NCBI RefSeq assembly: GCF_029784135.1
Contig: NC_073744.1
Span: forward strand, 83,535,035 to 83,599,034
Length of the DNA: 64,000 nt
Reading direction: 5' to 3'
From: Toxorhynchites rutilus septentrionalis
Taxonomy: Eukaryota > Arthropoda > Insecta > Diptera > Culicidae
Each line of letters opens with the position of its first letter. Positions within the stretch are counted from its first letter, which is position 1. Shown piece after piece: positions 1-64,000 of the stretch. The notes beneath the pieces were generated by a model, which was not told where the DNA came from, made no database searches, and was given only the letters and a program-made list of their open reading frames with translations. A program made the translations under genes and the position numbers.

Positions 1-640
1 AATAGCAGCCAACCGCCAGTCTCATCCATCGATTCTTCGCCGAACGAACAGCAAAACCAAAAGTTGAAACAGCGAATCCTACAACTAACTGGCCCCGGGT
101 GTGGAAGAATATCACTGCTCGGGACTTATTACCTTCACAACGCAGCATTCTATATATCTGGACAAACGAAAAACACAGGTGACAGGTGTTTTTTTACATC
201 CGTTTCAAGTGTGTATTTTTTCATCTGGTGCGCTGCGAGCGAAGTAAAGCTCATAAAAAGTGGTGCGCTATCGAGACAATCCGGCAGCAAGACACATCAT
301 CACACACGCTACACAGCGGCGGCAAGTAGAAGTTTATTTTCCTCTTTCTTCTTCCATCATTCTGTATAGCTTCTGTGCACGATTTACACCATTGTTTAAA
401 CTTTGTGTTTACCAAATCGGCAAGCGTTGGCATTAGGGGTGTCCATTTTGATACATCACTGTTGAACTATTATTGGAACTTTTTTCATTTTCAAATTACA
501 CATAATAACAAAAATTGAAATAACTAAAATTTTCAACAATAACTAATATAGAAATATAATTTCTTTTACTAATTTATATTTTCCAAATTATTATATTCTG
601 TTCCTATCGAACAGTTGTCTACTTCTTCGTTTTTATTAAT
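1..640 (+). other. Leader or flank upstream of I-clade copy A
   Basis: No gene is supported here. Bases 1-430 are of mixed composition. Bases 430-640 are very AT-rich and lead directly into the ORF1 start codon at 641. It may be the 5' untranslated region of the retrotransposon, but it shows no obvious match to the leader of copy B (19639-20009), and no target-site duplication can be placed because the left end may lie outside the window. Confidence 0.4.
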
Positions 641-2013
641 ATGGCAGAGGGCGGGGAGGATCCCCCATCCACGCCAAAGAATATATCAGATAATGAACCT
701 CCTCCTGAAGAGCAGGAGGATGAAACAGAAGATGAGAAGGAAAATTCTGTTTACGAGATAGAAAGCTCTGAAGATGAGGAAAAAGACGAGAAGCAGGATT
801 TTCGTCTAAAAGAATACCCTGATGGCGCCAAGGGCCCATTTATCGTATACTTTAGACGAAAATCCAAACCTCTTAACGTCATTCGCATCTCAAAAGAGTT
901 GACACAGAAATTTTCCGAAGTTACCGAGATTACTCGGATGGGGCCAGACAAATTACGAGTTGTCGTCTCCAGCAGAACCCAAGCGAATGAAATAACGCGC
1001 TGTGATCTCTTTGCGATCGAGTATCGCGTATACGTACCCTGTTGCAACGTTGAAATAGACGGTGTAATAAACGAAAAGGGTTTAACTCGAAAAGAGATAC
1101 TCGATGGTGTCGGTCGCTTCAAGAAGATTCTTGCATGCGATCGACTGAAATCTGTGTCACTTAAAAATGACAGACGAGTCCTCAATCGGACAAACTCTTT
1201 TCGTGTGACATTTGAGGGTTCCGCCCTTCCTAACTACGTTGCAATAGGTGCACTTCGTTTACCTGTTCGGTTGTTTGTACCCCGGGTAATGAAATGCAAC
1301 AAATGTATGCAACTCGGTCACACGGCCGCCTATTGTTGCAACAAAAACGTTGCGCAGATTGTGGAGAGAGCCATGATGAGAATCCTTGCACGAAAGAGCG
1401 CAAGTGTCTTCATTGCGGCGGCACTCCTCATGGTCTTACTCAATGCCCGGTGTACATACAACGAGGGGAAAAAATCAAGCGTTCCTTAAAAGAACGTTCC
1501 AAGCGGACTTATGCAGAAATGCTTAAGAGTCCCGTTCCAACGACTCAGGACAATCCCTACTCCATTCTGCAGAACGACGAGCCTGTTGCTGACGCTCCCA
1601 ATGCAGGAAGTTCCGGTACATCGCAGGGTGCCATCAGGAAAAGAAAAATTACTTCTTTTCCATCACTCCCCAGAAAGAAAACCGAAACTTCCCAAGTTGG
1701 AATGAAAACTCGAAACGAACGTGCTGAGAATAGACCGAAGCAAGTACCTCCTGGTTTAAGCGGTTCTTCTACGCACCAGGGGTCCTCAGCACTTCCCGGA
1801 GCAGCACCCAACACGTCTGCTCCTTTTTCGCGGTCGAGGCAACACCCACATTCTGGCTTGCTTGCGCTTTCTGACCTGGTGGACAACATTTTAAATGCTA
1901 TAAATATAAACGACCCTCTTAAAAGCATAGTATTATGTTTGCTTCCGATTGTGAGAACATTTTTGAAAGAAAAATGTGGTTTTTTGGCAGCGTTCATTTC
2001 CCTCGATGCCTGA
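641..2013 (+). pseudogene. Copy A ORF1: Gag-like RNA-binding protein, frameshifted
   Basis: ORF1 proteins of I-type LINEs coat the element RNA. The N-terminal part is acidic and low-complexity. A central domain resembles copy B ORF1 (motifs such as EYRVYVPC and DSFRVTF/NSFRVTF), followed by three cysteine-histidine knuckles with spacings C-x2-C-x4-H-x4-C, C-x2-C-x3-H-x4-C and C-x2-C-x4-H-x4-C. The first knuckle is read in the frame of the ATG at 641. The other two are in the -1 frame, because one base is missing in the A-rich run at about 1343-1347 compared with copy B. The protein is therefore interrupted inside the zinc region. The second frame ends at the TGA at 2011-2013, overlapping the ORF2 start by 8 bases. 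Confidence 0.85.
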
Positions 2014-5000
2014 TTCAGTGCAAGAGGTCAAGGATTTGACCACTGTAATACAGTGGAATTGCAGAAGCATTATTCCTAAACTAGATCAGTTTAAATTTTT
2101 AGTTCACAGCTCTAACTGTGATGTATTTTCTCTCTGTGAAACATGGCTTTCTTCAGCCGATGAGCTGAATTTCCACGATTTCAACATTATTCGCTTCGAT
2201 CGAAATGACTCGTTTGGTGGCGTACTATTGGGGATCAAAAAATGTCACTCCTTCTATAGAGTCACTCTCCCATCGATGACAGGCATTGAAGTTGTCGCTT
2301 GCCAGACACAAATCAATGGCAAAGACCTCTGCATTGCATCGATATATTTTCCTTCAAGAACTATGGTTGGCCGCCATCAGTTTTTTGATATCATCGAGGC
2401 ACTGCCGGAGCCGCGGCTAATCTTAGGTGACCTCAACTCCCATGGAACAGCATGGGGATCACTCTACGATGACAACCGTGCCACTTTGATTTATGATCTG
2501 TGCGACAACTTCAAATTGACAGTTTTGAATACTGGGGAAGCAACCAGAATAGCCAACCCTCCTGCACGGGCAAGCATGCTAGACATATCTCTATGCTCTT
2601 CTTCGTTATCCCTGGATTGCATGTGGAAGGTAATCCAAGATCCCCACGGTAGTGATCACCTACCAATAATTTTATCGATCGCTAATGAATCAAGCTCTCG
2701 TGAGTCAGTCAATATTTCGTATGACCTCACGAAGAATATTGACTGGAGAACATTTGCGGAAATAATATCTGAAGCAATTGTTTCAATGCATGAACTTCCT
2801 CCACTCGAAGAGTATAACTTTATATCGAGTTTGATTTACGAAAGCGCACTTCAAGCTCAAAAGAAACGTGTTCCTGCTACCACTTTCCGACGTCGTCCTC
2901 CATCACTTTGGTGGGACAAGGAATGTTCAAATGTCTACCTTGAAAAATCATCCGCTTTCAAAAAATTCAGGAAAACTGGATTAGTGGAATGGTTTCTGAA
3001 GTACCAAGCTCTAGAAGCCAAACTAAAAGGTTTGATTAAAGCAAAAAAGCGTGGATATTGGCGGAAGTTCGTCAATGTTTTGTCAAGGGATACCGCTATG
3101 AGCACTCTTTGGAATACGGCTAGGAAAATGCGTGGCTGGAACCATACAAACGAAAGTGAGGAATACTCTGACCGTTGGATTTTTAACTTTGCAAGGAAGG
3201 TTTGCCCCGACACTGTTCCTGCACAAAACGTCGTACGCGACATTCCACTTCAAAACGATTATGAGAATTTTTCGATGGTGGAATTCTCAATTGCCCTTCT
3301 CTCATGTAACAATTCAGCTCCGGGGTCGGACAAGATTAAATTCAACTTGTTGAAAAATCTTCCCGACTTGGCAAAACAGCGTTTGCTGAACTTGTTCAAC
3401 AAGTTTCTGGAGCTGAATATTGTCCCGCATGACTGGAGACAGGTGAGAGTGATAGCCATACGGAAACCCAACAAGCCGGCTTGCGATCACAACTCGTATA
3501 GGCCGATTTCAATGTTATCCTGTATTCGTAAATTGTTAGAGAAAATGATTCTACTTCGTTTGGACAAGTGGGTCGAAACGAACAATTTGCTGTCAAATAC
3601 GCAGTTTGGCTTCCGCCGAGGTAGAGGGACAAATGATTGTCTCGCGCGGCTATCTTCTGAAATCCAAATCGCATTTGCTCGCAAAGAACAAATGGCTTCC
3701 GTTTTTCTCGATATCAAAGGGGCATTTGATTCAGTTTCCATGGAAATTCTCTCAGAGAAGCTTCATAATCGTGGACTTTCACCAATTCTTAACAATTTCC
3801 TGTACAATTTACTGTCAGAAAAGCACATGATTTTCTCTCATGGCAGCTCGAAATCTTCTCGATACAGTTTTATGGGCCTACCACAAGGCTCCTGCCTAAG
3901 CCCCCTCTTGTACAGTTTTTACGTCAATGATATGGATGATTGTCTAACTAGAGACTGCACGCTGAGACAACTTGCAGACGATGGAGTTATTTCCATCACG
4001 GGTACTAATCCCGCCGTTCTGCAAAAATCCTTGCAAGATACCCTGAACAATCTGTTCACGTGGGCCCTCAAGCTGGGTATCGAATTCTCTACGGAGAAAA
4101 AAATGGTCGTTTTTTCTAGGAAGCACGAACCCGCCCAATTCCAGCTTCACCTATCCGCCAAAACGATCCAACACTCTATGTTTTTCAAATACCTGGGTGT
4201 ATATTTTGATTCTAAGTGTACCTGGGGGAGACATATTGCGTATTTGAAACAGAAATGCCAGCAAAGAATCAATTTTCTCCAAACAATTACCGGAACATGG
4301 TGGGGTGCCCATCCAGGAGACCTCATTCAGTTATACAAAACAACGATATTATCAGTGTTAGAATATGGCAGTTTTTGCTTCCGATCAGCTGCCAGGATTC
4401 ATATTCTCAAGCTGGAGAGAATACAATATCGTTGCTTGCGTATAGCCATGGGGTGCATTCGACACATACGATGAGTCTCGAAGTTTTGGCAGGAGAACCC
4501 CCGCTTACTCTTCGGTTCACAGAATTATCCTACAGATTTCTCATCCGTTGCAAGATCATGAATCCATTGGTAATTGATAACTTCGAAAATCTACTCCAAC
4601 TGACTCCTCAGTCAAGTTTTATGTCTTTATACCATGAGTACCTTACACACGACGTGCTCCCTTCACCAGGCATCTCCAACCAAGTTTGCTTCCCATACTT
4701 CTGCAATTCCTCTGTCATTTTTGATCTGTCCATGCGACAAAAAATCCATGGAATCCCAGATCACCTACGCTCCGATTCTATTCCGCCGATATTTTCGGCA
4801 GAATATGGGAAAGTTGGATCTGATAAAATGTTCTTTACTGACGGTTCATTCATAAACGGGTCCACTGGCTTCGGCATCTTCAATGAAAATTCCAGTGCCT
4901 CTTTCAAACTCAAAGATCCTTGTTCCGTGTATGTCGCTGAACTGGGTGCGATATACTACGCACTAGGGATCATTGAAACATTGCCCATCGACCACTATTT

Positions 5001-5094
5001 TATTTTTTCAGACAGTCTCAGCTCAATAGAGGCAATCCGCTCAATGAAAGTTGATAAACGCTCATCTTATTTCCTAACAAGAATAAGACAAAAT
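2006..5094 (+). pseudogene. Copy A ORF2: endonuclease-reverse transcriptase-RNase H, broken
   Basis: The ATG at 2006 is preferred because copy B has its ATG at the same place relative to the ORF1 stop. Order: APE-type endonuclease (QWNC, CETW, LGDLNSHG, GSDHLP), reverse transcriptase (FLDIKGAFDS, GLPQGSCLSP, LADDG) and RNase H (TDGS, AEL, SDS). A 4-base deletion at about 4458 relative to copy B shifts the frame and stops translation at 4474. The RNase H part continues in the next frame to about 5094. The last RNase H aspartate region and about 130 further residues are absent, replaced by the tail at 5095. The reverse transcriptase active site is intact, but the protein as a whole cannot be made. 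Confidence 0.85.
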
Positions 5095-5501
5095 GTTCAC
5101 ACCGACGACTGATGTTTGCTATGAGAAGAACGTACAATGAAATGTGTTTACACTGTTCTGCGAGTATTGAGACAATAGAACACAAATTTTTCGGCTGCTC
5201 GAGAGTACGAGACGCTTACAATGTGCTACAGCAAAAGCTGCAAGTGGTAACTGGCAGACAACGCATTCTTCAATTCGACAATCTCCTTCGGCCCTCACTG
5301 GAGGGGATAGCAGCGAATGAAAGAACTCTAATAATTAAATTGTTATTGATATATATCTCCTTCATTGATAGCAGCAATGATAGGATTGATATAGATGAAT
5401 TAAAAATTAATTTTGAAGTCGAGGTTTAAAACAATTATGTAAATAATTTTTAATGAACAAACAAACGAAAATAAGCGTATTATTGAAAAAAAAAAAATTA
5501 G
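5095..5501 (+). pseudogene. Foreign LINE ORF2 C-terminal tail plus 3' UTR and poly(A)
   Basis: The open frame at about 5097-5429 encodes a cysteine-histidine segment (CLHC, then IEH, then GC) followed by a mostly helical tail ending at 5429. It has no visible sequence match to the copy B C-terminus, although the C..C...IEH...C layout is comparable. Such tails are typical of other LINE lineages that encode a C-terminal zinc segment. It is followed by a short 3' UTR and an A run at about 5489-5500. The clean switch from I-type to other sequence near 5090 suggests a template switch or recombination between two LINEs. An old internal deletion in a diverged I lineage is the alternative. Confidence 0.55.
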
Positions 5502-5540
5502 TATGAAAACGTGAATGTTTGAAAGTATTAGTAAAAAAAT

Positions 5541-6597
5541 GGATGGGTTATATCTATGATATAACCGCAAGGTTGACGTGGAACTACCTTAGCTTATCAA
5601 TCATTTGTTTGTATTGATTAAATTTTTGATTCAATGAAACAATTTTTTCTCTATTATAGCGACTTTCAGCAAATTTTAGCTGGTTCGTCACTTTTACTTC
5701 CATTTTTTGGAAAAATGTCGGGAGTGAGAATTGAACACTCGACCTTTAGCTTTAGAGGTATGGATGATCGCCTCCACAAATGAAACAATTGCCGAATTCA
5801 ATTGAATTAAATATATTTGCTTTGTTAGTAAAAAGATTGTATAATGACATATAAGGACAATTCACGCATTGTGATAGATTATGTTCTTCGTTACAAGTAA
5901 ATTTAATGACAGTCCTTTTACGTTTGGTATGATGACATCTTGGTTTAGAAGTCTGTGTTAGGCAAACACATTTCAGTCGGAACAAAAATGCCCCCGATTT
6001 GCATGTATTTGCAATGCCGAATTCCCCGGACACCTTGGTTTAGAAATCTGGGTTTAGGGAAACACATTTCAGTCGGAACAAAAAAGCCCCCGCAATGTAT
6101 TCGCAATGCCAATTTCCCCACGCTCCTTGAATTAAAAGTCTGTGTTAGGGAAACAAATCTCAGTCGGAAGAAAAATACCCCCGCTCTGCATGAATTCATG
6201 GATTTGAAGTCCGTGTTAGAGAAACACATTTCAGTCGGAACAAAAATACCCCCAACTTTAAAGTATTTGCAATGCCGATTTCTCTAACGCTGCTTGGTGT
6301 TGATGGTTTTGTTGGGGAAACCGTAAATCGGACCAATCAAAACGAGGTAGTTTGGGCGTTTAGATAACGCTTAACATTTTACAGTTATTCAATTGTTTAT
6401 CTAATGAAAAATAACATTTTATTGATTGCGATGGAAGCGTACAAATATTCCCTATGAATTGATGCAAACATCTTTCCGATCCAGTAAGAAATGTTCGAGT
6501 TATAAGCATTCGGAATCTTTCATTTTTTCCTGCATGTTCTGTGTTTAGGTTTTCATTTTACCCCCATATACTCCGGTTAGACGTAGTCCCACGTCAA
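5541..6597 (-). mobile_element. D1: Helentron/DINE-like element, family gamma
   Basis: On the minus strand it starts near 6597 with TTGACGTGGGACTACGTC, then a block also found at 8698-8950 and 35915-36095. A tandem array follows, then the inverted 3' copy of the start motif (5573-5586, slightly degenerate), then a perfect hairpin at 5546-5566 with arms GGTTATATC and GATATAACC and loop TAT, and a CCATCC end next to a run of seven A/T. No coding capacity for a mobility protein. Subterminal inverted repeats, a 3' hairpin, internal minisatellites and T-rich target sites fit the Helentron-associated (DINE/HINE) pattern. The class assignment is inference. Confidence 0.65.
5936..6290 (-). repeat. 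Minisatellite of D1, units about 70-96 bp
   Basis: Four units are marked by the core CAGTCGGAA at 5974, 6070, 6161 and 6232, so spacing varies from 71 to 96. Each unit holds a GTGTTAGGRAAACACATTTCAGTCGG-like segment and a CAATGCCGA segment. Units lack stops for about 100 codons in two strands, which creates spurious reading frames; I do not regard them as genes. Confidence 0.85.
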
Positions 6598-6633
6598 AAA
6601 TCCATCTTGAGCGAAACGAAGTTTGCCGGGTCA

Positions 6634-7939
6634 GCTCTTTATGACGATATCGTTTCAAAGATTTTCTAAGATTCTAAGATCAATATATGTATGATGTAAT
6701 ACATGAACCAGAAGTATATTTTCTGTTTGAGTCTTTCTACTTTTTATTATTTTATTTTTTTAATTATATTTCTATCAATGTCATCAAGATGTTATTTCGT
6801 TACCACAATCCTTGCAGGTTAAGTCTTATTGAGGTGGAATCCGTATTAAACATGAAATTCAAATAACTAAGCATTGACCCAGTTTCCTTTATCTACAATT
6901 TCGCATACATACATTGAACCCAAATATGCTTCATCGCACCCCATCGTTCTGGCTTGCTCTCAGAACGATATGAATAAACGGAATTCTGATGCTATTCTGC
7001 ATCTTCAATCGTCAGCTGGTGAATTTCACTAATTCGGTCAGATTGGCGGTCCAGCTAACTAAATGACACTGCATCACATCTATATAACACATGACTGGTA
7101 GCATCTATCCCGTTTTCAGGAACCACATATGCTGTTCGGGTATACGAGTATCGATATGCAATGCAGTTTCACTTCATATCGAAACTTGTGGTGCCTGTTT
7201 TCCGTGCCTCGGCGTGGCGTTGAAATGCCAACGATGTCACGACTTTGTTCGGGCAAAATGCTGATGCTGCTGCTGTAGGGAAGCGACCAATCCTCGTGTA
7301 CAGTAAAACCTACAGAGGTCTGTTCCCCGGGATCCAGCTAGACTGGAAAACTGTTATTCCACTACAGGAATTAGTGTTCAGCAACAATGACTTCCTGCGC
7401 TGTTGGTAAATCAAAGCCACCTCGTGTATCTCCAAAAGGTAGCTCGCCATAATGTCATTATTTTATTGAAAATCTGTCGTTCGCTTTGCTTCGACACTGC
7501 GCTGCATATGCACAACCCTCCAATGCATTCACGAAAAGCGGGATTCGTTATCGAAGCAATTAACAGAAGCTACCACCCGTCGATGCATTTAAGAATATTT
7601 TGCACCTCGTTCGAACACCGCTATTTACAACAACGATAAATCTGCCGAAAACACATTGCCAGGATGAACTCAAACTGTACAATTTACAAACTATTCCATT
7701 TCGTGAAAGAACCTATTGACAAAGTGATGCATGATTTGTTGGTGTGCTGAATCCTCGAATGACAAATGGGATAGGAACTGACAATGGAACTTAAAGTTTA
7801 TGAAACAGAAGTGCCGGAAAAAAATCATTAGATATCATATCTTCCAATACTTTCTAACTCTTTTTTAGAGATAGTGCAAAAACGTTACGATATGGTTTCT
7901 TACCAAAGCTATTGTTAGATTTTTTGAACAGCTGGACGA
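6634..7939. other. Unassigned, no gene seen
   Basis: AT-rich sequence without a credible reading frame. The part at 7200-7640 is less AT-rich with a few short open frames on the plus strand, but none has recognisable motifs. Confidence 0.4.
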
Positions 7940-8165
7940 TCATTTTGATTGGCCCCATCTACGGTTTCTCTAACACAGCCATCAGCCATAAAGCAGCCTT
8001 GGGGAAAACGGCATTGCAAATACATGAAAGTATGGGGACTTTTGTTCTCACCGAGATGTGTTCCCTAACACAGACTTCAAAACCAAGCAGCGTTCGAGTG
8101 ATCGGCATTGCAAATACATGAAAGTCGTGAGTATTTCTGTTCCGACTGAAATGTGTTTCCCTAAC
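7940..8165 (+). repeat. 226-bp exact duplicate of 8951-9176 (D minisatellite segment)
   Basis: Every base I compared is identical to 8951-9176, 1011 bp downstream in the same orientation. It covers the block beginning TTTTGATTGGCCCC and about two and a half minisatellite units. The flanks of the two copies differ. The identity implies a recent duplication or an assembly duplication. Confidence 0.9.
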
Positions 8166-8659
8166 GGATTAAGGTCTATTTTCTTCACATTACCATTTTC
8201 TCTGAAAATTTACTTCCATGGAGCAATTGATTGGCGGTCAGAAATACGATCATAGGGCGTGGTATTGAAACGGGCGGGGCGGAATGTACGTTCCGTAGTG
8301 ACGGTTGGTCGGTCATGAGAAGAGTACGTCTCGGCGATGAAAGCGCGTCTCGTCTAATTCATGGATATGACTAAACTTTTCCTCTTCAATTCTTAATCGC
8401 GTCTAACCTTACTCTTTCGGCGAAACCATCGCTCTGGGCCGTCTAATTGAAATCAGCTAGTTATTTTGTATGCTCTGTCTCACCATCCTATCGTATATTT
8501 TTATCTTTTATGCTCGTACCTCCATAAGTGAAAATCAATAAGGCCACTAAAACGCTGATGAATATTCAACAAAATTGGTGACATCGTAAAGTTTTACCTA
8601 TCAGCGATATAATATACTCGATTCAAAGTGCGTACGCTTGACAGCAGAATTATCCAATA
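8166..8659. other. Unassigned spacer
   Basis: No gene seen. It includes a short GC-richer stretch near 8260-8350. It ends at the F1b insertion site. Confidence 0.4.
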
Positions 8660-8697
8660 CTAGCTGACCCGGCAAACTTCGTCTCGGCAAATTTGTT

Positions 8698-9910
8698 TTG
8701 ACGTGGGACTACGTCTAACCGGAGTATATGGGGGGTAAAATGAAAACCCAAACACAGAACATGCAGGAAAAAATGAAAAATTCCGAATGCTTATAACTCG
8801 AACATTTCTTACTGGATCGGAAAGATGTTTGCATCAATTGATAGGGAATATTTGTACGCTTCCATCGCAATTAATAAAATGTTATTTTTCATTAGATTAA
8901 CAATTGAATAACTGTAAAATGTTAAGCGTTATCTAAACGCCCTAACTGTCTCATTTTGATTGGCCCCATCTACGGTTTCTCTAACACAGCCATCAGCCAT
9001 AAAGCAGCCTTGGGGAAAACGGCATTGCAAATACATGAAAGTATGGGGACTTTTGTTCTCACCGAGATGTGTTCCCTAACACAGACTTCAAAACCAAGCA
9101 GCGTTCGAGTGATCGGCATTGCAAATACATGAAAGTCGTGAGTATTTCTGTTCCGACTGAAATGTGTTTCCCTAACACAGACTTCAAATACATGGAGCTT
9201 AGGGAAATTGGCATGCAAGTTGGGGGTGTTTTTGTTCCGACTGAAATGTGTTTCGCTAACACAGACTTCTAATCCAAAGAGCGTGGGGGAAATTGAAACT
9301 TTTTGTTCCGACTGAAATGTGTTTTCCCAACATAGACTTTAGAACCAAGGTGTCTGAGGAAACTGATATTGCAAATTCATGCAAGTCGGTGGCATTTCGT
9401 GTTTGCCTAACACAGACTTCAAAACCTAGATGTCTGGGAAAATCGGCTCAGCAATCAAATGCAAACTTCGAATACTTTTGTACTCGCTTGCCTTTGTGCA
9501 AACTTGAATATGTTTCCTTAAAACGGTCTTCCGGGGGTACTTATGCACTCGCATGTTTTTTTGCACTTCGAAAAGTGTTTTCCTAACACGGATTACAAAA
9601 GCGGGTACGAACACCACGCTTCGGCTCGGTTATTCAAGATTGTATTGAAGGATATGCCTTCACATCTTCTGCTCACAGAATTCCGACGCATACCATTTGA
9701 TGATTAGGCATCATGTAGATAAACAATTGCTGCGATGACGCCTATTGATTAAACAATATGCGTTTGACGTACATAGCAAAATCGAAACTGAGTGCCTGAA
9801 GTTCATCAGATCAAGCAAATCAAATATATTGAATTCAATTGAATTCGGAAATTGTTTCAATCAATCAAAAATATAATCAATACAAACAAATGATTGCTAC
9901 GCTAAGATAG
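8698..9910 (+). mobile_element. D2: Helentron/DINE-like element, family gamma, 3' end lost
   Basis: It begins TTGACGTGGGACTACGTC after a T run and repeats the D1 5' block. After the block comes the minisatellite array, then the 3' block ending GCTAAGATAG at 9910, where sequence switches to the F1 poly-G units. The inverted motif and hairpin expected next are missing. D1 and D2 lie in opposite orientations, making a large imperfect inverted repeat around 6.6-8.7 kb. Confidence 0.6.
8951..9600 (+). repeat. Minisatellite of D2, units about 70-85 bp
   Basis: Units carry TTCCGACTGAA (9151, 9235, 9306) followed by a GTTTCCCTAACACAGACTTC-like segment. The first 226 bp is the exact duplicate of 7940-8165. 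Open frames on both strands are by-products of the repeat. Confidence 0.85.
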
Positions 9911-10262
9911 AAATTTGTGTTTCATTTGTATGGCAGTCCCCTCTTTAGAGAGGGGGGTGAAGAGTTTAACCATCATAGAAACATTTATTGCACCCTAAAA
10001 CCTCATTATGCCTAATTTGGTTTCATTTTCTTGATTAATTCTCGAGTAATGCATAAATTTGTGTTTAATTTGTGTTGCAGCCCCGCCTTAGAAGGGGGGG
10101 GGGGGGTTGGAGAGTTTTGCCACCATGAAAACATTTATTACACCCTAAAACCTCAATATGCCAAATATGGTTTCATTTGTTTGATTAATTCTCGAGTAAT
10201 GCAGAAATTTGTGTTTAATTTGTATGGCTGCCCTCCCTTAGAGAGGGGGGAGGGGTCTCAAA
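9911..10262 (+). repeat. F1 internal tandem units with poly-G tracts, about 145-150 bp
   Basis: Units start AAATTTGTGTTT at 9911, 10055 and 10205. Each has a TTAGA-then-G-run and a CTCGAGTAATGCA segment. The G run reaches about 14 bases near 10097. Related arrays occur at 12600-12850, 50760-50960 and 61700-62110. Confidence 0.85.
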
Positions 10263-10392
10263 CTATCACGAAAAACTTCCCCGGCCCCAAAAACACCTAC
10301 ATATCAATTTTCATGTTGATCGGTTCAGTAGTTTCCGAGTCCATAAGAATCAGACAGACAGACAGACAGAAATCCATTTTTATATATGTAGA

Positions 10393-11047
10393 TAGATTAA
10401 GCTGTAGTGTATTCGAGTGTCTTTACACTCCATTTAATATCAAGTTAATTACCATCATCATCTTCCTTTCTTCGAGACCGACGAGATAATTAAAAAGCTT
10501 ATTACCCGTGTTGATACTTGTTACATACGCACACATTTCATGTCGTAAAAATATGTTTAACGTGAGTATCATGCAAAAAAACCTAAACTTGATGACACAT
10601 TTCCAGAAGTGGTAGAGTTAATTTTGGATGTACTGAAGCGAAAATAAAGTCTTACAGCGTATTTACACTATTGATCTTATGTGTGATATTATATTGCTCG
10701 AACCGAGAATGCACCATTTGGTACTTTTGCATTGGATTCATTGTGCATTCAAACATTTGATATTTGACCTTTTAACCTAACATTTTGATATCAACCTTTT
10801 ACACTTTTATTCATTCAGTTTTCACCCAATGGAATTTAAACATGTAAACATTGATTCATCTGTTTACTGGTTCTTCTTAAATGTCATATATTGTGTCTCT
10901 TCCAAATACTACGCGTTGAAATTATAATACCGAATAACACAATCATAAAACATATATGATTAACTTCTTCAGAAAAACGGTTTTGCGTAAAATAATGCGA
11001 TATACTCTGGCCTGATGCGATACCGGTGAAATTGAGTAGAAAAACAG
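10393..11047. other. Unassigned spacer
   Basis: AT-rich, no gene or clear repeat recognised. Confidence 0.4.
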
Positions 11048-12172
11048 GAAGTGGGTTATATCTATGGTATAACCGCAAGGGTGACGTAGGACTATCGTTG
11101 ATTTAGAGATCATTTGTATGAAGTTGAATCTGAATTCATTCTGAATGAATGAATATTTGGAGAACTTCGAAAACGAGAGCGTTACGTTGGAGGCACAAGG
11201 TTTTATGCATCCAATATTGGATACGGAAATATCCTACTGATGGGGAAGAATAATCTTCAGAAGCTATCCTGTTGATTGCGATTGATTGAAAAATCACAAA
11301 ACCTGTATTTGTATTTGGTCACAGTGTTACATGGATAGAAAACATTAAAATAAACTCTTTCACATGAATATATTTTGAAAATTCCCAAAGGAACTGGCAG
11401 ATTATTTTCAGTAACGATTAGATATTTCCACATTTTCCTCGATACTGGAAGCCCACCAGTGGTTAATGCCAACTCGATAACCACCTGTTAATAGCACTTG
11501 ATTGAAACATATTTGGTCACAGTGTAACATGGATAGAAAACATTCAATTAAACTCTTTCACATGAATATATTTTGAAGATTCCCAGAGGAACTGGCAGAT
11601 TATTTTCAGTAACGATTAGATATTTCCACATTTTCCTCGATACTGGAAGCCCACCAGTGGTTAATACCAACTCGATAACCACCTGTTAATAGCCGCGCGT
11701 ATATGTGTGTGTAGCGATGTCTTCCCAGGGAACCGTTTGTGGCATCACGCTCCTCCTGATAGATTCCCTTCTGGCCTAGGGTGCACAAACAGGCTCTTGG
11801 TGACACCGTTCATCCGCGCTTTCATGATAAATAAAGAGCTTCACCGCAACAGCGACAACATGCTCCAATCGCTGTCCAATTAGAACTGAGTGGATTTCCG
11901 AGCGCCGCTCGCTTATATACCGATTGGTGATTTCAATAGCCTGTTTTGAAAGCAATTTTAAGACTATTGAAACAAGTTTTTGGATCAAAAAGTAACAAGT
12001 ATATAACGCGTAGACATTTTATCTTTCGAATGAAGTGTTTATCATACCATTTCGTTCAGTTGTTTAGGAGCTATTAACGCTCAAAATCTCGGTCTCCGGC
12101 GTAACGCTTTCGTTTTCGAAACTTTGATTTTACACCCCGGTATAGAAATGAAAGACGTAGTCCTACGTCAAA
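11048..12172 (-). mobile_element. D3: Helentron/DINE-like element, family beta, both ends present
   Basis: Minus-strand 5' end at 12172 is TTTTGACGTAGGACTACGTC, then a block seen also in D5 and near 32780 (motif ACCGGGGTGTAAA). The 3' end carries the inverted motif (TAGTCCTACGTCA, 11092-11104) and a hairpin at 11054-11074 (arms GGTTATATC and GGTATAACC). The interior is unrelated to family gamma. It contains two near-identical tandem segments. Confidence 0.65.
11284..11693. repeat. Tandem duplication, 198-bp period, inside D3
   Basis: Sequence around GCCCACCAGT at 11451 recurs at 11649 with few differences, and both repeats end CACCTGTTAATAGC. A single copy of the related segment is found in D5. 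Confidence 0.85.
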
Positions 12173-12589
12173 ACAGAAAAATGCGTTGTCATGGTTATGA
12201 GCATTTCTGATGAAACAATTCATTGCAAATACATTCCTATGCTCGCTACATCATCGAATCACGGTGTATGGCAAAAGTAAATTGCCCCAGGATCTAATCA
12301 ATTCAGCTTCCAATAATTTTAACTTCAGCTCAGTATTTTACATTGTTTTTTTTTCTCCCATTTGGTCGAGATCGTTTGGAGGATGAGATACTTGTTCAGC
12401 GATTTGTTAGCTGCCCGCCACGTTCGTTTTGGTATATCGTGCATATAAAACTAAAATTTCAAATTAAAATAAAAAAACATTGTGATGACTTGCTTGAGGG
12501 TTTATGATCGTTAACAGTTGAATTTATTGGGGTTTTCTGCAAGAGGCGCTTTTTTCAAAAATAATGAAAACAATGCAAAATCAGCCATA
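12173..12589. other. Unassigned spacer
   Basis: No gene seen. Confidence 0.4.
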
Positions 12590-13477
12590 CAAATGTAACA
12601 CAAATTTCTGCATTACTCGAGAATTAATCAAGCAAATGAAACCAAATTAGGCATATGGAGGTTTGATGGTGCAATAAATGTTTCTATGGTGGTTAAACAC
12701 TCCACCCCCTCTCTAAGACAAGGCTGCCATACAAATGAAACGCTAATTTCTGCATTACTCGAGAATTAATCAAGCAAATGAAACTAAATTTGGCATGTGG
12801 AGGTTTTTGGGTACGAGAAATGTTTCTATGATGTTTTCTTCTCCTGCGAATCGGAAAGGGGTCCCGTAGGAATAATACACATATTTCAACCAAACATATT
12901 CCAACCAAACATGATAATTGGAAAACTCTCAAGGAAAATGGGAAAATTCGGAGAATTCAATTCGCATATGTTCTGTAATAACTAGTGACAAGCTATGTTA
13001 GTCCATTTGATGTTTGTGCTAACGAAATTGATCTTCGTTCGAAAATGGAAATGGATTTTAATTATCACATTATCACATTACATTACATTATCACATTATC
13101 AACGCTCTGGAGTTCTATCTATATACATAAAATCACCTTATCAACACCGAATGTGTTGATAAGAGCAAAACTCGAGAAAGGAATTGTCCGATTTAGGGCT
13201 GTTCTATCAGATTTCATGTATATAACATTTATTCCATGTAACGGAGAAACATGTTATTTGCAAATGGTTGAAAAATCTTGAACGAGAATTGTGTCTGAAA
13301 ATAATCTGATATTATAATAACGAGTGTAGGGAGAAGTATAATTTTAAAGGGTAGATGAGAAGATCAATCAATGAACAGTTCTGCGATTGAACCCATGAAC
13401 GTCCGCTTAGTAAGAGAACGTGAATGCGATAACGGTATATAAATTTTGGGCGGGACGAAGTTTGCCGGGTCAGCTAG
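12590..13477 (+). mobile_element. F1c: Helitron-like repeat, 5' end missing
   Basis: It ends GGGTCAGCTAG at 13477 followed by T. It holds two poly-C/poly-G units near 12600-12850 and the same interior as F1d and F1e (for example the GTAACGGAGAAACATG segment near 13240). A simple ATTATCAC repeat lies at 13060-13110. Confidence 0.6.
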
Positions 13478-14003
13478 TGATCATATAAATCGTGGAATGA
13501 TCTGTTTACTGAATGTTTTTTGCAGTGAAGCCATGTTTGTTTTTAAATTTTCACAATACAACTGAACAATTCGTAGATGGTTGTATGATCAACTACATGG
13601 AAGTTTAGAAAGCGAACATAACAGACTATTGCTTCAATTTGTAACAGCAGTTCTGATCTGAATGAAATCCAAGCAATGAGTGAACCACTTTCGATTCTGT
13701 GTGTCTTTCATATCTTTTTGTATGTAAAATTATAATGATTTTTTAATAATGTATTTTTGTTTCCCTCTTGTATATTGTCTCTTAAATGTTACTCGTGTTC
13801 ATCGAGATTTGAGTGAATGTTATGTATAATATAATCTGATATCTTCATTACCATTATAAGGAAGAAGTACAGATAATATGGTACCCGGATAAGGGATTTT
13901 TGTCAGTACTGCGCTGAAATGCAGAATCCCAATGAATTCAGATACACATATTGGTACACATACTTTCTTTCAATTTCATTGTGTAGTGAAATCCAACCAT
14001 GTA
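13478..14003. other. Unassigned spacer
   Basis: AT-rich, no gene seen. Confidence 0.4.
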
Positions 14004-14891
14004 GGGGAGGACGGGGTAAGACGGCCTCCCTAAGCATGGAGTACAATAAAACACAATATATACAAAACTAAATCATTTCTTCATATCAGCATCGATATAT
14101 AGGATGTTTTCCACAATCACGTTGATTTTCAGAAGGTTTACTTTTTATTTCAAAATGTTATATGATAAATAAAAAAAGGTATAAAAATAGTGATACTAAA
14201 ATCATGCGGGGTAATGTTGGCCATCACTAGGGTTACGAAGGCCACATGATTTTAGCCGTATAGAGGAATGTTGTTTCCAGCAAAATTGTACTACAGATCA
14301 AAGCCGTTGTACTTTAGACGTGACAAGAGTGGGAGGTGTTATTTTCCCTTAATTACCTATAACGGGTTTAATGCGCAACCCTTAACATAATTATCAAAAA
14401 CAAATCAAATTTATCATGAATGTGCCTCGAGTTATGCAATCAACAAATCAAGTGGTGTAACATGCGTTCAAATGATATCTTTTATGGCAAATCACATCTT
14501 TCACGATAGTGGCCGTCTTAACCCCGTTATGAATCGACTAAAAATGCCTCAATAATTCAACGAAATGCTTAAAAAACATACCGTTCTCTATATAACCACA
14601 CAGAACAGACCTGTTTGTTTACTATTATAACATTGGTTTCACATATTCACCACTAAAACACTAAATTTCTAGAGAGCAAACCTATAAATCGATGCTCGAC
14701 GTCATCTGAAAAGTTTATTTTTGTTGTTCTACCATAACGTTTCACCTATACACACGCCAAAATGGATATACATAATTGAGGGTAATGCAATACACTAAAA
14801 TAATGTATTATAATTGCCCAATAGTTGACTGTTTCAATAATCTAGAGAGTGGCCATCTTACCCCGGGTGGCAGTATTCCCCCGCCTTCCCC
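14004..14891. mobile_element. M1: TA-flanked inverted-repeat element (MITE-like)
   Basis: The left end GGGGAGGACGGGGTAAGACGG and the right end, read in reverse (GGGGAAGGCGGGGG, then GGGGTAAGATGGCC), form imperfect terminal inverted repeats flanked by TA on both sides (14002-14003 and 14892-14893). 888 bp with no transposase frame, so non-autonomous. Superfamily not determined. Confidence 0.55.
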
Positions 14892-16571
14892 TATCTGGAA
14901 CCTGGAACCTACTACCTACAACGTCATTTGGATATCCTTTTTTGTTGGTTAACCCTGTTTATCTAACGTAAAGCGCTGAAGTGACATTTTATTTCAAAAG
15001 TTTTCATTGCACACGGTTCGATTAAAAGGAGATGGTTCCTAAAATCAAATACTCTTTATGTTCATACTGTTCAGGACAGTTATAAACTGTCTGAACCGGG
15101 GGTGTAACGCCACCATCAGAAACGTTTCACATTCGCGAACGATACTGCCGAAAGTGATAAGAGTCAAATAGGGGGTCGAGATTGTGATGGGTTACGGAGA
15201 GTCCTCAACGAGCCACTTTCTGCACACAACGATGAACAATAAATGAAAATAAATCAATTGAATTAAGTCTAAAGAGAATTAAAAGTTTATTGCGATTGAG
15301 CCCATAAAGTTCCTGTTTGACGTTTTGTGCGATTAAATCAATTACCATTTCGACTTAGCGCAGGATGTTGTCTTTGTTATCCCCAGGTGGCCCATATTTT
15401 TCGAGGTTTTATGACGTTGGAGCACAATAAAAGCGTAATAACAGGTCGAATTTAATTAGCCTAGAGTGACACCAAGAATACGGTTTGTATTATTTAATAG
15501 AAGGAAAAATCGCATTGAAGGCATACCAAAATAGCAGTGCTAAAGCCAAACCTGAATTGTAACTGTTGATTACTCCGGTTGGAAAATGTGCTTGTAACAA
15601 ATTGTGGCAAAATAATTTTGGTCCTCGAAAACTGTTAAAAAATAACGTGACAAACTTGGTCCCACCGCTGGAAAAAAAACCGGCAGAGTGTATTTCATGT
15701 AGGTTGAAGCCTGCTAAATGTCTACTCAATCAGGTAGACCAGAGGCGGTTCCAATTGCAATTCGAAATCGGAAAATATCAATTGCGTCTATTATCGCCGT
15801 TTTGATAGCAATCACGTGGTTTTGCCGTACCTCGGTTCGAAATTCGAGGTCATCTGGCACACCCCTTCAAACGTGCAATTTGGCCAAAACGCTCAAAGCA
15901 ATATGATACTGGTGCTTCAGCGAGAAGAGCGGAACCGCCGGTGAAAAAAAAACATTTGAATTCGTTTGATCTAGCTATCCGTTCGTTGAGATCAGTTCGA
16001 CGTAATGTACAGAGATCAATGGGAACATTTTTTCCTATTATAACAGATTTTTTTTTCAGGGTAGATGCTTCAATGCCAGTAGTTGTGCATGATTTATTGC
16101 TCGCTTGTTGAAATGCTATGGTCATTGGGATTGTAGGCACGAAATTTTATCAATTGGTATTTTAGGTGTGAAGGAACTCGATTTCAATATAGCTAGGATA
16201 ATTATAGCTTCATTTAAATTCATCATTTCATTCTAGATGAGTATACCAAATCCCGTAGCTGTCATCCACTTTCACATACAGATCATAAAGGAACGTCATT
16301 TGTTATGCGACACCAATTCCAGCGACGCCTCGTTGAAACATATAATCGCGATGGCAGTGAGAGTGACATTGATAAACTTTCAGAAGAAAAAAATATACAA
16401 CAAAATGTAGAAATGACAGCAAATGAGATCTTCTGCCACCTTCATTCTAGCTTGAATAATGTGATTTAGCGCATCTTTGAGCAGCGATGATGTTTGTCTA
16501 ATAATTTTAGGATTTAAATTCGACAGAAAAGCCAGTTTTATTATTCATTGCTTATTACTTCTTGAATTGCA
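14892..16571. other. Unassigned, short open frames at 15490-16140
   Basis: Several overlapping open frames of 60-96 codons occur on both strands at 15490-16140. The minus-strand frame at 15490-15729 looks more protein-like than its surroundings, but I recognise no family. No other structure seen. Confidence 0.3.
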
Positions 16572-16748
16572 CTAACGTTTCCCTTGAAACTTTCGCCGTC
16601 TCAACGTGGGTATTACTTGTGTCATTTTTGTTGGTAGTACTTGTTGAGATTTCTAATGCAAAATAACACGCCTTGAAAGTCCAGCACGGGAATCAAACCC
16701 GAACCTCAGGCATGATAATATCTGACGCTAACCACTCGATCACGGAAA
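16572..16748 (-). mobile_element. S2a: tRNA-derived SINE (second family)
   Basis: On the minus strand it begins with a tRNA-like head (GAGTGGTTAGCGTCAG and GGGTTTGATTCCCG, the pol III B box) and continues into the tail shared with S2b-S2d (GGCGTGTTATTT, CAACAAGTACTACC, GAGACGGCGAAAG). The central part is shorter than in S2b. Confidence 0.7.
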
Positions 16749-16771
16749 CATTTATTGCTTATCTAGTTATA

Positions 16772-17415
16772 CAGCCATTTCATGCCAAACCGATATAGTG
16801 GCTCTCAGATTTTCGTGAAACGAAATTAATAAATATTTTTTCCAAAGAAGTCTAGCTCTTTGGCTTTAATTTTATATATCGATCATCTAAATCGGTCCAA
16901 TAGTTCAAAAGTTATGAATTTTCAAGAATAGGAAAAAGAGGAAAAAATTTACGTTCCGAACTATCAGTTAAATTTGAAAAACCATAACTTAAAAAATAAA
17001 AAGAGCACATCTCTGATTTTGAGATATTCTATGTAAAAAATCCTCAGCTTTCTAGAAAAAATATAAAAATATGTTTATGTACCATAATAAACAAATACAA
17101 TCGATGATAACGGAAACAAAATTTAAATTTTCCGCAGCTGATGCATTCTCCCTGAAAAATAGGCGAGGTGATTGGCTTTAATTTGATATGTCGGTCATTA
17201 GAATCGGCCCAGTACTTCAAAAATTATGAATTTTTGAAAAAGTCATTTTGGCAAAAAAGTGAAAAAAGTGATTTTTCGGTTACCCTAAAACATAAATGGT
17301 CACCCTAACGAAAAAATGAAAAAAATACGGGTCTAATTATATGTGACAAATAACAAATATACCACTTTTCACGAAAATCTGAGAGCCACTATATCGGTTT
17401 GACATGGAATGGCCG
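16772..17415. mobile_element. M2: TA-flanked element with about 48-bp inverted repeats
   Basis: The left end CAGCCATTTCATGCCAAACC and the following CGATATAGTGGCTCTCAGAT are repeated inverted at the right end with about three mismatches over 48 bp. TA flanks both sides. 644 bp, no transposase frame. Related sequence lies at 43600-44487 and a single end at 29335-29412. Confidence 0.75.
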
Positions 17416-18308
17416 TATAACAAAAAAACAATACAGAACTGGACTATAGCCTTTTCGGAATTTTATTGATTTAGTATAGTTTAGATATGTTTAGCTCACG
17501 GTGATTCTGAATCCGCTAACCGACAAACCATTTATTCATGACCCTCCCTCAAATGCCATAGTTTCTGAACGAAAATTTCCTCGGTGGGGATTCAAAGCGA
17601 GTGGAGTGATTTATTAAGAACTCTTTGCAGATTATACTGTATTATACATATTCCTCTATGAAGCTTGTGTATCAACCTGACGAAATTTTTTCGTGAATAA
17701 ACTGAATAATAGCGTTGAAATGATCAAAAAATACTTCGATGTCTTATATTATGTTCAACCCGTTAGATATTACAGAATTACAGAATTATTTTGTTTGAGA
17801 AGCATCATCCAGTAACTGAGGTTGTAGAAAGATTTGCCGTAACCTTTTAAAGTATCAAAAAATGCATACATCTTGCGAATCTGGTTGCTCGTCGTCAGCG
17901 TGAAGTGGCGTTCGCGATCAAGCCGTGTATTAGAGTGCCAATGATGCATAGGAAAAAAGTGACCTTCGAATTTTAAAACGGTACTAGATTAAAAACGTTG
18001 ATTCTCAAGATAAACTCCCTATGTAAAATATCAGCTCAATCGGACTTCATTTACTAATGTCACACAGCCGTCAAAGCTTAAGTTTTTTTGAAAACCGAAA
18101 AATCACAAGTCCCGTTTGAAAATTCGAGATGGCGATTTTCATTGGCACTCTACCGTATATTCAATGTTTGTGTTTTAATAAGAAAAGGAGAATGAATTTT
18201 CTATCTAAAGATATAGAATATAACATACATATCAATAACGATTTTGAGTAATATGCATTTGATATCCCTTAAATTTTCGTTACCGTTTCCGTTGAGTATA
18301 GGGGGGTT
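17416..18308. other. Unassigned spacer
   Basis: No gene seen. Confidence 0.4.
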
Positions 18309-19628
18309 CCTATATATCTATGGTATAACCGCAAGGGTGATGTAGGGCTATCGTTGATTTAGAGATCATTTGTTTGAGGTTGAATCTAAATCTATTCTGA
18401 ATGAATGATTAAATGAATACTTCGGGGACTTCGAAAACGAGAGCGTTACGTTGGAGGCACAAGGTTATTATGCATCCAACATTAGATACAAAAAATCTTC
18501 TTCTGAAGAATAATCTTCAGGAGCTTTCCTGTTAACGCAGTATTATATGGATAGAATATATGGTTAGAAAACATTAAAATAAACTCTTTCGCTTGAATAT
18601 TTTGCATAAAAACGTTGATTCTCAAGATAAACTCAAGATAAAATTGCGTTTCAAGTCAGGTCAGGTCAGGCCTGGTAATGATCCCTCGATCCCTCGCCGT
18701 CCAGCTCGTTCAGTAACGATGTTGTCTTGTCGATGTCCTCACGAAAAATGAATGCGTTTCACCACCAGAATATCGCTTAAGTACGCTTTTTGTGCGTGAT
18801 TGAATCGAGGGAAGATGTGGTTTACGATGGCAATTTGGAAGGCAAACTAGAGGGAAATGAACTCTCTGAGTTTGAAACTTTCGCTGACTTAGCAATAATC
18901 GATTGAAAATTATATAATTTTCGCGATACGAAACATTTTCCGTTGCGCGCGCATACAATATTGGACACGAAAATATCCTACTGATGGGGAAGAATAATCT
19001 TCAGAAGCTTTCCTGCTGATTACACTTGATTGAAAAATTACAAAATCAAATGTATTTGGTCGCTGTGTTATATGGTTAGAAAACATTATTACTCTCAAGG
19101 GGGTCAGATGGACCTCCCTCTAAACCTCGACCTTTGGTCTGAGCCACGGGGATCGTTGAGCTTGGGCTCTCAAGGCCTCTTTTTTGGTGGCTAGCTCAAG
19201 CTTGAGGCCTTTAGCTCTCAGGGTCGGCTTTCCTCGTATTTGAGGTGATTTAGCGGGTCAAGGGCTCGGATTTTCCCCGAATACTAAACAGGTAAGTAGA
19301 TTTTTTTTCTTTTATTGTTACCTATTTTACAATGACGGCTGTGTGGGTGTGTAGTGTGTCGATGGCCGGCCGGCTGCTGCTGCTGTACCCGGTGGCGTGA
19401 TCTCGATGTCCTGACGATGGCTCTTCTCGAGTTGACGGTGGAAGAATTACGAAGGCTTTCCTGCAGACCAGCTCAGGCAAACTGATTTTCAATGCTCGGA
19501 GCTCTAGGCACGTGGTTCACCGGAGTTTTGCGTGATTTGGATAACGTTACGGGTCCTATTTAATAGCAAAATTTTAGGCTACCGAGTGAACAGTGCTTCT
19601 ACCTGGTTGAATTTATTTTCCGCTTGTT

Positions 19629-19638
19629 AATCATACCT
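19629..19638. repeat. Target-site duplication of copy B, left
   Basis: AATCATACCT, repeated at 25646-25655 directly after the A tail. The first one or two A's are ambiguous with the tail. Confidence 0.9.
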
Positions 19639-19671
19639 CAGTCAGCTCGCGCAGTCCGAAGCCGCCGGACG
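19638..19671 (+). promoter_or_regulatory. Internal Pol II promoter of copy B: Inr plus DPE
   Basis: TCAGTC at 19638-19643 matches the arthropod initiator TCAKTY, with the A at 19640 as +1; the first T is contributed by the target site. GGACG at 19667-19671 sits at +28 to +32 and matches the downstream promoter element RGWYV. Known I and jockey LINEs use such TATA-less internal promoters, which let each new full-length copy carry its own promoter. Use in this copy is inferred. Confidence 0.65.
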
Positions 19672-20009
19672 CAAAGTTGTTCGTGTCCGTTATTGTGTTG
19701 GAACAATACCGTTATCGGTTTCGCTGAAGTGATTGTGTCGCTCTAACGGTGTTTTCTTTATTGCGAGAGTGAAGTGATAAGTAATCACAACCAGCGGGAG
19801 GGAGAAGTCCTCCACTGCGGGCGCTGTGAGCGTGTGCCGTTCCTCGTCATCGTATTGTGGTGCGATACACCATTGCTGTTGTGCCAAGCGATCATCACGT
19901 GGTTCGATTGGAGCACCGTTACCGTGCGCTTCAAGTATTTTAGTTTATATATATATTAGGTTAAGGATTTAAAAAGAAAAAGAAAAAGTATAATTGTATA
20001 TCTGCCATA

Positions 20010-21575
20010 ATGGCAGAGTGCGATCCTCTTGATATGGACATTGAATCTGATGTTTCCTCCTCACTAACTACTGGGAAGTCGCTTAAACGCGTTCCCCCCT
20101 CAGACGATGTCTTTTCAGAGGAAGAGTTAATCAACCTCAACAAGCCCCCTTCAAGAAAATTGGCAAACTTTTCCACTTCGCCCCCTCAATCTCCCGCTCC
20201 CGCTTCCGATTATCTCCCGAACTTGCCTCCCAGCCCAACTGTTCCCGCTTCCGCTCAACAATCGACCTCGTCCTCCCCCGCAGTTGTCCCCTCTCCGCGT
20301 GTCAAGGTCTATCCAGAAGATGCATCTGGATCTGGCCCATGGGTTGTTTTCTTCCGGCCAAAACCCAACGGGAAATCGCTCAACGTCATTCAGATCATGA
20401 AAGATCTGACAAAAAATTATTCCTCCGTGGTCGAAATTAGAAAGGTTCGACCGAACAAACTGCGTGTTGTCGTGGCTGATCGGAAGCAAGCTAACGAGAT
20501 TGTTGTCGACAATAGGTTCGTACTAGAATATCGCGTCTATGTGCCCTGCCATAACGTAGAAATTTCGGGGGTGATCACAGAAACGGGTCTGACGAGCGCA
20601 TTAATAAAAGAGGGAGATGGCAGATTTAAAAAGCTCCCTTTGACGAAAGTTAAAATTTTGGACTGCCATCAATTAGGAAAAGTGTCCCAGGAAGAGGGAA
20701 AAACAAAATTCACCCCGTCCGACTCGTTTCGAGTAACTTTTGCTGGTTCCGCCCTCCCTGACTACGTTATGGTGGACAAATTGAGGCTTCCGCTGCGTCT
20801 CTTCGTGCCAAAGCCCATGACTTGCAACAAATGCAAGTCAGTTGGTCACACAGCAGACTACTGCGCCAACAAGGAGCGCTGTGCCACTTGCGGAGAGCAA
20901 CATGTGGGCAAATCCTGCAGTGCGACTGAGCATAAGTGTCCATATTGCGGGGGGACCCCACATGAGCTCTCAGCTTGTGAAAATTACAAGAGTCGCTGGG
21001 AGAAACAGAAGCGCTCTTTAAAGGAACGCTCGAAACGCACTTTTGCGGAAATTTTAAAGGGCGCTTCTCCACAGGCCCAACAACAACAACATCCAATCTC
21101 CTCACACAATATCTTTTCCACGTTGCCAGTTGACGAAATGGAAGCGGACACAGCTCACGGGGGTACACCGTTTATTTCCCAAGGGAATCCCCGGCGCAAA
21201 AATGTGACCACTCCCAAAATTCAATCACAAGTCCCTCCGGTGATATCCCCTGTTAGCTTGCCTAAAAAAACGAGTGCAGCGGACAAGCAAAATCAGGTTC
21301 CTCCTGGCTTCCGTGGGAATAGTTCACCTTCGAACGACCCAGCACTCGAGGGGACATCAAAAACCCCAACTGTCCCTATTTTTCCGTCCAGCTCAACTTC
21401 CCAATCGGGATTTATAAAGTTGTCTGACCTTTTGGATCAAATCTTCAAGTGTTTTAACGTTTCCGACTCCATCAGAACCATTGTCATTTCAATGCTTCCA
21501 GTATTAAAGACAATTTTGCAACAATTGATGCAAACATGGCCCCTCCTTGCAATGATTATCTCTCTTGATGTCTAA
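20010..21575 (+). CDS. Copy B ORF1: Gag-like RNA-binding protein, 521 aa, intact
   Basis: The protein would bind and package element RNA and shuttle it with ORF2. Layout: Ser/Pro-rich low-complexity N-terminus (residues 1-100), a central domain from about 105 to 265 conserved with copy A, then three knuckles: first C272 (C-x2-C-x4-H-x4-C), second (C-x2-C-x3-H-x4-C), third C310-C323 (C-x2-C-x4-H-x4-C). After this come a basic stretch (KRSLKERSKR), a Gln/Pro/Ser-rich linker and a hydrophobic C-terminal helix region (about 465-521). The start at 20010 is supported by the matching MAE- start of copy A. The stop overlaps the ORF2 start. No frame-disrupting change is seen. The function is known for the family; activity here is inferred. 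Confidence 0.92.
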   Translation: MAECDPLDMDIESDVSSSLTTGKSLKRVPPSDDVFSEEELINLNKPPSRKLANFSTSPPQSPAPASDYLPNLPPSPTVPASAQQSTSSSPAVVPSPRVKVYPEDASGSGPWVVFFRPKPNGKSLNVIQIMKDLTKNYSSVVEIRKVRPNKLRVVVADRKQANEIVVDNRFVLEYRVYVPCHNVEISGVITETGLTSALIKEGDGRFKKLPLTKVKILDCHQLGKVSQEEGKTKFTPSDSFRVTFAGSALPDYVMVDKLRLPLRLFVPKPMTCNKCKSVGHTADYCANKERCATCGEQHVGKSCSATEHKCPYCGGTPHELSACENYKSRWEKQKRSLKERSKRTFAEILKGASPQAQQQQHPISSHNIFSTLPVDEMEADTAHGGTPFISQGNPRRKNVTTPKIQSQVPPVISPVSLPKKTSAADKQNQVPPGFRGNSSPSNDPALEGTSKTPTVPIFPSSSTSQSGFIKLSDLLDQIFKCFNVSDSIRTIVISMLPVLKTILQQLMQTWPLLAMIISLDV

Positions 21576-24500
21576 TTCAAATAGAGAGGTCGGAGATATC
21601 ACTGTTTTACAGTGGAATTGTCGTAGTCTTATCCCTAAATTGGATACATTCAAATTTTTAATTCATAAGTTCAATTGTGATGTTTTTGCTCTGTCCGAAA
21701 CTTGGCTTTCTTCGCGAGATGATCTCTCTTTCCATGATTTCAATATTGTACGCTTGGACCGTGATGACAGATACGGAGGGGTGCTATTGGGGATCAATAA
21801 GTGCCACTCATTTTTTCGAATTGACCTTCCACCTATTGGAGGGATTGAAGCTGTTGCTTGTCATGCAAACATCAGAGGCAAAGACCTCTGTATTGTCAGC
21901 TTGTATTGGCCTCCGAGAGCTGCGGTTAGCCGCAAGCAACTTGTTGACATGTGCTCACTCCTTCCTGAGCCACGATTGATCTTGGGAGACTTCAACTCTC
22001 ACGGAACTGCCTGGGGGGAACAGTACGACGACAATCGTTCATTGTTGATATATGACCTTTGTAACAGCTTCAATATGACCGTTTTGAACACTGGGGAAAC
22101 AACACGTGTACCTAAACCTCCTGCTAACCCAAGTGCTCTTGACCTCTCGCTTTGCTCGAATTCACTATCGTTAGATTGCAAGTGGGATGTAATCCAGGAC
22201 CCCAACGGTAGTGATCACTTGCCAATCAAAATTTCCATCACCATTGGGTCGAATTCTTCTGAATCTATAAACATGGCATATGACCTCACAAGACACATTG
22301 ACTGGAAAAAATATGCGGACGCGATTACTCTAGCCATCAATTCCAGAGATGGTTTACCTCCATTGGAGGAGTATAACTTCCTTTCTCGTTTGATCTATGA
22401 CAGCGCAGTTCGCGCTCAAACGAAACCCAATCCAGGTTCCACCATTTTCCGAAGGCCTCCCAATCTATGGTGGGATAGCCAATGTTCCAAGCTTTATGTA
22501 GAAAAATCGAATGCATTTAAAGCTTTTCGGAAACGTGGTACTCCTGAAAATTTTCAAACGTATTTAGCCCTTGAGAATCAGTTCAAAAATTTGATCAAAG
22601 GGAAAAAACGTGCTTATTGGCGAAATTTCGTGGGAGGTTTGTCACGAGAAACGTCAATGAAAAAATTATGGAAAGTGGCTCGAAACATGAGAAATCGCTC
22701 TTCATCCAATGAAAGCGAGGAATATTCACATCGATGGATCTTTAATTTTGCACGAAAGGTTTGTCCTGATTCAGCTCCTGTGCAAAAATTTGTTCGAGAT
22801 ATACCACAAGATAGGTGCGATCTTGATTCCGAGTTTTCGATGGTAGAATTCTCTCTTGCTCTCCTTTCATGTAACAATTCTGCTCCGGGATCGGATAGAA
22901 TTAAGTTCAACTTGCTGAAAAATCTCCCTGATGTGGCGAAACATCGCTTGTTGAACTTATTCAATCGGTTTCTGGAGCATAATATTGTTCCAGATGATTG
23001 GAGACAAGTACGAGTTATAGCTATTCAAAAACCCGGAAAACCCGCGTCCGACTTCAATTCGTACCGCCCAATAGCAATGCTGTCTTGTATACGGAAATTG
23101 TTGGAGAAAATGATCTTGTTTCGCCTTGATCGATGGGTTGAAACGAATGGCCTACTCTCAGATACACAATATGGGTTCCGCAGGGGCAAGGGGACGAATG
23201 ATTGTCTTGCGTTGCTTTCTTCAGAAATTCAATTGGCTTACGCCGAAAAAAAACAAATGGCTTCAGTATTCTTGGACATAAAGGGGGCCTTTGATTCTGT
23301 TTCAATAGAGGTCCTGTCAGACAAATTACACTCTCGGGGTCTGCCGCCTCTATTGAATAATATGTTATATAACTTGCTTTGTGAGAAACATTTGAATTTT
23401 TCTCACGGGGATTCGACAGTAAGTCGGGTCTCCTACATGGGACTCCCCCAGGGCTCATGTTTAAGCCCCCTTTTGTACAACTTCTATGTAAGCGACATCG
23501 ACAATTGCCTTACACAAAATTGCAACCTAAGACAACTTGCAGATGATGGAGTGGTGTCTGTCGTAGGATCACACGAATCCGAACTGCAAGGACCCTTACA
23601 AGATACTTTGAACAATTTTTCAACCTGGGCCATTGGGCTAGGGATCGAATTCTCCACGGAGAAAACAGAGATGGTGGTTTTTTCTAGGAAGCATAGACCA
23701 GCAAAACCAAAGCTTCAACTTTTGGGTAAACCGATCACTCATGCTATGTCTTTCAAGTATCTTGGGGTCTGGTTCGACTCCAAATGTACTTGGGGGGCCC
23801 ATATTAGGTATCTGAGTAAAAAATGCCAACAAAGAATAAACTTTCTCCGTACAATTACCGGCACCTGGTGGGGAGCCCACCCAGAAGATCTTATAATGTT
23901 GTATCGAACAACTATTCTCTCAGTGATGGAGTATGGCAGTTTCTGTTTTCAATCAGCTGCCAAAACACACCTCATTAAACTCGAGCGAATTCAGTATCTT
24001 TGTCTCCGTATTGCGTTGGGATGTATGCCCTCAACGCATACCATGAGTCTCGAGGTTTTGGCAGGCGTACTCCCACTAAAAGATCGCTTCAATTTATTAT
24101 CTCTTCGGTTCTTCATTCGGTGTAAGGTTATGAACCCATTGGTGATCGGAAATTTTGAGCAGCTGATCGAGCTAAATTTTCATTCTGGATTCATGAGCTC
24201 ATATCATGAATTCGTCTCCATGCAGGTTGATCCTTCTTCGTATATACCCAACCGTGTTTGTTTTCCTGACTACATCAATTCCTCTGTGCATTTTGATCTG
24301 TCCATGATGCAGGATATCCATGGAATTCCAGATTATCATCGATCGGGGATCGTTCCTACGATTTTCGAAGCAAAGTATGGGCGTGTCAATTGTGATAATA
24401 TGTACTTTACTGATGGGTCCTCTATGAATGAGTCCACAGGATTTGGAGTGTTCAACAAATTTTTTAGCACCTCACACAGTCTTCAGTATCCTTGCTCAGT

Positions 24501-25251
24501 GTATATTGCTGAATTGGCAGCAATACACTGGGCGCTGGACAGCGTCGCCTCACGACCTGTTGAACACTATCACATTGTAACGGATAGTCTTAGCTCTGTC
24601 GAAGCTATCCGTTCAGTGAGGCCGGAAAAGCACTCGCCGTACTTCCTTGAGAGAATACGAGAAATTTTGAGTGCTTTATCCAGACGCTGTTATGTCATTA
24701 CCTTTGTCTGGGTCCCTTCACATTGCTCAATTCCGGGTAATGAGAGGGCTGACTCATTAGCAAAGGTAGGTGCAATTGAAGGCGAAATTTATCAGCGTCA
24801 AATCGCCTTCAATGAATTTTATTCTTTAGTTCGTAAAAATACCATCGTTAACTGGCAACGCAAATGGAACGAAGATGAATTGGGCCGGTGGCTCCACTCA
24901 ATTATCCCTAAGGTTAGCCTCAAACCGTGGTTCAAAAGTCTGGAATTGAGTCGGGACTTTATTCGCACCTTCTCCCGACTCATGTCCAATCACTGTTCGT
25001 TAGACGCGCTGCTTTTTCGTTTTAATCTTGCCGACAGCAATCTCTGCGGTTGTGGCCATGGTTACCACGATATCGAACACGTTGTTTGGTCGTGCGAGTT
25101 GTATCTTGTCGCCAGATCGAATTTAGAAAACTCCCTTCGGGCTGGAGGAAAGCAGTCCAATGTGCCGGTGAGAGATGTGTTGGCTCGGTTAGACCTTGAT
25201 TACATGTCCCAAATATATGTTTTCCTTAAAGCTATCGATCTTCGAGTGTGA
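21568..25251 (+). CDS. Copy B ORF2: endonuclease-reverse transcriptase-RNase H, 1227 aa, intact
   Basis: It catalyses target-primed reverse transcription: the endonuclease nicks DNA, the reverse transcriptase copies the element RNA, and RNase H removes the template. Visible key residues: endonuclease N17, E44, D141/N143 and D216-H217; reverse transcriptase D570 (FLDIKGAFDS), GLPQGSCLSP, D659-D660 in LADDG; RNase H D949 (TDGS), E982, D1006, H1052 and D1062. A C-terminal cysteine-histidine segment starts at about C1160 (CGCG, then IEH, then SC). The ATG at 21568 is chosen over upstream codons because ATGTCTAA overlaps the ORF1 stop, as in copy A. Length and order are normal for the I clade. All catalytic residues are present, so an active enzyme is plausible. 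Confidence 0.94.
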   Translation: MSNSNREVGDITVLQWNCRSLIPKLDTFKFLIHKFNCDVFALSETWLSSRDDLSFHDFNIVRLDRDDRYGGVLLGINKCHSFFRIDLPPIGGIEAVACHANIRGKDLCIVSLYWPPRAAVSRKQLVDMCSLLPEPRLILGDFNSHGTAWGEQYDDNRSLLIYDLCNSFNMTVLNTGETTRVPKPPANPSALDLSLCSNSLSLDCKWDVIQDPNGSDHLPIKISITIGSNSSESINMAYDLTRHIDWKKYADAITLAINSRDGLPPLEEYNFLSRLIYDSAVRAQTKPNPGSTIFRRPPNLWWDSQCSKLYVEKSNAFKAFRKRGTPENFQTYLALENQFKNLIKGKKRAYWRNFVGGLSRETSMKKLWKVARNMRNRSSSNESEEYSHRWIFNFARKVCPDSAPVQKFVRDIPQDRCDLDSEFSMVEFSLALLSCNNSAPGSDRIKFNLLKNLPDVAKHRLLNLFNRFLEHNIVPDDWRQVRVIAIQKPGKPASDFNSYRPIAMLSCIRKLLEKMILFRLDRWVETNGLLSDTQYGFRRGKGTNDCLALLSSEIQLAYAEKKQMASVFLDIKGAFDSVSIEVLSDKLHSRGLPPLLNNMLYNLLCEKHLNFSHGDSTVSRVSYMGLPQGSCLSPLLYNFYVSDIDNCLTQNCNLRQLADDGVVSVVGSHESELQGPLQDTLNNFSTWAIGLGIEFSTEKTEMVVFSRKHRPAKPKLQLLGKPITHAMSFKYLGVWFDSKCTWGAHIRYLSKKCQQRINFLRTITGTWWGAHPEDLIMLYRTTILSVMEYGSFCFQSAAKTHLIKLERIQYLCLRIALGCMPSTHTMSLEVLAGVLPLKDRFNLLSLRFFIRCKVMNPLVIGNFEQLIELNFHSGFMSSYHEFVSMQVDPSSYIPNRVCFPDYINSSVHFDLSMMQDIHGIPDYHRSGIVPTIFEAKYGRVNCDNMYFTDGSSMNESTGFGVFNKFFSTSHSLQYPCSVYIAELAAIHWALDSVASRPVEHYHIVTDSLSSVEAIRSVRPEKHSPYFLERIREILSALSRRCYVITFVWVPSHCSIPGNERADSLAKVGAIEGEIYQRQIAFNEFYSLVRKNTIVNWQRKWNEDELGRWLHSIIPKVSLKPWFKSLELSRDFIRTFSRLMSNHCSLDALLFRFNLADSNLCGCGHGYHDIEHVVWSCELYLVARSNLENSLRAGGKQSNVPVRDVLARLDLDYMSQIYVFLKAIDLRV

Positions 25252-25645
25252 TTGTTTATACATCCTTTTCCCCTCCTTTTCGTCCTTCGCGAGCTATCGG
25301 TTCCCTTCCTACTAACATTAGAATAAGTTAAATTGTAAATACATATTAGATGTAAGGATAGTTTTAAGAATTGAGTGTGAAGTGTCAGTGTGAATGAGAA
25401 TGTGAATGTGAATGTGAGTGCGAGTGTAAACACACATCTCCTTACATCCCATCCTTTTCCTAATGAAAATGTGTCACCCTTCTAAACTCGAGTCGACCGC
25501 GAGTAATCGGTTTCCTATTTCATTAACCATAGAATTAAGGAAACAACATGTTGATATATGCTAGTGGAAATATAGTTAAGAGTTTGGCTCCATTAAACTT
25601 ATGTAACTGAGCCTGTAAAAATAAACGGATTAATAAAAAAAAAAA
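25252..25645 (+). other. Copy B 3' UTR and A tail
   Basis: It holds a short TG-rich run (25375-25430), a segment GACCGCGAGTAATCGGTTTCC that is also present in copy C and in the remnant at 50505-50690, and the end ACTGAGCCTGTAAAAATAAA before the A tail. Such 3' ends are recognised by the LINE's reverse transcriptase. Confidence 0.85.
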
Positions 25646-26160
25646 AAATCATACCTGATTTCCTTTTCACCAACTATTCTTTTCTTTTGCTGGCTTTTTA
25701 TACTATTTCAATATACTTGCTTTACTTGACTTCTTGCTTCTCGGACTCTAACCAGGAAATGGCAACTTTTCCACTCAATTCTTCCAAGTAGCGTCATCTT
25801 CTTATTTTTCCTCTTCTATTTTCAAGCAATTTTCTTTCTATCTCTAATAGCTCATTTTTATTCCCTTTTCTCATTCACCGTTTATTATAGCATCCAGGGA
25901 CTGCAGCTTTTTATGGTGCATATGTATGTGTAGTGTGTGTGGAATATTTCTTATTTCTATATATTGTATATACTATAAATAAATAATTTCGGAGCTTTTT
26001 TTAAATTCTTTAATACTAATTAGAGCCTACATAAGCAGAACAGTAACAACATTAAAAAAAACTCTTTCACATGAATGTATTTTTCAATTCCCAGGGGAAC
26101 TTTGGCAGATTTTTTTTCAGCAACGATTAGATTTTTCCAGGTTTTCCTCGAAAATCCATT

Positions 26161-26620
26161 CCTTCTTTAAGCGTGATTCATTCTGCTTAGGATCAACGGA
26201 ACAGTATGATAATCATTTGATACAAAAGATAAAATGTCCAAGAGTTAGATGATTTCTATTTATTGACTCAAAAAATTGTTTCAATAGCTTAATAATAGCT
26301 TCGAAAACAGGAAATCAATCGTATCCGTATGTAGCGCGCCCACTTGGAAACCTATTAATCTTATTGGAATGTGAGATGGGGGAACTCACATGCACGTCTA
26401 TGCATTATGATGTACTCTTCCAATTAATTTCGTTTTTGCAGGACGAACTGAAAAATTTTCAGTCGAGTTAACTCTCTTTTACAGTAATGCTTTTGAATCA
26501 GGCTAAGCTACGAATATAAAAAAGAGAGTGGGGTTTACATTCTATACAGTTATGGTTTAGAATATGAAGCTTCCTTTGCTTTCGTTCATTTCTTACTCTA
26601 CTCTCGCACCGTGAGGACTC
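26161..26620. other. Family-beta repeat fragments and unassigned sequence
   Basis: 26200-26300 resembles part of D3 in the opposite orientation (AAAGATAAAATGTC segment). A TATA-like ATATAAAAAAGAG lies near 26515, about 115 bp before the H3 pseudogene, and could be its old promoter. Confidence 0.4.
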
Positions 26621-26631
26621 GTTTCATCGGG

Positions 26632-26951
26632 ACCAAGCAGACAGCTCGTTAGTCTTTCGGTGGTAAGGCACTACGAAAGCAGCTCGGATAAGCGCATCAA
26701 CCGCAGGAAGTGTGAAGAAGCCACAACGCTACCAACCGAGAACTTTGCGTGAAACTCGTCGCTATCAGACGTCGACCGAATTGTTGATCCGCAATCTTCC
26801 TTTGCAGCGTTTGGTTCGTGGAATTGCCCAAGACTTCAAAACCGACTTCACATTATGCCCAAGAGAAGATTATGCCAAAAGACTTCACATTATGCCCAAG
26901 GACATCCAGCTGGCCTATCGTATCCGAGGAGAATGTGCTATATTAGCTTAG
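26632..26951 (+). pseudogene. Histone H3 pseudogene
   Basis: H3 is a core nucleosome protein. The conserved N-terminus is readable as TKQTAR at 26632-26649, then GGKA and RKQL, broken by stops. From 26712 a frame runs on: [37 protein letters not shown], then a gap in the region of the second and third helices, then [14 protein letters not shown] near the C-terminus. The start codon, several frames and about 25 residues of the fold are lost, so it cannot make a histone. A replication-type histone 3' stem-loop follows at 26964, so this is a copy of a cluster-type histone gene rather than of a polyadenylated mRNA. Confidence 0.9.
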
Positions 26952-26963
26952 CATATAATCAAC

Positions 26964-26979
26964 GGCTCTTTTCAGGGCT
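26964..26979 (+). terminator. Histone mRNA 3' stem-loop of the H3 pseudogene
   Basis: GGCTCTTTTCAGGGCT matches the metazoan histone 3'-end stem-loop GGYYCTTTTCAGRRCC except for a final C to T. It lies 13 bp after the H3 reading frame. Confidence 0.8.
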
Positions 26980-27057
26980 CCAAATTTGATGGATTAGAGT
27001 TCAGAAAAGTTTTTTGCAGGCCGAACTGAAAGGAGCATTTAGCGAAAATCGTGGTTT

Positions 27058-28000
27058 AGTTTAGTTTATTCTTTACTATCAACAGGCCTGAACATGAGTG
27101 CCCTAATGATACCTAATTAATTAATAACATAAAATACTTAATCTACTTAAAACTATGCCTAACTGGAAAGAGCGGTCAAGAATACCTTTCTTAAACTGGC
27201 GCGAGATAAGTGAAAGTCATAAGATAAGTAACAGCGGTTAAATACACGAGACATACTCGATACGGGTTCGTTGTAACCGTAGTTTGTGCGAGAGTGAGGA
27301 AGGCAGAGAAATGTATGTGAACGCAGGTTACGAGGGCGTATAATAAAATAGAACGACTAAAGAAGATCAGCACAATCGATTTTCGAGGAAATTAGATCGG
27401 ATATAAAAGTTGCCTTCGCTACATCTCTACGTACGCTCAACAAATCGAGTCAGATCAATTTACAACGATCCTCATAGCTGGGTAAGTTCGAAGGATCGCT
27501 CCAGGGCAAGTTGCGTAGGGCGAAACGGACGAATTTCCGCTGGATCACCTCAATTCGCTGGACACTATTTTGGTAGTAGGGAGACCATACTATGCACGCA
27601 TATTCAAGATGAGAGCGCACTAAAGCACAATAAAGAGCTTTGATACAATGTGGGTCTTTGAATTGCTTTGTGATGCGAAAAATGAAACCTAACATCCTAG
27701 ATGCCTTGGTGGTGATGTATGAGATATGGTCGTTGAACGTTAGCTTTGAGTCTAAGACGATACCAAGTTCCCTGATAGTTACAACACGTTTCAAAGAGAT
27801 ATTGCGTATTTTATACGAAAATGTTACAGGCGATCGTTTCCGCGTGAACGATATGACTGAACACTTTGCTGGATTTAAAACCATTCTATTGGTTTCGCAC
27901 CAATCAGAGAAAATATCGAGTTGTTGCTGTAGGAATATCGCATCATCGACACTATTCACAGTGTAGAACAATTTGAAATCGTCCGCATATGCATGATAAT
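27058..28000 (-). mobile_element. 5'-truncated non-LTR retrotransposon fragment
   Basis: A minus-strand LINE remnant with the end of the reverse transcriptase and the C-terminal region. Its 3' end is AATAAACTAAACTAAACC at about 27056-27075, a short-repeat terminus as in CR1- or Jockey-like LINEs. The clade is not assigned. Confidence 0.75.
27159..27998 (-). pseudogene. LINE reverse transcriptase C-terminal part
   Basis: The catalytic YADD is encoded at 27978-27989 (minus strand). It is followed by CSVISFTRK, ELGIVLDSKLTF, ALVRSHLEYACIVWSP and LPSYEDRCKL, a typical order for LINE RT thumb and linker regions. An in-frame stop follows EDRCKLI at 27447-27449. Beyond it the same frame continues with RRDVAKATF and NEPVSSMSRVFNR to a stop at 27159. 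Upstream of YADD the frame is broken and the rest of ORF2 is missing. It is unrelated to copies A-C at sequence level. Confidence 0.8.
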
Positions 28001-28479
28001 TCGATACCGATAGGTGCCATGGATATGGATTTCATAATGAAGAATATGAAATATATGACATGATGTAGTGAATATATCCCCATATCGAAGAAATCACTTT
28101 GATGAAACTGCATTATAAAATTATTTGTGTACGAATGCCGCAATCGATAGTCGACTCTAATTTGCGCTGGGTAATTTCCTCGGAGGACTCGATTCCTTCA
28201 TTGAGCATTAATAATCTCTTTCTGGCAAAACGAAGTGGTATGAATCACATTATTCGAAAGATAAAATGAAGATGTTTTCTGCCCATTTCCTTCGACCTCC
28301 AAACATCTCTTTCTCCCGTTTGTCGTTTTTGCGTTCGCTAATCCTTTCTCACAACACCCATTTCTCGTTTGAGAAATTGCTGAGTAAACATCGTTTGCCA
28401 GTGCGCGTAGAGCGGGAATTCCTTAAGATTCATTGCACCTCTAATAAATTGCCGAAAGACGTGGTCTTACGTTGATCGC
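28001..28479. other. Unassigned, with a D-like palindrome at 28456-28477
   Basis: GACGTGGTCTTACGTTGA at about 28461 resembles the D 5' palindrome on the minus strand, perhaps a separate decayed D end. No gene seen. Confidence 0.35.
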
Positions 28480-29321
28480 ACTGGATTGGAAAATCCAAAA
28501 CGAAATGTATTTGGTTGCAGCATTATATGAGTAGAAAGCAAATAATCGCTCGAAAGTTACATGATTTTCGCGATGTGAAAAATTTTCCGTTTTTCATGTT
28601 ATGCATCCAATATTGGATACGAAAATTTTCTACTGATGGGGAAAAATAATATTCAGAAGCTTTCCTGTTAATTGCGATTGATTGAAAAATCACAAAACCA
28701 AATGTATTTGGTTGCATTGTTATATGGATAGAAAACATTAAAATAAACTCTTTCGCATGAATGTATTTTTCAATTCCCAGGGGAACTGGTAGATTATTTT
28801 TCAGCAACGATGATAGCAAAGAGAGTTCCGCGTGTGTATGTGTGTGTGTGTGGCGGCTACTCCGATGTTACAAGCGGAACCGTGGCATCACTCTCCTCCT
28901 GACGGATTCCCTTCTGGCCTAAGGTGCACAAACAGGCTCTTGGTGACAAAGTTTATCAGCGCATTCATGTTAAACGAAGTTAGCTTCACCACAACAGCGA
29001 CAACATGCTCCAATCGCTGTTCAATTATAACTGAGTGGGTTTCCGAGCGGCGTTCGCTTATATACCGATTGATGATTTCAATAGCCTGTTTTGAAAGCAA
29101 TTTTAATGCTATTGAAACAAGTTTTTGGATGAACAAGTAACAAGTATATAACGCGTAGACATTTTATCTTTCGAATGAAGTGTTTATCATACCATTTCGT
29201 TCAGTTGTTTAAGAGCTATCAACGCTCAAAATCTCGGTCTCCGGCGTAACGCTTTCGTTTTCGAAACTTTGATTTTACACCCCTGTATAGAAATGTGTAT
29301 GAAAGACGTAGTCCTACGTAA
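28480..29321 (-). mobile_element. D5: D-type family beta element, 3' end missing
   Basis: The minus-strand 5' end at about 29321 (TACGTAGGACTACGTC) is followed by the family-beta block found in D3. The interior keeps the D3/D4 order (CTCTTTCGCATGAATG near 28748). The 3' hairpin is not found. Confidence 0.55.
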
Positions 29322-30867
29322 AAAAAATATGGGCCTAATAGTTCACGATAAGGAACAAAACTACCAAACTACGAAAATCAGAGAACCACTATATCGGCTT
29401 GGCATGAAAAAGCTGTTAAGGTAAGTTTATATTCTCGAGCGTTGGTTGGCTTACCTTAGCGTGCAGTGACATGACTTAAATCACATCGAAAATTTCTGCA
29501 TCAATTCATTTGAACATGAGCATATGTTAAAATTTTGATTACTGCCACAACCCGAAGAATGGTTTACTGGAGATAAGCAATTTATTTTAATCACTATTCG
29601 GCTCCAAGTGGCAAGAGTGATATAGCATTCTGGACAAAAGAAATTACTAGTTTACATAAACATGTTCTAGTTAGTTCGGCATAAACATCATAGTTCATAG
29701 TAATACTCTACTAATAACTACCCACCGGTCGCCTTTCGTCAATAAACATGAAGAATCAACGAAGTGACTTTATGCCTTATCTCTTGTTCACAGACCGCTG
29801 GAATATAAAATGTTATATTAATATTGGATGAAATACACCGGTGGTGGCCCAATTAACGTAATAATTCTGTGGAACCGATTACAGCTGTGAAATACCGGTC
29901 TCGCCCAATTTCATCCTGCTGCGAACATAATTTTCAGATGATGGTGTGAAAAATAAATATTTAAATTCAAATTTCTCGTCTGATCACGCCAAGAACACTT
30001 TAATACTGACGCGCGTGCACATAGACCGTGGCAGGCCATGTCTGTGTTCGCCTCCCATACATTTCGAAGGAGGAGCATTTATCCTGGAGGGATAAGATGC
30101 ACAGCATAAAAAATGGAAAGAGTTTTTACTCGGTCGCTATCTTACCGAGAGAAAAAACTGATCATCTAACACAACACGAAACACATTCGAACCTCGGCAA
30201 CTGTAACTTCAGAATGTGTGGCTGAGGAGGGTTCCGTTCAGTTGATTGCATGTAGTTGATAAAATATATCAGCTTCACCGACAACCTTCTTTCGGTGCTG
30301 GATATACAGCATTTCGGAGCACATATAGAAAGAAGAGAATTTTGAGAATGGCTCGAGGTGTTAAAATGATGAGTCGTGTTGCCATTATGAGTGCGCTTCA
30401 GGATCTTAATTAGCTGTCGTATACAATTTGCACGTTGCTCGTTCTCATCTGCGGTTGCGGAATAATTTCAGCTTCCTCTACATTGATATCTCTCACCTCT
30501 CTAATGTATGCATTAAATACGGCGAGAGAAAACATAGCGTAACCGTGTATGTTAGTAGGTATCAATCTGAATACTGATTTACGAGGAAATGCTCTTCGTC
30601 ATAACTCATATGAGGGTTCTGTCCATTTGAATGATGTGAAAAAAGTAGTGATGGTCTTATTATACATTATACATCATCATCGTGTTTCGTTAGTGGGGCA
30701 GTCCATCGTTGAAAGGGTTTTGAAAAGAGTTTTCTTGTGTGTATCGGATCGTTTCCATTCCGTGTGACACTAATCAAAATTCTCCATTCCCTATTACTCA
30801 GAACATGTTTTATATTTTTGTGTCATATCTATGAACTTCGAACTGAATTTTTTAACTCACCCATAGA
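29322..30867. other. Mostly unassigned; one M2-type end at 29335-29412
   Basis: 29335-29412 matches the right end of M2 (ACTATATCGGCTTGGCATG). The rest shows no gene. Confidence 0.4.
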
Positions 30868-32139
30868 ATGAACCATCTTGAATTGAGGTGGTCCAAAAAA
30901 CTCAAAACAAGGTCACGTTTTGATGAAATAAAGTTAACGTTAATAACTATTTTTGCTGCGAACGGATTTTAATGATTTGCATACCAATCGAATCGGAAAT
31001 TTTCTAAGATTTGTTTTATATGCTATACATGACAATCCCATAGTCTGTATATGGTTTAAATTGATGAAAATTGAAAGCATTCCCATTTCTCCATACATTC
31101 GTTCTGTCCATTTGTGTGCTTTCCCGAACAGAGCTGTCAATAACGGGGAACTTATGCAGTCGCTAGAATAGAAACATCGAAGGCGGATAGCGAAAAAAGA
31201 AATTTTTGCGAAGTAAACTCCACCCTTGCATAGTAGTAAGCTATCGCGTATTAGTATTGCATCTCCTCTGAGGAAAATTCTCAGAATCTTTATGTTAATC
31301 TGCTCGTTTCGTGTTTTATGTTTCCCATCTAGCTGTGAACACTAGCGATTATTTCACTTGAAGTGCATCTGGTATTGCAATTAACACAACCATCCGAGCC
31401 ATGGCAAAGCAGGCGGAGAAAGAGAAGAGTGCAAATGATTATAGGTCGCTTTTAGCCATCAGTGTTTGGCTTTGTGTGGGTTGCTTGTTTTCGTTGCGCG
31501 AATCTTGGAACTTGTTCATTTTCTGCATATATGAATAGCACGCCTTCGATACTTTTAGTTGCCATTCGTATTTGCTCTCGTGCGCATCGGCTCTGTTCTG
31601 ATGTAAGAAACTCCTAGTTTTTTTTTTGACGGATTTGACCGAGAGTCGAGGAACAATTTTTCAAAAACGGTCATTCTTGCGATGTTTCATTTTTATCGCT
31701 GCAATTGTGCATCTGTCAGACGCATGTTTGATGCTTGTTAAATGGCGATGCACGGAAGATGTCTCTCGTTAAATACTCAGTGCAATGCGTGCATTGATAG
31801 GAAGAAATGATTCGAAATCGAAATGATTCTACAAAACCACGCAAGCCATTATTAAACCTTTGTAGGGTCTTCTGAACTTTTTACTAAAGAATAATTTCAG
31901 AAATTTCGACGTATTATCCGAAATAATAAACCAAAAAATTTAAAAAAAAAGATAGCTTAGTCCTACGTCTAAGCTTTATTAAACCATTATTAAACCTTTT
32001 CAGGGTCCCCTGAACTTTTTACTAAAGAAAATTTTCTGAAGTTTCGACGTATTATCCAAAATAATAAATCAACAAATTTCAAAAAAAAAAGATACCTTAG
32101 TCCTACGTCCTAAGCGGTCGTGTCTCGGATACAACCCCT
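30868..32139 (+). mobile_element. D6: D-type family alpha element
   Basis: From 30890 it matches 63175-63990 (D16) and, inverted, 55940-56300. The 5' palindrome is missing. The 3' end has the inverted motif TAGTCCTACGTC at 32098-32109 and a hairpin at 32116-32136 (arms GGTCGTGTC and GATACAACC, loop TCG), then a T run. The last about 130 bp is duplicated in tandem. Confidence 0.6.
31848..32110 (+). repeat. Tandem duplication of the D6 3' block
   Basis: 31848-31972 and 31978-32110 share the segments AACTTTTTACTAAAGAA, TTCGACGTATTATCC and TAGTCCTACGTC. Confidence 0.8.
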
Positions 32140-33759
32140 CGATTTTTTTCTTTTAACTTCTTGCTTTTTAATATTTATTTTCGTGATATAATAACCATGA
32201 GTCATTTTTGAAAAAAAAACTGGAAAGAATCGGATTTTCTTCCTCAATTTGTTTTACATTTTTTGTCATTCTAACTAACTTCTTCTTTTTTGACTCTTCT
32301 CTATGCATCTGTACATGGTTTTTGGGAGCTACAATTCCTTGCATAATTTTGTTCTTGTTATACTTTTTATTTTTTGTTCTGAAAACACCATTCAACGGTT
32401 GCTGAGAAATACGGTAGAATCAGAATTTTTGTACTAATTTTCCCTTATTGGGAAAAAGCTAATTTATTATACATATATTATACATATTATAATTGTTTTT
32501 GTATTTATTTTGCGATTCTGCGAAAACACAGACCTATGTTCCGATATATGCCAACCTTAGATAGTATCCGTCACGTATTTTTTTTAGTTTTAGGCTTACA
32601 AATTTTACAACATGTTCGTTTCTCTCTATTGCACGGAATGTTTCCTAACCACATAAATTGGAGATTTGGAGATGTCAATTGGCCGTCGAGTTCACACGAT
32701 TTCACGTCGATCGACTTCTGTTACATAAAATATTTTGATAACGTGGAGTAAAATATCAACGTAACTTTGTTTGAAGTAGGACTACGTTTTTCATTCCTGT
32801 ACTGGGGTGCAAGTTCAAAGTTTCGAAAGCTTTAGGTTGGAGATGCGAGGTTTTTATCATTAATAATTATTTTCAGGCTGAACGAAGTAGTATGGTAATT
32901 ATTTTATTCAAAAAATAAAATGTCTAACAGTTCTATGCTTGATTTTAGTACCGACTATTGAAATCACGCAATCTGTATATAAGTGGGTGCCCGCTCGGAA
33001 ATGAATTTAGCTATGATTGTGAAGTGGGTGTCGATCTGATTGGTGCCTCTAGTCGAAAACGAACTATCGATGATGATTCGATATAGACTGCGTAAAAATG
33101 GTGCCATTGGTTATGAAGCGGAGAAAATAAAATGTTTATTATTGAGAATATTTGATAAAAGCAACAGTGCCAATGTCATAACATGAGTGCACATGCATGT
33201 GGGTTTCGTAAGTCGTAGCTTTGCATACCATTAGGTGCAGAGAGTTTGTATACTGAATCGCACGAAAGGGTGGTTGAGGTCTCGCTCGGCCTCTCGTCGG
33301 TTGCGGACGTGTTTTTCGTTCGCTCCGTTTTGAGTTAACTATGCTATCATTTTCTAAGAGTGTTGGTGATATTATTGAAAATAATGCTGTTTCTCAACCG
33401 ATCCGAACGAGTGTTTACAGTTGAAACCCATTTGAAGGTGTTTTTGCAAGGGAAATGTGTTTTTCAATTGAATTGAATTTCCAGTTTTGGTATTTGAAAG
33501 ATCTTTTTCATATTCTTTCTTGTTGCGGGACGCGCGTGGGTGTGTTAGTGCATGTGAGTGAGAGCCAGAGTTTTCCAAGAAGGTGTGCGTTAGCAGAGGC
33601 ATAGCGACGATGGGGAGATGAGTAGTTATATTTTCTCTTTCTCGTTATATTTTGTCTCTAATCTTCTGCCGTTGAAAGTTCCTTCGTGTTGCTCTTTTAC
33701 ATCATCTGTCATAGCCCTTGAGGGGATATAAATAATTGGTGCTTGTTCGGAGAACGCGG
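32140..33759. other. Unassigned; family-beta 5' block at 32775-32850
   Basis: GAAGTAGGACTACG near 32779 is followed by a beta-type block on the plus strand (GGGGTGCAAGTTCAAAGTTTC). A 25-base segment at 33255-33279 recurs at 41271-41295. No gene seen. Confidence 0.4.
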
Positions 33760-34130
33760 CCGTTTAAAAGGTATTAGTATCAGTTTTCAGATATTGAAGC
33801 ACAGGTTCCAGATTCAAGTAACGAATTTGTGATACTTGAGCTTGAGCTTGAACTTGAGCTTGGGTAGACTGTACAATTCGTAGTTGTTCTCCGTGATTGA
33901 CCTGAACCAACCAAATTGCACAAAGAACACACATAATGACGCTTGGGACTAGCAAATCATTCTCGTTGTGCAATTTTCGGTGATTCGAGCTTTAAATGGT
34001 CAATAACGACGCCGGCCACGTCCTCACAGTCACCAGGGGAAGGGAAGGAATGTTAGTATGATATTCGCCGCCCGAAGGCCAGAAGGGTCGCCTCTATAGC
34101 GTGGTTCCCTAGCGTTTATCATGGAAGGGA
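33760..34130 (-). repeat. F4a: repeat with an inverted partner at 39400-41300
   Basis: 33935-34125 reads, inverted, as 39406-39591. 33765-33935 reads, inverted, as 41180-41290. A CAAGCT-type microsatellite lies at 33835-33865. This copy is continuous, while the partner is split by a LINE fragment. Confidence 0.75.
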
Positions 34131-34149
34131 TAGTTGCATGGAAGGGATA

Positions 34150-35740
34150 GTTGTATCTTCTATGATACTACAAGCTGCAGAGGTATTCCGAAAAGGAAAC
34201 CCTGTAAAACAATTGGATCGGCTATATATATATTATTACCAATCGGGTGTATTCTTGTTGAACTTCAATCACGTCGTCGAGAGTTATTTTTTGGGAAACC
34301 TAAGAAGGCAACCGAAAAAACTCCTCTAAAGTCAGTCGGATCTACGGTATACTCTATTATTCACACATACTGTTTATCATACTTCAATCGCGCCGACGAA
34401 GAGTTGTCTTTGGGAAACCTGAGAAGGTAACCATGAGTGCGAAATTGCAGCCGCACGAATCGTATGCAATCGCGAGAAGTAAACAACTACACAAAACTGT
34501 ACCGGTGCGGCCGCCACTGCTTCCTCGCCCCACACGGATCGAGTGTACAAAATAGTCTAACTCCCCTCGCCAGTCACCGTACAGTCAAATCGTGGTATGA
34601 ATTCCGATCCAATATAATAGCACTCAAGGCTACGGTGATAGTGGATCCGAGCTCTAACGAAAACTTGATTGCACAACTGGCGAACATAAAAAACCACTCT
34701 GCTAGCCCGAATCATACTGATCCGAACCAAGCGAAGGGAAGCAATGCACCCACACTAATACAATTCCGTGCAGCTGAAATCCCACGACCGCACATAACTC
34801 GTACGGTCACATTATCGCACATCCGCAGCTTAAAATAGACTCTGAGCTTAATTCAAGGGCTAAAGGGCTAAAAACCTGAAGAATGAAAGAATGAAAGAAC
34901 GATAAATTAATGACTTAATGAATTAGATAATTCAATTTTCAAATAAATTCATTCAAATGATTAACTTTTTTCAAAATTTTTAGAAGAACTTAGCTTGGGT
35001 TGCTGCCAGTTAATGATGTTTGCCATTCCTCCGAGGTACATGGTGATATTTCCACAGCGGTACGCACTCATACTCAAATTACGCGTTGGTTGATGTCCAT
35101 ATTCCCGTTATTGTAGCAACAGCGGTAGAGACGAAAGACGCTATTCTCTCCAAATAGAGCATTCCACTTTCACAAGCTCTGTTCCTATCGGCTCTCTCAC
35201 TTAGCAAGTAAGCACAACGAGTGTATCACACGCGAGGAAGGGGAGTTTAAAAAACACCCGGGAGGAAAAAAATGGAAAACACGTTCTCACGAGAAAAAGA
35301 AACTAACGCATTGACACCAAGACGCCATTGTTCAACTGTATGAAAAGTTCGTTAGTGTATGTGTTTCTGTAATTTTATATAGCGTGTGTAGTGCATTTTT
35401 GGGTATGTATTTAGGTTTGTGATTGTAAGTTCCCAAGCCATCTTTAAATTTGCTCGTGTTCTCAAATTGAACTTTTGACGTTTTCATTTAGTTTAGTTCC
35501 AGTTTTGTGTTTGGACGTTGAAAGCACGCCGTCACGATGGAAATTTATAAAGCGTTCGCATGACGAATATCGGAATATATCACCGGAGCGATTGATTTTA
35601 GAGAAATTATCTTGGTTACCTTCTCAGGTTTCCCAAAAATGGAATATATCGCCAGTGATGTTAGTTTTATAGAGGTTTTCTCGGTTACCTTCTCAGGTTT
35701 TCCATAGTTAACTCTTGGTTGTCGCGATTGGATATAGAGT
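34150..35740. mobile_element. Fold-back type element with repeated arms
   Basis: The left arm (34175-34435) contains two diverged tandem copies ending GGGAAACCTGAGAAGGTAACC. The right arm (35570-35715) contains two inverted copies of the same sequence. The interior includes an open frame at 34437-34838 (133 codons) with no recognised motif; I do not treat it as a gene. Confidence 0.5.
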
Positions 35741-35914
35741 AAAAAGTACTTGAGATAAATAATAACAACACAGGTTTTCCTTATCAGGATACCTAAAGAA
35801 TATCTCTACTGTGTGTTGTGACAAGTAGAATTTTCAGAATTTTGTTTCATCGAGTGCCCGACAATTCGCACAAACATAATCATATCACTTACCGCAGTGA
35901 ATCCTGATTTTTGA
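35741..35914. other. Short spacer
   Basis: No gene seen. Confidence 0.4.
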
Positions 35915-36620
35915 CGTGGGACTACGTCTAACCGGAATATATGGGGGGGTAAAATGAAAACATAAACACTGAACATGCAGGAATAAATACAAGATTTCGA
36001 ATGCTTATAACTCGAAAATTTTCTACTGGATTGGAAAGATCTTTGCATCAATTGATAGGGAATATTTCTACGCATATGTCGCAATTAATGAAATGTTATG
36101 TTGACGTAGGACTACGTCTAACCGGAAGATATAGGGGGTGAAATGGAAATCTAGGCACTGAACAAGTACGAAAAAATGCAAGATTTGGAACGCTTATAAC
36201 TCGAGCATTTCTCAATAGATCGCAAAGGTTTTTGCATCAATTGATAGGAAATATATCTACGCATCTATCATAACGAATAACATTTCATTTTTCTTGAGAT
36301 AAATAATTGAATAATTGTGAAATATCAAGCATTCTCAAAATTCACTATGTGCCCATTTTTGATTGGTCCATTTTGTGCTCCTCAAATCGTACCGACCAAA
36401 ACGGGCAACCAGAGCAGCAGCGAAATAGAATGAAGCACGATTGGAAAGGAAAAAGAAAAAAATGAACGAAACATTGGTCGCAGTCTCACACATGCGTAAT
36501 TCTCGAGGCAGCCAGTCAGCTTAAAAATCCCCGCTCCGCTGCCGTAACGATCATTCTCATTCAAACCGTACACCACATCGGTTCGCATCACAACACATCA
36601 ACAAACCAACCCAAGCACCC

Positions 36621-36860
36621 ATGTCTGGACATGGTAAAGGAGGAAAAGTGAAGGGAAAGGCAAAGTCCCGCTCGAACCGTGTTGATATGGAGTTCCCCGC
36701 AAGGGTAGCTAGGCCGAGCGCGTTAGTACCAGTGCACCAGTCGCCGCCGTTATATAGTTTCGGCCGCCGAAGTGATCGAGTTGGCTGGTAAAGCTGCTCG
36801 CGACGATAAGAAAAACCGCATTCAGAACAGAACACATTAAGACAACAACAGGCAGTTGCA
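36621..36860 (+). pseudogene. Histone H2A pseudogene 1
   Basis: H2A pairs with H2B in the nucleosome. The start is well preserved: ATG at 36621, then MSGHGKGGKVKGKAKSRSNR, one residue different from the usual insect N-terminus. Then frameshifts begin. Pieces of LLRKGN, ERVGAGAP and YLAAV can be recognised in other frames, and a clear segment equivalent to EVLELAGNAARDNKKTRI is at about 36768-36825. The first frame stops at about 36789-36791. Upstream CTTAAAAATCCCC (about 36518) and a CATTCTCATTC segment look like an old core promoter. A degenerate histone stem-loop lies downstream at 37045-37062. Confidence 0.85.
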
Positions 36861-37044
36861 GCGAGTGGCGAGTGGCAAACGCAATCGCAAAACGGCAGCA
36901 GGTAGCAGAAGAAAAAAGTTTGTTCTTTTTACAATCTGCTTTGGTGGCAAATCCAGAACAAGGCGGCATCGAGGGCGTTCGAAATGGTTTTTTTTTCAAA
37001 ACCACGAGTACTAAGTTTTCTAAATTGGAACCATTCCATAAAAC

Positions 37045-37062
37045 AAGGCGCTTTTCAGGGTC
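37045..37062 (+). terminator. Degenerate histone 3' stem-loop after H2A copy 1
   Basis: AAGGCGCTTTTCAGGGTC keeps the CTTTTCAGG loop, but the left stem is mutated. Confidence 0.5.
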
Positions 37063-37439
37063 ATTAAACCTTCCAAAAAAAGAGTTTAGGAAATAAAGTT
37101 CAATGCGTTCTAAAACATTATCCAAAATAATAATAAAACACAAATTGATGTTTTCATAATTTGTTTGCCAGGATCTGATGAGTATGTGAATTTGGCAGTA
37201 GTTCTGAGCTTATTGATAGTTGGGGACTTTCAAGATTATTCAATTTTCACCAACTCTTAAATTGTTTCCAGATTGAAAGTACAGTAATTTACAATTAGTT
37301 CGACATTTAGCTAATTGGACGGACATGTAATGCGACTTATTTAGTCGGACATTTTTGTAAACATAGAGATCCAAATTATGACCGCACATTGAAAGTCGAC
37401 ACTGTACCACTGTCATCGCAAATGTTCAATTACAGGTTC

Positions 37440-38380
37440 AAATCGCCTCCAATGCGACAGTGAGTGGCGCTTCGGTACGTTGCATTGAATGTAATTTACT
37501 GTAAAATATGTCACAAGCTGGATGGGAAGAAATTTTCCAACTGTGAAAGATGAGGCGAGTGGCAAATGCAATCGCTAAACAGAAAGGTTTAGCCGAACAA
37601 GATGGGGATAACGAGTGACAACAAAACAATAAACTCTTTAGATTGAAGATAATTTTGTGATCCTGAAAAGGACCCTTTTCAGCCTGCATGTGAATCCAAC
37701 GAGCGAACAAATCGTAATGAATGTATTTTTTTTGCCATCGCTCCCTTTTAACGCTCATTCGTTCGTCTCGTTGGACTCGCCCCTCTGGCTGAGTCTGCCG
37801 ATTTGTCTCTATCCTGTGAGTGTGTACCGCTAGAGTTTAAAACACGCGGACCCCAAAAAAATATCTTATTTTCTTTCAAACCGTAAACCCGTGTGGTTGT
37901 ACGGCATCGGCACCGTGGACGTAACAAAGGAGGACAAGTTAAGGAAAAGGCAAAGTCTCACTCGAACCGTGCAGGTCTCCAGTTCTCTGTTGGTCGCATT
38001 CACTGATTGCTCCGCAAGGGTAACTAGGCCGAACGGATTGGTGCCGGAGCACCAGTATACCTAACAGCGATTATAGAGTTTCGGCCGTCGGAGTGCTCGA
38101 GTTGGCTTGCAAAGCTGCTCACGACAATCAGAAAACCCGCATCAAGAACAGAGCAGCTTCGGTTCGGCGCTCATCAAGGCAACAATTAGTTTCAGTGAGT
38201 GGCAAACTGCTTCTCCGGCACGTCGCATTAAATGTAATTTACTGAACAATATGTCACAAGCTGGATAGGAAGAAATTTTCCAACTGTGAAAGCTGTGGCG
38301 AGTGGCAAACGTATTAGCTAAACAGGAAGGTTTAACCGAACAAGATGGGAATATCGAGTGATAACAAAAACACAACACCA
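37440..38380 (+). repeat. Degenerate direct repeats, period about 700-740 bp, around the H2A copies
   Basis: The segment GAGTGGCAAACGCAATCGC recurs with changes near 36867, 37557 and 38297. The stretches at 37450-37630 and 38200-38370 are alignable by eye throughout. This suggests that a tandem multi-unit histone segment was taken up, not a single gene. A near-palindrome at 37663-37682 (CTGAAAAGG and CCTTTTCAG arms) resembles a histone stem-loop. Confidence 0.6.
37913..38175 (+). pseudogene. Histone H2A pseudogene 2
   Basis: The start codon is lost. Readable pieces in order: [17 protein letters not shown], a stop, LLRKGN, a stop, AERIGAGAPVYL, then in a shifted frame the segment equivalent to EVLELAGNAARDNKKTRI. 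It is independent of copy 1 (different stops and indels), so the duplication is old. A stem-loop-like GGTTCTTTTCAACC follows at 38383. Confidence 0.85.
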
Positions 38381-38382
38381 AA

Positions 38383-38396
38383 GGTTCTTTTCAACC
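38383..38396 (+). terminator. Histone-type 3' stem-loop after H2A copy 2
   Basis: GGTTCTTTTCAACC keeps the TTTTCA loop region and a self-complementary stem. Confidence 0.55.
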
Positions 38397-38664
38397 CTCA
38401 ACATATTCATAAAGAGTAAACAGTAAACTAATCCATTTTTCAGGTAGATAGGTAGGTATTCACGTAGGAGAAGAAAATAAAACAATATATTTAAAATATA
38501 TATTTAACAAAAGCTGTCCCCTTTGTATAGTCCTACGTCACTCCGGTTACGTCCCTGACATTACCCACCCGTCTTTTTAATTAGATAAATAATTGAATAA
38601 CTGTAAAATGTTAAGAGCTATCTCAACGCCCTAACTACCTCGTTTTGATTGGTCCGCATTACGG

Positions 38665-39190
38665 TTTCCCCATCACATACTTCGAAACCAAGCTGCCTTG
38701 GGGAAATCGGAATTGCAAATACATGAAAGTAGTGGGAGCTTTTGTTTCCACCGAAATGTGTTTCCCTAACACAGACTTCAAATCCAAGGAGCGTGGGGAA
38801 GTTGGCATTGCAAATTCATGCAAGTCGGGGTCATTTTTGTTCCGACTGAAATGTATTTCCCTAACACATACTTCAAATCCATGGAGCGAGGGGAAATTGG
38901 CTTTGCAAATATATGCAAGTCGGGGGCATTTTTGTTCCGACTAAAATATGTTTCCTAAACACAGACTTCAGAACCAAGGTGTCTAGAGAAATTGGGATTG
39001 CAAATTTATGCAGATCGGGAGTATTTTTGTTCCGACTGAAATCTGTTTACCTATAAAGACTTCTAAACCAAGGTGTCTGGGGAAATCGGCATTACAAATA
39101 CATGCAAACTGCGAGTACATTTGTACTTGCTTGCCTTTGTGCAGACTAGAGCATGTTTCCCTAACACGGTCTTTTAAACTTAGGTACCTG
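38665..39190 (+). repeat. Minisatellite of D8/D10
   Basis: About six units of 70-95 bp of the same type as in D1 and D2 (TTTTTGTTCCGACTGAAAT, CTAACACAGACTTC). Open frames through it are artefacts of the repeat. Confidence 0.85.
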
Positions 39191-39591
39191 GTAAAATCGT
39201 GCAGACACTAGAGACATGGCATTCGTTCAAACTTTTTACTCACAACGCAAATATATTGAATTCGGAAATGGTTTAATTTAATCAAAGATCAATACAAACA
39301 AATGATTATTAAGCTAAGATAGTCCCACGTCAACCTTGCGATTATATCATAGATATAACCCACCCTTTTTCTTAGCCATTCCCACTAACAACTATCCCTT
39401 CCATGATAAACGCTAGGGAACCACGCTATAGAAGCGACCCTTCTGGCCTTCGGGCGGCGGCGAATATCATACTAACATTCCTTCCCTTCCCCTGGTGACT
39501 GTGAGGACGTGGCCGGCCTCGTTATTGACCATTTAAAGCTCGAATCACCGAAAATTGCACAACGAGAATGATTTGCTAGTCCCAAGCGTCA

Positions 39592-41180
39592 TTCATTTAT
39601 TTTATACATAAATGATCTGCGACGAGTTTTACGATACTGTGACATTAATTTGTTCGCGGATGATACTGTCCTGTTCATCTCAGCTAAGGATATAAAAGAA
39701 ACCGCGGAACACATAGACGAAGATTTGCATTCTCTGGCTCAGTGGCTTAAATTTAAACAATTAAAGTTAAATATTGGCAAAACAAAATACATGCTCATTT
39801 CTGCAGCAAACTCCAGTATTGACGTAAATTTTGAAATAGATGGTGAGACATTAGAACGCGTGAAAGAAATCAAATACTTAGGAGTTATTATTGATGACAC
39901 GTTAACTTTCAAGTCTCACATCAATAATGTCATCAAAAAGATGGCCAAGAAGTACGGCGTTTTGTGTCGTTTGAAGAAAGAGTTGACAATAAACAGTAAA
40001 ATTAAATTGTATAAATCATTGATTTCACCGCACATAGATTTTTGCTCGTCGATCCTCTTCCTTGCAAATAATACACAATTAACGAGATTGCAGCGTTTAC
40101 AAAATAAAGTAATGCGTTTGATTTTAAGATGTAGTAGATACACTTCCTCCAGTTTGATGTTGGACGCGCTACAGTGGCTATCTGTGAAGCAGAGAATTTA
40201 TTACATGACAATGGTGTTCATCTTCAAAATTTTGAACGATATGCTGCCTCGATATTTGTGTGATCGAATTGAAAGAGGAAGTGATGTTCATAGATACAAT
40301 ACAAGAAACGCGAATGATGCAAGAACACACAACTTTATGTTTAGTAGGTCGCAGAACTCGTTGTTATATAAAGGTATAAATTTCTTCAATTCGATGCCCA
40401 GAGAAATTAAACGTGCGGCAACAATGGCAGAGTTCAAGAAAATGTGTATTTCACACGTAAAATCTGTTTTGTAAACAGGTTTTATAATTTTTCCTAAATC
40501 ATTCATTTATGTTATCAATTGATAAAAATTAATAAAATTTATTTACAGGTTAAACTACCATGTTCGTACTGATGATGATGATTTTTTTTTGTTTTGTTTA
40601 TGTATATTGTAAAAAAAAAGTAATAAGCGTTGTCTACGAGAGTTTGAGCCTCGCGCGCGTTTGGTCGGCCTGGACTATGGACTATGGAACACTGGCAGAA
40701 CACTGATATATAATGAAATTTTTATGTGGGTCTGAAGTGGAAACTGGAATGGGGATAGCTCATTCAGAATTGTCGTAAACTATCTTATCATAAGATGGTT
40801 ATATCGAGTATTTGTGAATGTGGCAGATCTCTATCATGTTCTAAGTAGACACTTTTAGATATTGGGTTCGATTCCCAATCTGTCAAGGATCTTCCCGGGT
40901 TGGAAATTTTCTTGACATGCCTTAAAAAAACTTTGGGTCTGAAGTTGGGATTATCATTATGATAATGTCGATAAGGATAGGACCATTGTTTTTCTTTTAA
41001 AGTTTTTGCCTATTTATGATGTTCGATTAATAGAAATTCATGCCTGCAACAGAGTCAGTTCGCTGTTTTGTTTTATAATACTGATATCTTAATTTGGTTA
41101 AATATAAATATTATCTATTAGATAAATCGGCCAGTTCAAACCTTTGTAGGGGTATGAGGTGGGTCATCATCATCATCATC
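39592..41180 (+). mobile_element. 5'-truncated LINE inserted in F4b
   Basis: An insertion of about 1.6 kb with a LINE ORF2 C-terminus at the 5' side and short CAT repeats at the 3' side. Possible 3' tails are a GAT run near 40573-40587 or the CAT run at 41167-41182, so the exact 3' limit is uncertain. 40600-41160 has no gene; a B-box-like GGGTTCGATTCCC near 40865 may mark a SINE fragment. Confidence 0.6.
39596..40474 (+). pseudogene. LINE reverse transcriptase C-terminal part (no RNase H)
   Basis: The frame is open from the truncation point: FILYINDL, then LFADDTVLF with the catalytic FADD at about 39653-39664, then LKLNIGKTKYMLIS, IKYLGVIIDD, YKSLISPHIDFCS and a C-terminus with YNTRN and LLYKGINFFNSMP, ending at 40474. 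The RYNTRN and NSMP motifs and the absence of RNase H fit CR1/L2-like LINEs; the clade is inferred. The N-terminal two thirds of ORF2 is missing, so it is dead on arrival. Confidence 0.8.
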
Positions 41181-41629
41181 ATTCTGTGTGTTCTTTGTGT
41201 AATTTGGTTGATTAAGGTCAATCACGGAATGCAAGTACGAAATGTACAGTCTACCCAAGCTCAAGCTCAAGCTGAATCGCACGAAAGGGTGGTTGATTTT
41301 AAACGTTGACAAAGATATATAATGGTGGTGTTTGAACAAATTTAAAATCGTATGTGGCGGCATCCATACTGGTAATAAGGACACATATCTCGTGTATTGT
41401 TTTCACGAGAACAAGAATGTATCAACCATCTTCAGTTGCTTCTACAAAGCCCACCCATCGATCCTTTCCAGAACAATCAGTCAGTCCAAAAGTTGATTTT
41501 TATTTATTCCTCTGTATCAATTATAATTCAACATTTATACTCATTCACTCACACACTTACACGAATAACGTTCAACAAATTCTCAAAAGATCCATTCATT
41601 CATTTATTGAAAATTGATTTAGATGCAAC

Positions 41630-41708
41630 TTCAAACAAATGATTACTAAGCTTAATATGCGATAGTCCTACGTCCACCTTTTGGTTATATCACAGATATA
41701 ACCCACCC
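41630..41708 (+). mobile_element. D11: 3' end fragment of a D element
   Basis: CAAACAAATGATTACTAAGC, then TAGTCCTACGTCCA, then a hairpin-like GGTTATATCACAGATATAACC cut, CCACCCC and a T run: the standard D 3' end without a body. Confidence 0.65.
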
Positions 41709-43126
41709 CTTTTTTTTTCTCGGATAACCGCACAAACATTACATTTTGTATAAACGATTTCAATCCAACGTTTATCGTTTGTATACATACATACCATTGT
41801 AAATACCAAATCTGATCGCTCGCGTTTGATTAATGAATCACAGATTTATAGCTCCCTGAGGTAACAACAATTTTCTGCTGGACAATGTCTTTCTTGCAGG
41901 GGCGTTAATCGCTTTTTTCGTTGTTGGGGGCGGATGCTTTCTCATGTTGCCTATTTCGTGAGAAATTTTATTGACATGCTCGATCTGTTAACGTCAGATG
42001 TATAAGAAAAAGAAATCAAGTTGTCACGAAACCTCGGGGCTTTTTTCGGAGTGGTTGGTTCTAATATTGGAAACGAATAGATATTTATTGCAGATATTTT
42101 CATTCATATTTCATTCATACTATCAAATAACCTACAGATAAATTTTTCACAATCATTCTTTAGCATTTTTCTTCTTTGGATTGCTAAATAACATGAAATA
42201 TTCCAAACACAATAAACTGATATAATGCTGAGGTAGTCTCAAAACCACGTTACTGATTTTCTTTCCTCTATGCATGTCATTGACAAAAATCAATCAGATT
42301 GTAATCACGGAGTGCAACCACGAAATATATCTTTTACTCTTCTACTTTTTCAAAATAATAACTGTTCACAGGTTCCCTAGATGGTTTTTAGGCTGAATTC
42401 TATCTGTATGATGGTAGCACTATGCAAAATAACTATCCAATGGGTAAAAATTGATATATAACATTCGATAACAAAATGATTAGAGGATGTTTATTACCCT
42501 TCGCCCCAGAGTTTGTGACCCGGTAGAAAATGTTTCATCTTTGATCGAAACCAATATTTAAAACTGCTGGAAAGTATTCCACCATGCGGTTGCCAAATTC
42601 CTCCGAAACAGATGATTGTTTCAACTTTGTCATTTTCAGCTCGTTTGCATAAATTAATATTCAACATTCTCACTCTTCGCAACAATGAAATATGCTTCAC
42701 AGCTAAACGGGAATGGGTCGGTAATAGACCGAGTGTCTGAGACAATCGAGAGCAATGTTGACCCACAGAAGAGGAAAAGGGGCAGTAAGCGACAAGTTGA
42801 GATAGAGCCTCGACGGAATGTGTACATCTTTATCGTTGAAGGGCTAATAGCAGCTGGTGGGAATTATATACAAACGCTCTGAAATTTCTGAACAAACAGA
42901 TTGAGCGAACCGGTCGGTCAGGCTTAAGTTTAAATAAGGAATAAGGTTTGCGTTTGAATAAAGTATAACAGCAAACGGTAGAGCGGCGAAGATTTTAGGT
43001 TTGCTAAAAGCACTCCTTTCATTGAATTTTAAATGTTTCAATTTGCTGCTAATTCCGCTTAATGGATCGATTTAAATTTTATTTTATTTGTGTCTTCTTT
43101 TCATATATTGTAATGTGTCGATATTA
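41709..43126. other. Unassigned
   Basis: No gene seen. Short open frames at 42494-42882 on both strands have no recognised motif. Confidence 0.35.
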
Positions 43127-43335
43127 GTTCTCCCGTAGCCGAGTGATTTGCGTCACACACTAAATATCATGCAGCAGTCTCGGATTCGAATCTCGTTTTG
43201 GTCGAGAGTTTTTTGTCAAAGTAATTTCTTGCATTGAGATCAATCCTATCCGAGAACTCTCGGAATACATTCAAATCTCAACTAAGTACTACTAATAAAA
43301 TGATGCAAATAATACCTACGTTGCGGCGGAAAAAG
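43127..43335 (+). mobile_element. S2d: tRNA-derived SINE
   Basis: A tRNA-like head (GTAGCCGAGTGATTTGCGTC, B box GGATTCGAATC) then the S2 tail (GGAATACATTCAAATCTCAA, AAGTACTACTAATAAAA, ATACCTACGTTG). GATATT at 43119-43124 and 43339-43344 may be a short target-site duplication. Confidence 0.7.
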
Positions 43336-43599
43336 TTATGATATTCATCAAACATTATTTCACTGATCATCATTTACAATGCATAATGCTGGGAAGTATT
43401 AAAAAATATTAAATATTGAATAGACAAAGCATGTTTCAAGTCTCTTCAGAAACAACCAATAGAAAAAAACCAAAATAGTTTTAATTTTTTTCGTATTTTT
43501 TTATTCAGTTTCATTTTAACGCGATTTCAACACAAAAATTCAAAAAGTGTAGGAATTTTTAGTTTGAACCGATAAATTGATATCTGACATTTTCGAATT

Positions 43600-44487
43600 T
43601 TTGAAGGTAATTTTAAGGAGAGGTCTAATTTGGCACCAAATGACTTTTTTTTAAATTCACATCTTTTGAACTACTGGACCGATTCAGATGGTCATATTGA
43701 AGACAATTAGATGGTGTTTCTTGGAAAAATGTAATACTTGCGGAAAGTTTGATTTTGTTTTCGTAATTATTGATTGATTGTGTTTTTTTGTTGTTTTCAT
43801 TGCTTTGGACTAGAGGGCGCTATATTCTCTTATATTTTTTCTTGAAAGCTGAGGTTTTTTTACATGACATATTCATATCGTTTTTGCCCTTTCTTCAAAA
43901 AATGACATTCTTATAAATTCATAACTTTTGAACTATTGAACATATTCAGATAATCGTCATATTAAATTAAAACCAATAATCTAGCCTTTTTTTAAAAAAA
44001 TAATACTTTCGAAAAAATTGAATTCTGGTCATCTCAGCTCATCTCTGGATTCTGGATCTAGACTAGTTGCATAGAAATATTGAACGAAGACTGAAAACAA
44101 GTTAAATTTGAAGGATCATAACTCAAAAACTAAAAAAAAAGATACATCTTTAATTTTTTGATATGTTATGTAAAAAATCTCAGGTTTCAAGAAAAAAATA
44201 TAAAAAATAGCGTCCTCTATCTTAAACCGAGAAAACAATGAAAAACTAACACAATCAGTAATTACAAGAACGAAAATCGAAATTATTCGCAAACGCATTT
44301 CGTATTTAAAAAAAAAGTCATTTTTGGAAAAAAAAAATGGGAAAAAGTTGATTTTTCGGACCACCTTAAAATTGAAATGGGCACCCTAATAAAAAAATAA
44401 AAATAATATTTTGCGATAAAGAACAAATCTACCACTTTTGACAAATATCTGAGAACCACTGAATCGGTTTGGCATGGAATGGCTGTC
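43600..44487. mobile_element. M2-related element, left end unclear
   Basis: The right end matches M2 (GAGAACCACTGAATCGGTTT, GGCATGGAATGGCTG). The interior shares the repeated theme of TTTTGAACTACTGGACCGAT. The left inverted repeat was not found. Confidence 0.5.
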
Positions 44488-44798
44488 TAGACAAGAGACT
44501 AAGTAACCCCACTAGAGGTGGCAAATCACACAATCTAGACTGTCAATTTGCAGGTCCAAAACAAGAGATCAAGCGAGCCCGAGCAAACGAGTCCACCAAA
44601 TTATCCTCTCAATTTGTTCATAGTTTGCGTGTTGCAAATTTTGCAAATTATGTTGCAAATAGCGTAGTCTTGCTAAAACCAGATCGCCCTGCGATAGTGG
44701 CAAAACAAAGTTCCTTATCATCGCATCGATCGATAGCGGACTACATTGACAGTAAAAGGTCATCTTAATCTTTGAAAAAATATTGAAAAGACCTCTTT
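44488..44798. other. Short spacer with a 99-codon frame
   Basis: An open frame at 44469-44768 has no recognised motif. No gene claimed. Confidence 0.3.
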
Positions 44799-45301
44799 TT
44801 TTTATTCCATTTATTTATTTAATAGGCTCATTAGCATTTTAGCTGTAACAGAGCCGGGTTTTAATCGTGTACATGTACATATGTTTTATGTTTCTATAAA
44901 TTGTATATTACACAGTAGTTAGTAGTAGCCATTTAGGCGATAAGTTTTCTGTTCCATTTCATTATGGTAAATTACACAGTAGTAGCCATTTAGGCGTAAG
45001 GGTATTCTTTCTGTTCTTCCATTGTTCAGCAGACCGGACAGCGGAGACAGTTGATATTGATCATTGTTGGGTTATTTATAGAACAGCAGCCCGATGTGTC
45101 TTGCAGAGCAGAGCAATTGTATGGATGAATCGATCCTATTTCGACCGTGGATCGTTCTTCATCGCTGATGATTGTTGCGTGGACGTAGTTATTCTATAAT
45201 AACACAAAGATGGTCAATTGAGGGCCCTGAGTTTGAACTCACGATCGATCGCTTGGTAAGCGAACGCGTAACCAAGTGGCTACGAAGACCCCCCCTCCGT
45301 A
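44799..45301 (-). mobile_element. S1a: full-length tRNA-derived SINE with target-site duplication
   Basis: On the minus strand a tRNA-like head (GTAGCCACTTGGTTACGCG, B box GAGTTCAAACTC) is followed by an about 400-bp body and an A/T-rich tail ending TGAGCCTATTAAATAAAT. The duplication AAAAGACCTCTT is at 44787-44798 and 45302-45313. It may correspond to the Feilai type of Aedes SINEs; that name is a guess. Confidence 0.85.
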
Positions 45302-45589
45302 AAAAGACCTCTTGACGTAGGTCTTTTTGTAAGGCCACCAAATTAAAAGCAGATCTCGTTTTTGTGGGATAATATTAACGTTAATAACTATTTGCGCTGG
45401 GTATTTCCGATGAGGAATCTGTGTGGCATGCCCAGTTCTGGCAACACGAGCATCATCAATTTAGCGTTTAAGTGAGCTGGGCACTCGGCACATCTTCCGC
45501 CATCCTATCAGCATGCAGTCACCGTTCGACTTCGGGCGGTTTCCGATTATCCCGCGGACGCTCAGGGACACACATTTTGGCGATTCCTC
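45302..45589. repeat. D-alpha-like segment and a repeated 150-bp block
   Basis: 45345-45405 resembles the D6 interior (GTTAACGTTAATAACTAT theme). 45425-45560 recurs at 46893-47045 in the same orientation (GTGTGGCATGCCC, TTCGACCTCGGGCGG-type segments). Confidence 0.5.
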
Positions 45590-45865
45590 TTCTTGAATGG
45601 CCACGTTCCCTGTGGAACTTTTGCCGTCTCAACGTATGCATTAACTAGCGTCATTTATTAATACTTAAACTTATTTGGCTTAAGATTTCTTAAGCCAAAT
45701 AACACGCCTTGAATGTATTCCGAGTGGCAAGCTCTTGAATACGCGTGACCACAGTGCAAGTTAAAGGAAATTTCTTTGACGAAAAATTCCCCGGCCAAAA
45801 CGGGAATCGAACCCGAAAACCCGGCATGATAATGTGAGACGCTAACCACTCGCCCACTGGTGCAC
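45590..45865 (-). mobile_element. S2b: tRNA-derived SINE, most complete S2 copy
   Basis: Minus strand: head GGGCGAGTGGTTAGCGTC, B box GGGTTCGATTCCCG (45802-45814), body with GTGGTCACGCGTATTCAAG and GGAATACATTCAAGGCG, and a tail up to GAGACGGCAAAAGTTCC. Not a functional tRNA, because the fold beyond the head is absent and the body is shared by four copies. Confidence 0.8.
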
Positions 45866-47119
45866 TACCAGGAGCGAGAATTAAAAGGGATAATCGGAAA
45901 CCACCTTGAACCGAAATATATTCTGAGGATCTGCGTGGGAATTAAGTTACACGTTTCCGAAGTGTATTTGGTGTGATTCCCATCGTATGTGAAATGTCCC
46001 TATCAGAGATTAGAAAAATCCGTTTGTGTTTTTTTTATTAAAGTTTGTATGTGTGCAAAAGGGCAGTAGAACCTTTTGGGGAACAACTTAAAATTACATG
46101 AAGCCAAGAGTGGTCAGCCCGGGAATATCCCTTTAGCGGAAGACTACAAGTAGCAGAACTATCCTACGATGGGAGGCATGAAGATTTTCAGTAAGTAAAT
46201 GATACGTTTGAAAAAAGTATAAATTAAACAACATTGTTGGCACAAACTCTAATGCTTCATGTGAAACATTAGGTTGAATGATAGCAAAATTGAAGCTTGA
46301 TACCAGAAACAACGATTTATTTTTCAAATAATGCAGCTCAAAGCTTTGGTTGCTAAAATCTAACAAAACAATTTTTTTTAAATTATGTTGCTATGTTTAG
46401 TTGGCGATATTTAAAAAAAATAAGTACTAATGCACATCAGTCTTGTCAATCCATTGCATTAATACATATTTCTTCGCAGTAACGTATTGAAATTCAATAT
46501 TAAGGGCCATATACTAATAACGAGCTTTACTCTAAAGATGCACAAGGAAAACGATCAAATTATTAACACCGATATATTCCCTTTTTTTTAATTATGGTAA
46601 GGTAAAAATAGATAAATATTTTATAAATAGTACGGATCGGGACGACCGTACGAGGAAACTTTAGTATAAAAGTGGATAAGCGGGGATCAAGACGACCACC
46701 CAAACGGGTACGGCTCGGGACGACCGCATGGGTACAAAAGAAAATGTAAAAATATCTACGGATCGGGACGACCTATGAAAAAATAATAATGATAAGAGTA
46801 CGTATCGGCGCAGGATGGCCGTGCTGTGAAAAAATGGAAGTAAAATTTGTTTTTTTTTGTTCTTTTTTATTTAATTTTTTTTCTGAGAAGAGAGAAGATG
46901 TGTGGCATGCCCTGTCCTGGCAACACGGGCATCGTCAGTTTAGCAACCAAATGGGCTGGGAACTCGGCAAATATTCCGCCATCTTATCAGCAGGCAGTCG
47001 CTGTTCGACCTCGGGCGGTCTCCGACTACCCGCGGGCGCTCATGGTATGATAGTTCCACTATGGTTTTCATCGATGGTATAATGGATTAGAATATTTACT
47101 TGAGCATCCTGAAGCAAAA
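45866..47119. other. Unassigned; GGATCGGGACGACC short repeats at 46630-46770
   Basis: Four to five copies of a CGGGACGACC-type motif spaced 40-60 bp occur at about 46635-46775. 46893-47045 repeats 45425-45560. No gene seen. Confidence 0.45.
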
Positions 47120-47308
47120 TACGAGGGCAGCCCGATAAGTACTTAGCCTACAAAAAGAAAAACAAAAATTTTGGAAAAGTGGAGATTTATTTATCAACAT
47201 AGTCTCCTTTTAACTCGATACACCAGACCCAGCGATGCGGTGGATGGGGCAGCAGTTCGTAGTGCAATCGGACCAATTTGGCCGTGGCGATGACGGAAAT
47301 TCCATTTT
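47120..47308 (-). pseudogene. Mariner-type transposase C-terminal relic and terminal repeat
   Basis: On the minus strand the frame reads ISVIATAKLVRLHYELLPHP then directly WCIELKGDYVDK and a stop at 47187-47189. ELLPHPP normally precedes the third catalytic aspartate (YSPDLAP) and ELKGDYV is the usual C-terminal end, so the catalytic aspartate region between them is deleted. TACGAGGGCAGCCCGATAAG at 47120 is a mariner-like terminus. Only about 190 bp is recognisable, so the element cannot be active. Confidence 0.65.
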
Positions 47309-50300
47309 TTGCATTTTTCTAAAATCCGCGGACACGCCCGCTTCCACACAAGGTCAAAACAAAACTACGAGTCCGATTCGGCAGTAGCCGTTTACGAGAA
47401 TGATAATAAAAAACATTCAAATAATCTGGGTAGAAAGTTAAAACCATAATATTTCTAACAATAACGAATTTAAAAACCACTTGATGAATGAATGGATAAT
47501 AGTGGGCAAACCAAAGTATAAATGCTATTGGGCTGTCGTCATAGATTCCTATATTCCGCAGCAGCTAACAAATCATCAACAGCAGCATTGAACTGGCGCT
47601 GGCCATGGCATTGCGACCGCGGTTCATTGAATAATTACTATTGTCTTCGAGAACAACTAAAGGCATTATTATGGGTACACGACGACAAACAAACGTCATT
47701 GTGGGCAATGAGTACCCGCCCACCTACCGTCATGAATTATGTATAGATTATTACGCAATTTATGACGATCTGCTAATAACATAATTGTTCCTTGTGGGAT
47801 AGCACCGGCAAGACGGCTTTTCTGTTATATATTGACCAACGGCGATGGTACTCAGCAAAATATATATCTTTCAAGGGCGGAATCATCCTTTTTAGAGCAC
47901 CATTAATTCTCGTCTTAAACACTTGCGTGTCCCATTGAAGATGGTGAAACGATTACTGCCTTCTCTCGTAGATGAGAACAAAAGTCTCCTCCGGTCAGAA
48001 GGTGGGAACACGCAAAGGCTTCAAAAGATAAAGAGACCAAACCGGTACTACATAATCTAGGAACCACGAACCCAATGAAAAAAAAATCTCGGCACGACTG
48101 TACTCATTCCTGAAATATGGTGAATGGCACTCTCCAACAGAAGGAGGCTGAACGTTTCATGCATTGCGTCCACTTTTCTGAAAGAAATGAGCCTGTTGTT
48201 TATGAAGTTTAAAATATGGCAATAACCACGACTTTTATTGGATAGCTTCTAGCCTATAATCTTTGGCACATGTTGTTTTTTATATTTATTTAATGTAACT
48301 TGATGGCACTGTAATTAGGCTCGATTGGGTATCAATTGAGGGTCGCTTTCAAGGATAATGCGACCGACGGTTGTACCTCATTAGTAGCGGTTATCAGTAC
48401 AATTAATTATCGCATATAGTGAACAATCTCCAATGGAATGGTGACTTATTTTCATCACTTGGAAGATACGGAGCTCCAGCAAATCATCAATTCTATAATT
48501 TGATTAGTTCAACCATCAGAACCAGACGACTTCATTGCTGATTGTGACGATCAAGAATGAACGACATGAAAAGCTCAAGAAAATATTTTTCGTTTTGAAG
48601 CATTTTCTCTATCTCTACGCTGTCTGGTTCCAAAGCGGATTGCCGAGCAGGATTCAAATTGAACGAAGTCACGTCATGCAAGCTGGTTTTGTTGTCGAAT
48701 CGTGCTCCGTACGATGATGTTCCCCAAGAGGATAACACAGCGATGTCGGCTGCCGAACGGGCCAATCACAAATTCACTATCATCGGATACCATGGTTATA
48801 ACACGATGGCACAATCAGAAAGCAATTAAACTGAAGCCGTTAAATCGGTATGGAATATAATTTGGAATATCTCTACAGCACTCGAGCGATTAATATCTGC
48901 CAGCTGTTCGGTACCAACACCGTGGCATGAACCTTTGCTTCGAAGAAAGTTCGTGCCAGCGGTGCATTTTAAATAACGATCCTTGAACTTATTGTAGCTC
49001 AGACGGTGCCTTCGGTAATCGGCTATCATTATCACAATTATTATGTTATTGATTGTGTCACTTTATTAATGTCGAATGTACAATTTAATAATAGACCATT
49101 CATATTGACTTCAGAGAAATATTTTTGAGGAAACGGTGTTTAATAAATAACTGATTTAGTATCGAGCAAACTGTGCGTCAAAAAAAAAAAAAGAATAAAG
49201 GAACATTCATATCAACGTCAAATTAAATCAGCACCAGGTCAAGACAAATAATCATAAGTAGTGATTTGACGGATTATTGAACTCAATTTACACTTCTTAC
49301 TCTGAGAGCTGCCATATTAACATATAGATTTGCTTCTCTTTCTCTACTCAGGAATGGTTTTGTGACATATTTCGGAATTCTAATGAATTACACAAAAGTA
49401 CCATGAACGTGTACCATCACGTAGGCAGACATGTCGGTACAGAGCACCATATTTCAGATATAAGAGCTAATCCCCTCGAGGAACATCGGCAGAGAGTCAT
49501 TCACTGAGCGGGAAGTAAATTAAAAAAATGTCTATCTAAATTTGACATGCTAACTGGCGTTTCGTTTTTAACAAGAAATCAAAGACCTCTTCCTCTCTGT
49601 GCTTGGAAAGATATTGAAGCTGGTTATTTCCGAGGAAAACATTGCTGCGGAACGGAGCGAGAAAAAAAAGTCGGCTCGTAACAGTAATGCGATACACTTT
49701 ACAACCGCAGATTGAATCTGGTGTCTTACGCTTGTTATTCCGCCAGTCGCTGATGCTGCGATGCTTGACGCTTAAATCATGACTTAACAAGATTAGGGAA
49801 ATCCTGCTGCTGACATACCAATCCCAAACCAGTGAATTTTCATCACATTCTTCCTTCCAGGAGAATGCGCATATGCGGCGCTTCCATGTGTCTTCCAATC
49901 GGAAGGTGGAAGAGGCAACAGTGGTGACAGAATAACTTATTTACCTTTGGAATGAATTCAGGATTCGGGGTGATGATAAACAAACATTGTTCTTCAAGAA
50001 AGAATGTTTAACATAACATTTATTTTCAAACTCTTCTTTCATTACAAATTATATAAGGTACACCGGGGCAAGTTGAAACATTTTTTTCGAAGTTCAACTT
50101 AAAAGTTATCCTATAAAATCACTAAATCACTAAATTAAAATTTGTTTGCAGCATATACAAAGTATAACAGCTGACTTTCGATCAAAAATAGGGATTCACA
50201 CTGGATGCTTCGAAAAATATCAATTTTGAAAATGTATGATTTTCATATGCATTATTTCAACTTGTTCGTAGAGCGGGGTAAGTTGAAACGCGGAACTACC

Positions 50301-50504
50301 ATGAGTTTAATGTGTGATTTTGCTTCTCGAACTATCTACAACAGATTTATACATTTGAAAAAAGAATTTTGGTACACGTGAGATGTGGGGAGTAGTCTAA
50401 TACACACAAAATGGACACTACATATTAGGAATTGATATGAAATATGAAATATAAAATATGAACTCTGAAACATAACTAGGAATTAATATTAGGAGGTCGG
50501 GCAT
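47309..50504. other. Unassigned, no gene claimed
   Basis: Short open frames at 47522-47746, 48532-48830 and 48826-49035 look slightly protein-like but show no family motif. GGGGCAAGTTGAAAC at 50073 and GGGGTAAGTTGAAAC at 50276 may be an end of another inverted-repeat element; no inverted partner found. Confidence 0.35.
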
Positions 50505-50690
50505 ACGTACAGAGCATTGAAGACTACAACATCCCAATTATTAGAACACTTGTAATACTAACATCGAGCCAACCGCGAGTAATCGATTACATATTACTAA
50601 CATAGTTGTAAGGCAAACATTGTCGAAATATTGAACTCCCGGCCCTGTCAGGCTGACGCCATATGAGCCTTAATAAAAATATATATTTTG
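50505..50690 (+). mobile_element. 3' UTR remnant of an I-type LINE
   Basis: CCGCGAGTAATCGATTAC and a terminal ATGAGCCTTAATAAAAATAT echo the copy B 3' UTR (GACCGCGAGTAATCGG, TGAGCCTGTAAAAATAAA) at the same relative spacing, but the sequence is diverged. No coding part remains. Confidence 0.5.
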
Positions 50691-50744
50691 GTTAGGAAAT
50701 AATATACGAAACAATAACATCAAGAATACTATTTTGAACGCTTT

Positions 50745-51263
50745 CATGTCAGAGTAGAGCCACCACCCCCCCCCCCTCTCTTACGGTGGGCTGTCATACA
50801 AATGAAAAACAAATTTCTGCATAACTCGAAAACTAATCAAGCAACTGGAATCAAATTGGCATGTGAAGATTTTAGGAGGCACCAAACGTTTCTATGGTGA
50901 ATAGACACTCCTCCCCTCTCTCTACGTGAAGAAGAGGGGAGGGGTCAGTCTTCATTCTTTCATATTTTCAGTTCAAACATTTATGTCATGTAACTGAGAA
51001 ACATGTTATTTGCAAGTGGTTGAAAAATAAGGAACGATAATTGTGTCTGAAATTAATCTGATATTATAATGATGAGTTTTGGTAGAAGTACTAGGATTTT
51101 TTTAGTAAAAGGTAAATTCAACGGGGTCGATTAGAAGATCAATCAATGAATAGTTCTGTGATTGGACTCATGAACTTGCGCTTAGTAAGAAAACGTGAAT
51201 GTTCGAAGGTATTGATAACAAAAAACTAATTTTGGGCGGGACGAAGTTTGCCGGGTCAGCTAG
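50745..51263 (+). mobile_element. F1d: Helitron-like repeat, 5' end missing
   Basis: It ends GGGTCAGCTAG at 51263, followed by T. It contains two units with poly-C tracts (50760-50960) and the F1 interior. Confidence 0.6.
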
Positions 51264-51370
51264 TATAATTATATTGTATGGTAAAGAGCTTCTGTGCATG
51301 AGATGCGATCCTAAACATTTTGGAGTTATCGATTTTATATATTGTTTTGGGCTATGCTTGTCGTAAACTC

Positions 51371-51846
51371 GTTTTTTTTATCCCATTTATTCATTTATTA
51401 GGCTCATTTGCATTTTAGCTGTAACAGAGCCGGGTTTTAATCGTGTACATGTACATATGTTTTATGTTTCTATAAATTGTAAATTACACAGTAGTTTGTA
51501 GTAGCCATTTAGGCGTTAAGTTTTCTGTTCCATTACATTATGGTAAATTACACAGTAGTAGCCATTTAGGCGTAAGGGTATTATTTCTGTTCTTCCATTG
51601 TCCAGCAGACCCGGACAGCGGAGACAGTTGATATTGATCATTGTTGGGTTATTTATAGAACAGCAGCCCGATGTTTCTTGCAGAGCAGAGCAGTTGTATG
51701 GATGAATCGATCTTTGTTCCACCGTGGACCGATTTCCATCGCTGATGATGGTTGCGTGGACGTAGTTATTCTATAACAACACAAAAATGGTCAATTGAGG
51801 GCCCTGAGTTTGAACTCACGATCGATCGCTTGGTAAGCGAACGCGT
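51371..51846 (-). mobile_element. S1b: tRNA-derived SINE, head truncated
   Basis: It is alignable with S1a across the body and tail. The first about 20 bases of the tRNA-like head are missing, and no target-site duplication is visible. Confidence 0.8.
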
Positions 51847-54370
51847 AAAAAAACGGAAATTCCGAATTCTTATTGGTAGATTCGTAGAAGCAATCTTTTC
51901 TCTCATATCCAGTGCATATGCACTCTGTAGAAATTAGAATACGGTAATGAAATTTGTTGCGTTTAATTAAAGATTCTGAAACCTGCGTTATTCAATACAT
52001 CAATACAGTGGCGGCAATATGTGCTCATAGTGAATGTGCACTTGTTCGCGACCGATTCGATTCAACCGATCCGGAAAAATATTATCGCACAGTGAGGCGA
52101 TTCCATACAAAGTCTGGCCAAGCAAAAAAGTGTCGTTAAATGCGAATAAACGTGCTAATTTCGGAATGCTGAACTTGAATCTGGCATTTATTTTTATGTG
52201 GGGCCGTTCATAAAACATGTAATCAATTTTTGGGATTTTATAACACTCTTCCTCGGTAGTATATACATTTTTATATAATTTTATGATTTTTGGACGAACA
52301 AATCAAATGAAACAAATTCTGCTATAAATGTAAAAGATTTTTTCTTTAGATTACAAATTGAAACAGCACAGTATATACAAGAAAAACACAAATCAAAACA
52401 ATCGTCATCATCTTCTTCTTGTTCATCATAACTGTCATCAATTTTCCTGATTCAACGATTGATTCCTTCCATCGACATATTACTTCGTCAGGAAGTTTTT
52501 CACAATTACGTTTCTATTTTTCAAAACAACTGTTTACTAATGAATCTGTAGAGATGAGGAGATGATTGACTATATCATGATTAATATGAAATTGTTATAA
52601 GAATATTTCGAAGTCGTTTCAGCAATTCCAAATTCACGCCAGTTATTTCGGAACTTGTTTTGAGATTCGCGAAAAATCTACGGACGGTACTGCCATCATT
52701 GCTGTTGCTAGAACCTATATTTTTTCAGCCTGCCCTACTTTTCTTCCTGTTTTAATCACGCACTTCTATATAACTTTTCAATGATAAATTTTGTGATGTT
52801 TAGCCCAAATTTCTATTTTATCATCTCCATATTATTGAGTTACGAAAATTTTCATCAATAGATTACACCTTAGTCCGATATTATTGTTTCGCAATGGTAT
52901 GAATATATTCAAACAGCACTTCTTCTTTAGTTCGGGTATAATTCCCTCAGAGGAACACTTAGCAAAAAATAAATATAAATTATGAAATTTATCAATTTAA
53001 ATTTTCATTGAGTTCTGGACTAAGCTTACTTTGTACAGAATTCTTAGAATGCATTCACAAGCAAAATAGAAACTGATGCATGAATCGTTTTCGTTTCCGT
53101 TTTTGTATTAAAGAGACTTGATGCTTTAAGCTTTTTTTAAACTTCATTCGCCTTTAGCCCGGAAAAGGGTCCTTGTGGAAAACCTAACTTTAACTCCTTT
53201 CCATGTCTTGAGGAAGACAATTCATTTACTTGACGAACATCAAACAAGAAGTGTTATGATGCACGATTTTGATTTCGCAGGTTGCTTCGATTTGAAGTTT
53301 TTGTTCGAATGTATGCGTAATCAGATTCTTTTGATTGGATATGACTTCATCACGAGAATACCTAGTGAAAACATATCCATTCCCTCGGACGCATTCGTAA
53401 GCGAAATATTTTCCATGACTTCTCCATTGCTCATGTTTGTATAGGAGACGTAAGCGACAAAATGAACAAAATCGACTTTTTCGCCGTTATGCATTCTAGG
53501 CAATGTAATACGTTCGCTCAACATGTAAACAAACATTTTTTGTTCGAAAACAATTGGGCAATTTTGAAAAAACCTTTCCAAAAAATCACTGCTTGTCCGC
53601 ATAACAGACGTACTTCAATACAGCTTTCATACATCGTTCGAAAATCAACAATTGCCGGTATTATGTGCTATTTGCTAGATCTACATTTGAATCACATTCT
53701 TTGTAGAGTCCAAACATGCCTGTCACGATAGTGTCTTATTACTTAGTATTTCCTAATAGATGAATATAAGAAACCATTGAAACGCTACTCATATAATTAC
53801 TATTTTGTGTACAATGCACTGCGATGAACGAAGAGAAGCAATTGTGTTTTTTAAATTTTATAATTACCCTAAATTTCTGCATTTGTATCTTTAGGTAGAT
53901 AATGAAACAATCAGATCAGTAATAAAATTAAAATAATATTGGTTATAACTTTTAGGATTTGACATCGAATTATTGCACATACTCAGCATTTACTCATACC
54001 GATGGTGTAAGTCACTCCACCATCTTTATGCGATCGATCGTGATATCGGTAAATCATGTTGCTAAAATTACCAACATTGCAGATTGCCTTTACAAATTCA
54101 ATTAAATGAAAAACACGAACCTGCTGTTCTTATCATATCCCAGAGTATTCGGGAAAAAGTACTATCATAGACTCGCAACAAATCAAGAGCACCTTTCCCA
54201 GACATTTCATTAAATTTCTTCCAAACATATTTGATTTTATCCGACAACAATTGTAGCTATTAGTTAGTTTAGTTAGTTAGTTTGTAACGCTACATACAGA
54301 GTAACCTGGTGATTACGTCTAGCTATTGTCCACAAAAACAGACGCTAGCATTATCCAAATAGAAAAAAAT
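51847..54370. other. Unassigned AT-rich region
   Basis: No gene seen. Open frames at 53175-53731 lack recognisable motifs. Confidence 0.35.
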
Positions 54371-56331
54371 ATAGGAGGTTGTGTCCAAGATACGACCGCA
54401 TTGTTGGCCTAGAACTATGCTGTTATTTTATATAAGTAGCTTGTTTATACCTTGGGATATTATTCTATAATGCTGTGAAATTTTAGAAACAACTGCTTAG
54501 TAGAATAATGATTTTTTCATTGTAGAATCAGTTGACGATAATTGATTGATGATTCATTCTTGCCCTCGCAAAACAATCGTATGTCGCAATTTATTTCATG
54601 TCAATGCATTGAAAATTTACCTCGAAGGCTATTCCGGTGGCCTTTTTCGAAATTGACATAGACTCGGCTACAGTCGATTATATACATGTTGCACCAGCAC
54701 CATTATTCCATATCTCATAACTACATCAATATATCTTTGGCACTGCATGTAAACAACAACAATGACAACACTTGCAAGTATCAAATATCATGCTACATGT
54801 TATTTAGTATTGTCTCAAAGAAACGCACCTCTAGATATCGTTCGTACAAACTAAGCGTAAACCAAGCGCCAAACAAGCGTTCACCATAGCATGCATACAG
54901 AGCCATACATTGGTGGCTTGAAACTACTATCAATATAAACATTTCTCATCATTTTGCGCTATTCTCAAAAGAAACGCTTCTGTTAATAATACTGGTCTCG
55001 AAAAGAGTTGCATTACTTTCTCATGCTCGAGAGAAGCGCAGGTGTCACCCTTAGTGGAGGAAGTTTTGCTACTGGCAAGCAAAACCTAATCACATACCAA
55101 ATTCTTGATGACTAAACAAGAGAAATAAACTCTTTTTGTTAATAACAACCTCAAAAACAGTAGCAATGCTTCATTATGATCAATATTAGCGCAAATGCAA
55201 TCCTAGTTTAAGATTTGCGACAGTTTTGCGACTAGCACGCGAACCCAAATAACTTATAACATTCCAGTAAGACATTTAAGATGCTTGGTATTCCCAAATA
55301 ATTTTTTGGTGCACAACCTTAACGTCTGCTTCGCCATAACGTCAGTTTAATGCATTGATGCATTCTCAAAGGCACCAACGAAGCCCTTATGAAGACGGAA
55401 AATAAACAATGTTAACTGCTTGGAAAAAGACTGAATTATGCCACACAGCTTGTACTCTGCTGTAACACCCATCGATGCGAATTCACTAATGAGTTTGTCA
55501 AGAGCGACCGCCTTCACCACCAACGGGGGGAGCTTAATTTTGGTTGCTGCCTGGGCGTTTACATTTTCGACAGACGCGCCGAAATCGCCTACTTCGCTGT
55601 TGTTCAGTGCGGTGTTACATTTGCGAAGGCTCGGTTCAGTGCGAGCGCTTTTCACTGCACCAACACCGCGTGCATCATTATATAACGCTTACCTCGAAAT
55701 TTTATTGCCCCTGGCAATGCGTTCGTTTTTTGCAGGGCTCGAGCCTGCCTTCCTCTTCTTCTTGCTTATCGCACTCTACGCGAAGCGTCCAATTTATGAC
55801 GCGGAAAGAAGAACACACGATACGAATAACGCGAAAAACGAACAGAAAATTCAAACGACGATTTCCAAGTTGGATTACCGCTGGTGGGGTCCAATCTTAG
55901 ATCGAAGCGCAGTGAAAGCAAAGTGAACTGGATTACTCAACAGTGTTTATACTCTAGGCAAGTATTCCCCTTCATTCTTCTTCTTTTCCTTTGTTCACGG
56001 ATACTTTGAATCCTACGATTTCCACTCCGTTGGTCGTCGATAAGTTGCTCGTTATTGATATCTCTGTTCGGGAAAGCACTCAAATGGACAGAACAAATGT
56101 ATGGGAAAATAGAAACACTTAAAGTTTTCATGAATTTTAACCATTTACTAGCCAGGGGATTCTATTGTATGGCATATTAAACAAATCTTACGGAATTTCC
56201 GATTCGTTTAGTATGTAAATCGCCAAAATCCGTTCGCGGCAAAAATAGTTATTAACGTTAACTTTATTTCATAAAATCGTGACCTGTTTTCTGATTTGAC
56301 ACCCTTAATGAAAGACGTAGTTCTACGTCAA
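54371..56331 (-). mobile_element. D12/D13: D-type family alpha element with a histone H1-like interior
   Basis: The minus-strand 5' end is at 56331 (TTTGACGTAGAACTACGTC), followed by the alpha 5' block also in D6 and D16 (to about 56030). The 3' end is at about 54371-54415: a degenerate inverted motif and a hairpin at 54377-54397 (arms GGTTGTGTC and GATACGACC, paired with G-T wobble) next to a T/A run. The middle is unrelated to D6 and includes a GC-richer block at 55440-55930. That the two ends belong to one insertion is inferred from orientation and family. Confidence 0.5.
55440..55775 (-). pseudogene. Histone H1-like pseudogene
   Basis: H1 is the linker histone: lysine-rich tails around a winged-helix globular domain. 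On the minus strand one frame reads SKKKRKAGSSPAKNERIARG (lysine-rich, H1-like N-tail), a stop, then CNTAL, KLPPLVVKAV, DKLI and GVTAEYKL. These line up with the H1 globular domain landmarks NTAIK, KLAPFIKKYL, GKLVQ and GASGSFKL in order and at similar spacing. The long Lys/Ala tail after the domain is not preserved. The opposite strand also has a 162-codon open frame, judged accidental. The assignment rests on my eye and on the context of other histone copies in D elements. Confidence 0.5.
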
Positions 56332-58132
56332 AAAATATGTTTCAATTCGCAAAATCTCCTAGATCCTCTTTCTGCTGATAATATCCTTCAACTGGACAGA
56401 TTATTTCATTGGAAATTTGCATAGTTACGCTTGTGTTGGTAGTTACGTCTCCTATGCAAACATGGACAGTCCACGCAGTGATACTTTTGATCGACTTTGC
56501 AAATATATGCGAAAATAAATCTGTTTGTTCGATCGCACCACTCCATGCGAAAGCAAAAGAGAAACTAAATGAATTTCCGAGGTGACATTCAAAGCAATTT
56601 TTAAGCTATTGAAACCAGTTTTCGAGTCGATAATTAAAAATCATATAACTCTTGGGCATTTTGTCTTCCGAATAAAGTGATTATCAAAAAGAGGCAAAGA
56701 GGTATTAATGTGCAAAACCTTGTCACGCTCTCGTTTTCGAAACTTTGAACTTACACACCGGGAGATTAAAGACGTAGTCCTACGTCAAAACAAAAAAGAA
56801 GAAGCCTTTATTTGTTCATTTCACCCTTCAGCACACGAAAAATATTTTTTTTCTCTCGAAGATAATATTGTTTATGCCAATGCTAGTGTGGGTAGCCTTT
56901 TTTATTTCTTCCATACAGAACACAGAAGCCATCTCGTCCGAGGCCACAGAGGCCAACATATTTCATTCTACTTCGGGATCATCCAACGACTGCTATCGTC
57001 ACTCGATCGTAACACTAGTGGAGTGAACAGACAATATTGTTATTTTTAGCTCATGTTTTGTCATCCCGATTTATTACTTTTAAGTGGTTGTATAAAATAT
57101 ATGGTACGGCAATATAAGATTAATACGAGTGAGCGAAACAAGAAACACGTTTCAAAACAGCACGCATTACTGTGCTACATATGTACACGGCCCAGACCGA
57201 GATGAATATAGATCTCCTTTATACTGGAAAGTGTTTTCTAAGAGTAAAATTAGGAAACACTTGCCAACTTCAATTTGTGATGAGAAGTATTATTATCACG
57301 CTTCTCCGCAACAGCATCATTAGTTATGTGGATAGCGTGGTCGTGTAAAACAGTTTTGCATTCTAGCCGGCCTTGGTTCGATCATCGTTGACGTCGTTAG
57401 GACTGTTTTTTAGGTGCAATTCCAAAAAAGATGAAAAAAGAAAGAGATGTCTGCATCCATACATACAAACATTTTAAAGCGTTGGGGGATAGATGACATT
57501 ATTTGCTCATTTGACACTACAAGGCATGAAAAGACATGGTTTCTGCCGAAAATGAAATGCTTTCTAGCAACGCTAGTTTGGGTGTAGTTTTGAGAACATG
57601 TCCAAAATCAGTATGCAACGTCAATTATTCAATCGTGTCTCGGACACAACCCTCCCATAACTTTTTTTAGGTTATCACTTTTTATTTTATTGAAATATTA
57701 AGAGTTCATTCTGTTTAAGGTACAGATTAACAAATACAAGTGAGGCAAGGTAAAGCAACTGCGGTAGTTAAAAAGTTGATTAATATCGGTAAAGTTTTTG
57801 TGTACCAGTTAAATTCAAAGTTAAATTTCACGTTAAATTCAATAGTATCATGATGATGAACATAAAGATAGATTTAGTTACCTTCTTGCTATATATTCCA
57901 TTTTTCAGAATTCCGATTATATTTGAAATATTTTTTTTTGAAATTTTATTTTATTAACGGTAATTTATTCATTAACGTCTTTACAACATGGCCTGATAAT
58001 GTGAGACGCTAACCACTCGGCCACGGGTGCGCTATACGTATAAGTGCACTATACGATTATACGTCTGATCATTATTAGCTCAAATTCTATAACCTTTTGG
58101 ATATCAATTTCTTTTTTTCTTCTTCTTGGATG
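56332..58132. other. D fragments and unassigned sequence
   Basis: 56560-56793 is a minus-strand D 5' end of beta type (ends GACGTAGTCCTACGTCAAAA). 57629-57652 is an alpha-type 3' hairpin (GTGTCTCGGACAC, AACCCTCCC). Segments near 56880 and 57570 (AATGCTAGTGTGGGT, AACGCTAGTTTGGGT) suggest a diverged duplication. 57985-58035 matches only the head of S2. Confidence 0.45.
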
Positions 58133-58386
58133 ACACTAATGTTCCCAGTGGAACTTTTGCCTTCTCAACGTAGGTACTACGTTTGTCGTTTTTATTAGTA
58201 GTACCTATTTGAGATTTCTATGCCGTATTACACGCCTTGAATATATTCTGGAGTGGCAAGCTCTAGAATACGCGTGACCACAAGTCGGCCCAATTTTTTT
58301 TTTTGACGAAAAATCCCTCTTCCAAAACGAGAATCGAACCCGAACCCACGGCATGAAAATGCATGACACTAACCACTCGCTTACGA
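58133..58386 (-). mobile_element. S2c: tRNA-derived SINE
   Basis: Head on the minus strand with GCGAGTGGTTAGTGTC and B box GGGTTCGATTCTCG; body and tail as in S2b, including AAATAGGTACTACTAATAAA. Confidence 0.75.
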
Positions 58387-58903
58387 GATCACTTTCCATC
58401 TTTGTTCATCGTATATTTGTGTGAAAAATTAAGATAATCAAGTGAAATACAGAAGAAAAATATTCGTTAATCGCACAAATCGAATAAGGACTAAAAGTTG
58501 ACTTTTATATACAGGGTGGCGCATAAGTCATGCAACGCACTGTAAAGGAAAAAAAACCATCGCGCTGCAACTATCGAGCGTGTTGTCACCTAAGCGGTTC
58601 AGTTGTCGACTTTGTATCGTTTCTTATTCGAGAACTAGCTGACCCGGCAAACTTCGTCCCGCCCAAAATTTGTTTGTTGTTATCAATACTTTCAAACATT
58701 CACGTTTTCTTACTATAAGCTAGTTCATGGGTCCAACCGCAGAACTGTTCATTGATTGATCTTCTAATCGACACCGTTGAATTTACCTTTTACTGTAAAA
58801 TTCCTAGTATTTCTAACAAAACTCATCATTATAATATCAGATTATTTTCAGACACAATTCTCGTTCAAGATTTTTCAACCACTTGCAGATAACATGTTTC
58901 TCC

Positions 58904-60953
58904 ATCAAACGAATCCGACCTGCAAGAATCCTTACAAGATACTTTGAACAATTTTTCAACCTGGGCCATTGGGCTAGGGATCGAATTCTCCACGGAGAAA
59001 ACAGAGATGGTGGTTTTTTCTAGGAAGCATAAACCAGCAAAACCAAAGCTTCAACTTTTGGGTAAACCGATCACTCATGCTATGTCATTCAAGTATCTTG
59101 GGGTCTGGTTCGACTCCAAATGTACTTGGGGGGCCCATATTAGGTATCTGAGTAAAAAATGCCAACAAAGAATAAACTTTCTCCGTACAATTACCGGCAC
59201 CTGGTGGGGAGCCCATCCCGAAGATCTTATAATGTTGTATCGAACAACTATTCTCTCAGTGATGGAGTATGGCAGTTTCTGTTTTCAATCAGCTGCCAAA
59301 ACACACTTAATTAAACTCGAGCGAATTCAGTATCTTTGTCTCCGTATCGCGTTGGGATGTATGCCCTCAACGCATACCATGAGTCTCGAGGTTTTGGCAG
59401 GCCTACTCCCACTAAAAGATCGCTTCAATTTATTATCTCTTCGGTTCTTCATCCGGTGTAAGGTCATGAACCCATTGGTGATCGGAAATTTTGAGCAGCT
59501 GATCGAGCTAAATTTTCACTCCGGATTCATGAGTTCATATCATGAATTCATCTCCATGCAGGTTGATCCTTCTTCGTATATTCCCAACCGTGTTTGTTTC
59601 CCTGACTACATCAATTCCTCTGTGCATTTTGATCTGTCCATGAAGCAAGATATCCATGGATATTCAGATTACCAACGATCGAGGATCGCTCCAACGATCT
59701 TCGATGAAAAGTATGGGGGTATCAATTGTGATAATATGTACTTTACTGATGGGTCCACTATAAACGAGTCCACAGGATTTGGAGTGTTCAACGAATTTTT
59801 TAGCACCTCACACAGTCTTCAGAATCCTTGCTCAGTGTATATTGCTGAATTGGCAGCAATACATTGGGCGCTGGACAGCGTCGCCTCACGACCTGTTGAA
59901 CACTATTACATTGTAACGGATAGTCTTAGCTCTGTCGAAGCTATCCGTTCAGTGAGGCCGGAAAAGCACTCGCCGTACTTCCTTGAGAGAATACGAGAAA
60001 TTTTGAGTGCTTTATCCAGACGCTGTTATTTCATTACCTTTGTTTGGGTCCCTTCACATTGCTCAATTCTGGGTAATGAGAGGGCTGACTCATTAGCAAA
60101 GGTAGGTGCAATTGAAGGCGATATTTATCAGCGTCAAATCGCCTTCAATGAATTTTATTCTTTAGTCCGCAAAAATACCATAGTTAACTGGCAACGCAAA
60201 TGGAACGAAGATGAATTGGGCCGGTGGCTCCACTCGATTATCCCTAAGGTTAGCCTTAAACCATGGTTCAAAAGTCTGGACTTGAGTCGGGACTTTATTC
60301 GCACCTTCTCCCGACTCATGTCCAATCACTGTTCGTTAGATGCGCTACTCTTTCGTATTAATCTTGCCGACAACAATCTTTGTGTTTGTGGCCAAGGTTA
60401 CCACGACATCGAGCACGTTGTTTGGTCGTGCGAGCTGTATCTTGTCGCCAGATCGAATTTAGTAGTCACCCTTCGGGCCCGAGGAAGGCAGCCCATGGTG
60501 CCGGTGAGAGATGTGTTGGCTCGGTTAGACCTTGATTACATGTCCCAAATATATGTATTCCTTAAAGCTATCGATCTTCGTGTGTGATTGTCCTTATACC
60601 CTTAGTTTTTCCTTTTCCTTTTCCTTTGTGAGAGATCGGATCCCTTCTTAAGAATAAGATGAAATGTAAATACATATTAGATATAAGATAGGTTTAAGAA
60701 TTGAGTGTGATGAGTGTGATTGAGAGTGTGAGTGTGATCATTGTCAACATATCCTCATATCCCCTCCTTTTCCTGAAGAAAATATGTCACCCTTCTAAAC
60801 TCGAGTTGACCGCGAGTAATCGGTTTCCTATATTATTAACATTAGAATTAAGGAAAACTGTATATATACTAGTAACAATACAGTAAGGAGTTCGGCTCCT
60901 TTAAACCTATGTAACTGAGCCTGTAAAAATAAACGATTTAAATAAAAAAAAAA
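58904..60953 (+). mobile_element. I-clade copy C: recent 5'-truncated insertion
   Basis: About 2050 bp, starting at the point equivalent to 23567 of copy B and ending in an A tail. The target-site duplication ACATGTTTCTCC is at 58892-58903 and 60955-60966. It is very similar to copy B, with scattered substitutions and a few UTR indels. 5' truncation is the usual outcome of incomplete target-primed reverse transcription. Confidence 0.92.
58905..60587 (+). pseudogene. Copy C partial ORF2: RT thumb, RNase H and C-terminus
   Basis: The frame is open from the truncation to the stop at 60587, with no stop codon. It lacks the endonuclease and the RT active site (LADDG), so it cannot drive its own mobility. 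RNase H keeps TDGS, AEL, TDS and the PSH...NERAD segment. Differences from copy B are concentrated around the segment just before TDGS. The C-terminal zinc segment reads CVCGQGYHDIEH against CGCGHGYHDIEH in copy B. Confidence 0.88.
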
Positions 60954-61689
60954 AACATGTTTCTCCGTTACATGGAATAAATGTTTTATAGAGAAAACAT
61001 GATAGAATAAAAACAGCCCTAAATCGGACAATTCCTTCCTAGAGTTTTGCTCTCATTAACACATTCGGCGATACATTTTTATTGGTATAGATAGAAGAAG
61101 ACATAGGAGTGCGTTTCGTCACATTAAAATCCATTTCCAGTTTCGAACAAAGATCAATTTCGCTAACGCAAACATCAAATGGACTAACAGCACTTGTCAC
61201 TATGTTATTGTAGAACAAAAACGCCTACATCCCAATTTTCATGTCGATCGGTGAGGTGGTTTCCGAGTTCATAAGAACCAGACAGACAGACAGAAATCCA
61301 GTACTTTTTCATTAATGGTTGTGGATAGTTGAAAAACTCGGCCAAATCAACTTTTTTTAAATTTTTAACACATCGATAGATATTTTTCATTATCTTCTCC
61401 TACACTTTAAGCATATTCGCTGAACAAAATGTTAGTTTTACCCATATTTATCCTTTCTATTTTGGTCCAGTGCTTCGTTTTGTCTTCTTTTTGTTTTTTC
61501 TGGTACGTTTCATATAGCACATGGACACTGACAGATTTTAGATAATTTGATTTCTTCATAACTACATTGTGACAGACAGACCACTGTCGGCCGAATCGTG
61601 CCCACACTCACCTGCGGGAGCTGTTGTGGGAGGAACGATAATCAACAGTCGGTCACGTGCTTCGAAGCAGGAATCTCCCTAATTCCTCA

Positions 61690-62110
61690 CTACTGGTGTC
61701 AAATCACCCTAAAAACATTTATTCCACCCTAAAACCTCCACATGCCAAATTTGGTTCCATTTGTTTGAATAGTTCTCGAGTAATGCAGAAATTTGTCTTT
61801 CATTTGTATGGCAGCTGCCCCTTAGAGGGGGGGGGGGTGTCTAACCACCGTAAAACATTTATTGTACCCTAAAACCTCCACATGCCAAATTTGGTTTCAT
61901 TTGCCTAATTAATTCTCGAGTAATGTAGAAATTTGTGTTTCATTTGTATGGCAGACCCCCCCCCTTAGAGAGGGGGTGGGAAGTCTTGCACCCTCAAACC
62001 TCCATATGCCAAATTTCGGTTCATTTGCTTGCATAATTCCCCGAGTTATGTAGAAATTTGCGTTTGATTTGTATGGCAGTATGGCAGCCCCCTCTTAGAG
62101 AGAGGGGGGC
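61690..62110 (+). repeat. F1 poly-G unit array in F1e
   Basis: Units with AAATTT at about 61789, 61929 and 62054 (spacing 140 and 125), each with a C or G homopolymer of 8-10 and CTCGAGTAATG. Confidence 0.85.
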
Positions 62111-62306
62111 GGTGGTTTCAAACTATCACGAAAACCTTCCCCGGCCCCAAAAACCCCCTACATACCAATTTTCATGTTGATCGGTTCAGTAGTTTCCGAG
62201 TTCAAATCGGTTGCGTAACTTATGCGCCACCCTGTAGATCAACAATACGTCGTACTGATAGCACTGGTTTGGATAATTATTTATAGTATTTCCGTCGCCA
62301 TCGTGT

Positions 62307-62651
62307 GTGTCTCGCACCTACGAGTATTCATCATCATTGTCAGCTTCCCGATCCAGAATTCCCACGGTGGAGGAAATTAAAATTCCAGTTGCGTCGCTCC
62401 GCTACGCTATCCGCACATTCTTTTTCGCCTCCCTTTGTTTTACGCTCGCCGTCGTTTTCGCTTTTGCCGCTTGGGGAAACACCTCTGGAAAGCATCTAGA
62501 AACAACCGTCGACTTCAGGAGATTGGCGCGAGAGTTTGATTTGACGGCGTGCGAAAAGAAGCGAAACGCACCACTTTCAGTAATTGAATACACACAACCT
62601 CGGGGGAAAATACGCGAAAAATTGAATTCCCCAGCTTCTTCCAGTGTGTAG
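62307..62651 (+). CDS. Hypothetical 114-aa open frame with one hydrophobic segment
   Basis: I recognise no family. The frame starts MSRTYEYSSSLS. It has a hydrophobic stretch at about residues 38-58 that could span a membrane, then a charged C-terminal part. It lies just outside M3 in a GC-richer stretch. No neighbouring exon, splice signal or homologue in the window supports it, and a frame on the other strand overlaps it. It may be part of a host exon, a captured gene piece or chance. Confidence 0.2.
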   Translation: MSRTYEYSSSLSASRSRIPTVEEIKIPVASLRYAIRTFFFASLCFTLAVVFAFAAWGNTSGKHLETTVDFRRLAREFDLTACEKKRNAPLSVIEYTQPRGKIREKLNSPASSSV

Positions 62652-63139
62652 CGCCTATGGGTAACAACGTTGCGTAAAATACACCCACCATCCATGCAGT
62701 GGTAATCAAACTCTTGAAGTGAAGGGAGATTACGATGCTTTATGGCTGCCAGCGTTGAACCACACAGCCTCTAGAAAATTGATTTTTATGGGCATGGAAT
62801 GAAATATGATGAAATGTAGCTCTTCCTCAACAATATGCAAAAATGGCACAACTAACTGATTCAATTGATGCTTCGGTGATACTTCGAACACGGAAGAAAG
62901 GACGTTTACATGACGGCATTTTATAATAGAACTAAAAACAATCGTCTTCTCCTAGGCACATGATATTGACCCTTTCACCTACGACATATAGTTAATGATT
63001 GAATATCTTCCCTGATAGAAAGTATTGTCTTAGGGAAAGACGACATAAACAGTAGTGTGAAAAAGAAGTAAGTGTGTGCTGTAAGTGAGATAACTTTTAA
63101 CCGCATTTCATTTATTTTTCTGAGGCATTGAAACTTATT
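62652..63139. other. Unassigned spacer
   Basis: No gene seen. Confidence 0.4.
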
Positions 63140-64000
63140 TTTGACGTAGGACTACGTCTTACATTAAGGGTGCCAAATCAAAAAACAGGTCACGTTTTTA
63201 TGAAATAAAGTTAACGTTAATAACTATTTTTGCTGCGAACGGATTTTAACGATTTGCATACCAATCGAATTGGAAATATTCTAAGATTTGTTTTATATGC
63301 TATACATTACAATGTATGTGGTTTAAATTAATGAAAATTGGAAGCGTTCCCATTTCCCCATACATTTATTCTGTCCATTTGCGTGCTTTCCCGAACAGAG
63401 CTGTCAATAAGGGGCAACTAGAATAGAAACAACAAGGGGGATAGCTTAGTAAGTAAGCTGTAAGCTCTGAGGAAAATTCTCAGAATTTTTCTGTGCCCGA
63501 AACAGCAAAGGTCGCTATTCTGCTCGTGCAAATGATTATAGGTCGCATCTAGCCATCAGTGTTTAGCTCTCTATGTGTTGCTTGTTTTCGTTGCGCGAAA
63601 CTTAGAACTTGTTCATTTCCTGTACATGTGAATAGAACACCTTCGATACATTCAGTTGCCATTCGTGTTTGTTCTCGTACGCATCGGCTCTGTTGTGATG
63701 CAGCAAGCTCCTTGTTTTGTTGAAGGTTTTGACCGACAGTCGAGAAATGATTTTTCATGAACGGTCATTCTCGCGATGTTTCATTATTATCGCTGCAATG
63801 CGTTATAAAGAATATATATATAAATTGATATTTGATATAAAGAAACAAATTGCCAATTAGTGTATTGTTCTCGCAATGGAAGAATCGTTGCTTCTCGAAA
63901 TTATTCTATAAAACCACGCGATCCACTAAAGCTTTTCAGGGTCCCCGGAACTTTCTACTAAAAAGTTATTTATGAAATTTCGACGAATTCGCAAATAATA
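63140..64000 (+). mobile_element. D16: D-type family alpha element, runs off the window
   Basis: It starts TTTTTGACGTAGGACTACGTC at about 63140 and matches D13 (inverted) and D6 from GTTAACGTTAATAACTAT onwards. Near 63925 it has GCTTTTCAGGGTC, resembling the histone stem-loop remnants near 37050. The 3' end lies beyond 64000. A minus-strand open frame at 63549-63758 has no recognised motif. Confidence 0.6.

Follow-up and report, generated by a model that had tools for sequence, protein, structure and literature searches.

Non-autonomous Helentrons of the DINE-1 type (HINEs) were described by Thomas, Vadnagara and Pritham (2014, PMC4067079). According to that paper, HINEs carry a palindromic subterminal repeat separated from the 5′ end by 2 nt, an inverted copy near the 3′ end and a 3′ hairpin, and are inserted into T-runs with a variable number of Ts and without target duplication; tandem repeats occur in sister elements. 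The element described here shares these features but differs in carrying H2A sequences and in being present as near-identical 2.5-kb copies. Canonical Helitrons, as outlined in the same paper, resemble the present elements in their Rep/helicase relatives and in capturing host DNA but have 5′ TC and 3′ CTRR ends and lie between A and T, whereas the present elements have the ends TTGACG and CACCCGTC and lie in T-runs. A Helentron with decayed histone fragments is also on record, namely Helentron-Cq-32A of Culex quinquefasciatus, which is present in eight copies and contains H4 superfamily and linker histone fragments with a premature stop, a frameshift and indels (PMC4067079). The present elements are like it in kind, but one family carries H2A, with matches at 40 or more places, and another carries H3; they are also associated with a histone 3′ processing signal behind a Rep gene, of which the consulted sections of PMC4067079 make no mention. 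The histone-carrying family that the original prediction called notable is real, but it is not the first Helentron of this kind; the idea that histone capture by a Helentron is wholly new was rejected in view of the Culex case (PMC4067079). A literature search, conducted mostly at the level of abstracts and outside most subscription journals, returned no description of a transposon that makes use of a histone stem-loop. As far as these sources extend, histone capture by a Helentron is already known, and the histone-type 3′ signal behind Rep genes is the unexpected part.

The window, i.e. the whole stretch of DNA analysed, is 64 kb long and corresponds to C1:83535035-83599034 of the host genome (902.6 Mb searched; L numbers designate individual loci). 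Histone stem-loops serve in SLBP binding and U7-guided cleavage, giving mRNAs that lack a poly(A) tail and are restricted to S phase, and the downstream AAAGAG-type element would pair with U7 snRNA. We know of no account of what times the activity of rolling-circle transposons within the cell cycle. Positions 36101-38573 of the window are a complete mobile element with HINE anatomy in the features tested, and its exact ends are 36101 (TTGACGTAGG...) and 38573 (...CCACCCGTC). We consider it highly probable that this segment is a complete non-autonomous Helentron (HINE) with two decayed H2A copies, likely moved by Helentrons that have a histone-type 3′ processing signal behind the transposase gene and hence a predicted mRNA tied to S phase. 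The features of the element and of its immediate surroundings are as follows.

35911..36100, + strand: 5′ part of an outer, minisatellite-type HINE (empty-site comparison)
36101..38573, + strand: H2A-carrying HINE (non-autonomous Helentron), complete, 2473 bp (both ends common to 19 of 20 fetched copies)
36103..36118, + strand: 5′ subterminal palindrome GACGTAGGACTACGTC, with 2 nt between it and the 5′ end (sequence; hairpin z -3.4)
36621..36876, + strand: H2A unit 1, a pseudogene with frameshifts and the shared TAG (tblastn E 1.25e-15, three frames; alignment to host H2A)
37047..37062, + strand: decayed histone stem-loop after unit 1 (read by eye)
37280..37503, no strand assigned: MITE-like insert with the ends TACAGTAATTTACA / TGTAATTTACTGTA (read by eye)
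37633..37679, - strand: weak histone stem-loop match (Rfam RF00032, 18.0 bits, E 4.7; gathering score 34)
37917..38143, + strand: H2A unit 2, a pseudogene with TAG as in unit 1 (tblastn E 7.7e-27)
38365..38573, + strand: 3′ module common to the H2A element and Helentron family I (95.7% identity over 211 bp to L085 726-936)
38383..38416, + strand: decayed histone stem-loop, with its AAAGAG element, in the 3′ module (stem intact in L085 and L087)
38528..38539, + strand: 3′ subterminal repeat TAGTCCTACGTC, 34 nt from the 3′ end (sequence)
38545..38565, + strand: 3′ terminal hairpin, family form GGTTATGTCCCTGACATTACC, with one T to C change in the window copy (z -3.3 for the family form)
38574..39365, + strand: 3′ part of the outer HINE, with a 95-bp minisatellite at 38664-39107 (empty-site comparison)

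As had been proposed, the 2.47-kb element is nested in an outer element, which extends from 35911 to near 39365, is split by it at the place indicated, and has uninterrupted versions at 6559-6263 (- strand) and 8737-9035 (+ strand) of the window. The 5′ motif, inverted 3′ motif and 3′ hairpin that the original prediction placed at the ends are likewise present. The 5′ terminal sequence TTGACGTAGGACTACGTC is found both at 36101 and in the complete copies, and GACGTAGGACTACGTC starts 2 nt from the 5′ end in all 19 of them, within the 2-4 nt used as the HINE test. Its inverted copy, TAGTCCTACGTC, is 34 nt from the 3′ end, compared with about 38-60 nt in mite families (PMC4067079). The 3′ hairpin folds in its family form; for the window copy's own 46-nt 3′ end, folding is not above that of shuffled sequences (z 0.16). 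In the host genome, the 451-bp H2A interior (36560-37010) matched at least 40 places with 98-100% identity, among 2498 first-look candidates, and 20 copies (the window copy and 19 others) were fetched with their flanks. Nineteen of the 20 are complete, with identical ends and lengths of 2466-2505 bp, and L057, broken close to its 5′ end, is the only incomplete one. Pairwise differences among the complete copies average 0.41% (maximum, 0.65%), figures that describe the youngest group because the copies were chosen by similarity to the window copy.

Both H2A segments in the element are confirmed by tblastn, but the independent decay originally attributed to them was rejected. A TAG is present at the codon for tyrosine 39 in both units, and because of this common stop the two most simply have one dead ancestor, so that units 1 and 2 would both descend from a single dead copy. 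Among older copies, TAG is also found in L058 and L051, and TCG in L042, where it is most simply a later change. Older copies further differ in their H2A content: the one adjoining L056 (89-92% identical) runs from unit 1 through to the 3′ module without the second H2A unit, and the one adjoining L042 retains an H2A stretch that is missing from unit 1 of the window. The cargo has therefore decayed while the family was moving. The host H2A gene used for comparison (L059) encodes an ordinary insect H2A. Similarity between unit 1 and this one host gene starts at or after the ATG and the sequence upstream is unmatched, so capture of an H2A promoter, to which the promoter-like sequence of the original prediction might point, found no support. 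The predicted histone 3′ stem-loop sequence is present, but in decayed form. When the window was scanned with RF00032 as a control, the only scores were 18.0 and 17.9 bits, each within one of the two histone-carrying elements, and the match in the H2A element is on the minus strand (37633-37679), well below the gathering score. The place in the older L056 copy that matches 37047..37062 scores 21.8 bits, also below gathering. The stem of the 3′ module is broken in all 19 complete young H2A elements, and the old non-autonomous copy at L056 retains a perfect stem-loop.

The second histone-carrying element of the window belongs to a family with H3, which is older than the H2A family.

26153..28268, + strand: H3-carrying HINE copy (tblastn E 5e-29; matches the H3-HINE of L068)
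26632-26939: H3 pseudogene inside this copy (tblastn E 5e-29)

The window copy is interrupted by about 0.94 kb (27056-27992) of inserted DNA, which looks by eye like part of a LINE. A whole H3 element is found in the reverse complement of L068, from 2007 to about 3408; it opens with the 19 bases that also open the H2A element, contains an H3 pseudogene and a stem-loop, and has a 3′ end of the Helentron type. Twenty-eight imperfect histone matches were taken as lying outside the histone clusters, and 22 of these were fetched (L060-L066 and L070-L084). H3 pseudogenes account for 19 of the 22, and the remaining three are other genes: one H3-like and perhaps centromeric, one H2B and one exon resembling H3.3. 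By our own count, 16 of the 22 match the L068 element beyond the histone gene as well; the L063/L068 reference is among these 16, as is L066, counted because it is 97% identical to L060. The H3 loci L061, L065 and L082 gave no element-specific match within the short stretch read. That 16 of these 22 dispersed histone-like loci ride in HINEs bears on the annotation of histone genes.

Candidate autonomous partners were sought with the Helitron_like_N domain (PF14214), which gave at least 132 matches in the genome with open frames of up to 1674 aa. In family I, the domain (85.1 bits) is located within a 1674-aa open frame at C2:6602146 to 6607167, which begins with a region containing DUF6570 (E 2e-10) and has, in its last 89 aa, a match to Exo_endo_phos_2 with an E-value of 4.6e-4, below the curated cut-off. 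The element extends from before C2:6602146 to 6607835. Its 3′ end (L085) is the one that is 95.7% identical to that of the H2A element over 211 bp, and a second copy (L087) is 99.8% identical to L085 over 539 bp of the 3′ region, with divergence from the element end onward. A search of 2.2 kb lying mostly upstream of the frame (L086) did not reveal the 5′ end of the family I element, so that the 3′ end alone ties family I to the H2A element. In family II, the Rep frame of the L088 element closes at C2:320575355 with a stretch resembling an endonuclease, and families I and II share 61% identity over 69 endonuclease amino acids. In family III (L091 and L092), the Rep matches fall in short frames of 417 and 266 aa, and nothing but their distance connects Rep with the stem-loop. 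When 3′ regions of different families are compared by BLAST, the alignments are confined to the stem-loop and/or the terminal repeat.

Nine Rep loci, of the at least 132, were examined downstream of the Rep gene, and in seven of them, representing three Helentron families, a stem-loop, a 14-nt spacer and AAAGAG are present on the Rep strand. These are followed by a Helentron 3′ end in L085 and L087 (family I), L088, L090 and L094 (family II) and L091 and L092 (family III); in family I, the sequence of the signal downstream of the stop codon on the Rep strand is CCAAAGGTTCTTTTCAGAACCACCAACATGTTCATAAAGAG. The downstream pieces of L089 (a 1169-aa Rep family) and L093, the latter of which reads as a gene of another transposon, lacked both a stem-loop and any recognisable Helentron 3′ end. 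With Rfam RF00032 (Histone3; gathering score 34), L085 and L087 score 40.5 bits and L091 and L092 38.1 bits; family II scores 22.9 bits, below gathering. Host histone genes score 41.3 (H3), 36.1 (H2B), 35.3 (H4) and 30.0 bits (H2A), the last also below gathering, and on these sequence scores the best Helentron stem-loops fit the model as well as the host histone genes do. The stem-loop, the ACCA-type flank and AAAGAG 14 nt downstream are as in replication-dependent histone genes (host H3 of L004), the difference being that the Helentron signal is located behind a gene predicted to encode Rep and an endonuclease. The distance from stem to AAAGAG is 14 nt in all seven Helentron 3′ regions; in the host it is 14 nt in H3 of L001 and L004-L008, 16 nt in H3 of L002 and 18 nt in one H4 region, and AAAGAG is absent within 30 nt of the stem in H2B and H4 of L004. 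Simulated controls (40 x 128 kb, simple simulation) gave no stem-loops with AAAGAG. The stem-loop is located about 290 nt (family II) or about 470 nt (family I) downstream of the stop codon. No AATAAA/ATTAAA was found between the Rep stop and the stem-loop in the family II element of L088 or in 601 bases of L091 and L092; in family I, an AATAAA precedes the stem-loop by about 110 nt and a second one follows it, so that transcripts of this family may be polyadenylated in the ordinary way.

Genome-wide, 75 stem-loops were scored among 199,592 first-look candidates, and 66 of these exceed the gathering score. Eleven of the 75 are in histone clusters and 64 elsewhere, and the dispersed ones often fall into groups of equal score (18 at 42.0 bits and 11 at 35.5), as mobile copies would. 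An exact family I pattern consisting of a stem-loop half, 115-145 bases and the terminal repeat occurs 355 times (190 forward and 165 reverse), autonomous and non-autonomous copies being counted together, and 0 times in the reversed-sequence control. One dispersed stem-loop coincides with a listed place of the exact pattern (C1:122894924).

Taken as a working model, the stem-loop would be bound by SLBP and cleaved with the U7 snRNP, and the transposase message would lack a poly(A) tail and be made mainly during DNA replication. The Rep/helicase/endonuclease of family I would act in trans on the ends of the H2A element. The histone signal would have entered with captured histone genes, the bodies of which (the H2A and H3 units) would then decay as passengers. 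The young H2A elements have spread recently with broken stems, so movement of the DNA does not require the stem-loop in cis; such stems, set against the stem pairs that are intact in all seven Rep loci with a readable 3′ end, would fit a signal that acts on the transposase message.

A competing explanation, which we regard as unlikely but worth serious attention, is that the stem-loop behind the Helentron genes is a roleless hitch-hiking remnant of captured histone genes and that these are ordinary Helentrons with histone passengers. Captured histone genes with variously decayed stem-loops are indeed common in these elements, and the young H2A family has spread despite the loss of its stem-loop. 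The perfect stem-loop kept in the old non-autonomous element at L056 is also compatible with a remnant, and its presence alone is therefore no proof of selection. A mere remnant, however, would be expected at varied places and to decay like the histone bodies, whereas three families have the stem-loop on the Rep strand, a short way ahead of the Helentron 3′ end and with a constant 14-nt spacing to AAAGAG. Moreover, the stem differs between families I and III in a paired manner (GGTTCT/AGAACC and GGCTCT/AGAGCC), while the remaining 3′ region is unalignable between families. A processing signal that is in use behind the Rep genes is the reading that we prefer.

The flanks of the H2A element bear on how it has moved. 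TT immediately precedes 18 of the 19 complete copies on the left (the window copy has G there), TTTT follows all 19 on the right, and insertion is into T-runs without target duplication. The joined flanks of each of the 19 copies were compared with fetched DNA for an uninterrupted paralogue, and matching empty sites were accepted for seven, five of them clear (L039, L040, L042, L050 and L053) and two weaker (L048 and L052, 72-79% identity). The raw count was 9 of 19, but the matches of L041 and L056 were not counted, consisting mainly of the copy's own 3′ end and flank. Filled sites are mostly a few T longer than the empty site; at the window copy the excess is the dinucleotide TG. Movement by the cut-and-paste transposase of a MITE, or by a LINE, is very improbable: DINE-like elements were formerly called MITEs (PMC4067079) and the H2A element does have short inverted subterminal repeats, but it lacks terminal inverted repeats and target duplications, sits in T-runs, ends in a hairpin and shares its 211-bp 3′ module with a Rep-encoding element. 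An origin of the H2A block by accidental rearrangement or segmental duplication is hardly credible and is refuted by the 19 of 20 copies that have the same ends in different flanks, by the 7 of 19 empty sites and by the spread of the 40 listed interior matches over three large contigs and C210 (22 on C1, 13 on C2, 4 on C3 and 1 on C210), even if local duplication might contribute to the 20 of the 22 listed C1 copies that are located between 80 and 109 Mb. The original prediction had named an interior confined to this locus, or ends that do not coincide with copy ends elsewhere, as signs of such an accident; neither was found, and the BLAST check that it proposed, run here in the host genome, returned several copies with the same ends, the H2A interior and empty sites. 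Its proposal that a Helentron/DINE-like element moved with histone DNA is thus supported by the repeated copies, the empty sites and the 3′ end held in common with a Rep element.

Returning to the histone-type signal, a wider reading is that Helentrons took over the histone mRNA pathway, with a stem-loop end, a cut by the U7 snRNP, SLBP in place of polyadenylation and expression timed to replication, and that the captures of H2A and H3 (in Culex, of H4-type and linker histones) are the trace of acquiring or renewing the signal. From the sequences in hand, we consider this an evenly balanced proposition. If true, it would explain why histone genes turn up within Helentrons, and a non-histone gene in sequence-divergent families would be using the SLBP/U7 pathway. 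With a 3′ end of the replication-dependent histone type, the transposase gene would then provide a direct and testable link between these transposons and S phase.

The window holds a second histone-carrying non-autonomous Helentron (HINE), which encloses an H3 pseudogene and is itself split by a putative partial LINE. The LINE assignments of this insert and of the two long open frames upstream were made by eye. An intact H3 copy elsewhere in the genome is closely similar to the host H3 gene at locus L002.

window 19965-25251: putative, apparently young LINE, comprising a pair of long open frames of 536 and 1231 aa
window 26153-28268: HINE with an H3 pseudogene inside
window 27056-27992, minus strand: putative partial LINE splitting the H3-carrying HINE
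L003 1418-1933 (C3:278.46 Mb): intact H3 copy

The L003 copy shares 99.6% identity with the L002 gene over 516 bp, starting downstream of the TATA-like box of the latter and stopping before its stem-loop, and the 3' end of a HINE lies ~100 bp away. It may have arisen by recent retrotransposition of the mRNA or have been newly captured.

Among the matches listed, 20 of the 22 copies of the H2A-carrying HINE (window 36101-38573) on contig C1 are located at 80-109 Mb, near the middle of the contig. Another copy (C210:18869-19320) shares its contig with histone gene clusters.

A loose scan for histone stem-loops also picked up GGG..TTTT..CC stretches in the 95-bp minisatellite units at window 38664-39107 and in sister minisatellites, and these matches are probably due to chance. 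In the genome-wide scoring with Rfam RF00032 (Histone3), which covered 75 of 199,592 first-look candidates, 64 of the 75 stem-loops were located outside histone clusters, many of them in groups with identical scores. Only one coincided with a listed place showing the pattern (stem-loop half, 115-145 bases, and terminal repeat) of family I, the Rep-encoding Helentrons sharing their 3' end with the H2A-carrying HINE. More mobile families bearing stem-loops are thus likely to exist.
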